Shown here piece by piece: positions 1 to 43,482 of a DNA stretch of 43,482 nt; within the stretch, counting starts at the first letter, position 1, and each line of letters begins with the position of its first letter. The notes under the pieces are model-generated. The model had not been told where the DNA came from, did no database searches, and saw only the letters and a program-made list of their open reading frames with translations. The DNA comes from Nitrososphaerota archaeon (GTDB taxonomy: Archaea; Thermoproteota; Nitrososphaeria; Nitrososphaerales; Nitrosopumilaceae): positions 1,008 through 44,489 of the forward strand of contig JABDBR010000010.1 in assembly GCA_013288545.1 (NCBI GenBank), in the 5' to 3' direction. Position numbers and translations under genes: made by a program.

Positions 1-694
1 GGTAAATGTTCTGTGTGAGATTGCCCAAGCCCCAACACTTGTTGCAAATTCATTTTTAGCAAAGTGTGATGGAATAAAAAGCCTTGATGAATTTTATGAA
101 AAACTTTCAGATGAAGAGAAAAAATATCTGGTAAATCTTGTTACCGGTCCAATGGCAACTCTGTTCAAAGGTCAACCTGCAATATCTGACCGTACTATCA
201 TATCCCTAAAAGGAACCTATGCTGAAGATTCTGTAGCAAAGATTAGCTTTCTGGCACTGGCCAAATTATGGAAAAAGATAGAGGCGGCGCCAGTGGAGAT
301 TCCAAAAATACTTGTAATTGATGAAGGGCATCTCATCTTCAGGTTTGCCAATGCCTCAAAATTCGTAGATTTGCTTGCACGCATGGGCAGGAAAAAGAAT
401 GTAATTTTCATGTTTATCTCACAGCGGGTAGAAGACGTAACAAAGACGGAAGCAGGGCGTGCGTTCTTTGACAACAGTGAGACGAAAATAATACTACGAA
501 ACAACGAGATTGCGGCTGAAGAACTTACAAAATCATTGCAGTTGTCTCCGCAGGAAAAAGACATGATTCAGACATTTATTCCAGGGGATGCCTTGATCTT
601 GACACGCGATTACAGGATTCGTTGTTCCATTACTCCATCAAAAGAAGAGCTTGACATGTTTGGCACATCACCATTGAACACAAATGCAGCTTAA
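1..694 (+). CDS. VirB4-type conjugation ATPase, C-terminal part (5' end outside window)
   Basis: The reading frame is open from base 2 with no start in the window, so this is the C-terminal ~230 residues of a larger protein. It carries a Walker B strand (ILVIDEGHLIF), a conserved isQ-type motif (FMFISQRVEDV) and the G-D-A-L-I-L segment typical of the last third of VirB4/TraC/CagE ATPases. These power pilus assembly and DNA transfer in type IV secretion; the Walker A would lie left of the window. Its last codons overlap the next gene by 11 bp, so the two are probably cotranscribed and translationally coupled. An ATG at 152 is internal to the domain and not the start. VirB4 is preferred over plain HerA because of the sequence around and after Walker B. 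Confidence 0.8.
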   Translation, partial: VNVLCEIAQAPTLVANSFLAKCDGIKSLDEFYEKLSDEEKKYLVNLVTGPMATLFKGQPAISDRTIISLKGTYAEDSVAKISFLALAKLWKKIEAAPVEIPKILVIDEGHLIFRFANASKFVDLLARMGRKKNVIFMFISQRVEDVTKTEAGRAFFDNSETKIILRNNEIAAEELTKSLQLSPQEKDMIQTFIPGDALILTRDYRIRCSITPSKEELDMFGTSPLNTNAA

Positions 695-947
695 GAACAA
701 GTATTACAAATATTTCCAAGAGATGTCTGGTATCATTGGAATCTCAGAAATTGATTTGGCAGAAAAGATTGGAAATCTTCATGTCGGGGATAGATTCGAA
801 ACACAAACTCATACCATACGTGTCAAGAAGATATCCAAATCTCATGGGCAGGTGCTTTACCATGTATGCTTGTATGATGGTACCGGCAAGTTGATTCGAA
901 ATGATCCGATATTTCTGAGTCAGCCAAAAAGACAAAAGCACATGTGA
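684..947 (+). CDS. small hypothetical protein coupled to VirB4-like gene
   Basis: An 87-residue soluble protein with no signal peptide or membrane segment. The N-terminal third is helix-like and basic. Residues about 30-80 alternate hydrophobic and polar like a small beta-barrel (VGDRFETQTHTIRVKKIS). No family is recognised. The start ATG lies inside the last codons of the VirB4-like gene (11-bp overlap), which suggests coupling; an in-frame ATG at 723 is the alternative start. Its place between an ATPase and a pilin-like gene suggests a component or regulator of the transfer apparatus, but only context supports that. Confidence 0.6.
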   Translation: MQLKNKYYKYFQEMSGIIGISEIDLAEKIGNLHVGDRFETQTHTIRVKKISKSHGQVLYHVCLYDGTGKLIRNDPIFLSQPKRQKHM

Positions 948-950
948 GCC

Positions 951-957
951 TTTAAAA
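951..957 (+). promoter_or_regulatory. TATA box for pilin-like gene
   Basis: TTTAAAA centred about 23-26 bp before the GTG at 977. The distance fits archaeal TBP binding with transcription starting at or next to the start codon, so it supports GTG 977 over the TTG at 959. Confidence 0.5.
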
Positions 958-976
958 CTTGATTTGTTTTGCATGT

Positions 977-1402
977 GTGAAAAGACGCGGTGTACATTCT
1001 GTATATGCAATTTCTTTGCTGGTAATCATAGCAGTGGGAATGTCTGGAATAGTCTATAATTATATGAATACGTCAAACAGCATACTCTCGTCAAATATAC
1101 AATACACAATAAACACGGCAACTCTTTCAGGAATACAGTCTGGAACTTTAACTTGGTATGACATTGTTTTGTACAATGCCGGAAACAAACCTTTCACTCA
1201 AACAACGATATCTGCAGACATTAACGGTGTGACGTATAATCTTTCACAGAACACAACAAGCATTGGTCCTAGTCAGACATTAGAACAAAAAGGCATTCTA
1301 AATGCAGCAGTTGTTTATGGCAACAGCTATACTGTAAGAGTAAGTGCAACAACAAGTGATGGTTCTACATTTGTTACTAGCAGACAGATTAATGCAGGAT
1401 AA
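977..1402 (+). CDS. type IV pilin-like protein with class III leader
   Basis: Starting at GTG 977 the protein begins MKRRG-VHSVYAISLLVIIAVG: a short basic leader, a glycine at the predicted prepilin peptidase (FlaK/PibD family) cleavage site, then a ~20-residue hydrophobic helix. This is the class III signal of archaeal pilins and archaellins. The remaining ~110 residues are rich in Thr, Ser, Asn and Gly, predicted beta, with several N-x-S/T sequons, as expected for an exported pilin head. A TATA box lies 23-26 bp upstream of this GTG. The upstream TTG at 959 would add six residues with no promoter support. It sits just after the VirB4-like gene, so a conjugative pilus subunit is plausible; an adhesion pilin is the alternative. 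Confidence 0.72.
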   Translation: MKRRGVHSVYAISLLVIIAVGMSGIVYNYMNTSNSILSSNIQYTINTATLSGIQSGTLTWYDIVLYNAGNKPFTQTTISADINGVTYNLSQNTTSIGPSQTLEQKGILNAAVVYGNSYTVRVSATTSDGSTFVTSRQINAG

Positions 1403-1517
1403 AAATTTGGAAGGAATTTTTCAACCTGATTGGATTCTACTACCTAAAAGTGGCTCAGAAAACAATGAGTCACTCACTCTAGGAAATAGAACTGTATATG
1501 CTGTAAAACAGGGATAG
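1392..1517 (+). CDS. possible 41-residue protein overlapping pilin stop
   Basis: An ATG inside the last codons of the pilin-like gene opens a 41-codon frame (MQDKNLEGIFQPDWILLPK, ending YAVKQG). The 11-bp overlap has the same geometry as that between the VirB4-like gene and its follower, which suggests translational coupling. Codon use is ordinary for the region and the protein is soluble with no recognised motif. A chance frame remains possible because it is short. No other gene fills 1403-1551. Confidence 0.4.
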   Translation: MQDKNLEGIFQPDWILLPKSGSENNESLTLGNRTVYAVKQG

Positions 1518-1551
1518 AATTTATAGAATGGTCAGATAGGACCTAAATCAA

Positions 1552-1974
1552 ATGAAGGACTCCAGAACCAAGGCCATTTGCTGTGCAGGAGTTTTTGGAA
1601 TAAGCATGTGTACCATCCTTATGATCATAAGCATGGGAGGCTCATTTGCTGCAGCATTTTCCAAAGATTCTAGCATGCAAAGCATGGATTCCATGAACAC
1701 GAATAGCCAAAAAAATAACAATATCATTTTGGCATTTTTTAGTAGTCAATGGGGAGATGCACTGCTAGTAGCCTCATCTGCATCAATGCTCTTGGGAATT
1801 TGGTTCAGTGGAAAAATGAAGTTGATCCCTTTAGCAGTTATAGGTATAGCTGTCATGTTCATAGGAATGTATTGGTACTATTCAATAAATCTGCAGATAG
1901 TAGGAGCTGCCATCATGGGTTTTGCACATTTGTCTAACTACAATTACAAAGTTTCAAAATTGTTAAGAATCTAA
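1552..1974 (+). CDS. Met/Ser-rich membrane protein, metal-island edge
   Basis: A 140-residue protein with about four predicted membrane helices (residues ~10-35, ~58-82, ~85-108, ~110-128). A short external loop is rich in Met, Ser and Asn (SSMQSMDSMNTNSQ), and Cys pairs (ICC) lie at the N-terminus. A TATA-like GAATTTATAG lies about 26 bp upstream of the ATG. The Met-rich loop next to copper-type genes suggests soft-metal handling, but no family is recognised. It has no copy of the palindromic operator and may not belong to that regulon. It is convergent with the next gene. Confidence 0.6.
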   Translation: MKDSRTKAICCAGVFGISMCTILMIISMGGSFAAAFSKDSSMQSMDSMNTNSQKNNNIILAFFSSQWGDALLVASSASMLLGIWFSGKMKLIPLAVIGIAVMFIGMYWYYSINLQIVGAAIMGFAHLSNYNYKVSKLLRI

Positions 1975-1987
1975 ACATATTGCAAAT

Positions 1988-2512
1988 TTATTTAGCTATT
2001 ATTCCTACATCCATGTGGTTACGCATCATGGAACTCATTGACTTGCCAGATGGTATGACGTGTACATGCAGAGTATAATATCCTGGTTTGTCCACACTAA
2101 ATTTTACAACATACTTGCCTTCTCCTAATTCTTCTGCATCAAACATTGAACCAATCATATTCATGGTACTCATTGGGGCTCCCTCTTCCAACCCAATGCT
2201 TACCTGGGCACCTGTAATTGGTTGTCCGGTATTTCTATCAAGAACCAATAATGTGACCTGAGAATTTTGTCCTACTGATACTTGTTGGCTTGAAACTACT
2301 TTTATTATGACATCTTTTGGAGAATCACTCATCATACTGGACATCATTCCACCACTTTCCATCATGGAGTTTAGAGACAAGTTTTTCCATCCATTTACCA
2401 TCGAAAAAGGAGAACATCCAAATCCAAATGCAGTATTTGAAAACACTCCAAGCATTGTCACTACTGCACCTGTTGCAATGGCAGCCATTATCCAAGTTTT
2501 TCTTGTTACCAT
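1988..2512 (-). CDS. secreted Met-rich protein with Ig-like (YtkA/FixH-type) domain
   Basis: 174 residues. The N-terminal signal segment (residues ~7-30) is followed by a Met/Ser cluster (SMMESGGMMSSMMSD, ~50-65). A beta-sandwich stretch (~68-160) with the pattern PITGAQVSIGLEEG and KPGYYTLHVHV resembles the YtkA/FixH-like fold that occurs in periplasmic copper proteins. The tail adds further Met and a His pair (GKSMSSMMRNHMDV). The Met clusters are typical Cu(I) ligands, so an extracytoplasmic copper-binding or copper-delivery role is likely; that is inference. The palindrome at 2553-2566 stands just upstream of its TATA box, which places it in the putative metal regulon. Confidence 0.7.
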   Translation of the reverse strand: MVTRKTWIMAAIATGAVVTMLGVFSNTAFGFGCSPFSMVNGWKNLSLNSMMESGGMMSSMMSDSPKDVIIKVVSSQQVSVGQNSQVTLLVLDRNTGQPITGAQVSIGLEEGAPMSTMNMIGSMFDAEELGEGKYVVKFSVDKPGYYTLHVHVIPSGKSMSSMMRNHMDVGIIAK

Positions 2513-2552
2513 ACAATCAAGAATATAGTTTTAAGATATTTGAGAGGATAGG

Positions 2553-2566
2553 TTTACAAATGTAAA
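2553..2566. promoter_or_regulatory. metal-regulon operator box 1
   Basis: TTTACAAATGTAAA, 6-bp arms around a 2-bp centre. It is centred 47.5 bp upstream of the ATG at 2512, and about 21 bp upstream of a TATA-like stretch near 2537. Confidence 0.7.
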
Positions 2567-2587
2567 AACAAGATGGCAAGAGTAAAT

Positions 2588-3436
2588 CTATTGCTCAGAG
2601 TCAAACGTGCAACTTTTGAGATTTGCGCTTCTGATGTTTCTTGCCATTATAAATGGCATTACAAGTAAAATTGGAATAGATACTGCAATGAATATGGTTT
2701 GGAGTTGAACCTCGTGGGTAGTCAGAAATATTGTAGTGGCGGTAGTGCTAGCACTTGCTCCAAGGCCAAAGAGTAGCATAAATGCAGTACCTGCACACGT
2801 AGGACATCCCACAAAAAGACCAGTTACTGCTCCAATGCTACCCATCTTGCTGCTTTTTCTTGCAATGGAATATGTTGCAGAGGCAAGGGCAAAATTTAGA
2901 CCAACCAAGAAAGAGACTGCAACCAATAGAACCAGATTCAATGGAATTATTTGCAAGCCAGTGTGTTCGGTAAAGAAAATCAATATCATTGGCATGTAGC
3001 CAGGTACATTACAGCAGGGAGAAATTTCTGCATAAGGAGGTTTTGGAAAACCAAAATCAGTAGCATTAATGTCGGGCTTGTAAAGAATTATTCCGGAAGT
3101 AAACCCAAAAAAGATTGCATACCCTATGGCACTTACAAGAAGGATCTGTTTTGATCTCTTATTATTTATGGCATTTGAAATTATTGTAGTAATTGAATCA
3201 TCAGTAGATAGTGTCTTTGTTTTGTAAAATCTGTAAAGGCCAAGCCCTATTGCACCAAATGATGCAAAAATGACAACATATGTAGATACGGCAAGTCTTT
3301 GTAACGCAGGCATTGCAGCTGGGGTTATTATCAGATTGTTATTTTTCCAATAGGCAAGAAATGAGACAGCTATTGCAACAAAACCAACTATTAGCAGCGC
3401 CTTACTAGATCGTGACATCTTCTGACTAGATTCCAA
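2588..3436 (-). CDS. polytopic membrane protein with intramembrane CPTC motif
   Basis: 282 residues with about six membrane helices. An external loop carries paired Cys (SPCCNVPGYMP, ~145), and a helix near residue 215 carries GCPTCAG. A similar C-x2-C within a Gly/Ala-rich helix, followed by a hydrophobic repeat ending in a Q-x-L helix start, recurs in the 166-residue protein at 11808-12308, so the two appear to be distant paralogues. The Cys pairs suggest transfer of a soft metal or of disulfides across the membrane. No named family is recognised with confidence. The operator box at 3484-3497 precedes it and is followed by a TATA-like AATTAATATC. Confidence 0.7.
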   Translation of the reverse strand: MESSQKMSRSSKALLIVGFVAIAVSFLAYWKNNNLIITPAAMPALQRLAVSTYVVIFASFGAIGLGLYRFYKTKTLSTDDSITTIISNAINNKRSKQILLVSAIGYAIFFGFTSGIILYKPDINATDFGFPKPPYAEISPCCNVPGYMPMILIFFTEHTGLQIIPLNLVLLVAVSFLVGLNFALASATYSIARKSSKMGSIGAVTGLFVGCPTCAGTAFMLLFGLGASASTTATTIFLTTHEVQLQTIFIAVSIPILLVMPFIMARNIRSANLKSCTFDSEQ

Positions 3437-3483
3437 TTTTCCTCTTAGAAAAGAAAAGTTTTACAGATATTAATTTACCATAG

Positions 3484-3497
3484 TTTACAATTGAAAA
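3484..3497. promoter_or_regulatory. metal-regulon operator box 2
   Basis: TTTACAATTGAAAA, one mismatch in the second arm (TGAAAA for TGTAAA). It is centred 54.5 bp upstream of the ATG at 3436 and about 21 bp upstream of the TATA-like stretch near 3469. This implies a leader of about 7 nt. Confidence 0.6.
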
Positions 3498-3498
3498 A

Positions 3499-4032
3499 CT
3501 ATTTTGTTGTAAGATTCATGATGATTTTCTCACCATCTTGAAATGCATGATTTCTATAATCCTGAATAGGATTACCGTCTACTGTAACTTTGACATTATA
3601 GTTGTCAAGAGGTATTCCCCAAATGTCAAGAAATTGGCCTAGGGTATAGTCTTGATCTTTGTACGATTCAACATGAATTACCCCATCATTTTGGTGAGTA
3701 TGAAGTGGGGCCATACCAGTCATTCCATAGGTATCAAGTGTATGCATATTCCATAGATGTGAATCGATTCCAATGTTTGCAGGTACTGTTACAGGCTTTC
3801 CATCCATTATCACGGATAGGTGTGGGTGTATGTGCATCATTCCCATGGAATCATGTGGTATAGAACTTGAAGTAGGTATTTTGTAGACAATAGAATTTGA
3901 ATTGGAATTTAACATTCCTATGCTAATGATACCTATTGCAAATGCTATCAGCACACCAACAATGACAAATTTCTTGATTTTTTTATTTGATATTCCCAAT
4001 TTACCTTTTGGGCTATGTTCATCATTTTTCAT
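3499..4032 (-). CDS. membrane-anchored His-rich protein, paralogue 1
   Basis: 177 residues: basic cytoplasmic N-terminus, one membrane anchor (~23-43), then an external domain. The domain has a Met/His string (MGMMHIHPHL, ~63-72), V-P-x-N-I-G-I, a central PLHTHQNDGVIHVES and then YTLGQFLDIWG. The same order of motifs occurs in the proteins at 8232-8768 and 13050-13505, so this is a three-member local family. The conserved H-x-H pairs are good candidates for Cu or Zn ligands. The function is not established; an exported metal-binding chaperone is the simplest reading. Operator box 3 lies upstream and is shared with the divergent YHS gene. Confidence 0.75.
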   Translation of the reverse strand: MKNDEHSPKGKLGISNKKIKKFVIVGVLIAFAIGIISIGMLNSNSNSIVYKIPTSSSIPHDSMGMMHIHPHLSVIMDGKPVTVPANIGIDSHLWNMHTLDTYGMTGMAPLHTHQNDGVIHVESYKDQDYTLGQFLDIWGIPLDNYNVKVTVDGNPIQDYRNHAFQDGEKIIMNLTTK

Positions 4033-4086
4033 TTTTATAATATTCTCTTAATGTAGTTAGTTTTACGGGATATTTAGAATGAATAG

Positions 4087-4100
4087 TTTACAAATGTAAA
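4087..4100. promoter_or_regulatory. metal-regulon operator box 3 (divergent)
   Basis: TTTACAAATGTAAA, identical to box 1. It lies between the His-rich gene starting at 4032 (-) and the YHS micro-gene starting at 4147 (+). TATA-like stretches lie about 20-21 bp on either side (near 4072 and 4113), so one box can serve both promoters. Confidence 0.7.
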
Positions 4101-4146
4101 ATATCATTCTTAAATCTTGGTTCTAACAATAAAAGACTGAAAATAC

Positions 4147-4290
4147 TTGGCAAAAGACCCCGTATGTGGAATGGAAGTGGATGAAAAAACATCAAATGCA
4201 AAATCCAAGATTGATGGAAAGGAATTTTATTTTTGTTGTCCTCACTGCAAGTCAAGGTTTGATAAAGATCCAACAAAGTTCAAGTTCTAA
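4147..4290 (+). CDS. YHS-domain metal-binding micro-protein
   Basis: From a TTG at 4147 a 47-residue protein runs to TAA at 4288. It contains D-P-V-C-G-M near the N-terminus (C7) and FYFCCPHCKSRFDKDP near the C-terminus (C30, C31, C34). This is the YHS pattern found in heavy-metal P-type ATPases and in small copper/mercury-associated proteins. The frame is closed by a stop at 4138-4140, so the start must be close; TTG 4147 is the only start-like codon before the motif. It is expected to be a cytosolic metal sensor or chaperone. It shares operator box 3, with TATA-like TTCTTAAATC about 26 bp before the inferred transcription start. Confidence 0.75.
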   Translation: MAKDPVCGMEVDEKTSNAKSKIDGKEFYFCCPHCKSRFDKDPTKFKF

Positions 4291-4319
4291 TTCTATTTCC
4301 TTACATTTTTTATGTGATA

Positions 4320-4333
4320 TTTTCATTTGTAAA
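4320..4333. promoter_or_regulatory. metal-regulon operator box 4
   Basis: TTTTCATTTGTAAA, one mismatch in the first arm. It is centred 47.5 bp upstream of the ATG at 4374 and about 20 bp upstream of the TATA-like AGTTATACAT. Confidence 0.6.
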
Positions 4334-4373
4334 GTACTAAAGTTATACATCTCTAGCAAGTAATAATTTCGAT

Positions 4374-5219
4374 ATGAGTTATGCAAACCCCAATGTGTTA
4401 ATAGATACAGAATCTGTTTCTAAAAATCTTTCAAGTAAAGATATTAAAATTGTGGAAGTTGATTATGACCCAGAAAATGCATATAGACAAGGTCATCTTC
4501 CTAATGCGGGATTAATCTGGTGGAAAAGGGACATCAATGATCCGGTAAGACGTGACATCATAAGCAAATCTCAGTTTGAAGAACTCATGACAAGAAATGG
4601 AATAACTTCAGAATCTGAGGTTATTTTGTATGGAGATTTTAATAATTGGTTTGCTGCATTCGTATTTTGGATCTTCAAGTATTATGGACACAAAGATGTC
4701 AGAATGATGAATGGTGGCAGGAAAAAATGGGAACTGGAAAAAAGACCATATACAAAGGATGATCCTCAGATTACTCCAACAAAATATGTGTCACAGCCTC
4801 CTGACGAAGGACTTCGTGCATATTTCTTTGATGTTAAAAGAGCATTGGAACGGGATGATACGGTTCTAGTAGATGTAAGATCATCAAAAGAATTTACGGG
4901 AGAGATAACTGCACCTCCAGAATATCCCATGGAAAATGCTCAGAGAAGTGGGCATATTCCTAGTGCAAAAAACATACCTTGGGCAACTGCGGTCAATGAT
5001 ATAGATGGAACTTTCAAATCCATAAGCGAGCTAAAACAAAATTATGAATCCAAGGGAATAACACCTGACAAAGATGTGATATGTTATTGCAGAATAGGTG
5101 AGAGATCATCTCACACGTGGTTTGTTCTCAAATACCTGCTAGGATACACACAGGTTAGAAATTATGATGGCTCCTGGACAGAATGGGGCAACATGATTGG
5201 CAACCCAGTAGAAAAATAG
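4374..5219 (+). CDS. thiosulfate/mercaptopyruvate sulfurtransferase (tandem rhodanese)
   Basis: 281 residues with two rhodanese domains. Domain 1 (~1-125) lacks a catalytic Cys: its loop reads YGDFNNW near residue 86. Domain 2 (~150-275) holds the active loop CRIGER with C239 followed by SSHTWF. This arrangement is normal for SseA/TST enzymes, which move sulfane sulfur from thiosulfate or mercaptopyruvate to cyanide or thiols. The protein is cytosolic with no signal peptide. Operator box 4 stands in front of it, so sulfur transfer seems tied to the metal response, possibly by supplying sulfide or persulfide or repairing metal-damaged FeS centres; that role is inference. Confidence 0.88.
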   Translation: MSYANPNVLIDTESVSKNLSSKDIKIVEVDYDPENAYRQGHLPNAGLIWWKRDINDPVRRDIISKSQFEELMTRNGITSESEVILYGDFNNWFAAFVFWIFKYYGHKDVRMMNGGRKKWELEKRPYTKDDPQITPTKYVSQPPDEGLRAYFFDVKRALERDDTVLVDVRSSKEFTGEITAPPEYPMENAQRSGHIPSAKNIPWATAVNDIDGTFKSISELKQNYESKGITPDKDVICYCRIGERSSHTWFVLKYLLGYTQVRNYDGSWTEWGNMIGNPVEK

Positions 5220-5272
5220 TTGAGTTTTTTGATAAATTCAACATTTATCCTATGCTTGACAAAATTGCTTAA

Positions 5273-6863
5273 GTGAAAATAAAATTGAATTCCAAGAAAA
5301 CTGCCATAATTATAGCAATAGCTGTTTCAATTACAATAGTTATTTTACTATATGATAATTTTGAAAATAATATGGAAAATAAAAATTCAATTAAACCAAG
5401 TGATTCAACCTCTAACAAAACTTTAGCAAACATTCAGACAAGTATTTTCAAAAGCAGATACGTAACTGTTTACTCACTTGCCAATGGAACAGGCCCCAAT
5501 GGTATCCTAGTAGATAGAGAAGGCATGGTCTGGACATCGGGATCTTCATCAAACTCATTATTTAGGCTAGACCCAAGTAATAACACACTAGAGTCTTACA
5601 GCATTCCATCGGAAAGACACGGCAAGACAATGGTTTGGACAATGGTTCAGGACAAAGATGGATTTTTGTGGTTCTCACAATTTAGTGGAAATCCTCTTTG
5701 GATGTTTGATCCCAAATCGGAAAAATTTAGTCTTTTTCATACGAGTTCACCGCCATTTCAAATGAAATTGGATGAAAAATCTGGAAACATATGGTTTACT
5801 ACTTTAGTTGGCAATACTTTGGGGGTAATACAAAAAGTTGAAAATAAAACAAAACCTTCATACAAAATAACTGAATTCCCAACTGGACAAGATACAGATC
5901 CAAGTGGACTATTTCTCAAAGATGGTTCAATCTGGGTGGCAGAATTGGGTGAAGGAAAGATAGTAAAGTTTGATACTCTTAGAAATACAGATGGCTTTGT
6001 AACTAAGTTAACAAAGGCGTCTGTTATACCATCTGACAAAAACCTATTTTCTTCTCCCACTGATGTTCTTGTACAAAGTAATGAAACAGTGTGGGTGACT
6101 GAACATACAGCTAGCACTATTTCGAAATATGATTTAAAATCAAACAACTGGAAAAGATTTTCAACTGCACAAGCAATAGATCAAATTCCAACTTTGCCTT
6201 TTTTGGATGAGGGAGAGTCTAGATCACAAAGGGATATGGTTTAATGAACATCAGGGAAACAGTTTGGCGTTTCTTAATACAGCAGATCATACCCTTACCG
6301 AGTTTAACATACCAAATAATCAGCCACCGGAACCGTCGCCATACATGATTAACAATCCAATAGCCAGGCAAAACATAGGAGCACAAGATGCGTACTATTC
6401 AGCAGTGTTTACGTTGAACCTTTCTCTAGATCCAAAGAATCCTAACAGGCTTTGGTTCTCACAATGGAACAATGACAAAATAGGGGTAGTCGACCGCAGC
6501 AGACCCTTGCCGTTTGATATTCACTCCAATGTTACACAAATTGTGTTATCTGGAAATGATTCTTTACAACAAAAAGCAGTAATCGACATAAATGTAACAA
6601 AAAACCATGATGCCCTTTTAGAAGAAAATGGTAACATAAACAGTGTATTTCTTGCTACGTCTAGTACAATGGTTCCAAATGGCGGATTCACCAAAATTTC
6701 TGCTAAATTTACAAACGATATAATAAATTTTACAAAACCTGACATGCAAGTACAGCTTGTGTTAAAAAACGAAGGTGCAAAGGCAGGAAATTATACGGTA
6801 GGCATTAGTGCAAGCGATGGGCTTGTAACTAAAACAATATTCTTTGATTTGATTATTTTATAA
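5273..6863 (+). pseudogene. Vgb/NHL-like beta-propeller protein split by a +1 frameshift
   Basis: Two frames, 5273-6244 and 6207-6863, together encode one ~529-residue exported protein. It starts at GTG 5273 with a signal anchor (~12-28), then propeller blades with recurrent WTSG, LWFSQF, IWFTTL, IWVAELGEGKIVKFD and VWVTEHTASTISKYD motifs of the virginiamycin B lyase/NHL type. A beta-sandwich tail follows. The first frame reads LPF then derails; the second resumes with WM and GIWFNEHQGN. Removing one T from the six-T run at 6199-6204 joins them exactly. This may be a true mutation, a sequencing error or slippage. No operator box precedes it. A streptogramin-lyase-like activity is not implied. 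Confidence 0.8.
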
Positions 6864-6865
6864 TA

Positions 6866-7153
6866 TTACTCTGAAATTTTTGTTGTATCATTTTTGTTAG
6901 TAGAATGATTCATTCCACAGCCACATGATGACATATTTTTGTTCTTTGACAATCTAGGAACTAACCACATGGACCCTCCTACAACACCACACATGATAAG
7001 ACATGGAAGAAAAGCAAAAAGTACTGGAGTAATAAGATATAATGTAGGATTATGCATAACAAACGAGACATACGTCAAAGATAGTGTCACAATAATTAAT
7101 GATGAAAATAATATAATTTTCTTTTTTCCACTCATTTTAGAATTACAGAACAT
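6866..7153 (-). CDS. small membrane protein with Cys-rich tail
   Basis: 95 residues (89 if the start is the second Met, at 7135) with two membrane helices (~14-34 and ~38-62). The second helix reads LPCLIMCGVVGG and the cytosolic or external tail reads MSSCGCGMNHSTN. Small two-helix proteins with a C-x3-C helix and a Cys/His tail recur in metal-resistance loci, but no named family is assigned here. It is convergent with the broken propeller gene (2-bp gap) and divergent from the TRASH micro-gene. A degenerate half-operator lies upstream but is not counted. Confidence 0.6.
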   Translation of the reverse strand: MFCNSKMSGKKKIILFSSLIIVTLSLTYVSFVMHNPTLYLITPVLFAFLPCLIMCGVVGGSMWLVPRLSKNKNMSSCGCGMNHSTNKNDTTKISE

Positions 7154-7214
7154 TTCTTTTTACATTGGCAATATATCAAAATAGATTATATCAAACTATT
7201 GAATCATGAAATTT

Positions 7215-7228
7215 TTTTCAATTGTAAA
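7215..7228. promoter_or_regulatory. metal-regulon operator box 5
   Basis: TTTTCAATTGTAAA, one mismatch in the first arm. It is centred 45.5 bp upstream of the ATG at 7267; the TATA-like ATTAATATATC lies about 20 bp downstream of the centre. Confidence 0.65.
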
Positions 7229-7266
7229 CTCACGTATTAATATATCACGATTAACAATCATTTTTC

Positions 7267-7437
7267 ATGTTCGGTTTCAAGAAACATTGTCCAGTGTGCG
7301 GAGTGGATGTAAAAAAGGAAACATCACCTGAACGGTTTGGAAAGTATTTTTGTTCAGACGAACATGCAAAAAAATACACTGATCTGCAGATGTTAAAAAA
7401 AGATGAAGAGCCTGACAAGGGTGGATGTTGTTGCTGA
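7267..7437 (+). CDS. TRASH-type metal-binding micro-protein with CCC tail
   Basis: A 56-residue protein with CPVCG (C8, C11) and YFCSDEHAKKY (C29, H33). This gives the TRASH-like order C-x2-C then C-x3-H/C known from archaeal copper regulators and CopM-type chaperones. It ends in GGCCC, an unusual three-Cys C-terminus that could be an extra metal site. There is no signal peptide, so it is probably cytosolic. A TATA box 26 bp before the ATG and operator box 5 just upstream give it its own promoter. The DsbA-like and His-rich genes follow closely on the same strand and may be read from it. Confidence 0.78.
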   Translation: MFGFKKHCPVCGVDVKKETSPERFGKYFCSDEHAKKYTDLQMLKKDEEPDKGGCCC

Positions 7438-7473
7438 TCAATTATTGGTAAAGTGAATTGAAAATATAGGTGA

Positions 7474-8220
7474 ATGATAATAACCATAGATAACCCACGC
7501 AAATTTTACTTTGAGATTACCAAGGTTACAATAGTAATAGGCCTGATATTTCTTGCAGTTGGATATCTAATTGGCAACGTAATGCCAATAACAAAAAATT
7601 CTCCTATTGGTCCTGAACAGTATGCAATTACATCTACTATAGGCGGAGACCAGTTATCAAAGCCAGGAAGCATGAATTTTGTAATACCAAAGTATGTCAA
7701 TTTTCAGGGTTCAGAATCTGCAAATTTGGATCTAGTGGAATTTGGTGATTATCAGTGTCCTTTCTGTGAAAAATTCTTTCAAAATACCGAACCGCAAATA
7801 GTAAAAGATTACATTGCAACTGGAAAAGTCAAGTTTTACTTTGTTGATTTTGATCTAGTGGGTCCTGATTCAATAACACTTAGCGAAGGAGCATGGTGTG
7901 CAGATGAGCAAGGAAAGTATTACGAGTATCATGATTATACCTATTCGCATCAAGGATCTGAAAATTCTGGATGGGGAAGTTTGGATAAAGTCAAGTCGTT
8001 TGCCTCAGATCTGGGTCTTGATGCTCAAAAATTCAATACGTGTCTTGACAGTAAAAAATATGAACCACGGATTCAGCAACTATATCAACTTGGACAAAAT
8101 TTGGGAATAACTGGAACTCCTACCATGTTTATTGGAAATGAAAAAATTGGTTTTACCAAAATTACAGGAGCTCAACCATATGATGTATTCCAACAGGTAA
8201 TGAATTCATATCTGCAGTAG
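7474..8220 (+). CDS. membrane-anchored DsbA-like thiol oxidoreductase
   Basis: 248 residues: an N-terminal anchor (~16-38), then a thioredoxin-fold DsbA domain (Thioredoxin_4 type). The CPFC active site lies at residues 95-98 in the motif EFGDYQCPFCEKFF, and the cis-proline loop is GTPTMFIG (~214-221). It acts outside the cytoplasmic membrane, oxidising or isomerising Cys in exported proteins. The Cys-rich exported proteins of this island are likely substrates (inference). An AGGTGA sits immediately before the ATG and no separate TATA is obvious. It is therefore probably cotranscribed with the TRASH gene 36 bp upstream and with the His-rich gene that follows. Confidence 0.88.
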   Translation: MIITIDNPRKFYFEITKVTIVIGLIFLAVGYLIGNVMPITKNSPIGPEQYAITSTIGGDQLSKPGSMNFVIPKYVNFQGSESANLDLVEFGDYQCPFCEKFFQNTEPQIVKDYIATGKVKFYFVDFDLVGPDSITLSEGAWCADEQGKYYEYHDYTYSHQGSENSGWGSLDKVKSFASDLGLDAQKFNTCLDSKKYEPRIQQLYQLGQNLGITGTPTMFIGNEKIGFTKITGAQPYDVFQQVMNSYLQ

Positions 8221-8231
8221 ACGTGTGTACC

Positions 8232-8768
8232 ATGAAAAAAATTAAAGAAAAGAACCAAACAAAAAAGAGAAGCAAGTTAATTGTATTATTAATAATAGTC
8301 GGAATTGTAACCGTCATTTCATATGTAAGTTACAAAGCAGATAATTCATCGTCTAGTGCTGCTACGGTAATTGATGGAATAGAATGCAATACAAACGAGT
8401 TTACATCATTTCACATTCATGCACATCTTGATTTTTATGTTAATGGTAACCATTTGACTGTACCAGAAAGAATTGGAATAGTTGACAACAAATGCCTCTA
8501 TTGGATGCATACGCATGATGCTAGTGGTGTCATACATATCGAGTCGCCAAAATCACAAGAATTTACTTTGCAACAGTTCATCGATATCTGGAAGACTACA
8601 GAAGGTTTTCCTATTCAGGGATCAACTCCAAAAATATTTGTCAATGGACAATCTGTAAATTCCATCTCAAATGATACAAAAATAAACGGACATGATGAGA
8701 TTGCTCTAGTTTATGGCAACATACCACCTGTAATTCCATCATTTTATCAGTTTGGCCCAGGAGAATAA
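8232..8768 (+). CDS. membrane-anchored His-rich protein, paralogue 2
   Basis: 178 residues from ATG 8232; a GTG at 8223 would add three. Basic start, membrane anchor (~17-37), then the family motifs: FHIHAHLDFYVNG, VPERIGI, WMHTHDASGVIHIES and FTLQQFIDIWK. Unlike paralogues 1 and 3 it has two Cys (in IECN and NKCLYW), one close to the H-x-H cluster. The tail is longer and Pro-rich (PPVIPSFYQFG). It follows the DsbA-like gene by 11 bp; the two extra Cys fit a need for an oxidoreductase. It is convergent with copA, with only 2 bp between the stops. Confidence 0.75.
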   Translation: MKKIKEKNQTKKRSKLIVLLIIVGIVTVISYVSYKADNSSSSAATVIDGIECNTNEFTSFHIHAHLDFYVNGNHLTVPERIGIVDNKCLYWMHTHDASGVIHIESPKSQEFTLQQFIDIWKTTEGFPIQGSTPKIFVNGQSVNSISNDTKINGHDEIALVYGNIPPVIPSFYQFGPGE

Positions 8769-8770
8769 AT

Positions 8771-11251
8771 TTATTTTTCAAGATTTTTCTTTTTGCTTGG
8801 AGGAGACCATCGCTTGAGCAATAAAGAACTACTTGTCACAGAAACAGAACTTGCTGCCATGGCAAGTCCTGCAAGAGCAGGATATAGGAGACCCAGGCCT
8901 GCTATCGGAATTAATACAATATTATACACAAAGGCATAGAAGAGATTTTGCCTTATCTTGCTTACAGTCTTTTTACTTATCTCTATTGCAGAGACTACAT
9001 CCATCAAGTCATCCCTGATGAGAACTACCTTGCCTGCTTCCAATGCTATGTCAGTTCCACTCCCTATGGCAATTCCAACATCTGCCTCAGTCAAGGCAGG
9101 TGCATCGTTTATTCCATCCCCAATCATGGCTATTTTTCCTTCTTTTTGCAACTGCTTTATGATATCAGACTTGCCAGATGGCATTACATTTGCAAATACT
9201 TTGTCTATAGCAAGATCTTTTGCTACAGTCTTGGAAGTCCTTTCGTTATCTCCTGTAAGCATTACAACTTGAATTCCCATTTTTCTTAGTGACTGGATAG
9301 CAAGCTTGGCACTTGGTTTTGGAATATCTAAAAGTGCAACAAGGCCAATTAGATCCTCATCTAACGCAACAAGTATTACCGTCTTTCCTTGCTCTTGCAA
9401 TTTGGAAAGATACTGTCTTGCAGATTCAATGTTTATTTTTTCACCTTCCATAAAGCTTGGACTTCCTACCAGTATGTTGTTACCATTGTAAATCGCTCTT
9501 ACTCCCTTTCCTGGTACTGCAGAAAATTCCATAGTTTCAGCCAAATTAATTTTCAAATTCATAGCATATTGTACTATGGACTTGGCAAGTGGATGTTCAG
9601 AATTTTTTTCTGCTATTGCGGCAATTTTAAGCATCTTGTGATCAGCACTGATTGTACTTGCATTATTTTCTGATGCAAATGCAATTTGCTTCATAGATAT
9701 GATATCTGTGACTTGCGGTTTTCCTTGTGTTAGAGTCCCAGTCTTGTCAAAGACAGCAATCTTTATTCTTCCAAGCATTTCAAGCGAGTCTCCACCTTTG
9801 AAGACAACTCCGTTCTGTGCAGCCTTACTCATTCCAACCATTACTGCAGTAGGAGTTGCAAGCCCTAGAGCACATGGACATGCTACAACAAGTATTGCAA
9901 CTGCTGGAATTATTGCTGTAGCTATCTGGTGTGCCCCTACTGGAATTATCAAGTACCATACCATGAAAGTTACAAGTGCCACAGCAATTACCATGAATGC
10001 AAAATATCCTGCAATTTTATCCACCATTCTCTGCATGGGTGGTTTTCTGCCCATAGCTTCTTCGACTAGCTTGACAACTTGTGCAAGCATTGTATCGCTT
10101 CCAACCTTTTCTGCCCTGATTACCAGTACCCCTTCTCTGTTTATTGTTCCGCCTATAATGTAATCACCAGATTTCTTGCTTACAGGCATGGATTCACCGG
10201 TGATCATGGACTCGTCAACTGCCGAATTTCCTTCCAAAACTAGGCTGTCGACTGGAATCTTTTCTCCCGGCCTTACAAGAATGACATCTCCTGGCTTTAT
10301 GATCTCAATTGGGACCTCAATTTCCTGCCCATCTTTTTTTATTCTTGCAGTCTTTGGTTGTAGTTCGAGCATCTTTCGTATTAGTGATGATGCCTTACCC
10401 TTTGTTTTGTTCTCAAGATATTTTCCTAAAATTATAAAAGTCACAACTACTGATGCAGCATCAAAGTAGAGGTTGTGCCATGCTGGAGTTGGAAATGTAT
10501 TGATTGCACTAAACAAGTATGCCGCAGTGGTTCCAGTTACTACCAGAGTATCCATGTTTGCAGACTTCATTTTTCCTATCCTGTATGCTCCGATGTAAAA
10601 CCTGCTTCCCGTAACAAATTGCACAACACTTGCACAAGCAAAAACAAGATATGCCGCAGTAATGGTTCCTGCCAATGGGACAAACGAGAAATATTCAGGA
10701 TACCCAAATATTAGAACTGGAATTGTAAATATTAGTCCGATGAAAAAGAATTTCTTGAGTTTATTTGCTTCAACTTCTTCTGCTGATGCAGAAAGATCCT
10801 CACTTAGTATTTGATAACCACTTTTGGTTATGACTTGACGTATATCAGAAAGAGAGTGTAGCGTTTGGTTATATTCAATTAGGATCTGCCCGTTTCCAAA
10901 ACTCACTGATACATATCGTACTCCTTCAAATTCCTTCAATTTTTTTTCTAGTATTTCAGCATCACTAGAATCTGTCATGTTTCCTATTTTGACTGTGAGT
11001 TTTTCATAAACTACCTTGTAACCAATTTCCTTTATTGATTTTTCAATTGTAGCAAGATCAGTTATTGTAGGATCAAACTCCAGGGTGGCTTTTTCTGCAG
11101 CTAGATTGACTTCACATTTTGTTACTCCCTTGAGTTCTGTCACATAATTTTGAATGGATGTGACACATCCAGCACAATGCATACCACCTATCTTTAACGC
11201 AGTACGACGTGTCAGACTATGTTCTGTCTTGGCTGTGACATTACCTTCCAT
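8771..11251 (-). CDS. copA: Cu(I)-exporting P1B-type ATPase
   Basis: 826 residues. N-terminal metal-binding domain with GMHCAGC (C26, C29). A second HMA-like domain (~84-150) has lost its CxxC and reads GNMTDSSDAE there. Then come eight membrane helices with CPC (458-460), TGES (351-354), DKTGTLT (phospho-Asp 502), SEHPLAK, TGDN and GDGIND (711-716). The last two helices hold YN (776-777) and MAASS (798-802), the signature of the Cu(I)-selective IB-1 class. It pumps Cu(I) out of the cytosol. The promoter faces the TRASH regulator gene across a 93-bp gap with a perfect operator palindrome centred 47.5 bp before the ATG, consistent with copper induction. Confidence 0.95.
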   Translation of the reverse strand: MEGNVTAKTEHSLTRRTALKIGGMHCAGCVTSIQNYVTELKGVTKCEVNLAAEKATLEFDPTITDLATIEKSIKEIGYKVVYEKLTVKIGNMTDSSDAEILEKKLKEFEGVRYVSVSFGNGQILIEYNQTLHSLSDIRQVITKSGYQILSEDLSASAEEVEANKLKKFFFIGLIFTIPVLIFGYPEYFSFVPLAGTITAAYLVFACASVVQFVTGSRFYIGAYRIGKMKSANMDTLVVTGTTAAYLFSAINTFPTPAWHNLYFDAASVVVTFIILGKYLENKTKGKASSLIRKMLELQPKTARIKKDGQEIEVPIEIIKPGDVILVRPGEKIPVDSLVLEGNSAVDESMITGESMPVSKKSGDYIIGGTINREGVLVIRAEKVGSDTMLAQVVKLVEEAMGRKPPMQRMVDKIAGYFAFMVIAVALVTFMVWYLIIPVGAHQIATAIIPAVAILVVACPCALGLATPTAVMVGMSKAAQNGVVFKGGDSLEMLGRIKIAVFDKTGTLTQGKPQVTDIISMKQIAFASENNASTISADHKMLKIAAIAEKNSEHPLAKSIVQYAMNLKINLAETMEFSAVPGKGVRAIYNGNNILVGSPSFMEGEKINIESARQYLSKLQEQGKTVILVALDEDLIGLVALLDIPKPSAKLAIQSLRKMGIQVVMLTGDNERTSKTVAKDLAIDKVFANVMPSGKSDIIKQLQKEGKIAMIGDGINDAPALTEADVGIAIGSGTDIALEAGKVVLIRDDLMDVVSAIEISKKTVSKIRQNLFYAFVYNIVLIPIAGLGLLYPALAGLAMAASSVSVTSSSLLLKRWSPPSKKKNLEK

Positions 11252-11291
11252 GATACCATAATTACGGCTAAAGGATACTTATCATCAGACC

Positions 11292-11305
11292 TTTACAATT
11301 GTAAA
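11292..11305. promoter_or_regulatory. metal-regulon operator box 6 (copA / regulator)
   Basis: TTTACAATTGTAAA, a perfect 14-bp palindrome midway between copA and the divergent regulator gene. The centre is 47.5 bp from the copA ATG and 46.5 bp from the regulator ATG, just upstream of a TATA-like stretch on each side. Confidence 0.8.
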
Positions 11306-11344
11306 CCTCCATTTTCAAATAGGCTATGAGCGTATAATCTATCA

Positions 11345-11773
11345 ATGACCATAAAGCTGGATGAGATTGATCTTGCTCTACTAGAATCTCTTGTAGCAGA
11401 TGGAAGAAAGTCTTTTCGCCAGATTTCAAGAGAGATAAGAGTCAGTGCTCCCACTGTAAAATTACATTATGAAAGACTGGTCAATATAGGATTAATCAAG
11501 GGAGTGTCGGTAGATTTGGATTTTGGCAAATTGGAGACAAAGACAAGTGCAAAGCTAGACCAAATTAGACACAAGGCAGTCAAAGGACACAAGATAAAAT
11601 TTGACAAGGGATTACTAGTCAAGATTGCATGTGATTATTGCAATGGTCCAGTTCATGACAAGCCCAGCATCCTAAAAGTTGGAAACCAGGAGAGATTCTT
11701 TTGCTGTACGTCTTGCAAGACTTTATACAATGAAAAATATCGTGGAAGAATAGAATCATTATCTAACAAGTAA
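11345..11773 (+). CDS. Lrp-type HTH / TRASH-domain copper regulator (CopR/CopT-like)
   Basis: 142 residues. Residues ~5-60 form an AsnC/Lrp-type helix-turn-helix (DLALLESLVADGRKSFRQIS then SAPTVKLHYERL). Residues 94-130 form a TRASH metal sensor: C96-x2-C99, then C120/C121 and C124 in FFCCTSCKTLY. The Lrp ligand-binding RAM domain is absent. The same architecture is known from the Sulfolobus copper regulator next to copA. Here it is also divergent from copA and shares operator box 6. It probably senses Cu(I) and binds TTTACA-N2-TGTAAA boxes through the whole island. Box position upstream of TATA suggests activation rather than occlusion (inference). Confidence 0.88.
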   Translation: MTIKLDEIDLALLESLVADGRKSFRQISREIRVSAPTVKLHYERLVNIGLIKGVSVDLDFGKLETKTSAKLDQIRHKAVKGHKIKFDKGLLVKIACDYCNGPVHDKPSILKVGNQERFFCCTSCKTLYNEKYRGRIESLSNK

Positions 11774-11807
11774 CATTACTTGAAGACGGGAAAATCAGTT
11801 CCAAAAC

Positions 11808-12308
11808 TTAGATCTTTTTTGAACAACTTGTAGTAATCTTTTTGTGAACTGAATAATATGCCCAGATCAGAATAACTACTGAAAGCAGACGCAGATGAAT
11901 TTGATAGTTTGATAGAAATGTAGATATCGCAAGCCCTGCTGTACCAAGGCTTGTTGCAAGAAATAATGCAATAGAACTGCAACTGGCACATGCACTGGTT
12001 GCCACTCCAACCGAAGAACCGGAAAAAAGAGAACCCAAAGATTTTGAGATGGAATGTCTTAGTGCATAAATGTTCATGCTTACCACAATCCCTGTCAATG
12101 TGGCTGCAGCAGTTGACAGCAAAAAGCCTGGCCAAGCCCCGTCTCTCATGTAAAAAATTATGCTTGGTGAGAAAAACAAGAGTTGATCAAATACATTGAA
12201 GACAATCCAGAATGGTATTGCCACAGATGTTGCAATCAGTACATAGACCTTGCTTGAGAATACCATCTTTGCTCCTAGCGAATATTTTGACATGGTATCA
12301 TTTTCCAT
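11808..12308 (-). CDS. membrane protein with intramembrane CASC motif
   Basis: 166 residues, about four membrane helices. One helix near residue 105 reads TSACASCSSIALFLATSLG, and the following pattern (G-rich turn, then IHLRLLSVVIL) mirrors the GCPTCAG region of the larger protein at 2588-3436. A Cys also sits in the C-terminal tail (TTSCSKKI). A TATA-like GATTTAAGG lies 26-30 bp upstream of the ATG at 12308, so it may have its own promoter although it also follows the Cys-rich gene by 52 bp. An alternative start is the Met at 12293. Function unknown; a role in moving metal or disulfide electrons is a guess from the Cys pair. Confidence 0.68.
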   Translation of the reverse strand: MENDTMSKYSLGAKMVFSSKVYVLIATSVAIPFWIVFNVFDQLLFFSPSIIFYMRDGAWPGFLLSTAAATLTGIVVSMNIYALRHSISKSLGSLFSGSSVGVATSACASCSSIALFLATSLGTAGLAISTFLSNYQIHLRLLSVVILIWAYYSVHKKITTSCSKKI

Positions 12309-12360
12309 AATATCTAAGATTTTCTTTTGTGCCTTAAATCTGTTTTAGCGTGCTTTCTTT

Positions 12361-13041
12361 TCAAGTTCCACAGGTATCGGACAGGTTGTAAAAGTCAGCA
12401 ACTTGTTTTGATGTAAAGTGATATTCAGTTATCATCTCCTTTGCTACGCCTTCATTAAAGTACCAGTGCCAGCACTTGCAACAACAAGGACCTCCTTCAT
12501 TGGACATTTTTGCTGCTGCGGTTAAAGTTGCATTTTCCTCTGAGGTTAATATCGTGTTAGCGTCATATGCTAACATCTTTTTTACCTGTACTACGGGAAT
12601 ATCATAAGGGTTTGGAGGAACATCTAAAATATAGGAGAATTTTTTCATGCCCTCAATCTGTTCATTGTATTTTTTTGTATCAGTTATCACGCCACAGCAC
12701 TGTCCACCCATGTTTGTAAAATTGTCAGGAAGCTGCATGGTATCCTTTGGGCCATTGCATGATATGGTAAGATTATCAAGATGTCTTAATACTGGATCTA
12801 CAGATGTTGTGAAATTTTTAGATTGTATTTGCAAAAGATAATTCTTGCTTTGTCCAAGCAACCCTGTACAAGCAGCTATTGTTGGGATGCTTTGATTTGT
12901 TGAAACAGTGGAGAGTGTTGTATCATAACCATGAGTAGCTAATGGTTTCTGGTAAAGAATGTATACACCTGTGACAGATCCGGTCACAACTATTGCAATA
13001 GAAATGGCATACAGGATTTTTTTGTCAATTTGAATTTTCAT
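12361..13041 (-). CDS. exported Cys-rich protein with CCCKCWHWY motif
   Basis: 226 residues with an N-terminal signal anchor (~9-29). Two Cys clusters stand out: MGGQCCGVITD (~111-121) and GGPCCCKCWHWYFNEG (~183-198), plus single Cys at ~57, ~65, ~94 and near the C-terminus. Ten Cys in an extracytoplasmic protein suggests metal binding or disulfides. The dense C-C-C-x-C-W-H-W-Y string looks like a cofactor or metal site. No family is recognised with confidence. It starts 8 bp after the stop of His-rich paralogue 3 and so is very likely in the same operon behind operator box 7. Confidence 0.7.
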   Translation of the reverse strand: MKIQIDKKILYAISIAIVVTGSVTGVYILYQKPLATHGYDTTLSTVSTNQSIPTIAACTGLLGQSKNYLLQIQSKNFTTSVDPVLRHLDNLTISCNGPKDTMQLPDNFTNMGGQCCGVITDTKKYNEQIEGMKKFSYILDVPPNPYDIPVVQVKKMLAYDANTILTSEENATLTAAAKMSNEGGPCCCKCWHWYFNEGVAKEMITEYHFTSKQVADFYNLSDTCGT

Positions 13042-13049
13042 GGCTCTAG

Positions 13050-13505
13050 TTAATGATTTGATGTTATATTCATGATAATGGATTCATCATCCTTGAAAAC
13101 ATGATTTCTATAATCAGATATGGGCTCACCATATACAGATACACTAACGGATTTTCCTTTCAAGTCCAATCCCCAGATATCAAGAAATTCGCCCAGAGTG
13201 TAATTTCTGACAACCTTTGATTCGACATGGATCATTCCGTCTGCAGTATGAGTGTGCAATGGTGCCATACCCTTCATGCCGTACTGGTCAAGTGAATGAT
13301 CTTTCCATAGATCAGAGTCTATTCCTACATTTTGTGGCACAAAGTATGGTTTTCCGTCTACGTTGAGGTATAGACGTGGATGTATGTGCATTAGCATTAT
13401 TTCATCAGTTGAAGATTGATCCGTGGTTGGTTTTGTCAGCATGAAACTAATTCCTATTACAATAACAACAATTCCTACAATAACAAATCCCTTTTTCTTT
13501 TCCAA
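13050..13505 (-). CDS. membrane-anchored His-rich protein, paralogue 3
   Basis: 151 residues, the shortest of the three paralogues. Membrane anchor at ~5-24, then MHIHPRLYLNVDGKP, VPQNVGI, MAPLHTHTADGMIHVES and YTLGEFLDIWG, ending NHVFKDDESIIMN. It is closest to paralogue 1, sharing the DQYGMKGMAPLHTH and ISDYRNH segments, so these two probably arose by the more recent duplication. An exported metal-binding role is inferred from the His pairs. It is the first gene of a unit with the Cys-rich gene. The TATA-like GTTTAATATC is centred 26 bp before the ATG and operator box 7 lies upstream of that. Confidence 0.75.
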   Translation of the reverse strand: MEKKKGFVIVGIVVIVIGISFMLTKPTTDQSSTDEIMLMHIHPRLYLNVDGKPYFVPQNVGIDSDLWKDHSLDQYGMKGMAPLHTHTADGMIHVESKVVRNYTLGEFLDIWGLDLKGKSVSVSVYGEPISDYRNHVFKDDESIIMNITSNH

Positions 13506-13544
13506 CTCTTTTTAGCTTGAATCTGAGATATTAAACAACAATAG

Positions 13545-13558
13545 ATTACAATTGTAAA
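13545..13558. promoter_or_regulatory. metal-regulon operator box 7
   Basis: ATTACAATTGTAAA, one mismatch at the outer base; the inner 12 bp are a perfect palindrome. Centred 46.5 bp upstream of the ATG at 13505 and about 20 bp upstream of the TATA centre near 13531. Confidence 0.7.
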
Positions 13559-13659
13559 GATTAGTCAAGATGCTAACTAAAAGAGAATATAATTCAGATG
13601 GAACACATGGAAGAAAAAATCCTCGTTCAAGTGCTTTAAATCTACTATATTTTATCATC

Positions 13660-14085
13660 ATGATGCAACGAAGAGCAATATCCGAGATATATTCTACAAT
13701 CATGATGTTTGCAGTAGCTCTTACCATTGCAGGGGTTGTAATTGCAGCATCATCTAACCAGTTTAACAATCAACAGCAAAGTGCCTATCAGATGCTGGAT
13801 TCGTCCCAAAAAAGAATGTCAGAGAGCATATCCTTTGTAACAGGAAGAGACACAGGCACAGGATCAGAGGTAGAATTAGTAAATTTTGGCCTTGCAAATA
13901 TTAATTTAGACAGGGTCATGGTGGATGCAGTACGACAACAATCCTATACTATGGCATTTGTCAATGGTACACAAACTCAATTTTTACCAGTAAAAGAACC
14001 TGTGATAATATCAACTGGTACATCAGGAGCTAAAATGCAGATTGTTACAACATATGGCTCAATCTTTGAATTTCCACTGCAATAA
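13660..14085 (+). CDS. type IV pilin-like protein
   Basis: 141 residues from ATG 13660 (a second ATG follows at 13663). The start MMQRRA-ISEIYSTIMMFAVALTIAG is a class III prepilin leader: short basic stretch, cleavage after the Ala, then a hydrophobic helix. An upstream in-frame start at 13570 would bury the leader in a long basic extension and lacks a promoter, while a TTTAAA box at 13635-13640 lies about 26 bp before 13663. The rest is a Ser/Thr-rich beta-type head. It is followed 32 bp later by a large exported protein on the same strand, suggesting a surface structure with a pilin-like part. Confidence 0.7.
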   Translation: MMQRRAISEIYSTIMMFAVALTIAGVVIAASSNQFNNQQQSAYQMLDSSQKRMSESISFVTGRDTGTGSEVELVNFGLANINLDRVMVDAVRQQSYTMAFVNGTQTQFLPVKEPVIISTGTSGAKMQIVTTYGSIFEFPLQ

Positions 14086-14117
14086 TTTGCTTTTTAAAAT
14101 CACTTTTCTTAATCTGC

Positions 14118-16307
14118 GTGAAGAAAATTATTGGTCTGATATTAATTTCATTGATCCTATTTTCTCCTTCCATAATACCGCCATCTTCTGCAGACATGCT
14201 AATTCCTGGCTGTAAAGTTTGGTTGGACATACATACAACTCCATCGCAGTACAACGGATTGCCACGCAGTAATATTGATGGCACGTTTTATCCTGGTGAT
14301 GCATTTGATTTTGCAATCAATGTTCACTGGAATTCATGGTGCTGGTCAATCAAACCAAAATCAATAAACGCAGACGGTCTTCAAATTAGTCAGATCCAAG
14401 TCTCACCAATATCATCAGGGGGAGGACAGTCTTTTGGATATACAGAGTCAGGACATGCAGAGATTGGAATTGGATCAAGTGCCGCAACTTTATCTCAAGT
14501 TGTTTTTGGATATGGCCTGATTTGTAGTTTCAATCCACACACTGGCGGTACATGTTTTAGAGGTAGTACTGCTGGAAGTACTTCATATTCTCCTCCGATG
14601 ATATCACCAAAAGTAACAATTGATCTAACAAAACAAAACTTGACAGATACAGACGGTTTTATGATGAGAAATCTAGATGGGACATATTATATCTGGGATG
14701 GAATCAATATTGTTTTCAATCCACAATATCAATGGAAGAATCAAAGGGTTGGTACAATTTCCGCACATACTACCTACTCATCAGATATGTATTTGCAAAA
14801 AGATTTTGAATGTCAAAAAAAATCTTGCAGTGATACACTACTATATTCCAGGGTAAAGCCTTGGACATTTTCATATGAATATGCACAGGGCCAGACAAAT
14901 TGGGTCCCAGAAACTAGTTCAGATATCAAAAAACACATTTTCACGTATAAAACAACCGTATACAATCTTGGAAGATTGATTGGCCAAAGCCAATTTACAA
15001 AGACAGATGCGTTGGTTGTAAAGTATGATCCCGTGTATAATTCAAGTTATGGCTATACGGTGCTAAAAGACAATCAATGGTGGGGATTTGGGAACAGACC
15101 TGCTGTGGCTATGCATTATCTTGGATCCAAAGGTGGGGGACAGGACGACATGGACCCGGGAGTTCATGAATATAGACGAAGCAAGATAAACTCATTTTCT
15201 TACAATAGTTATGCATACAAGATCCTAACACCTGTACCGCTAAATATTACCATGACATGGTCAGAGTCACATTCTGCAAATTTCATCGATGATAATTTCA
15301 TATATCAAAGCAATTCGTTACAGCCAGGAAATAATGTAGCCATGTTTGTAAAATCAGGATATGGAAATATAATATTTCAGCATCCAATTTTGTTTACCAT
15401 ATTAAAAACACGTTATGATAATTCCACGATAATCAATACATTACAATCTGTAAACTTTGCAGGACTGGACAAGCTTGATCTTTCAAAATATTATTTTGGA
15501 TATCCACATACTAGATTTAGTACAGCCGTAATTGTGATTGCCTTGCACTCTGATGGTTCCATAAATCACATCCCACTTGATTTAAAGATGATACCTGATT
15601 ATTCCGAGAATGCAACATATGAACAGGACTTTATACGAACCAAGGTCATCCATGACAGAGACAAGATCTTTGCCGGAATTGTACTAAATGACATGTATGG
15701 AAAAGACAATTCAGCAACAGGTACTGGAGTGATAAATTTGCAAGCACATCTTACATCGATGGTAATACCAGATGTATCTCAAGTATTTGCACAAAATCCT
15801 CTTGATCTTCCTCTCAATTTGGTGTATGAACAACCTTCACCGTATAATGTTACCATCACTGCCGGAGGAAAACAACTCTCGTTTATAGAGCGTGGATTTG
15901 AGTTTGACACAAATTGGAAATATGTGGTCAACATGGACCAAAACAATATACTCAACGGTACAAGATATCAGGGAATCGTAACCATCCATCCTGACAATAA
16001 CTTTGGGCCATACTCTCAGGTTCTAGTAGATGGAAAGACGCAAAACATTACTTGCACAAAGGGATGCACTGTCATGCTACCTGACAGGAACAAAAATTCT
16101 ACAGTTGATGCATACAACATTTGGGGTGGCAAGGCATCGCAGACTTTTGGCATAGACAACTCTGCGCCTCAAGACACCTATGATTATAGCAAGATTGCTA
16201 CGCTGGTGTTACTGCTTTTCTTGGCTATCATTGGCTATGGATTTGTCAGACGTTATTGGCGCGGGTTTACAGCTGCAATGGGTTTTGCAGACAACGAAGG
16301 CAAATAA
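14118..16307 (+). CDS. large exported, C-terminally anchored surface protein
   Basis: 729 residues from a GTG start. A TTTTTAAAATC box about 20-26 bp upstream and a standard signal peptide (MKKIIGLILISLILFSP) support that start. The bulk (30-690) is predicted beta-rich with many aromatic residues and several N-x-S/T sequons. Cys are few and mostly paired, for example CTKGCTVMLPD near 640, which resembles a short disulfide loop. A single membrane helix (TLVLLLFLAIIGYGFV) followed by RRYWRGF anchors the C-terminus. No domain is recognised. It follows a pilin-like gene and stands beside an ArsR gene pair on its other side. Confidence 0.72.
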   Translation: MKKIIGLILISLILFSPSIIPPSSADMLIPGCKVWLDIHTTPSQYNGLPRSNIDGTFYPGDAFDFAINVHWNSWCWSIKPKSINADGLQISQIQVSPISSGGGQSFGYTESGHAEIGIGSSAATLSQVVFGYGLICSFNPHTGGTCFRGSTAGSTSYSPPMISPKVTIDLTKQNLTDTDGFMMRNLDGTYYIWDGINIVFNPQYQWKNQRVGTISAHTTYSSDMYLQKDFECQKKSCSDTLLYSRVKPWTFSYEYAQGQTNWVPETSSDIKKHIFTYKTTVYNLGRLIGQSQFTKTDALVVKYDPVYNSSYGYTVLKDNQWWGFGNRPAVAMHYLGSKGGGQDDMDPGVHEYRRSKINSFSYNSYAYKILTPVPLNITMTWSESHSANFIDDNFIYQSNSLQPGNNVAMFVKSGYGNIIFQHPILFTILKTRYDNSTIINTLQSVNFAGLDKLDLSKYYFGYPHTRFSTAVIVIALHSDGSINHIPLDLKMIPDYSENATYEQDFIRTKVIHDRDKIFAGIVLNDMYGKDNSATGTGVINLQAHLTSMVIPDVSQVFAQNPLDLPLNLVYEQPSPYNVTITAGGKQLSFIERGFEFDTNWKYVVNMDQNNILNGTRYQGIVTIHPDNNFGPYSQVLVDGKTQNITCTKGCTVMLPDRNKNSTVDAYNIWGGKASQTFGIDNSAPQDTYDYSKIATLVLLLFLAIIGYGFVRRYWRGFTAAMGFADNEGK

Positions 16308-16394
16308 ATCATGAAAAGGTTTTGAGTTGAATCCAATGGTAGGATATTTTGAAATAACCATTTTTGTGGTAAACAAAATGGAAAACGGTATACA

Positions 16395-16418
16395 TTAAAC
16401 AATTAAATACATGTTTAA
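16395..16418. promoter_or_regulatory. inverted repeat around TATA of ArsR gene
   Basis: TTAAAC (16395-16400) and GTTTAA (16413-16418) flank the TATA-like AATTAAATAC, which is ~26 bp before the ATG at 16431. A dimeric ArsR bound here would block TBP, so autorepression is likely (inference). Confidence 0.45.
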
Positions 16419-16430
16419 CTATTGAATTGT

Positions 16431-16736
16431 ATGGGATCAGCTTGGAAAGCACTCTCTGACGACAGCAGGAGACAGATCCTTCTACTCTTAAAGGACAAGG
16501 AGTTGACACCAAGTCAACTGGCACAACACTTTGAGTTTACTCTGCCAGCAGTTTCCTCACACCTTCGAGTCCTAAAGGATGCAGACTTGATAGTAAGCAA
16601 AAAGCAAGGCAAAAATGAATTTTATTCCATCAACCAGAAGAAGGCCCTAGAACTGCTGAATTTCTTTGAGAGGATGTGGGGATACAAGCTGGACTCACTC
16701 AAAGAGTTTGTCGAAAACAAGGAGAGAAAGAAATGA
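16431..16736 (+). CDS. ArsR-family winged-helix repressor
   Basis: 101 residues from ATG 16431; a TTG at 16422 would add three. It has a compact winged helix: ALSDDSRRQILLLL, LTPSQLAQHFEFTLPAVSSHLRVLKDADLIVSKKQG split over the recognition helix and wing, then FYSINQKKALELL. No metal-binding Cys pair is present, so it is not a classical ArsR/SmtB metal sensor. It matches the ArsR type that pairs with SRPBCC proteins. Its stop overlaps the next ATG (ATGA), so the two are translated together. An inverted repeat straddles its TATA box. Confidence 0.85.
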   Translation: MGSAWKALSDDSRRQILLLLKDKELTPSQLAQHFEFTLPAVSSHLRVLKDADLIVSKKQGKNEFYSINQKKALELLNFFERMWGYKLDSLKEFVENKERKK

Positions 16737-17197
16737 CAGAAACTGTAAAAGAAATAAGAAAAGTAGTAACCATCAATGCGTCTGCAGAGACTGTCTTCAA
16801 GGCATTGACAGATCCAGCAGAACTGACGCAGTGGTTTCCCGACGTTGTTGTACTTGAACCAAAGGTAGGTGGAAAGACAAGGTTCACCTTCACCAAGGAT
16901 TCCAATAGGACCAACTGCTACAAGAATAGAGATGCCGATAAGAGCAGCGGGGGTAGGGTTTTGGATTTTGTCAAGAACAAAAAACTTGCCTATACCTGGA
17001 AGTCCGAGGGAGTTCCAGACTTTCCTGAGACCGTCGTCACATGGGATCTTGAGAGTTTAAGTGATAACCAAACTAGGGTTACCTTGACTCACACTGGATT
17101 TACAGGCAAGGAACCAGCCAGTGTTTCCTACGAAGGTCATGATCAGGGATGGTCGTTCTTTGTTCAAGAACTAGTAAAGTACTGTGAGAAAAAATAA
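16733..17197 (+). CDS. SRPBCC/AHSA1-family protein
   Basis: 154 residues from the ATG that overlaps the ArsR stop; a frame from 16676 is only an upstream extension inside the ArsR gene. The protein has the START/Bet v 1-like pattern: VVTINASAETVFKALTDPAELTQWF at the start, the G-x-R-V-L-D-F and YTW strands in the middle, and a long C-terminal helix ending GWSFFVQELVKYCEKK. Such proteins bind hydrophobic ligands or assist Hsp90-type partners. The exact ArsR-AHSA1 pairing is widespread and suggests that the repressor senses something handled by this protein; the ligand is unknown. Confidence 0.85.
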   Translation: MTETVKEIRKVVTINASAETVFKALTDPAELTQWFPDVVVLEPKVGGKTRFTFTKDSNRTNCYKNRDADKSSGGRVLDFVKNKKLAYTWKSEGVPDFPETVVTWDLESLSDNQTRVTLTHTGFTGKEPASVSYEGHDQGWSFFVQELVKYCEKK

Positions 17198-17223
17198 CTG
17201 ATTTACAACTACTGTTAAATCAG
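17198..17223. terminator. inverted repeat between convergent genes
   Basis: CTGATTTACA and TGTTAAATCAG pair over 10-11 bp (one bulged base) around a 5-nt loop, exactly where the SRPBCC gene and the opposing 411-residue gene end. A bidirectional transcription end is likely. It is not an operator copy although it contains TTTACA. Confidence 0.4.
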
Positions 17224-18450
17224 ATCCTTCTTTTTTATATGAATTGGAACACCACATCTTGCACAACGAACTTTGAGGCTATCACATATTGAACGATTTA
17301 GCCTATCTTGGTCCTCTGATGATACTTGATGCGGATCACACTGTATAGTAATATCTGTCAGGGATAGATCTTGAGCAGGACTATGTACAAAGGTAGGTGT
17401 TACACCTACGCCAAAGTTGATTATCTGAATATCTTTTTCTTGTGGAAATGACAAAAAGAATGCAAGCTCTACATCTGATAAGGCAAGACTTTTTGAATGT
17501 AATTTTTGAGGTATGAAAGTATACGGATCAATTGATTTGACAGAAAACAACTCTGCAAGTTTTTGCTTGAAAGTCTTTTTTCCATGTACGAATTTGATCT
17601 TACGAGTCGTAATTCTATGAGAAAAGCTGTTGAGAAGAACAGAATCAATTATGTCATCTAACGTCTTGGTTGACTGGGCAATATCTGCCCTTGATCTTTC
17701 CATCTCCAATTTGAAAACATCTTTTATTTTTTTGACATTGTCATGATGAATCTTGTTTTGTTTTTTGTATTCCTTTTCGAATTGTTCATCGTCAAGGTCT
17801 TTTTTTAGACTAGCGATATGATTTTCAAACAGAATTTTCTCTTGATCAATACCATTTCTTCTTTCTATATCCAACTCTGAGAATTCCTGTAGAGTTGTCT
17901 CTACTCCAAATACGATAAAACAATTATACAGATTATGTCCGGCAAGTTTGCTTTTTGCCCCTGCAAGATCCGCCTTTGTCTTACTTGAAAATACGGCATT
18001 TTTCTTTGACATTCTACTCTCAAGTGAGGTCACTTTACCGTGTATTGCGTTTGAGATTTTTTTGGTCTGATCCTGAACAAAGCAGGCCATCATGGATCCA
18101 GATGATTCCTGCCAGAATTTAGAATAGACATCACTTTTTACTATTTTGGCAAGGTCTACAAGAGGAACCATAAAATGATTTTTTAACGCGAGATATTTTG
18201 TAACCATTTGTTCAAAATGTGGCGGGTCTATACGTTCTACTGTGAGGACATCAATTGTTCCAAAGAGATTTCTATCCTTATCTGTGGTCCTGACTATCAA
18301 ACGCATTTCAGACTTGTTCCGGAAGACAAAGAATGCAAATTCTGTAGCATATTGAATTATCTTTAGGACTTGATTTTCTTGATCATCTTTGAATCTCTGT
18401 TGAGGCTTGAGCTCAAGCCAAACAAACTCCTCTTGTATTTTTGATGCCAT
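17215..18450 (-). CDS. hypothetical coiled-coil protein, possible partner of transfer ATPase
   Basis: 411 residues, soluble. N-terminal mixed alpha/beta region (1-190), a charged coiled coil (~195-262), then a region with LALSDVELAFFLSFPQEKDI and GVGVTPTFVHSP. A C-terminal C-A-R-C pair lies at ~396-399 before a Lys-rich end. The LSDVELAFFLSFP segment resembles the stretch that precedes the ATPase core in TraG/VirD4-like and related conjugation proteins, where it reads like LSTEELATLFHFP. It may therefore be a split N-terminal partner of the ATPase at 33910; that is a weak, motif-level inference. A TATA-like TTTAAATTATATA lies ~26 bp upstream, implying a leaderless mRNA. Confidence 0.6.
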   Translation of the reverse strand: MASKIQEEFVWLELKPQQRFKDDQENQVLKIIQYATEFAFFVFRNKSEMRLIVRTTDKDRNLFGTIDVLTVERIDPPHFEQMVTKYLALKNHFMVPLVDLAKIVKSDVYSKFWQESSGSMMACFVQDQTKKISNAIHGKVTSLESRMSKKNAVFSSKTKADLAGAKSKLAGHNLYNCFIVFGVETTLQEFSELDIERRNGIDQEKILFENHIASLKKDLDDEQFEKEYKKQNKIHHDNVKKIKDVFKLEMERSRADIAQSTKTLDDIIDSVLLNSFSHRITTRKIKFVHGKKTFKQKLAELFSVKSIDPYTFIPQKLHSKSLALSDVELAFFLSFPQEKDIQIINFGVGVTPTFVHSPAQDLSLTDITIQCDPHQVSSEDQDRLNRSICDSLKVRCARCGVPIHIKKKDLI

Positions 18451-18518
18451 TGTATTTTAGAAAAATATATAATTTAAAGCAAGATTTTCCGTTTTTAAAC
18501 AATTACTGTTTGGAAGAC

Positions 18519-19505
18519 ATGTTAAAGATTATTTTGGCAGTTGCAGCAATTATAATGACCTCATTTTTCTTTGTTACAGTACATGCAATAGGGTTTGACA
18601 ATAGTTTTGAGTATCTTGTCATTGAAAAGCAAAAGGAATACCCATCATGGTATATTGGAAAGGATGTATTGCCTCAGCAAAGTTACACATACCACATATG
18701 TGATTATTCCATAAAACCCACTCTAAATTATGCAACTTCTTGCTATCAGGTAGAACTTGACTTTATTGGACTCTTGCAAGAGCCAACTGGAAAGACTTGG
18801 ATAGTTCAAGCAATTTTTACTCCTGATAATTCTCACAATCAATGGTTTTCCATTTTGCACATATCCCAGGACTTTGCAACAATTACAACGGATGGCACTA
18901 GCATGAATTATGCAACGTCACTTTCACATACCATTTTTTACCTGCAAAAATATGCAAACATGCACAAACCTCAACTGCTCAAGATAGGAACATCGTGGGG
19001 GCTGGTGGATGAATATGTATCACCAGTTCCACAGTTCACGGTAAACAAATTTATTACTATACCCATGGGAAATAACACTACATCTGCATACCAAGTTGGA
19101 TTTGAAGTAGTAAAAGACAATACGTTTTACATCAAAGCGGGCATTCCATTCCCAGTAGAGAGTATACTTTATGATTCAAAGGCTACAAACACTGATGCGC
19201 AAGCTCTCTATCAAGTAAAATTATTGAGTATTACTAGTATGGCAAAAAACATCACTGTTGGTCCATCGCTTGATATCAAACAGATATGCTCAGATCCACT
19301 GTTACTAAATACTATCAACAATACTTATTCAAACCAGACTATTCCATTAAACCCTGAAAACAACTCTACACAAAATACAGTGCAAAACTATACTGGAAAT
19401 CTAAATCAAAACTATACAAATGAAATTAACTTTACCACCGAAGGCCAAATACTCAAGGCATTCAAAGGACTTGATGGAAATCTCACTTTAAATTCAACGG
19501 GGTAA
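18519..19505 (+). CDS. secreted hypothetical surface protein
   Basis: 328 residues from ATG 18519, with signal peptide MLKIILAVAAIIMTSFFFVTVHA. TTTTTAAAC about 26 bp upstream supports this start; the upstream frame from 18441 overlaps the opposing gene's promoter. The mature part is beta-rich. The last 70 residues are dense in Asn, Thr and N-x-S/T sequons (for example NNSTQNTVQNYTGNLNQNYT), probably a glycosylated linker or stalk. There is no C-terminal membrane helix, so it is released or held by partners. No family recognised. Confidence 0.65.
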   Translation: MLKIILAVAAIIMTSFFFVTVHAIGFDNSFEYLVIEKQKEYPSWYIGKDVLPQQSYTYHICDYSIKPTLNYATSCYQVELDFIGLLQEPTGKTWIVQAIFTPDNSHNQWFSILHISQDFATITTDGTSMNYATSLSHTIFYLQKYANMHKPQLLKIGTSWGLVDEYVSPVPQFTVNKFITIPMGNNTTSAYQVGFEVVKDNTFYIKAGIPFPVESILYDSKATNTDAQALYQVKLLSITSMAKNITVGPSLDIKQICSDPLLLNTINNTYSNQTIPLNPENNSTQNTVQNYTGNLNQNYTNEINFTTEGQILKAFKGLDGNLTLNSTG

Positions 19506-19535
19506 CATCACTATAAGGGTAATACAATACAGGCA

Positions 19536-19691
19536 TCATGTTTTTGATTTTTTATATGCCTCAAGAAGCAGATCAAGGAATATGCTGTTTTGCATTCTAG
19601 GGTTAGCCTTCTTTGCATCATGTATGGTCTTTCGAAATTTCTGGAAGGTTTCCGCTTTTACGGTGATGGTATCATATCCTTTCCGTGGCAA
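19536..19691 (-). CDS. 51-residue ribbon-helix-helix-like micro-protein A
   Basis: A TTG start at 19691 (or the adjacent TTG at 19694) opens MPRKGYDTITVKAETFQKF, continuing to RMQNSIFLDLLLEAYKKSKT. The order strand (TITV), helix (ETFQKFRKTIHDAKK), turn, helix (SIFLDLLLEAY) is the ribbon-helix-helix fold of CopG/Arc-type DNA-binding proteins. It is a close paralogue of the next micro-gene upstream: both share PR-x2-Y-x-T-x-T, the A-K-K and R-M spacing and the F-L-x2-L-L-x2-Y ending. It is probably a small autoregulator or an antitoxin-like protein; no toxin partner is seen. Confidence 0.65.
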   Translation of the reverse strand: MPRKGYDTITVKAETFQKFRKTIHDAKKANPRMQNSIFLDLLLEAYKKSKT

Positions 19692-19773
19692 CAATTCCAA
19701 TTGTATTTAGTAGTTGATAAATTATTTGTAGAAACTTTGGAAGACTGGTAAAGTAACAACAATTACTTGCAAT

Positions 19774-19929
19774 CTAACTTGATTTCTTTTCATACATATC
19801 AAGTAACATTTCAAGGAAATCGCTTGTGTACATTCTTTTATTCTTCTTCTTTGCCTTGTGAACTGCACTGAGAATTCTGTCATAGGTTTCTCTTCGTAAC
19901 GTGAGTGTATTGTATTCTCCCCTTGGCAA
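19774..19929 (-). CDS. 51-residue ribbon-helix-helix-like micro-protein B
   Basis: From TTG 19929 the protein reads MPRGEYNTLTLRRETYDRI and ends FLEMLLDMYEKKSS, again strand-helix-helix. An in-frame TAA lies four codons before the TTG, so this start is nearly forced. It precedes paralogue A by 82 bp on the same strand; the two may be separately transcribed. They face away from the 177-residue protein at 20077, which also has an N-terminal ribbon-helix-helix. The three together look like a regulatory cluster of the mobile element. Tandem conserved copies argue that both are real genes despite their size. Confidence 0.65.
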   Translation of the reverse strand: MPRGEYNTLTLRRETYDRILSAVHKAKKKNKRMYTSDFLEMLLDMYEKKSS

Positions 19930-20076
19930 TGATAGAGTTTTTTATTATATCATTGATAAATTGTTGCTAGCAATTTATTAGGAATTTTCTCTATAATTTC
20001 CTTGTATGTTATAGAATGATCATACGAATCTCTTAAATAGGAAAATGTCCGGTGTATTGTACGGTGCAATGGATTC

Positions 20077-20610
20077 TTGCTTGTAAACGAGAACAGAAAA
20101 ACGATTCCATATTCCTTTAGAATAGATAGCGAAATTTACCCTCTGCTTGAAGGAGAGGCAAGGCATAAAGAAATCTCACTAAATATTTTGCTAAACCAGG
20201 TGGTAAAAGAGCACATCTTTAGGCAAAAATTCAAAAAGATTGGATGTGTTCTTACCCCAAAAGATGTCTTAAGGGAGGTTTTTGATGATACCGACAAAAA
20301 GACACTTGTCAAGATTGCAAACAAGCTTGGCTCAAAGCATGCCATGGAGTACATGCATCTATTCTATCATGATATTGCCAAGACAACTGCGATAGAGTTT
20401 CTGGAGATGTGGTTCAAGAGATTTCCAGAATCGGAACACAAGATACATGGCTTGATACATTCCTTTTCTGTACATCATGATATCAGTGAAAAATACTCGG
20501 CCTTTGAGTGCGAGTTTGTACGGTCATTTGCGGAATCTATATTGCATGAACCAGTAAAAATAGAATCAACTGCAAGAACAATTACTTTTTCCTTTGCGAT
20601 CAATTCATGA
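20077..20610 (+). CDS. ribbon-helix-helix N-terminal regulator with unknown C-terminal domain
   Basis: 177 residues from TTG 20077; the nearby ATG at 20069 is out of frame and closes at once. Residues 9-50 (TIPYSFRIDSEIYPLL then EISLNILLNQVVKEHI) fit a ribbon-helix-helix DNA-binding domain. Residues 60-177 form an alpha/beta domain with HAMEYMHLFYHD, FLEMWFKRFPESEHKIHG and HHDISEKYSAFECEFV, not recognised. Many His residues are notable, but no metal motif is clear. A GTACGGT sequence lies just before the start (20059-20065), and its complement recurs in the leader of the next gene (20703-20709), so it may be an operator of this regulator. Confidence 0.65.
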   Translation: MLVNENRKTIPYSFRIDSEIYPLLEGEARHKEISLNILLNQVVKEHIFRQKFKKIGCVLTPKDVLREVFDDTDKKTLVKIANKLGSKHAMEYMHLFYHDIAKTTAIEFLEMWFKRFPESEHKIHGLIHSFSVHHDISEKYSAFECEFVRSFAESILHEPVKIESTARTITFSFAINS

Positions 20611-20617
20611 TATCAAG

Positions 20618-20672
20618 TGAGCTATTCTGAGTTAGAATAATCTATGATGAGCTATTTTGAGCTAAAATAATC
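20618..20672. repeat. two 25-bp repeats with paired compensating changes
   Basis: Copies at 20618-20642 and 20648-20672, 30-bp period. Each holds an inverted repeat, ATTCT-gagtt-AGAAT in the first and ATTTT-gagct-AAAAT in the second. Both arms change together, which points to selection on the dyad. They follow the stop at 20608-20610. Operator pair or tandem terminator hairpins are the options. Confidence 0.5.
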
Positions 20673-20734
20673 CTAGCATCTTATTAATGATATTTGTACA
20701 GTACCGTACATGCTTTACCATAACCGCGATATAT

Positions 20735-20749
20735 CGTGTGAAACACACG
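20735..20749. promoter_or_regulatory. hairpin in leader of 20823 gene
   Basis: CGTGTG-AAA-CACACG, perfect 6-bp arms with a 3-nt loop. It lies between a likely promoter near 20680-20700 and the Shine-Dalgarno site, so it may form in the 5' leader RNA or be a protein site. Confidence 0.35.
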
Positions 20750-20810
20750 GTATGGTCAATTGATCGTGCGGTGTGAAGAATGGACCGCTTCATACACACA
20801 AAAAGCATAA

Positions 20811-20816
20811 AGGAGA
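20811..20816 (+). promoter_or_regulatory. Shine-Dalgarno site AGGAGA
   Basis: AGGAGA lies 7 nt before the ATG at 20823. It is notable because most first genes in this window are leaderless; this gene appears to have a true 5' leader of roughly 100 nt. Confidence 0.55.
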
Positions 20817-20822
20817 ATAAAA

Positions 20823-21995
20823 ATGAAAATACAAAACAACAAAACAAAAGCAGCCACAATCACAGTATCAATGATGATGATACTGGCAATAATGACGTCA
20901 TCTGTAATTCTTCCAGATGTGAATGCAGGATCAACGGCTCAGATCACAACTCCCATACGCCCTTTACCTCCAACATTATCAGCAACAGATAATCAAACAA
21001 TAATTCATGCAGCATTATCAATTCCAGCGTTAAAAAACTGGTCAAATAGCTGGCAATATGTAAACACTGCATTTATTGGAACAAACAGTCCTACCGAAAA
21101 ATGGGAATATGCAATTGTGACGTTAAAGGCACCATCAAAAAGTTCACCAGTTGCTTGTGATTTGGATTGGTCGGCATGGATAAAAATAGATCTTGCAACA
21201 AGAAAAGTAATATCTGCTGATTACCCTAGCATGAACGCACATGTTTGTCACGGAATTACAGGTGCGAATGGGGCAAATCACGGATACTCAATAGCTACGC
21301 AAGATGATGTGATTAGTTCATCATATTATGGCAACTATGCAGAAATTAAGAGTCCTTCATTCTCAAGTACTGTATATAGTCACTTGAGCGGTGGATATGT
21401 AACACAACTTCAAAATGCAGAATGGAATAGCGGGACAGGTTGTTCTGATGCACACTGCATAGAACAAATAGGTTGGCTTCTAACTGCAGCGACAGGTTGT
21501 ACAGGATGTGGCATTTCTGCAAATCACAACTATATTGCATTTGTGGATGAGTCAAATTACAACGATCAACACTTGAGAGATACAGGTTTAAGTTGGGTAA
21601 ACGGTCAGACATTAGCCAGCTCAATAAGCTGTTCAAGTAGTAAGCAAACAATAACTACTACTTATGGAACTCAGCTGTTTAGTCAAATTACGAAGATTCC
21701 TTGCACTAGTGCACAAGATCACTTTCAGTATGACAACTCTGTTTTTCTTGAAAATTCAGACACACTAGCATCCAGCAATTGGTCTGGTGACATTACTGGA
21801 ACCGTATCAGCTACTAATGCATTTGAATTCAATTCGTCAGGAGGATCCTCGAATTGGTCTGCTTCTAGCAACAAAGATACAACATGTGTTGTTCCGCATA
21901 CCTACACTACCTCGACTGTAATAACATCTGGGAATCTTAAAAGTGGAGGCACTGCCACGTGGGGCTCGTTATCTAACGAACCAGTTGGATGTTAA
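20823..21995 (+). CDS. secreted Ser/Thr-rich hypothetical protein
   Basis: 390 residues with a signal peptide (residues ~10-35, cleaved near VNAG). The mature protein has a folded first part (40-290) with scattered Cys pairs (CSDAHC and CTGCG, ~201-224) and a C-terminal Ser/Thr/Trp-rich beta region (SNWSGDITGTVSATN). The Cys spacing suggests disulfides. No membrane anchor at the C-terminus, so it is secreted. No family is assigned. Unlike its neighbours it has a canonical ribosome-binding site behind a leader with hairpins. A T-rich stretch after the stop (22011-22021) may end transcription. Confidence 0.7.
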   Translation: MKIQNNKTKAATITVSMMMILAIMTSSVILPDVNAGSTAQITTPIRPLPPTLSATDNQTIIHAALSIPALKNWSNSWQYVNTAFIGTNSPTEKWEYAIVTLKAPSKSSPVACDLDWSAWIKIDLATRKVISADYPSMNAHVCHGITGANGANHGYSIATQDDVISSSYYGNYAEIKSPSFSSTVYSHLSGGYVTQLQNAEWNSGTGCSDAHCIEQIGWLLTAATGCTGCGISANHNYIAFVDESNYNDQHLRDTGLSWVNGQTLASSISCSSSKQTITTTYGTQLFSQITKIPCTSAQDHFQYDNSVFLENSDTLASSNWSGDITGTVSATNAFEFNSSGGSSNWSASSNKDTTCVVPHTYTTSTVITSGNLKSGGTATWGSLSNEPVGC

Positions 21996-22143
21996 CTAAT
22001 CCAAAACTCTTATTTTTTTAATACATGTTATTTACTAATATCAAATTTTCATTAATTAAGAAACAATATTTTATAACTAAGACACATAACGAGGTGGAAA
22101 GATACGTCAATTTTTTAAACCATACATGTGCACCATATTAAGT

Positions 22144-23292
22144 ATGAAAACTCAGCATTATTTTATAATTGTAATTTCTATTATCGCCATGTCTTGTATA
22201 GGATTGCTTGATTTTACAAAATCATATGCTGCATATGTTGGACCTGATTGTAATGAAAAAGAAGTGGTTGGTTTTTCACCAGCTGCATCAAAAGTAGCCT
22301 TTCTCTCAAATGAAGGAAGTGTGAATGTGGATAATTTTACATTGTATACGGTAAACAGCAATGGCACAGGCAATCTAGAAAAAATAGGACAAGTCACATC
22401 CAGATCATCACCTGTAATTATTTCGCAAGATGGAAAAACGATTGTCTTCTCAGTTAGCGTGAACGGAACAAATCAGCTTTTTACAAGTAATATGCTTGGT
22501 ATGAATACCAGACAGCTAACTAGTGGTAATGATTCTGTATCTGCAATTGCTATATTTCCAAACAGTACAAAAATAATATTTGGAACCAATCTTCCCTATG
22601 CAAATGGATTCTCAAATATTTATTCCATAAATTCTGATGGAACACATCTTTTCCAGATCACTCATGATCCTCAGGATAAATTTTGGACCGCGGTATCAGC
22701 AAATGGAAAAGTAATTGCGTACAGCATAGAAACTGGTGTTCATACTGACAAAATATTTGCAGTGAATACGGATGGTACTAATTTGCACTTTGTAACAGAT
22801 GGCTCTCTCTTTTCTTATGAAAAACCTGCGATCTCAGATAATGGCTCACAAATCACATTTTCAAGATTCAACGACGGTGAAGACTTTGTATACAGAATAA
22901 ATGAAGATGGCAGTGGACTTGTTTCTATTGGTCCTTTAGGATCATCACCTAAGGATGATTTCATCATGACTTCTGAAGGTAACAAGATCAATTACTGGCC
23001 TATTTTTAGGTCACATGATAGCTCCAAAGTCATAATTGCTGAACGAATTAACGGCACCATGCAGCTTTTTACCTCTGATGATAATGGGGTACACATGATC
23101 CCATTAGTTGATAATTCGTACTTTAAACCGAATCCAAACTGTAAGATTCCATACTCAAGTCTATGGATTCATATGGAAAATGTTACAAACTCATCTCTAC
23201 CATATGAAACACCTGAATTTCCATTTGCAGCTCCGGTTTTATTGATTAGTATAATATCGCTAATCATTTTTTACCGAATGAAATTCAGATAA
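22144..23292 (+). CDS. exported TolB-like beta-propeller with PEF-type C-terminal anchor
   Basis: 382 residues from ATG 22144; TTTTTTAAAC centred ~26 bp upstream favours it over ATG 22126. Signal peptide ~5-30, then repeated WD40-like PD40 blades (FSPAASKVAFLS, SQDGKTIVFS, SANGKVIAYS, SDNGSQITFSRF, NTDGTNLHFV) of the TolB/IorB propeller type. The C-terminus is PEFPFAAPVLLISI, a further hydrophobic run and FYRMKFR, a conserved-looking anchor reminiscent of PEF-CTERM sorting signals. It is likely a surface-bound ligand-binding or scaffold protein; the substrate is unknown. Confidence 0.78.
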   Translation: MKTQHYFIIVISIIAMSCIGLLDFTKSYAAYVGPDCNEKEVVGFSPAASKVAFLSNEGSVNVDNFTLYTVNSNGTGNLEKIGQVTSRSSPVIISQDGKTIVFSVSVNGTNQLFTSNMLGMNTRQLTSGNDSVSAIAIFPNSTKIIFGTNLPYANGFSNIYSINSDGTHLFQITHDPQDKFWTAVSANGKVIAYSIETGVHTDKIFAVNTDGTNLHFVTDGSLFSYEKPAISDNGSQITFSRFNDGEDFVYRINEDGSGLVSIGPLGSSPKDDFIMTSEGNKINYWPIFRSHDSSKVIIAERINGTMQLFTSDDNGVHMIPLVDNSYFKPNPNCKIPYSSLWIHMENVTNSSLPYETPEFPFAAPVLLISIISLIIFYRMKFR

Positions 23293-23529
23293 AAATCTGG
23301 GACAGGTGTCCACTACAACAGTTCTGGCGGTAACCCAGGACCCGTCATTATGGATTTAATTCATTTCAGGTTTCCAAAATAAATCCAAATGAAGGCTTAA
23401 AATAATTCAGTGATAAAAGATAGTAGAAAGATTCTTAAAAAAGAAAACTAATCATTTGCATGAGTCTAATTCATAAGGTCTCAACGGATCATGGGAATTC
23501 CCCTCAAGAAAATCTAGCAATTCAAGAGA

Positions 23530-23808
23530 CTATTTTTTATATTGATTTATTTTTTGCACTACCTCGGCCGCATTTTTGATATTGAATTTCATATCATATG
23601 TAGCCACTCCCTCAGTCCAGGAAATCACAAGGCTGTCTTTTTTTGCTGCATTTGAAAGTATTTCGCCATATGCAAGTTCTAGACACAATCCACTACCAGA
23701 TACTTCTACTGCAATTCCGGTGTCAAGTAGATATAGTGTTCCAAGACCCATCTTGCTCTGTACTTTTTTCTTGTCAAGAATTTGTTGCCCTTTTGCAAGA
23801 CCTATCAT
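23530..23808 (-). CDS. small cytosolic hypothetical protein
   Basis: 92 residues without signal or membrane segment. The pattern LGTLYLLDTGIAVEV, LAYGEILSNAA, SLVISWTEG, TYDMKFNIKNAAEVVQKINQY resembles a PH-like or GRAM-like small beta fold with a closing helix. No clear relative is named. It is flanked by surface-protein genes on the other strand and is the only soluble small protein in this stretch. Start ATG at 23808; an alternative is the internal Met at residue 20. Confidence 0.55.
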   Translation of the reverse strand: MIGLAKGQQILDKKKVQSKMGLGTLYLLDTGIAVEVSGSGLCLELAYGEILSNAAKKDSLVISWTEGVATYDMKFNIKNAAEVVQKINQYKK

Positions 23809-23871
23809 ACAATGACACCATCATGAAAAATAAAAAGAGGTATTCAACCGCTTAAATGGTATTACAAATTA

Positions 23872-24213
23872 ATGATTATGATACCAATAGCAATAGCTAT
23901 CACGATCATTGTCATAGTTGGAATGGGTTTGATAATGCAGCAACAAAGCCAAAGTGTGGCAGTTACACAAAAAGAAAATACTATCAATGCTATTCACAAC
24001 ACCAAAGAAAAAGAAACTATCCAGGCAACACATTCTGGAAGTTCATTTAGTTTCAAAAATCCAGAAAACGTACCAGTACATATCAAGTATTTTAGAATTG
24101 TAGACGATCAGGGAAACTTGATTTCGAGAATTCCATATGACAAGCAGATACCAGCATTTGCAAACTCTAGCATTAACCTTAACGGAGTAATACCGTCACA
24201 ATATCTAAAATAA
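23872..24213 (+). CDS. short membrane-anchored exported protein
   Basis: 113 residues (111 if the start is ATG 23878, which fits the CTTAAATG TATA position better). The N-terminus is a bare hydrophobic helix (IPIAIAITIIVIVGMGLIM) without the basic prepilin motif. A polar Gln/Lys/Thr linker (~25-55) follows, then a small beta domain ending VIPSQYLK. It precedes two giant exported proteins on the same strand (44 bp to the next start) and may be a partner or assembly factor. Pilin-like length and topology are noted, but no cleavage motif is visible. Confidence 0.6.
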   Translation: MIMIPIAIAITIIVIVGMGLIMQQQSQSVAVTQKENTINAIHNTKEKETIQATHSGSSFSFKNPENVPVHIKYFRIVDDQGNLISRIPYDKQIPAFANSSINLNGVIPSQYLK

Positions 24214-24257
24214 TACTGGTTGTCAACTGTTTAAAAATTAGATAATTATTTTAAATA

Positions 24258-26597
24258 ATGAAAAAAACAGCATTACTTTCTTTAGGATTATTACTGACAG
24301 CATTTGTGTTTAACAGTGCATATGCTACACAGATTCTAATCGTCACTGACAATGGCAATGTATTTCCAATCGCAAATACATTGTCAAGTTCTTCTGCTAC
24401 AGGAACCGGTAATGGTAACGGTAATGGAACAGGTAATGGAGTCATGGCACAAATTGTTACTACAAATCCAAAAGGTTTGGTAATTGCAGGAATAGACAGT
24501 GCTACTGGAAATTCAAGTTCGCTTAGACCCTACAACAAAGTTAACACTGGAACATTTGCGGCAGGATTTCAGACAAGTGATTCTGTTCAAAAAATGTTCA
24601 TTCCACAGATAAATGCACCATATGTGTACAGTAATGGAGTATTACAAAGTAACAATACGCCGCTGCCAAACATATTATCTCCCAGTTCCACGACTAGTCT
24701 TTCAGGTTCGCCAAGTAGTACAACTTCATCAAGTGGGATTAGCATTAGTGGCCCAGGCACTCTTGGAATTTTACTCAATAGTGGATTAGGCTCTACTGTC
24801 GTAACAGGATCAGGTATTACTGGCGGCGGTTCTGCATTTTTTGGAACTTTGATAGATCATACAATATCTCCTACTGCTTATGATGGAGGCACTCATGGGT
24901 ATACAATATTTACATCAAACATTGGAACAACCAGCGGAGGATATACTGTAACAACTCCTGTCAACAAATATGTAAGTTCAGCAAGCAATGCCTATGCGAC
25001 ATATACTTGGGGCTGGTCAGCTTGCAACATGAGTGCATATACTGCTTGGTCTTGGTCTTGTGGTTATGATTCTGGAACAGGTGTTGCAACAGTAAATGGA
25101 TACGTATCAGGAAGTTGCTACTATGTAACCTCTGTAACTTTTAGTACAACTGATCAGTATGCCGCAAATTATTATTCACACACTAGTTCTTCTTCGTGTA
25201 GTGCGAAAGGAGGGTGTTCATATTTTCAGAGTGGTAGTTCATTTGTGCCATACATCACACTCTATGATAAATCACCATTTGTTCCGTTAACACAAACATA
25301 CACAAATGATTTTCAATCACAAGTAAATTTCAATCCCTCATACTCGTATTGGTTAATTGTAACACCAACATCTGGTGGGACAACAATTGGTGCAACCAAC
25401 TATGATCCTAGCACACAGATGTTTTTCAAAGTGACTAACTTGCCATCTAACATACCGTTTCAGATATTACAAAATGGAGTAGTTGGTGTACAGGGTGTAA
25501 CAAGCTCAAGTGGTACAATATCATTATCAGCCTCCCAAATAGCGGCAGGAGGCCAATCATCCATTAGTGGCGAATTGGACATTTATCCAAATTCTCCAGC
25601 ATATGTAGGAACCATAGGTACGGCAGTTTATGATACCGTGAATAATCAAATGTTCAACATACCTGCAGCATCTCAACAGATCTATACTTCATTTGCTTAT
25701 GTTCAAATTCCAATGGCTGCTAAAACAAATATACAAAACGTGGTAGACAATGCAACTTCGTTAATCAGCATACCATACTTGTCCAAGACATATAATGCAG
25801 GTTCATCTATGATGGTGCCAATCATTCCAGGACTAAAATCAATTTCATTTAGCCTCAATGGTACCCAAACAGTATTGAAAATGTCCTCCATTCCAAGCAA
25901 TTTAGGAATATCAATTGTCACATCAGGTACAAACAGCAATTCGGGATATAATACCAATGGGGTACCATTACAAATTAGTGCAGACACAGGAGGTGAAGCA
26001 TCAGCTATTGCTCCAAAAGACGGAACAATGTATGCGTTAGTAAATGCCCAAGTATCTGCGGACACATCATACACCACAAGTGCAACTTACAACTATCAAC
26101 AGACTGCAACACAATACATCTACGAGGTGTACAATCCATCAATTGGTTGGTATGTAAAAGCACCATGCCCACAAGATCAATTTCAAGCCAGTGGGTGTAC
26201 GGACCATCTATCCTATGCATCATCGTCAGCTCATGCCGGACCACTTGACGTCTATGTAGATATTTACGTAAACGGCGTATTTTCTAATTCACAAATTATT
26301 TACTATAATCCAAATCCAATAATTCAGCAGACATCATCTGTAAACAGTTGGTCATTCTCAGGTTCAAATGCAATGGCAATGCATTATCCGACTTCACAAG
26401 CTTCTGGAATAGTACAGATACCAGTACATGCGGGAGATTTGGTTGAATTTTACATGCGTGCACATGTGGACGCATATGGAGATCCAATATCAGTGCCAAC
26501 AGGATACTATGGAGTATTTACCACTACAAATCAAGTATGCACTGGAAGTGCCACGATAAATCTTAACAGTGGCTCTATCTTGACAGGCATTAGTTGA
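24258..26597 (+). CDS. giant secreted Ser/Thr/Gly-rich surface protein
   Basis: 779 residues with signal peptide MKKTALLSLGLLLTAFVF and cleavage near AYA. A low-complexity N-terminal stretch with Gly-Asn repeats (GNGNGNGTGNG, ~50-60) and a Ser-rich linker (SPSSTTSLSGSPSS, ~140-155) precede large beta-rich regions. Aromatic- and Cys-containing segments occur near 250-320 (WGWSACNMSAYTAWSWSCGY). No C-terminal membrane helix. A TTTAAAAAT box centred ~26 bp upstream implies a leaderless start. It is followed 42 bp later by an anchored 947-residue protein, and the two may form a complex at the cell surface. Confidence 0.72.
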   Translation: MKKTALLSLGLLLTAFVFNSAYATQILIVTDNGNVFPIANTLSSSSATGTGNGNGNGTGNGVMAQIVTTNPKGLVIAGIDSATGNSSSLRPYNKVNTGTFAAGFQTSDSVQKMFIPQINAPYVYSNGVLQSNNTPLPNILSPSSTTSLSGSPSSTTSSSGISISGPGTLGILLNSGLGSTVVTGSGITGGGSAFFGTLIDHTISPTAYDGGTHGYTIFTSNIGTTSGGYTVTTPVNKYVSSASNAYATYTWGWSACNMSAYTAWSWSCGYDSGTGVATVNGYVSGSCYYVTSVTFSTTDQYAANYYSHTSSSSCSAKGGCSYFQSGSSFVPYITLYDKSPFVPLTQTYTNDFQSQVNFNPSYSYWLIVTPTSGGTTIGATNYDPSTQMFFKVTNLPSNIPFQILQNGVVGVQGVTSSSGTISLSASQIAAGGQSSISGELDIYPNSPAYVGTIGTAVYDTVNNQMFNIPAASQQIYTSFAYVQIPMAAKTNIQNVVDNATSLISIPYLSKTYNAGSSMMVPIIPGLKSISFSLNGTQTVLKMSSIPSNLGISIVTSGTNSNSGYNTNGVPLQISADTGGEASAIAPKDGTMYALVNAQVSADTSYTTSATYNYQQTATQYIYEVYNPSIGWYVKAPCPQDQFQASGCTDHLSYASSSAHAGPLDVYVDIYVNGVFSNSQIIYYNPNPIIQQTSSVNSWSFSGSNAMAMHYPTSQASGIVQIPVHAGDLVEFYMRAHVDAYGDPISVPTGYYGVFTTTNQVCTGSATINLNSGSILTGIS

Positions 26598-26639
26598 CGA
26601 TAAAAAAATCGTCTTAAATTATGCATAATTTTTGGTTTT

Positions 26640-29483
26640 ATGCGAACTGGGATTTTTTTATTTTTTATTTATATCATCATATCCCCACTTCAAGTGTTTG
26701 GGCAGCTTGACTCGATCCTAAATGCTACCAATCCCAATTTGCCATCACAGCAAGATGCAAGCAGTTTTACGATATGGATTCCAGGAAAAATGATCAGCGG
26801 CCAGGATTATGAAGGAATGGTACTTTTAGACAAGCCAGCAAACCAGCCAAGTATTTTTTACTTGTCTTCAAGTGATAAATCGACATTACAGGTACCGCTC
26901 TCAATAACGATACCACCATCAGAAAATCATGGAATATTTGCAATCAAGACACTCAAAGATGGGAATGCTACAGTATTTGGTGCATTAAACGGGAACTTGG
27001 CTCAAAGTGCAACCCTGGTTTACACTTCAAATTCACAACCATCTCAATTACAAATGATAGTTCCAACATCTACAACTAGGGCACAAGATATGCAATCATA
27101 TGTTTTTTCAGAAGACAAATTTGGATTACCAGTACCAGTTGATGCAGATACCGAAATAACTGTCACAACATCTTCCATGATAACCGCGCCGCAAACTGTA
27201 ACTATACCAAAGGGACAGTATTATACCACACTACCATTATTTACAAAAGGCAGTGGTGTTGTTTCAGTATCATCAGATAGCTTGGGTGTTGCAACTGCAA
27301 ATGTTACAAAAATTAATGACAATGTAACAATCAAGCTAGCTATAGCCCCAGATACAGCATTGCCAAATTCACTTTCATATTATTACATATGGTTGGAAAA
27401 AAATGGATTACCATTCAAGCCACCGTATACAATTCATGTATCCCTTACATCAAGTGATACAAATGTTGCAAGGTTTGGAAATAATTACGATGTCACACAT
27501 TTTAATGACATACTTTATTCTACTACAATACGGAATGGAGTTGCAAAAGGTTTTGTCTATACACGAAATGTTGGGAGTACAGTAATTTCTGCAAGCGTAG
27601 ACGGGTTTGGTGCAGCAAGTGCTAACCTCATAGTTGGACCAACAACGAACAATCAGGTAACAGGACAAAACATCACAAGTTATTGCAGTGTATTGGTATC
27701 ATGCAAACCAAACATGGTAAAAATTTGGACATATCCAACTACATTTGATGACTCTGGATATGGCATAGTTGGACTATATCGTCAGATAAACCAATCAGGT
27801 ACCAGTACAATCATCCCACTTGAAGCAGATGGCAGTACTGTTCAGTTGTCATCAAATGGGCCAGATACAAATTATGACAAACAAATCAGCATGATACCCA
27901 CTCGCATACCTGGAAGTAACGAAGAAACAGGGGTCGCACAAGCTGTAGAATTTGCCATTCAGGGGGGTGGAACTGGAAACTTTACTATGACTGCATCAGG
28001 TCCGGGAGAGATACCAGGCACTGCAAATTTCGCTGTCTTGCCTAGATATGATGACTCGTACAACATCAAGATAACTCTGCTTCCAATCAATGCAGGAATA
28101 AATCAAGATCTTGGCATAATGTACATCGCAGACAGTACAGGTGCAATGGTTGAACCGTCGAATATTTTTGCAGAACCACCAAAAGTAGACATCAAAAGTA
28201 CAGTCCAGAATATGCCAAAGACATTAGATTTTACATCAACCAACATGATACTCAATGGAATAATCACTAAAAAATCAGAGATGGTAGCTTCAATTCAAGG
28301 AATTCCATCTTCTGCAATTTCAATTGTTCCTCTTGATGTTGCAACAAACATAGAATTTGAATTACCGCCAAAAGTACACGTTGGAGAAAAATTCCCATAT
28401 GTAGCATACAAAACAGATGCATTTGGTATACCGTTAGAAAGAATCGTTCCAAGTGATGTATCCACAATAACCGGAGTAAACTTTGATCCTTCTGGTAGAT
28501 ACATGTCAGTAACTCAGGAAGGAAGGGTAACAGTAGCAGTACTCTCAGAGGATGGAGCAATCAAACAGTCAATCAATTCGTTTTACAATGACATGAATGT
28601 AAACATAGATGCAAACTCGACAATCTTCAAAGTAGGAAAGGACAATATTTTCAATATAAAATCAGATATTAGTAATGTGGTATACGATATACGATCAATT
28701 TTTCCTGTTATCAAAAAAGGAGACGGGGAATATTCCATTACACCATCAAGAGAACAGAATTTTGATGTGACTGTATTTGCACACAAGGATGGATTTCGGC
28801 CAATATCGGAAACATTGCATCTTGTTTCAAAGAAAATAATTGACATAACAATGATTGCAAAAGGAAATGATGGAACACAATTACACATCAGTCCAACGTT
28901 TACTGTCAACAATTATTCCATTGCACAAAACACGCCATTTACTGTATCCGTAAATGCTGGCAATATAGACATGGAATTGCCGCCAAAAGTGATTTTACAA
29001 AACAAAAACTATGTGTTGGATAGGATAAATATTGGCGACCAGAGTTATACAGAAAATAAAGTACAAACATACCTAGAAGATGACTCGAGCATAATTGCAA
29101 CATATGACTTGGTCCTAAGTGTAAATGCAACAGATGCGATAGGCGGAGGATTTTACTCGTATGGAAGTACTGTTACGCTAGATGCTCCTGAGAAATGGCA
29201 AGCCTCATTCCTTGTAAGGCAGGTTTTTGATCATTGGGAAGGCAGCAATCTGCCATTTGATTCCAAGGCAAACAATGTCAGTTTTACAGCAAAGGACAAC
29301 GTATTTGCGACTGCAATCTACAGGCCTGATTACACATATCTGATGCTAGTAATAGCTGGACCGATTACAGGAATATTTGCAATGAAAAAACGCAGTACTA
29401 TCTCTTGGTATGCAAGAGAGATAAATGATAAATTGGAAAAATTCATTCCAAAATTGCCAGCCAAGAAAAAAACAGAACTTTAA
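26640..29483 (+). CDS. giant C-terminally anchored Ig-like surface protein
   Basis: 947 residues. Signal peptide ~3-21, then repeated Ig/cadherin-like beta segments separated by phrases such as PSQLQMIVPTSTTRAQDM and KINDNVTIKLAIAPDTALPN. Near residues 870-895 FDHWEGSNLPFDSKANNVSF resembles an InlB B-repeat-like (Flg_new) unit. A membrane helix (YLMLVIAGPITGIFAM) and a basic cytosolic tail (KKRSTISWYAREIN) close the protein. The TATA-like GTCTTAAATT lies about 26 bp before the ATG, so it is separately transcribed from the preceding giant gene. It is likely an adhesin or mating-surface protein (inference). Confidence 0.75.
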   Translation: MRTGIFLFFIYIIISPLQVFGQLDSILNATNPNLPSQQDASSFTIWIPGKMISGQDYEGMVLLDKPANQPSIFYLSSSDKSTLQVPLSITIPPSENHGIFAIKTLKDGNATVFGALNGNLAQSATLVYTSNSQPSQLQMIVPTSTTRAQDMQSYVFSEDKFGLPVPVDADTEITVTTSSMITAPQTVTIPKGQYYTTLPLFTKGSGVVSVSSDSLGVATANVTKINDNVTIKLAIAPDTALPNSLSYYYIWLEKNGLPFKPPYTIHVSLTSSDTNVARFGNNYDVTHFNDILYSTTIRNGVAKGFVYTRNVGSTVISASVDGFGAASANLIVGPTTNNQVTGQNITSYCSVLVSCKPNMVKIWTYPTTFDDSGYGIVGLYRQINQSGTSTIIPLEADGSTVQLSSNGPDTNYDKQISMIPTRIPGSNEETGVAQAVEFAIQGGGTGNFTMTASGPGEIPGTANFAVLPRYDDSYNIKITLLPINAGINQDLGIMYIADSTGAMVEPSNIFAEPPKVDIKSTVQNMPKTLDFTSTNMILNGIITKKSEMVASIQGIPSSAISIVPLDVATNIEFELPPKVHVGEKFPYVAYKTDAFGIPLERIVPSDVSTITGVNFDPSGRYMSVTQEGRVTVAVLSEDGAIKQSINSFYNDMNVNIDANSTIFKVGKDNIFNIKSDISNVVYDIRSIFPVIKKGDGEYSITPSREQNFDVTVFAHKDGFRPISETLHLVSKKIIDITMIAKGNDGTQLHISPTFTVNNYSIAQNTPFTVSVNAGNIDMELPPKVILQNKNYVLDRINIGDQSYTENKVQTYLEDDSSIIATYDLVLSVNATDAIGGGFYSYGSTVTLDAPEKWQASFLVRQVFDHWEGSNLPFDSKANNVSFTAKDNVFATAIYRPDYTYLMLVIAGPITGIFAMKKRSTISWYAREINDKLEKFIPKLPAKKKTEL

Positions 29484-29590
29484 TGAATCTGAAAATGTGT
29501 CATAACAACATAGAATTCTACAGGACTATTCAAACATAGACACTAAAAAATATAGTGCTTTTGTATGATGTGACAATCAATTATTTGGGT

Positions 29591-30016
29591 TCATCTCATA
29601 TTTGGAAAAATTTCTTTAATCTCGTCTTTACTGAACTTGGAAGACTGGTTTAACACATCTATCATCTCCATGTGTTTAGAATTTGAAATATCCTTTCCAA
29701 GTCGTAGAAGATAATCATGATAAATGATTTTGCCAAGTGTTGTATGATTGTACATGTTATCATATTTTATCAAAAGACCCGCTTTGACGAGCTGATTAAG
29801 TCTAAGGTAATACTGCTTTTTTGTCAGTCCAATCTCAGAGTGTGTACCAATATGTGATTTTATGCCATCCTTTGCAAGAGTAAAGATCGTAAAGGCATGT
29901 AGTTTTGATAAGAGTGATAACAAATCCATTGTTTTTTGTATCTCTGTATCATTTTTTGTTGTGGCGTGTCTATCCATATCATGGCTGGAATGTCCCTTAC
30001 TTTCCAAGACATTCAT
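29591..30016 (-). CDS. winged-helix transcription regulator
   Basis: 141 residues from ATG 30016, chosen over the GTG at 30031 because an ATTCATTAAGG box is centred ~26 bp upstream of it. Residues ~25-95 carry a winged helix: TMDLLSLLSKLHAFTIFTLAKD, LTKKQYYLRLNQLVKAGLLIKYD, then HTTLGKIIYHDYL. The N-terminal ~25 residues are His/Asp-rich and disordered. It is divergent from the AbrB-type gene at 30102 and near the surface-protein genes, so it may control one of those units. No ligand domain is visible. Confidence 0.75.
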   Translation of the reverse strand: MNVLESKGHSSHDMDRHATTKNDTEIQKTMDLLSLLSKLHAFTIFTLAKDGIKSHIGTHSEIGLTKKQYYLRLNQLVKAGLLIKYDNMYNHTTLGKIIYHDYLLRLGKDISNSKHMEMIDVLNQSSKFSKDEIKEIFPNMR

Positions 30017-30101
30017 ACTTTCCTTGGGCACCTTAATGAATATTCCTTTCTTTCCTTACTATCAAGGTGAGAGTGTAATATCAAAGGAATCAAAGCGTGA
30101 G

Positions 30102-30248
30102 ATGCTCGGGATGAGTATGATTACCTACAAGTTTCAGGTTACCATACCAAAAAAGGTCAGAGAGAAACACAAATTCAAGGAAGGAGACACATTGGCATTT
30201 GTGGAAGAACATGGTAGAATTTATCTTGTAAAGAGTACCGATGTATAA
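30102..30248 (+). CDS. SpoVT/AbrB-type DNA-binding micro-protein
   Basis: 48 residues from ATG 30102 (later Met codons at 30111 and 30117 are alternatives). MITYKFQVTIPKKVREKHKF, GDTLAFVEEHGRIYLVK is a complete swapped-hairpin AbrB domain, as found in small archaeal regulators and antitoxins. A longer frame from 29862 overlaps the opposing winged-helix gene and is not used. GTAATATC about 26 bp upstream is a possible TATA box. It is divergent from the winged-helix gene, forming a two-regulator switch of the element; no toxin gene follows. Confidence 0.75.
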   Translation: MLGMSMITYKFQVTIPKKVREKHKFKEGDTLAFVEEHGRIYLVKSTDV

Positions 30249-30293
30249 TAGACGATCTCACGTCTAGACGGTACTCAATTTTATTTTTATTTG
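30249..30293 (+). terminator. hairpin plus T-rich run after AbrB gene
   Basis: TAGACG-atctca-CGTCTA (30249-30266) is followed by the T-rich stretch 30279-30293. It sits directly after the stop codon and looks like a transcription end. Confidence 0.45.
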
Positions 30294-30407
30294 TTAAATG
30301 CTATAGATAATTCCTTTAGTGAATCTTACAAGAACCAAACCCATGATGAAAATTGGAATAATTCTACACCACTTTTTTAAGCCATGTCTGTCCAGTACGG
30401 ATACGAC

Positions 30408-31523
30408 ATGAGAACTCTAAGTCTACTAAGTGTAATCTTACTGATGATGGTGGGAACTAGTACTACATTTGCACAATCAAGTATTGCATTAAATCAAGAT
30501 CCTGAATTCAATTTATTATATTCCAAATCTCCTCTACAACAATTAAAATCTGGTATTGCGTCTAAAGATGTAAAATGTCATGATAATTTCCTGCTGACAT
30601 TCAAAGCAAAGGATGGCTCTCCAGCCTGTGTAAAACCAGAAACCGCAAAGATACTATATGAACGTGGATGGGCATTGGTATTAAGTGTCAATCTCGATAA
30701 CAGTAATTCAAATAAGCCTGTAGATGTAATCTCAATTCTTTCAGATTCGTCCCTAACAAATCCTGGTGGTCCACCAGTTAAGATAACGATAAAGAACAAT
30801 GGGATTGCATCCATAACCAGTCTCAAAGCTATACTTCATCTCAATAATAAATATACTTTTGACTTTGCAAATGTAACACAATCAAAACCTCTTACCATTG
30901 GAAATATAACATCTGATTCTAAGATCTTAATTGGTGCAGGATTTGATAACAAGCTTGCATATCTGCTTACAATAAGTGGAATTGCAAACAAGACCTCGTT
31001 TAACTTTACTGAGAATGTTTGGATATCCTCTACAAGTGAAAGCTCTGCCAAAGAGCATTCAGTAAATGCAAAAGTGCCTGATTCATTTGTAGTCTGTGAT
31101 ACACCGTATGAATACAAACAAGGTTTCATCCCCGTACTATACATGCCCACAAATTTGGATGGGCGAATCTGTGTAAATTATTGGAATCCAAATCATCCCA
31201 GAAATGCAAGCCTGACAATTTTTGATGCCAAGTCATACCAAGTGGAAAAAAGCATCACAACATGGGCAGAACCTGACCTTATACCTGTAGGAAATAGTAC
31301 TGTAACTTATACGATAAAGACAGGAAATCAAACTGGTTTCTACGGGGTAACAGTATTTTGTGTAGGAATGCCTTTTGCCATAGGATATGACAATAATTCG
31401 AACATGTCGATAAATGACTTTCCATGGGAAAAACAGCAGACAATTAACTGCCCAATGATGGACTTTCAGTTCAAAGTTTTGGCAACAAAGAATATTGGAA
31501 TAAAATACATTCCATATCCATGA
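30408..31523 (+). CDS. secreted protein with SPACVK-type thaumarchaeal surface motif
   Basis: 371 residues from ATG 30408; the frame from 30384 starts only a few bases after the TTTTTTAA box and cannot be the start. Signal peptide MRTLSLLSVILLMMVGTSTTFA. Near residues 50-80 stands KDVKCHDNFLLTFKAKDG followed by SPACVKPETA and ERGWA, a short Cys-pair domain that also occurs in the 583-residue protein downstream. The rest is beta-sandwich with Cys pairs and sequons. First gene of a three-gene unit (gaps of 10 and 3 bp). Confidence 0.72.
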   Translation: MRTLSLLSVILLMMVGTSTTFAQSSIALNQDPEFNLLYSKSPLQQLKSGIASKDVKCHDNFLLTFKAKDGSPACVKPETAKILYERGWALVLSVNLDNSNSNKPVDVISILSDSSLTNPGGPPVKITIKNNGIASITSLKAILHLNNKYTFDFANVTQSKPLTIGNITSDSKILIGAGFDNKLAYLLTISGIANKTSFNFTENVWISSTSESSAKEHSVNAKVPDSFVVCDTPYEYKQGFIPVLYMPTNLDGRICVNYWNPNHPRNASLTIFDAKSYQVEKSITTWAEPDLIPVGNSTVTYTIKTGNQTGFYGVTVFCVGMPFAIGYDNNSNMSINDFPWEKQQTINCPMMDFQFKVLATKNIGIKYIPYP

Positions 31524-31533
31524 GAGTGAGAAA

Positions 31534-32007
31534 ATGAAAACTCTACATCTAACAATAATTGTAATTACATGTACTATTACAGCATCTATGGCGTGGTATT
31601 TCGTAAGTTATGACCCCACTCCTGTTATAACAGAAAATGATTTTGGAATAAACGCACTAGTGATTCATAGACCTTTTATGGGATGTCCAGTGGTGGAAAA
31701 TTGTATTCATCCTGATTATTATCTCAAAATAAACTCAAAATCAAAGACATTCATTACTGGATACAATATCTGTGACGTAAATTCATGTGTAAAACAAGTT
31801 GGGTTTTCAATTTCATTGCCGCTAGTGGATGTCTTACATCCAAACTATCAAGAGTTGCCGTTACCTGATAATTTGCCTTGGAAAGATGGAGATTTTGTTG
31901 ATATTAAAGTAAAAGCGCCAAGTACCCTGATAATGGGTATTACTAATTCATCAATTCCAACAATCTGGATTGATCTTGGCAAATCAGAAATAGTGAGGAG
32001 TTCTTAG
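31534..32007 (+). CDS. small exported protein, middle gene of surface operon
   Basis: 157 residues with a signal anchor (MKTLHLTIIVITCTITASMA). The mature part has two Cys pairs (GCPVVENCIHPDYYLKINS and YNICDVNSCVKQVG) and a beta-rich fold. The first 35 nt of the gene are nearly identical to those of the next gene, so the 5' ends were duplicated. GAGTGAG just before the ATG can serve as ribosome-binding site, as expected for an internal operon gene. Function unknown. Confidence 0.65.
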   Translation: MKTLHLTIIVITCTITASMAWYFVSYDPTPVITENDFGINALVIHRPFMGCPVVENCIHPDYYLKINSKSKTFITGYNICDVNSCVKQVGFSISLPLVDVLHPNYQELPLPDNLPWKDGDFVDIKVKAPSTLIMGITNSSIPTIWIDLGKSEIVRSS

Positions 32008-32010
32008 AAA

Positions 32011-33762
32011 ATGAAAACTCTACATCTTTCAATAATTGTAATTTCTTTAATTCTTATCGGCGCATCTAATTTTAGCATAGCTCACGTGGAAATTCCACAA
32101 ATTTCTACGTCCAAGTCTAACTTTACCGATGGGGATATAATTCCAATTAATGGATACGCGTTACCAAATTCAATGACAAGCATCTTTTTAATAAATAACT
32201 ATGGCAATATACAAAACTCAACTCAAGTAAAGAGTAACAACACTGGTTACTTTAACACCAGTCTTGGCATACCATCTCATGTGATTGGTGGAGCATGGGC
32301 TCTTTTTGCTACAAATGGCGAAAGCAATTTTGCGATGCAATTAATGGTAGATTTTCATGGCTCAAATACACCACCATTTAACTCTCCTGGAGGATTGCCA
32401 CCACTGAAACAGTTCAAGTTGGGAATTAAACCAAATTATGTTCAATGTAGATCTGATCTTCAGTTAATAATAAAATCAGAAGATGGTTCTCCTGCATGTG
32501 TAAAACAAGAAAATACTGGCATTCTCATAACGAGAGGGTGGGCAAAGGAAATTGTCACAAACACGTCAACTGAATCATCAACTTTGAATAAAACAACAGC
32601 CAATGAATTGAAAATTGATCTTTCCAACCAAACTTATGATGCAGGATATCCAGTCTATGTAAATATTACAGGTGTACACCAAGATTCGACTTGCAAAATC
32701 CCATCAATATCAGTTAGAGATGAATCAGACCAGTCTATAGTGTATGGTCCTACTCCTGATAGAAGTTATGCTGGTGGTTGTGTTGATCCATGGCCAATTA
32801 CATTTTATGCAGGTTTGGAGAAAAATACGTTAATTACAAAATCCACAAGATATTCAATACTTGCAACACTAGATAACAAAACATATCAAAAAGAATTTAC
32901 TGTGATACCATCATTATATTCTGGCAAGAACATTACGGCAGATTCTACGCAGATCATGCCCGGATATTTGACATTTACTGGCTGTCTTCCAATTTCTAAT
33001 GTCCCAAACAATGGTACTCTGATAAGTTATACTGGATTTGACATGTACCGTAGATACTTGGCAGGACCTGATACCGGAGGCATTCCAGAAATTAACGACT
33101 ATCTTTTGAAGCCAGGTAGCACTGGATCTTTTGTAGTGGAGGTACATCAGGGGCAATTTTCTAAAGATGCAAATCTTGCAGGTGGCTTGTACTTTCTAAG
33201 CGAGAATCTTTTGAATCTTGACAATTCAACTGTCTTGAACAACAAACCTCTTGCAAGTGAAGAACATCCTGGCTTGATTCTAAACTATACACCAAGATTT
33301 GCAAAAGCAGGACCTGAGGGATATGCTACAATTACTGCATCAATATCTGCACTACAAAACGCGACACATGGAAATTATTGGTTATATCTTCCGCCTGGCA
33401 TTTGTGGAGGAGACCGTGTGCTTTTGACAATAGGAGAGCAGCCACTTGATCAGCCTCCTGATTATATAGGATATGACCTTGCAAGCCATATTGCACAAGG
33501 AGTTGGAAATCCTACAAAATCTGATATAACATTTGAGCTTATCAATGCAGGAATTCATACGTTTGAAAACTGTTCTGTAAACTATGTCTCAAACAATCAA
33601 ACAACCACGATCAAAACTTTCAATGTGATACCACCGGGAATGGAATACAAATATCATGCCAATTTAACATCCACTTCAAAAGTAAGTGGATTTCTTGAAT
33701 GCAAAAACCCTCCAATCACTAAAGTGTATTCCGATGTATGGGTAGATATAATTCCATATTGA
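32011..33762 (+). CDS. large secreted surface protein with SPACVK-type motif
   Basis: 583 residues. Signal peptide MKTLHLSIIVISLILIGAS, then an Ig-like region (FTDGDIIPINGYALPN, ~35-100). The Cys-pair domain follows (PNYVQCRSDLQLIIKSEDG then SPACVKQE and TRGWA, ~145-180) and matches the 371-residue protein two genes upstream. A larger beta-rich part has Cys at wide spacing. GAGGAG at 31995-32000 is a likely ribosome-binding site. No C-terminal membrane helix. Probably a component of the same extracellular assembly as its operon partners. Confidence 0.7.
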   Translation: MKTLHLSIIVISLILIGASNFSIAHVEIPQISTSKSNFTDGDIIPINGYALPNSMTSIFLINNYGNIQNSTQVKSNNTGYFNTSLGIPSHVIGGAWALFATNGESNFAMQLMVDFHGSNTPPFNSPGGLPPLKQFKLGIKPNYVQCRSDLQLIIKSEDGSPACVKQENTGILITRGWAKEIVTNTSTESSTLNKTTANELKIDLSNQTYDAGYPVYVNITGVHQDSTCKIPSISVRDESDQSIVYGPTPDRSYAGGCVDPWPITFYAGLEKNTLITKSTRYSILATLDNKTYQKEFTVIPSLYSGKNITADSTQIMPGYLTFTGCLPISNVPNNGTLISYTGFDMYRRYLAGPDTGGIPEINDYLLKPGSTGSFVVEVHQGQFSKDANLAGGLYFLSENLLNLDNSTVLNNKPLASEEHPGLILNYTPRFAKAGPEGYATITASISALQNATHGNYWLYLPPGICGGDRVLLTIGEQPLDQPPDYIGYDLASHIAQGVGNPTKSDITFELINAGIHTFENCSVNYVSNNQTTTIKTFNVIPPGMEYKYHANLTSTSKVSGFLECKNPPITKVYSDVWVDIIPY

Positions 33763-33765
33763 GCG

Positions 33766-33794
33766 ATGAAAAAATAAAAACTCTACATCTTTCA
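33766..33794 (+). pseudogene. decayed third copy of the repeated gene 5' end
   Basis: ATGAAAAAATAA is followed by the 18 bases AAAACTCTACATCTTTCA (33777-33794), identical to positions 32014-32031 inside the previous gene's start. The frame stops after two codons, so it is a dead remnant of a third tandem gene. Confidence 0.5.
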
Positions 33795-33909
33795 TTAGTT
33801 CTGTTTTAAGCCACGAAAAACATGCTTTAAAAAGTCTTTTTCGTTTTGATATTAAACAAATTTAATCAAATCCACCACCTGCTTTTAAAATAAAATATTT
33901 CTACAAATT

Positions 33910-36360
33910 ATGAGTTCTGGCAAGTCTGACATAACGATTCTTGGTTTTAATGACAATGGCATGACTGCAGGAATACCGCGAAGTGAGCAGATACACATGG
34001 GAATCTTTGGAGAGGTGGGTTCAGGAAAAAGTATTGTGGATACAATAATGATAAACCAGAACATAAACCGAGATCAAGGGTTCATGCTTGTTGACCCGCA
34101 TGGAACTTTGGCACAAGATGTTCTAAGAATGATTCCAGAATCAAAAAAGGACCGTGTAATCTACATCAGTTTGGATACAGTGCGCTTGTGGGGAAAAATT
34201 GTAAAAATAAATCCACTTGAGGTAAAGAGTGGAGGTGACAGATATGTTGTTGCCATGAATCTTGTAAATGCATTACGAAACATATATCGTGATTCATGGG
34301 GCCCACAACTTGAAGCCTTGCTAAGAAATGGTGCAAATGCACTTGTAGAGATAGATGACTCGACACTTCGAGACCTGGTAAAAATAATAACAGATGATAG
34401 GATGCGTTCTGTTTTTATGAACAAAGTTGCAAACCGTGATGTCAGACATTTCTGGAATGTTTTGTTTCCCCAGCAGTATCAAAAAGATGCAGGACGTTCG
34501 GCATACAACAAACTTGACAAGATCTTGTCAACGCCACAAGTTGCAGCAATACTTGATACTGCAAAATCAACAATTGATTTTGGAGATATAATGGAATCAG
34601 ACAAGTGGGTAATAGTAGATTTGTCCAGTGGCGGCTCTGATGATGTTATATCATTTCTTGGGACTATTCTAATCAACATGGTCTATGTAGAAGCAAGAAA
34701 GAGATTTGGAAGGCAGGATCTTTCCACAAAACCATTTTTCATGTATATCGATGAGGCACATCTTTTTGCTCCATTTGCGCTCAGGGAACTGCTAAACACC
34801 ATGAGAAAGGCAAACATGAAGGTGACAATTGCGACCCAGACCATCAATACATTCCCAAGGGAGTTTGCAAAGGAGATATCTGCCCTAGTTCGTACGCTAG
34901 TCTGCTTCAAAGTGGATATGGAGACTGCAAACATGTTCAAGACTGTAATGCCGGTATCAGTAGAGCAACTCACATCAATGACGCAGGGAAGATTCGCCTT
35001 TTATTCCCAGGGGAACCCGCCGCACACAGGATTACTGATAGCAGTTCCAATAGTTGATAGGAAAAAAGACTGGAAGGAATTGGCAAGATATAGTGTAGAA
35101 AAATATGGCGAACCAACATCGCTTGAAAAGTATGTCATGCCAACAAAGTCGCAACATTATTCCCCACAAGTGACACCACTTGAGGCAACAATCTTGCTCT
35201 TGCTGTATAATGAAAATAGGGATATGACAAAAGATGAGATCTACGAGTTTGTTTACAAAATGTTTCCAGTAAACAAGCGAGATGTTTTTTCAAAACTTGA
35301 TGATATCCTAGTCAATCAATTACATCTAGTAGAGCGTAAAAATACAACATTTAACGATGGCGATGACAAACTTGTCACTCGTTATGTTTTGTCAGGCCTT
35401 GCATACAATAGTTTTTTCTCACAAGCTATGATGGGAAGACGTGCAGGGTCTCCACTACACCAGACTACAATATTTCTTATAATGAACATGCAGCAAAAGA
35501 CATTCAAGTTTTGTATTCCAGATCTTGGTGACAAGGGAGAGCAAAGACCAGACTTGTTGATATTTGAACCACAAAGACGTGATGATTCAAAAGAGATAAC
35601 ATATGACCCTCTGTATTGGTCTGAAAAAATAATTGCAGTTGAAGTGGAGACTGATCCTACAAAACATGAATCTCAGGTTGTTGAAAATTTCAGGAAAAAC
35701 TTTGAACTCGGGTACGATGTATGGTTTATAGTTTTTTCAGACAAACACAAACAGTATGTTGTAGATGCAATGAACAAAAATAATATTGCAAAACAGTTTT
35801 ACAATATTGCACTCATCGCACCTGATATAGTAGAGAGACTAGGCAACATACAGAACAATTCTGTAACTCATCTAACTAGGGAGGAACTTGAGGTGTACAA
35901 CATACTAAAAGGCGGTGGTACTGCGCAATCTGTTGCCTACAAGGCAGAACTTTCGGCATACGATGTCATGGGGATTTTGTGGAAACTTGAACAAAAAGGC
36001 GTGGCAGAACGTGGCTATATTGAGACTAGAAATACAAAATTTGCCTTGGAAGGAGGAAAAAGCATCACCCAGACCAAAAGAGAGGAATATTTCATACCGA
36101 CAGAGGAGGGCAAGAAACTTGCTGAAAACTCTAATTCACATAATTTGGAAGCAGAGAAGAAAAACGACACGGCTGTATTATCTGATACAAAAGACAAGAA
36201 ACCGGTAGGGTTTGATTTTTCAAAACTCAGCGATCGAGGATTAAAGGACTTGGTATTAGATCCAGAAAATGGACCTTTTGCAAAGGCCATGCTTGAAAAT
36301 AGGGGAAATTATGTTCATATCAAAAACGGCAAGGTAATGACAAGAAAAAAGCCACGATGA
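33910..36360 (+). CDS. TraG/VirD4- or HerA-type DNA-transfer ATPase with nuclease-like and winged-helix C-terminus
   Basis: 816 residues, no membrane helix. Walker A GEVGSGKS (34-41), DPHGTLAQDVL after it, Walker B FFMYIDEAHLFA (~276) and the ATQTINTFP sensor (~311) define a conjugative coupling or DNA-pumping ATPase. After residue ~420 come a winged helix (TPLEATILLLLYNENRDM) and a segment RPDLLIFEP (~545) and IAVEVETDP (~575) followed by Q-V-V-E-N-F. This looks like the D-ExE core of a PD-(D/E)XK nuclease. A second winged helix (~660-730) and a Lys/Arg-rich tail complete it. TTTTAAAAT ~26 bp upstream implies a leaderless mRNA. It is the likely coupling protein of the element, in a system with the VirB4-like gene at the window start. 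Confidence 0.85.
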   Translation: MSSGKSDITILGFNDNGMTAGIPRSEQIHMGIFGEVGSGKSIVDTIMINQNINRDQGFMLVDPHGTLAQDVLRMIPESKKDRVIYISLDTVRLWGKIVKINPLEVKSGGDRYVVAMNLVNALRNIYRDSWGPQLEALLRNGANALVEIDDSTLRDLVKIITDDRMRSVFMNKVANRDVRHFWNVLFPQQYQKDAGRSAYNKLDKILSTPQVAAILDTAKSTIDFGDIMESDKWVIVDLSSGGSDDVISFLGTILINMVYVEARKRFGRQDLSTKPFFMYIDEAHLFAPFALRELLNTMRKANMKVTIATQTINTFPREFAKEISALVRTLVCFKVDMETANMFKTVMPVSVEQLTSMTQGRFAFYSQGNPPHTGLLIAVPIVDRKKDWKELARYSVEKYGEPTSLEKYVMPTKSQHYSPQVTPLEATILLLLYNENRDMTKDEIYEFVYKMFPVNKRDVFSKLDDILVNQLHLVERKNTTFNDGDDKLVTRYVLSGLAYNSFFSQAMMGRRAGSPLHQTTIFLIMNMQQKTFKFCIPDLGDKGEQRPDLLIFEPQRRDDSKEITYDPLYWSEKIIAVEVETDPTKHESQVVENFRKNFELGYDVWFIVFSDKHKQYVVDAMNKNNIAKQFYNIALIAPDIVERLGNIQNNSVTHLTREELEVYNILKGGGTAQSVAYKAELSAYDVMGILWKLEQKGVAERGYIETRNTKFALEGGKSITQTKREEYFIPTEEGKKLAENSNSHNLEAEKKNDTAVLSDTKDKKPVGFDFSKLSDRGLKDLVLDPENGPFAKAMLENRGNYVHIKNGKVMTRKKPR

Positions 36361-36674
36361 CATCTATAGGCAACTAGAGTACAACTTTGTCTTTCTGTTG
36401 TTGAGCAAATGAATCCAATGAATTGGGTTTGCTGTGGACTTTCTCAACATGTACTTGAAACCCCTCTTATGAGTAAAAAACAATATTGCATTCTTTGCAG
36501 GTGGGCACGCAATCACTAGAACCGTTTTTGATTTAATCGATATGATTGAAATTCAGCTATGTTGTAATCAATAATTGTTGTTGTGATCCTCAGTCTGATC
36601 CTATCTGTTTGGTATGATCATGTTTGATGGCATTCTTGTACAACTGTTTAAAATGAAAAGAAAAATCATATGTC
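36361..36674. other. 314-bp intergenic stretch without a supported gene
   Basis: No frame of convincing length, no RNA gene and no palindromic operator copy was seen. It contains a TTTAAAAT box at its right end (about 36646-36654) that belongs to the next micro-gene. Confidence 0.6.
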
Positions 36675-36785
36675 ATGAGCGAAATGATCACAGTACCAAA
36701 AGAACTCTTGATTAAAATGCAAGCAAAACTATCGGAAGCAGGAAAAAAGATCGAGTATCTTGAGCGTCTCGTAAAAACTAGATGA
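36675..36785 (+). CDS. 36-residue coiled-coil micro-protein overlapping integrase end
   Basis: MSEMITVPKELLIKMQAKL, then SEAGKKIEYLERLVKTR: one short strand (MITVPKE) and a long amphipathic helix, as in trimmed ribbon-helix-helix or coiled-coil regulators. TTTAAAAT lies about 26 bp before the ATG, a proper leaderless promoter. Its last 8 bases overlap the 3' end of the opposing integrase gene. It is small but promoter-backed. Function unknown; an excision or copy-control factor of the element is a guess from position. Confidence 0.5.
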   Translation: MSEMITVPKELLIKMQAKLSEAGKKIEYLERLVKTR

Positions 36786-38034
36786 TAACTTCCTTTTGAT
36801 CCAAGATTCTGGCTAGTATTTCCTTTAGTTCATTGTAGTCTTTGCGCAGCTCTTTTACATCATCTGTGTACCTGTTATCCTGTTTCTTTGAGTGCTCTTT
36901 AGCACGTTCATATTTTAGAGCAACAGCTTGGCTCAGAAATGCTGAGCATTGCTGGCATCTTACTGCCAATGGTGACTCTATTCTTCCGCACTGCGGGCAT
37001 TTCAATATCTTCATCTTTTCGTCTCTTTTTTCTTCTGGTTCAAGACCTCTTTCTCTGCGGATTGCAGTGCGAACATCAGAATTTATCACACTAAGATATG
37101 TCTCGGTGGTAGCAATTGAGGAATGGCCAAGAATCTTTGATACTGTTTTTACATCTACACCAGAAAGTAAAAGATTCGTACCTCTGCTATGTCTTAGCTT
37201 GTATAATGATCTTTTACGAATGCCTATTTTCTGGCAGGCCTTTCCGATGATCTCCCGCAGATGCCCGTAACTTACATAACCTGATCTGGATCTCTTTGAA
37301 TAAAATACATAAGAATCAGGATCATCTTTGTAGGGACTCTTTGATACTAGATCAAGCAACGGTCTGTAGCATAAAAGAAGCGGAATGTTTCTACTGGGAC
37401 TCTTTCCACTCTTTACAGTTACAATTACTTCGCCATCTTTGTGGTTAAACGTTAATTGTTTTTGTTTTAATAATATGCCTTCATGAGTTCTAAAACCACC
37501 TTCGTATAGGGTAAGAATTAATGTTGATACAATCTCTCCATCTGATGTCATTTCTAACAATGTCTTGATTAATTTCATGACCTCGTCTTCTGAAAACCCT
37601 TTTCTGTTTTCAAGTGTGTTATCATCTGTTTTTCTTCGATACTTTGTAGGTCGTATCCATGATACAAGTTTGGGATACTCGTCGCCATTGTTGAGATCTA
37701 TAATCTTTTTTGTTTTTGCATATGCTACAAATCTTTTCAGGGTAAAGGCAAATCTTTCCCGGGTCTCACTTGACCAGTCTTTTTTTTGCATCTGATTTAT
37801 GATGTATTCTACGTCTTTTCTGGTCCACTGTGACACTGCCTTGTCATCCTTCCAGGTCAATATGGTCCTGACATTCCAAGCAAGGGTAGATACGCGGGAG
37901 ACCGAGATACCATTTGTTACCATTGTCTCAAGGAAGGCAACCGCCATCTTTCCATTCTTGTAAATAGATATGTTCTTCTTCTCCCTCTCAAGACGCCGAG
38001 GGGAGTTGTGAAGATCTGTTTCCATCATACCCAA
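36778..38034 (-). CDS. tyrosine recombinase/integrase with C-terminal zinc ribbon
   Basis: 418 residues. The N-terminal SAM-like core-binding domain (~25-110) is followed by the catalytic domain. This has R182 in EGGFRTHEG, a Lys near 208-211 in VTVKSGKSPSRN, R281 in YKLRHSRGT (the usual His of H-x2-R is Tyr278), H304 in LGHSS and the nucleophile Y313 in TTETYLSV. After it comes a zinc ribbon (C346, C349, C360, C363) and a charged coiled coil (~370-415), not part of the usual XerC/D plan. It lies 75 bp from the tRNA 3' end and points away from it, the classic layout for integration into a tRNA gene. Confidence 0.92.
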   Translation of the reverse strand: MGMMETDLHNSPRRLEREKKNISIYKNGKMAVAFLETMVTNGISVSRVSTLAWNVRTILTWKDDKAVSQWTRKDVEYIINQMQKKDWSSETRERFAFTLKRFVAYAKTKKIIDLNNGDEYPKLVSWIRPTKYRRKTDDNTLENRKGFSEDEVMKLIKTLLEMTSDGEIVSTLILTLYEGGFRTHEGILLKQKQLTFNHKDGEVIVTVKSGKSPSRNIPLLLCYRPLLDLVSKSPYKDDPDSYVFYSKRSRSGYVSYGHLREIIGKACQKIGIRKRSLYKLRHSRGTNLLLSGVDVKTVSKILGHSSIATTETYLSVINSDVRTAIRRERGLEPEEKRDEKMKILKCPQCGRIESPLAVRCQQCSAFLSQAVALKYERAKEHSKKQDNRYTDDVKELRKDYNELKEILARILDQKEVII

Positions 38035-38109
38035 AGACCTCCTTTTGAATTAAAGGCCCAGCAAAAAGCACCCCAAATTCGTTCATTGGGTTTCGAATTA
38101 GATAGGGTA

Positions 38110-38202
38110 TACCGGGGGTGGGTTTCGAACCCACGACCTCCAGATTATGAGTATTACCCTTGATGTGGACTGGCACTCTAGGCCAGGCTGAGCTACCCCG
38201 GC
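38110..38202 (-). tRNA. tRNA-Met (CAT) with 17-nt non-canonical intron
   Basis: The 5' end GCCGGGG is at 38202. D arm GCTC/GAGT. Anticodon stem CCAG+A/TCTGG with loop CTCATAA (anticodon at 38147-38149). T arm GTGGG-TTCGAAA-CCCAC and acceptor strand CCCCGGT with discriminator A at 38110. The anticodon stem is interrupted between its fourth and fifth base by 17 nt (38153-38169) whose removal restores a standard 76-nt tRNA. CCA is not encoded. The first acceptor pair is G1-U72 instead of the usual G-C. The integrase lies at its 3' side, so this is probably the element's attachment gene. Confidence 0.85.
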
Positions 38203-38245
38203 ATAATTAACGCCTAAATTCTTGATGCAATTAAATGTAGCTTGC

Positions 38246-39811
38246 TTAAACTTGCGCAATCTGTTTCCAGTTGGTATCTACTTTTGATACCCATTGGAAT
38301 TTCTTTTGTAATGCAGATGTGTAAAGTTTTTCCCACTCTAGCCCCACTGCATCAGACCAAGCTTTGACTACTCTTGGGTCAATGTAATTTCGAAGTGATG
38401 TTCCCAAATTATAGTCTCGAGTTTTTTCTGTTAATTCTAGTGTAAGTTTTAATTTCTCTTCACGTTGCTTTAGTTTCTCAGATTGTTTCTCGGTCTTGGG
38501 TTTTGTCTCCTTTAGTTTTTTTATTGCTTCACGTTTTTTCTCCAAAGTCTCATCAAAGTTCTTTGGTATGGTTCTTTTGTGATTACACGTTACTGCAGCT
38601 TCTAGGTTTGCTAGTCTGGCATGGTATATCTTGATGTTTTCTGATTTTGATTTGAGATTGTCAACTTTTTTGAGATAATTTGTGACTACTTGTGTTGCAA
38701 GATATGTTCTGAATACTTTGGCAGTGAGCCCCTTTACTATGCCTCCAAGAAATTCATTTACATGTCTTGATGTAATTCCATCAAATATTAGCTCGTCCTT
38801 TTTCTTTTTCTCTGTTAGTTTTTTGAGATTTTCATAAAACATTTTATCCTGTTCTGATACTGGAAGTGGCTTTTGCCATCTTACACTGTCTTTTCCTAAA
38901 AAGTCAAATTCCACAATACCTGGTTTTAGATTGATATGCTCTACTCTTAGTGTAGTAGCACCTACGGTATCTGCCTCATCTGGGTCCTTTTCGTCCCCTA
39001 CTCTCATTGCAGTCTTGTAAATTAGATAACAAACAGTTGCAACGCTCCTTACCTTCTCGTCCTTGTCTGACATTTTTTTGATAACCATTCCCAGTACCTT
39101 GTCTATTTCTGCAGCTAGTTTTGTTGCCTTGTCATACTTCATCTTGTCACGTTCTTGTTTGAGATCTGATGTGTCAGAGAGCCACACATACTTTCTTTTA
39201 TCGGTGAGCACATCCATCCAACTTGCAAGCCACATAAAGTCAGATTCATGAATTATTTTGCCCCAATTACCTGGAGGTACCTTGGCTTCCTTTCCTAGGT
39301 TTAGTGTAACATCTTTTTCTGTAACTCGTGGCTTCCACTTGCCTCTTAGTGGGTGGTCGCCTCTTCCGATAAAAAGACCAGGAGGTTCTGCCATCCAGTT
39401 TGCCACATCGACTTCCTTTCCGTCAATTATTGCCTTGCCATACATGGACTTCATTTTTTCTTTAATCTCCTTTCTTGTTGATGCGATCTTTTTCTTTTCT
39501 TCTTTTGTCATGGTCAGCTTAGAGTCTTTTTCCAGGTCAACTACTCTGAATGCCTCGGAAAAATCAATATCTGAAAGTGAAATGCCTTTGAATTTTGCAG
39601 GAAGTACTTTTACAAAGTAAGAGAGAAAATTCTTTTGAAAGACTTGATCTTTGACATAAGGCGTGTCCTTCTTTTTTGCCCACTGGTAAGCCATCTCTTC
39701 AGCATCAATGCTTAGGGGAACTTTTTCTCCCTTGATCTTAACTGCAATGCCTTTTGATTCGTAGGGAGGAAGAAACGCTATGCCATTGTGTTGAAGGGTT
39801 TTCCATTTCAT
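38246..39811 (-). CDS. DNA topoisomerase IB (eukaryote-type)
   Basis: 521 residues from ATG 39811, where homologues start (MKWKTLQHNGIAF). ATTTAATC is centred ~26-30 bp upstream. The frame can be extended to 39889 but the extra 26 residues are unlikely. The core (PPGLFIGRGDHPLRG, YLIYKTAMRVGDEKD, HINLKPGIVEFDFLGKDS) is followed by a Lys/Glu coiled coil and a short C-terminal domain. There the nucleophile Tyr lies in LRNYIDPRVVKAW, about 46 residues from the end. It relaxes DNA through a 3'-phosphotyrosine link. Within archaea this enzyme is a hallmark of Nitrososphaerota. Host gene, outside the element. Confidence 0.95.
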   Translation of the reverse strand: MKWKTLQHNGIAFLPPYESKGIAVKIKGEKVPLSIDAEEMAYQWAKKKDTPYVKDQVFQKNFLSYFVKVLPAKFKGISLSDIDFSEAFRVVDLEKDSKLTMTKEEKKKIASTRKEIKEKMKSMYGKAIIDGKEVDVANWMAEPPGLFIGRGDHPLRGKWKPRVTEKDVTLNLGKEAKVPPGNWGKIIHESDFMWLASWMDVLTDKRKYVWLSDTSDLKQERDKMKYDKATKLAAEIDKVLGMVIKKMSDKDEKVRSVATVCYLIYKTAMRVGDEKDPDEADTVGATTLRVEHINLKPGIVEFDFLGKDSVRWQKPLPVSEQDKMFYENLKKLTEKKKKDELIFDGITSRHVNEFLGGIVKGLTAKVFRTYLATQVVTNYLKKVDNLKSKSENIKIYHARLANLEAAVTCNHKRTIPKNFDETLEKKREAIKKLKETKPKTEKQSEKLKQREEKLKLTLELTEKTRDYNLGTSLRNYIDPRVVKAWSDAVGLEWEKLYTSALQKKFQWVSKVDTNWKQIAQV

Positions 39812-39966
39812 TTTTGATATCACTAAATTCTTGATTAAATCTGTTGACTTTGACAAAAATTGTCTTTTGTCGTATATCAATCTAACCAAAAGAATCGTGT
39901 AAAAATCACAAAATTCTGTGCTCTGGCATTTCTGTATTGATAAAATGGATATAAAAAAGATGTATT

Positions 39967-40791
39967 TTAGCTAAAAAGCTCTTTTTTTATGTAATTTTCA
40001 AACTCAATGTCTGTCTTGTCCTTTCTTGCCTCAAGAAACATGATTGCATCATTGCCTACTGGATAGCGCGGTAATGGGTTATCTGATGTGACAGCCTTGA
40101 TTATGGTACTTGCTACCTCTTGTGGGGGAGTTCCCATCTCTGACATCATAAGTAATCCCTTCATCACTTTGTCAGTGATATCCTTGTAGGCAGAGTCTGG
40201 CTTTGTTGTCTTTTTCAGGGTTGAAAACAAGTTTGTTTTGATGACGCCGGGTTCTATGATTATTGTTTTAATTCCAAATGGAAACAACTCGTATCGCATT
40301 GACTCGCTGAGGCCTTCTAATGCAAACTTGGAGCTGATGTATCCTGGAGTTACTGGAAAACCAATTCTTCCTGCAACCGAGCTGACATTTACTATTGTTC
40401 CTGATTTTTGGCTGCGCATTGTAGGCAATACTGCTTGAATTGTACGTACAACTCCAAAAAAGTTTGTTTCAAACTGATCCTTTAGATCTGAAATTGTTAG
40501 ATCCTCCAAACATCCAACAAGGAAATAGCCTGCATTGTTTACCAGAACATCAATTCTCTTTTTTTCATCTAGTATGACTTTGATTGCTTTTTTAATGGTA
40601 TTTTCATTATTGACATCAAGTTCTACTACTCTAATCTGCAGATTCTCTTTTTTTGCAATCTCTAAAATTCTATCACCTTTTTTGGTGTCACGCATTGTTG
40701 CGTATGTATGGTATCCCCCTCGTGCTAGTGCAAGAGCTGTCTCAAAACCTATTCCGCTTGAGCTTCCAGTCACTAGTGCAACTTTATCCAT
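39967..40791 (-). CDS. short-chain dehydrogenase/reductase (SDR)
   Basis: 274 residues, classical SDR. Cofactor motif TGSSSGIG (8-15), N-N-A-G (85-88), catalytic S138 in VSSVAGRIG and Y151-x3-K155 in GYISSKFALEG, then EPGVIKTN. It reduces or oxidises a carbonyl/alcohol with NAD(P)H. The basic residues after the first strand (MRDTKKGD) would suit NADPH, which is inference. Substrate unknown. It is cytosolic and part of the chromosomal flank, 71 bp from the helicase stop. Confidence 0.93.
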   Translation of the reverse strand: MDKVALVTGSSSGIGFETALALARGGYHTYATMRDTKKGDRILEIAKKENLQIRVVELDVNNENTIKKAIKVILDEKKRIDVLVNNAGYFLVGCLEDLTISDLKDQFETNFFGVVRTIQAVLPTMRSQKSGTIVNVSSVAGRIGFPVTPGYISSKFALEGLSESMRYELFPFGIKTIIIEPGVIKTNLFSTLKKTTKPDSAYKDITDKVMKGLLMMSEMGTPPQEVASTIIKAVTSDNPLPRYPVGNDAIMFLEARKDKTDIEFENYIKKELFS

Positions 40792-40862
40792 GTTAGATCT
40801 TTACCTATGAGACTAATAATTTGTATTGGTCTACAGATATTTTATGATCTTACTCTATGATG

Positions 40863-43373
40863 TCATACCAGGGGTTTGTCCCCTTCAGCAGGTTCTGTGA
40901 TTTCGGTTGCTTCACCATCTACTATTCTTTGGAGAATCTCTTTTGCTGAAAACTTGTGAAGATATTCATTGTTGTTGCCGCATCTGTATGAAAAAGTACA
41001 GCGCGGACATCCTGATTCATTCTTGCAAGGGCACTCTGTTACAATGTCAAGGCTTCTCTCAAATGCCTTTTCAAGCCTATCATAGAGTGCCCTGCTTGCG
41101 CCATTTCCGCCTATTGCAGAATCATAGACAAAGACAAGACCTGATGTTCCAAGGGATATGCCTCCTAGGTCTTGTGACACTCCTCCTGTAATCATGTTGC
41201 TTCCCTCTATGACTACATGTTCTGTAGCGTGATATCCACTTGCTTCAACATATTCTTCATTTTCTGCATTGCTTATCTCGTTTAATGGTCTTGGGGCTTT
41301 GAAAACAATCCCCTTTGTAATAAAATCATAATCAAGCGGTTTTTCTAAAATTATTTTTTGTCCCTGTCCTACCTCTTGACCCAATTCCAAGTTGACATAT
41401 CCGTAGACTCTTTTCTGAATGTGTAACTTGCAGAATGCAACCTCGACTCCATTTGCAAGCCTTTTTTCAAAAATTGTTTCAATTGTTGGCCACTCTTCTG
41501 TTAGTGCCTTGGTGTAGTATGGATAATTTTTTGGAAGATATTCTAATTTTGCAGTCATGTTCTCTGGATATCCAATCTCTTTGACTTTGTATCTAATTCC
41601 TGCCAAAAAGTAAACTGCTTGCGGGTGTAGTTCTTCTAAAGCAATTGGCAATACACGCTCTCCTACTTTTTTACCATTCAAGAATATGTCAATTGATCTT
41701 CCTATTCCTCTTATGCTGTAATCTTCCAAGATTGATTTTATCTGATCATAATTTGGAACGTATCTATTTTCAATCAAAACAAGATTACCGGCACCCACGT
41801 GTCTTTCGATAACATCTTTGTGTTCTGACAATTCATGTTTTGCAATTGGTTTGTCGCAAGCCATTGCAATGACTTGAAATTCTTCAACAAAGGGATTTTT
41901 CGGATCAATGTAAATCTGTTCAACATCTTCAAAATAATCTGCTGGGTGATTTTTGTAATATTGAGATATTGGATCATTGCCTAGCACTAGAAACGCATAT
42001 CCACCCTGGCCTTTTCTAGCTGCTCTTCCTATCCTCTGTGTCAGTCTATTGACTGGAATGGTCGATGATATTACTCCGTCCACATTACCTACATCTATTC
42101 CAAGTTCAAGCGTGGGAGTGGCAGAAATTGCTAGTAACTTGTCAGTCTTGAACAAGTTTTCAACTGATCTTCTATAATTTGCCATGAGGCCTGCTCGATG
42201 AACCTTAATGTCCACCTTTTGCCTTCTTGCTTGAAGCGCCAAAAGTTCTGAATTGAGGTGTGAGTTGCTAAACACCAATGTCTTGTGCTGTTTTGATGTC
42301 AATTTTTTTAGTATGTCAATCATCAATGCACGTTGGGTCATCAAGGAAGGAAAAAGCATTGAAAATTCCATCTTGCCTTTCTTGCCGGATCCTGACACTT
42401 GAACCATCTTTACTCCAAATAACATCTGACAAAATGATAATGCATTTTCCAAAGTTGCAGATGCTGCAATTATCTGTAACTTGGGTGCAATTCGCTTCAG
42501 CCTTTTTATGATATAATGAACATTGGAACCAAAAATTCCAGAGTACACATGTGCTTCATCAACTGCAAGAAATCTAGTTGTACTAAACAGAGAAGCAAAC
42601 CTGGTTCTGTGCCACAAGTGATAATGTATAACATCAAAGTTGGTTATAATCACCTGAGGAGGATTTGCAAGAATCTCTACACGTTCTTCTTGTTTTGTAT
42701 CTCCATCAAATACTGCACATCGTATGTCCATCCTGTCTGTAATTTCTTTTATTTTTGGATACTGATCTCTTGAAAGAGACTTGGTTGGATAAACAAAAAT
42801 TGCCTGTATTGCGGGAACAGAATTCTTTGAGTTTTCTATTCTTTCTATGATTGGTACAACAAATGATTCTGTTTTTCCAGATGCAGTGGGTGCAGTAATT
42901 ACCACATTGTTGCCAGAAACAATATGGTGTATTGCCTCCTCTTGGAATTTGTAGAATTTCTTTATACCTTTTGATTCTAGGGCATCAACTATGCGTTGGT
43001 CAAGACCTGAATCTGTCACAGTCGAGCCCATTTCAGGGTCAGGCTCCTCTATTATCTTAAAGTGTGAGACATAATGCCTCTTTGAGAAAAGGACAGACTT
43101 GGTAATCTCAGCAATCTTTGCCCCTCCTATCATCTTGTTTATTTCTTCTTCAGTCTGCAACATGCCTTCTTTTTCTAGAGTTGATTCTGACTGATCTTTT
43201 GTTGGTATCTCGTCATTGTCAAATTTTATCAAAAACTCTAGAAATGCCTCATCCAAATTTTTCTTGGAATCTATGATGTCTTCAATTTTGCACTTGGGAC
43301 AGCTAAAATGTATTTTTTGATTAAAAGTACGTTGTACGTCTATCTTGGATTTACACTTGGGACAATTATGCAC
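40863..43373 (-). CDS. MrfA/Hrq1-type DEAH helicase with DUF1998-like C-terminus
   Basis: 836 residues. N-terminal zinc ribbon (C4, C7, C25, C28). The helicase core has APTASGKT (161-168), DEAH (272-275), SATLENALSFCQ, then the second RecA domain with SATPTLELGIDVGNVDGVIS and QRIGRAARKG. The C-terminal domain has a four-Cys cluster (CPCKNESGCPRCTFSYRCG, ~781-798), as in MrfA/Hrq1 helicases, which act in DNA repair. The extra N-terminal ribbon is notable. It is encoded on the chromosomal flank next to the SDR gene. Its upstream region (43374-43482) shows nothing further that can be supported. Confidence 0.9.
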   Translation of the reverse strand: MHNCPKCKSKIDVQRTFNQKIHFSCPKCKIEDIIDSKKNLDEAFLEFLIKFDNDEIPTKDQSESTLEKEGMLQTEEEINKMIGGAKIAEITKSVLFSKRHYVSHFKIIEEPDPEMGSTVTDSGLDQRIVDALESKGIKKFYKFQEEAIHHIVSGNNVVITAPTASGKTESFVVPIIERIENSKNSVPAIQAIFVYPTKSLSRDQYPKIKEITDRMDIRCAVFDGDTKQEERVEILANPPQVIITNFDVIHYHLWHRTRFASLFSTTRFLAVDEAHVYSGIFGSNVHYIIKRLKRIAPKLQIIAASATLENALSFCQMLFGVKMVQVSGSGKKGKMEFSMLFPSLMTQRALMIDILKKLTSKQHKTLVFSNSHLNSELLALQARRQKVDIKVHRAGLMANYRRSVENLFKTDKLLAISATPTLELGIDVGNVDGVISSTIPVNRLTQRIGRAARKGQGGYAFLVLGNDPISQYYKNHPADYFEDVEQIYIDPKNPFVEEFQVIAMACDKPIAKHELSEHKDVIERHVGAGNLVLIENRYVPNYDQIKSILEDYSIRGIGRSIDIFLNGKKVGERVLPIALEELHPQAVYFLAGIRYKVKEIGYPENMTAKLEYLPKNYPYYTKALTEEWPTIETIFEKRLANGVEVAFCKLHIQKRVYGYVNLELGQEVGQGQKIILEKPLDYDFITKGIVFKAPRPLNEISNAENEEYVEASGYHATEHVVIEGSNMITGGVSQDLGGISLGTSGLVFVYDSAIGGNGASRALYDRLEKAFERSLDIVTECPCKNESGCPRCTFSYRCGNNNEYLHKFSAKEILQRIVDGEATEITEPAEGDKPLV

Positions 43374-43482
43374 TAGTTCAAAAGAACAATTCTGGCTGAT
43401 TTAATTTTTGGTTCTTGTCTGATGTGAATCACAGGTTAAACCTTTGAGTTAATGATGTGTTCAAAACCATGATGACATATAA

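Follow-up and report, generated by a model that had tools for sequence, protein, structure and literature searches.

Seven palindromic boxes ahead of metal-handling genes and a proposed CopR/CopT-type copper regulon in a Nitrososphaerota archaeon

In ammonia-oxidizing archaea, ammonia oxidation depends on copper enzymes. The control of their cop genes is called an open question in the available text of PMC7785015. A gene island in a 43,482-base stretch of Nitrososphaerota DNA (the whole stretch analysed, here termed the window) raises this question at one locus, where the palindrome TTTACA-N2-TGTAAA recurs. Do these boxes define a metal regulon, and which protein reads them? At no more than one mismatch, the window contains exactly seven matches (three exact, four with one mismatch), against a mean of 0.31 and a maximum of 2 in 100 dinucleotide shuffles. 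The seven positions proposed in a sequence-only reading are thereby borne out. The remaining ~30 kb of the window contains zero boxes at this threshold. The boxes, which have no assigned strand, are as follows.

2553..2566: box TTTACAAATGTAAA, upstream of the Met-rich/YtkA-like gene (1988-2512, minus); TATA-like TCAAATAT at the fixed offset, score 6.9
3484..3497: box TTTACAATTGAAAA, upstream of the CPTC membrane protein gene (2588-3436, minus); TATA-like ATTAATAT, score 6.4; variant letters identical in loci L066 and L067
4087..4100: box TTTACAAATGTAAA, between divergent His-rich 1 (minus) and the YHS micro-gene (plus); TATA-like CTAAATAT (7.8) toward His-rich 1, weak TTAAATCT (0.8) toward YHS
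4320..4333: box TTTTCATTTGTAAA, upstream of the rhodanese gene (plus); TATA-like TTATACAT, score 8.0
7215..7228: box TTTTCAATTGTAAA, upstream of the Cys-rich TRASH-like micro-gene (plus); plus-side score 7.2
11292..11305: box TTTACAATTGTAAA, between divergent copA (minus) and the regulator gene (plus); TATA-like ATAAGTAT (10.1) and TCAAATAG (7.0); found again at orthologous loci
13545..13558: box ATTACAATTGTAAA, upstream of His-rich 3 (minus); minus-side score 8.6

The genes next to these boxes encode the following proteins.

1988..2512, minus strand: Met-rich protein with a YtkA-like domain (PF13115, 33.5 bits, cut-off 25.9)
2588..3436, minus strand: CPTC-containing membrane protein (no Pfam family at E <= 0.1)
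3499..4032, minus strand: His-rich protein 1 (no match in Pfam or NCBIfam)
4147..4290, plus strand: YHS micro-protein, 47 aa (PF04945, 55.1 bits, cut-off 30.3)
4374..5219, plus strand: rhodanese with two rhodanese stretches
7267..7437, plus strand: Cys-rich treble-clef/TRASH-like micro-protein (weak DUF2116 match only)
8771..11251, minus strand: CopA, a Cu(I) P1B-type ATPase with two HMA domains (TIGR01511, 570 bits, cut-off 397)
11345..11773, plus strand: CopR/CopT-type regulator, 142 aa, with an AsnC-type winged HTH (residues 5-52) and an archaeal TRASH domain (95-131)
13050..13505, minus strand: His-rich protein 3

Gene spacing suggests that the regulated units extend further. The rhodanese and a Vgb-lyase-like gene (5273 onward) probably form one operon. 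The TRASH-like micro-gene probably heads another with a DsbA-like gene (7474-8220) and His-rich 2 (8223-8768), and His-rich 3 probably heads a third with 12361-13041 and 11808-12308.

The boxes occupy a near-constant place in their promoters. A TATA-like element lies 9 bp beyond the box end, and the start codon lies 40 bp (Met-rich, rhodanese, copA), 39 bp (regulator, His-rich 3) or 38 bp (TRASH micro-gene) from the box edge; the distances are 46 bp for YHS, 47 bp for CPTC and 54 bp for His-rich 1. A position-specific model of the sequence that follows the box was used to score promoters; its training set was 104 promoters from relatives and excluded the window, L066 and L067. Eight of the nine promoters score 6.4-10.1, values reached by 0-0.075% of positions drawn at random from the window and by 0-0.24% of shuffled intergenic DNA. 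The YHS promoter scores 0.8, which is reached by 4.7% and 9.9%, respectively. The nine promoters named earlier thus hold up, eight strongly and YHS weakly. Where a box side has no assigned promoter (five cases), the score is between -8.0 and -1.0, which is background in this model. A tenth promoter, on the minus side of the 7215 box (95-aa membrane protein gene), and an eleventh, on the plus side of the 13545 box (pilin-like gene), are ruled out by the lack of a TATA at the offset (scores -8.0 and -5.9). Across three genomes, box columns are identical at 96/98 positions versus 360/506 in the flanks (p = 6.5e-11).

The regulator gene is divergent from copA in the window, and a CopA match is present in 31/60 relatives' loci, some of which are short. 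Its N-terminal HTH matches PF13404 (37.4 bits, cut-off 27) and its C-terminal TRASH domain matches PF08394 (33.5 bits, cut-off 27); the orthologue at L097 scores 24.3 for the latter, below the cut-off. Residues C96, C99, C120, C121 and C124 are invariant across 49 aligned regulator sequences. The RAM domain (PF01037) has no match at E <= 0.01 in the window regulator and three orthologues; the longer TRASH regulators L270 and L271 do have it. The AlphaFold model (pLDDT 79.3, pTM 0.54) supports the predicted HTH fold. The HTH part superposes on the Lrp-family structure 2e7w at 1.2 A over 59 columns (E 0.021); the best structure hit is 7fby (E 7.5e-5). By its sequence features, namely the HTH, the TRASH domain, the copA neighbour and the place of the motif, the protein is a member of the archaeal CopR/CopT group.

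Boxes recur beside this regulator in relatives. In 62 CopR-like matches with upstream DNA (61 loci, window included, 150 bp searched), 43 upstreams contain a box at no more than one mismatch and 41 an exact one; 19/62 have none at that threshold of one mismatch or fewer. The nearest box is 30-39 bp from the regulator start in 40 of the 43. Among 75 usable named records, whose genomes partly overlap those of the first survey, an exact box is present in 45 and a box with at most one mismatch in 53, leaving 22 without. Nitrosopumilus-titled records have the box in 5/6 cases and Nitrososphaera-titled records have it upstream of the regulator in 0/7. No box is present anywhere in 9/60 relatives' loci, including 4/4 of genus g51, which has 0/10 exact boxes at the regulator. 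These counts are not independent, since the loci were chosen for holding the regulator and the genomes are related. The spacing and the half-site are strict. TTTACA-N2-TGTAAA occurs 107 times in 1.06 Mb of loci and forms with spacers of 0, 1 and 3-8 bases occur zero times. When the centre is restricted to W-W, the same loci contain 97 copies of the true half-site, compared with an average of 0.14 and a maximum of 4 for 59 permutations. Among 12 loci from other lineages (L261-L272), the four with a readable regulator frame have no box within 300 bp upstream (L262, a short form; L270; L271; L272), a small negative result. L270 and L271 combine RAM and TRASH domains, and L272 has no visible TRASH domain.

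The number of boxes also tracks the regulator by genome. In family f1, exact boxes average 3.46 in 54 genomes with the regulator versus 0.82 in 67 without (p = 2.7e-10); a control pattern averages 0.22 and 0.21. An exact W-W box is lacking in four of the 54, and 11 of the 67 carry at least two. Where a copA-like gene (>45% identical) is present and the regulator absent, a box at no more than one mismatch is found in 0/3 loci. Gene groups that recur downstream of boxes in relatives include copper and thiol proteins, among them a plastocyanin-type copper protein, and the group of the CPTC protein has boxes upstream in six loci. A sample of twenty boxes was taken from genomes that have no strong match to the regulator. 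Thirteen are in coding frames, seven of these in aIF2-gamma, and seven are non-coding. Of the latter, the L207 and L209 boxes are each at a DsbD-like gene, the L208 box precedes the gene of a 262-aa protein, the L218 box separates the genes of two exported-looking proteins, and the L224 box lies 49 bp ahead of a CTP-synthase-like gene; the other two are at L205 and L215. In a genome with the regulator (G060), the L238 box lies 62 bp before a PRPP-synthase-like gene. The genes behind the L224 and L238 boxes seem unrelated to copper. The seven non-coding boxes and the L238 box therefore reflect a missed regulator, binding by another protein, or chance.

The box is very probably the regulator's docking site, because its spacing is near-constant and it recurs beside the sensor gene in relatives. 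The sequence data thus favour, with high confidence, the seven boxes as operators of the island's own CopR/CopT-type copper sensor. The earlier proposal of a metal regulon with the 11345-11773 protein as candidate binder gains support from the comparative evidence: the 43/62 and 53/75 upstreams, the co-occurrence by genome, the 0/3 loci without the regulator and the conserved footprint. Boxes, promoter anatomy, conservation, regulator co-occurrence and domain make-up are computed; the mechanism proposed here goes further. A regulator homodimer would bind the 14-16 bp palindrome YTTTACAWWTGTAAAR, one half-site per subunit. The box, 9 bp before the TATA, should lie directly upstream of the BRE, and from this place a bound dimer would sit beside TFB, off the TATA box. 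The invariant TRASH cysteines would take up Cu(I), and the bound dimer would change, most likely aiding TFB/TBP. The genes switched on would be those for Cu(I) export (CopA), Met/His-rich copper binders and thiol/disulfide proteins, and a symmetric box between divergent genes could serve both directions.

Given this pairing, activation is the likely sense and repression a doubtful one. As a repressor released by Cu(I), CopR would act as proposed for Thermococcus onnurineus CopR and like bacterial CopY, a reading that takes a minor share of the confidence placed in the pairing. In the available parts of PMC7830388, data from T. onnurineus are said to suggest repression by CopR, copR itself is repressed in vitro, and gel-shift binding of Pyrococcus furiosus CopR is lowered most by copper and silver; the bacterial CopY site with the same letters is the operator of a repressor (PMC7253601, in part). 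Against this, the same parts of PMC7830388 report S. solfataricus and H. salinarum knockouts and P. furiosus data as CopR activating copA. The box here is upstream of the TATA, not over it, as would fit activation.

TRASH domains bind several soft metals. The metal sensed by the proposed activator could then be silver, mercury or zinc, and several island proteins have no known family, but this is improbable. Copper is supported because CopA passes the copper-ATPase cut-off, and a plastocyanin-type protein follows boxes in relatives. Among four metals tested, copper and silver act most strongly on P. furiosus CopR binding (PMC7830388, available text).

Binding of the boxes by some other protein, for instance a CopY/BlaI-type repressor, is still less probable. 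It would fit the presence of TTTACAATTGTAAA within published L. lactis copB and yahC operators (excerpts of PMC7253601) and the boxes kept in some genomes without a strong regulator match. However, PF03965 has no match in the archaeon's own genome (85% complete), and among 19 box-bearing relatives it is found in four at E <= 0.001 and in two over the cut-off, by 1.5-2.2 bits. The window regulator matches AsnC/TRASH families instead, and box number tracks the TRASH regulator.

The archaeon's own assembly comprises 1.39 Mb and is 85% complete, with about 15% of the genome missing. It contains 29 boxes at no more than one mismatch, 22 of them beyond the island (two exact), and 17 copies of a control pattern. 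All 22 lie within mechanically called open reading frames of at least 80 codons, so no box was seen ahead of an unrelated gene in this 85%-complete assembly. The sequence-only reading had noticed no copy outside the island; this stands for the rest of the window and for promoters, but not for the assembly's coding sequence. An extended general promoter element, suggested by the near-fixed box-TATA distance, is rejected by these 22/22 coding positions and by the mere 0-17 exact boxes per genome across 201 genomes.

With the boxes read as operators of the CopR/CopT-type regulator, a strict 14-letter operator at a near-fixed promoter place would make the copper regulon listable from sequence, both in environmental genomes and in strains in culture. 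It also suggests copper handling as the role of the Met/His-rich and micro-proteins without known family.

The closest known system is CopR of P. furiosus and T. onnurineus. In the available text of PMC7830388, an Lrp/AsnC-TRASH regulator is likewise divergent from copA, a semi-palindromic motif TTNNCAWWWTGNNAA lies directly upstream of the BRE, and copper genes are clustered, with the 14 most up-regulated within 28 kb. Because of this motif place, the kind of system is already known. The claim that no thaumarchaeal copper regulon with this site had been described stands for the operator in these archaea; the system itself has a precedent in Pyrococcus CopR, with a related motif. The P. furiosus motif has a three-base centre, whereas the centre here has two bases. 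The form TTNNCA-N3-TGNNAA occurs in 0/62 regulator upstreams, the N2 form in 43/62. P. furiosus CopR forms an octamer when its TRASH domain is removed, and at full length it carries a His-rich tail (PMC7830388, in part); because the octamer forms, a RAM domain is presumed in it. Unlike that protein, the regulator here has no detectable RAM domain and no His tail, and the regulon content differs. New are the operator in these archaea, the N2 spacing, the regulator without a detectable RAM domain, and the regulon.

The cop cluster of Sulfolobus/Saccharolobus (CopT/CopR) and of Nitrososphaera viennensis is similar in its genes (copA, copZ, copT), and N. viennensis CopT is 38% identical to the Sulfolobus regulator (available text of PMC7785015). 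That text gives no cop operator, and its two promoter motifs (copper limitation) are unlike the box here, which is absent from the Nitrososphaera-titled loci examined.

Bacterial CopR-CopY proteins are of the BlaI/MecI type (PF03965) and are unrelated to the archaeal regulator family. The operator of these Gram-positive repressors is TACANNTGTA, with a proposed consensus RNYKACANNYGTMRNY; TTTACAATTGTAAA is found within two sites that CopR binds in L. lactis, and copper export is targeted there too (PMC7253601, in part). The consensus has R...Y as outermost bases, whereas the archaeal logo has mostly C/T...G/A. The match would be a clean case of unrelated winged-helix sensors at one DNA site. 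Taken together, we lean modestly towards an ancestral copper regulon of ammonia-oxidizing archaea, in which a RAM-less HTH and TRASH Lrp dimer on the strict YTTTACAWWTGTAAAR would activate both sides. Its operator would be letter-identical, by convergence, to the Lactococcus CopR/CopY repressor operator, although the sensors are unrelated and their senses probably opposite; the two sites would differ mainly at the outermost base pair.

The window contains exactly seven TTTACA-N2-TGTAAA boxes with at most one mismatch, between 2553 and 13558, three of which are exact. This confirms the sequence-only reading in both the number and the positions of the boxes. Dinucleotide shuffles of the window (n = 100) contain 0.31 boxes on average and two at most. 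The boxes precede copA, the regulator, the Met-rich YtkA-like protein, the CPTC membrane protein, His-rich paralogues 1 and 3, the YHS and TRASH-like micro-proteins and the rhodanese. Judged by spacing, the Vgb-like, DsbA-like, His-rich 2, 166-aa and 226-aa genes probably continue the box operons.

8771-11251 (-): copA, divergent from the regulator across a 93-bp intergenic region
11345-11773 (+): regulator of the CopR/CopT type
3499-4032, 8223-8768 and 13050-13505: three His-rich paralogues that share an HxHP...LHTH...IHVES-like pattern; none scores above the cut-off of any Pfam or NCBIfam family

In the assembly of origin (GCA_013288545.1; 1,385,677 bases, 57 contigs, 85% complete), boxes with at most one mismatch number 29, and the reversed control pattern has 17 matches. 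All 22 boxes outside the copper island lie within mechanically called open reading frames of at least 80 codons, including aIF2-gamma, glmS, trpB and an amino-acid permease (identified by eye in the translated sequences). The absence of copies outside the island, as stated earlier, is thus not literally correct for the genome but holds in intent, as none of the 22 in this assembly precedes an unrelated gene. Many genomes also have an exact box within the coding sequence of aIF2-gamma (L016:3651-3664; also loci L206, L212, L213, L217, L219, L220, L222, L225, L229, L231, L236, L242, L243 and L244). It is probably a coding coincidence and is a pitfall for genome-wide box counts.

Frames 3' of boxes were gathered from the window and from loci L066-L125, which were retrieved around regulator orthologues, 61 loci in all. 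Alignment of 123 distinct promoters on the box gives the logo YTTTACAWWTGTAAAR. With only box-to-start distances of 28-45 bp admitted, 38 bp is the commonest (42 of 123), and 84 of 123 fall at 37-40 bp. A TATA-like TTAAATAT occupies positions 24-31, which leaves a gap of 9 bp after the box. The BRE would sit in this gap. A model of the downstream stretch, trained on 104 promoters excluding the window and its sister loci L066 and L067, agrees with the nine promoters proposed earlier, with scores of 6.4-10.1 for eight and 0.8 for YHS. On the five box sides to which no promoter is assigned, the scores are -8.0 to -1.0.

Both sister loci, in which the regulator is 96% (L066) and 94% (L067) identical to that of the window, retain seven of seven boxes. 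Across the three genomes, 96/98 box columns are identical, compared with 360/506 flanking columns (Fisher p = 6.5e-11). The variant letters of the one-mismatch boxes are shared by the three genomes in three cases out of four. Upstream DNA was available for 62 regulator-like matches. Within 150 bp, 41 of these have an exact box and 43 one with at most one mismatch; the box stands 30-39 bp before the start codon in 40 of the 43. At least one box is present in 51 of the 60 fetched loci and absent from nine. Over 1.06 Mb of loci, a spacer of 2 separates the half-sites at 107 places, and spacers of 0, 1 or 3-8 at none. The true half-site with a W-W centre has 97 copies in the same DNA, while 59 letter permutations average 0.14 (maximum 4).

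Among named records, which partly come from the same genomes as the genome set, 53 of 75 usable upstreams contain a box (exact in 45 of 75). These include Nitrosotalea (7/10), Nitrosarchaeum (8/8), Nitrosotenuis (3/4), Nitrosopumilus (5/6) and Nitrososphaeraceae (3/3); the remaining records carry broader or mis-binned titles. None of the seven regulator upstreams in Nitrososphaera-titled records has a box. Regulator contigs with a box also occur in bins titled Phycisphaerae bacterium, Amylibacter sp. and bacterium ES-bin-123 (L183, L185 and L195), probably through binning contamination.

The 61 loci yield 235 box-frame pairs, which are not independent events and include some spurious (antisense or short) frames. 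The regulator (44) and CopA (38, possibly including some YHS frames) are the most frequent, ahead of DsbD-like (14) and DsbA-like (11) proteins, followed by His-rich (10), Met-rich (9) and TRASH micro-genes (8). Smaller groups are a 73-aa protein (7), rhodanese (6), CPTC (6), plastocyanin-type (5), HtrA-like (4) and DoxX (3) proteins. At a single Nitrosotenuis (g17) locus, a TFB (TFIIB) paralogue (L091:17913-18797) is preceded at 39 bp by a one-mismatch box, and copper might there switch a general factor as well. In some genomes of genus g11, which we take to be Nitrosopumilus, boxes are crowded in one region, with up to 17 exact boxes per genome. DsbA-like, plastocyanin-type and HtrA-like genes lie downstream of the crowded boxes (L115, L117, L120, L125, L227 and L230).

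With regulator presence defined as a match at E <= 1e-30, family f1 genomes average 3.46 exact boxes with the regulator (n = 54) versus 0.82 without (n = 67), and the control pattern averages 0.22 and 0.21. The Mann-Whitney p of 2.7e-10 is nominal because the genomes are related. Exceptions are four of the 54 with no exact box and 11 of the 67 with at least two. In family f8, a regulator-like match is found within 1 kb of about 15 of the 19 exact boxes in genera g29 and g44 (five genomes), and of none of the 10 in genus g51 (four genomes).

In genomes lacking a strong regulator match, a sample of 20 boxes was examined, with genes named by eye. Thirteen are within coding frames, seven of them aIF2-gamma. 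Two others are at a DsbD-like gene, one precedes a 262-aa protein, one lies between exported-looking proteins, two are unclear and one, exact, is 49 bp 5' of a CTP-synthase-like gene (L224:2545-2558). In a genome with the regulator (G060), an exact box is 62 bp 5' of a PRPP-synthase-like gene (L238:2525-2538). A copper role is not obvious for either synthase. All these boxes outside coding frames argue that specificity is not perfect in relatives. A copA search of 28 genomes that lack a strong regulator match gives a relative at E <= 1e-30 in seven. Two of the 28 have relatives more than 45% identical; these are three genes, one of them interrupted by an in-frame stop, and none of the three loci contains a box with at most one mismatch. 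Cys-rich metallothionein-like frames of about 40 codons, read by eye, lie 5' of the copA match in L291 and L292, whose genomes have neither a strong regulator match nor a box.

In the regulator, an AsnC-type HTH is followed by an archaeal TRASH domain, and C96, C99, C120, C121 and C124 are invariant in 49 sequences. A RAM domain (PF01037) is present in two longer TRASH regulators from other Thermoproteota, but none is detected in this protein or in the three orthologues searched. In the AlphaFold model (mean pLDDT 79.3, pTM 0.54), the HTH is Lrp-like and superposes on 2e7w (1.2 A over 59 columns, E 0.021). According to PMC7830388, P. furiosus CopR forms an octamer when its TRASH domain is missing; a protein lacking the RAM domain would therefore be expected in a smaller unit, plausibly a dimer on one palindrome.

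Sites, promoter geometry, conservation and co-occurrence with the regulator are thus demonstrated computationally, and the copper regulon proposed earlier is supported. The 11345-11773 protein is the predicted binder of the boxes, with copper as the likely signal and activation of transcription as the probable effect.

No report of this operator for these archaea was found in PubMed Central open-licence papers, a collection outside which most subscription journals fall. For N. viennensis, PMC7785015 names copA2-copZ-copT and treats the regulation of cop genes as an open question. When five spelled-out box sequences are compared with the same literature, the sole paper with any is on bacterial CopY. 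The window box at 11292-11305, TTTACAATTGTAAA, matches letter for letter two sites of L. lactis, those of copB and yahC, bound by the CopY-family CopR (PMC7253601, from its Table 2); the regulators are unrelated. A CopY-type protein (PF03965) is not found in the genome of origin, and we therefore read the shared letters as convergence. Compared with Pyrococcus CopR, as far as the consulted accounts describe it, the system in the window is of the same kind but has a two-base centre, and its regulator, judged by domains, is of shorter build.
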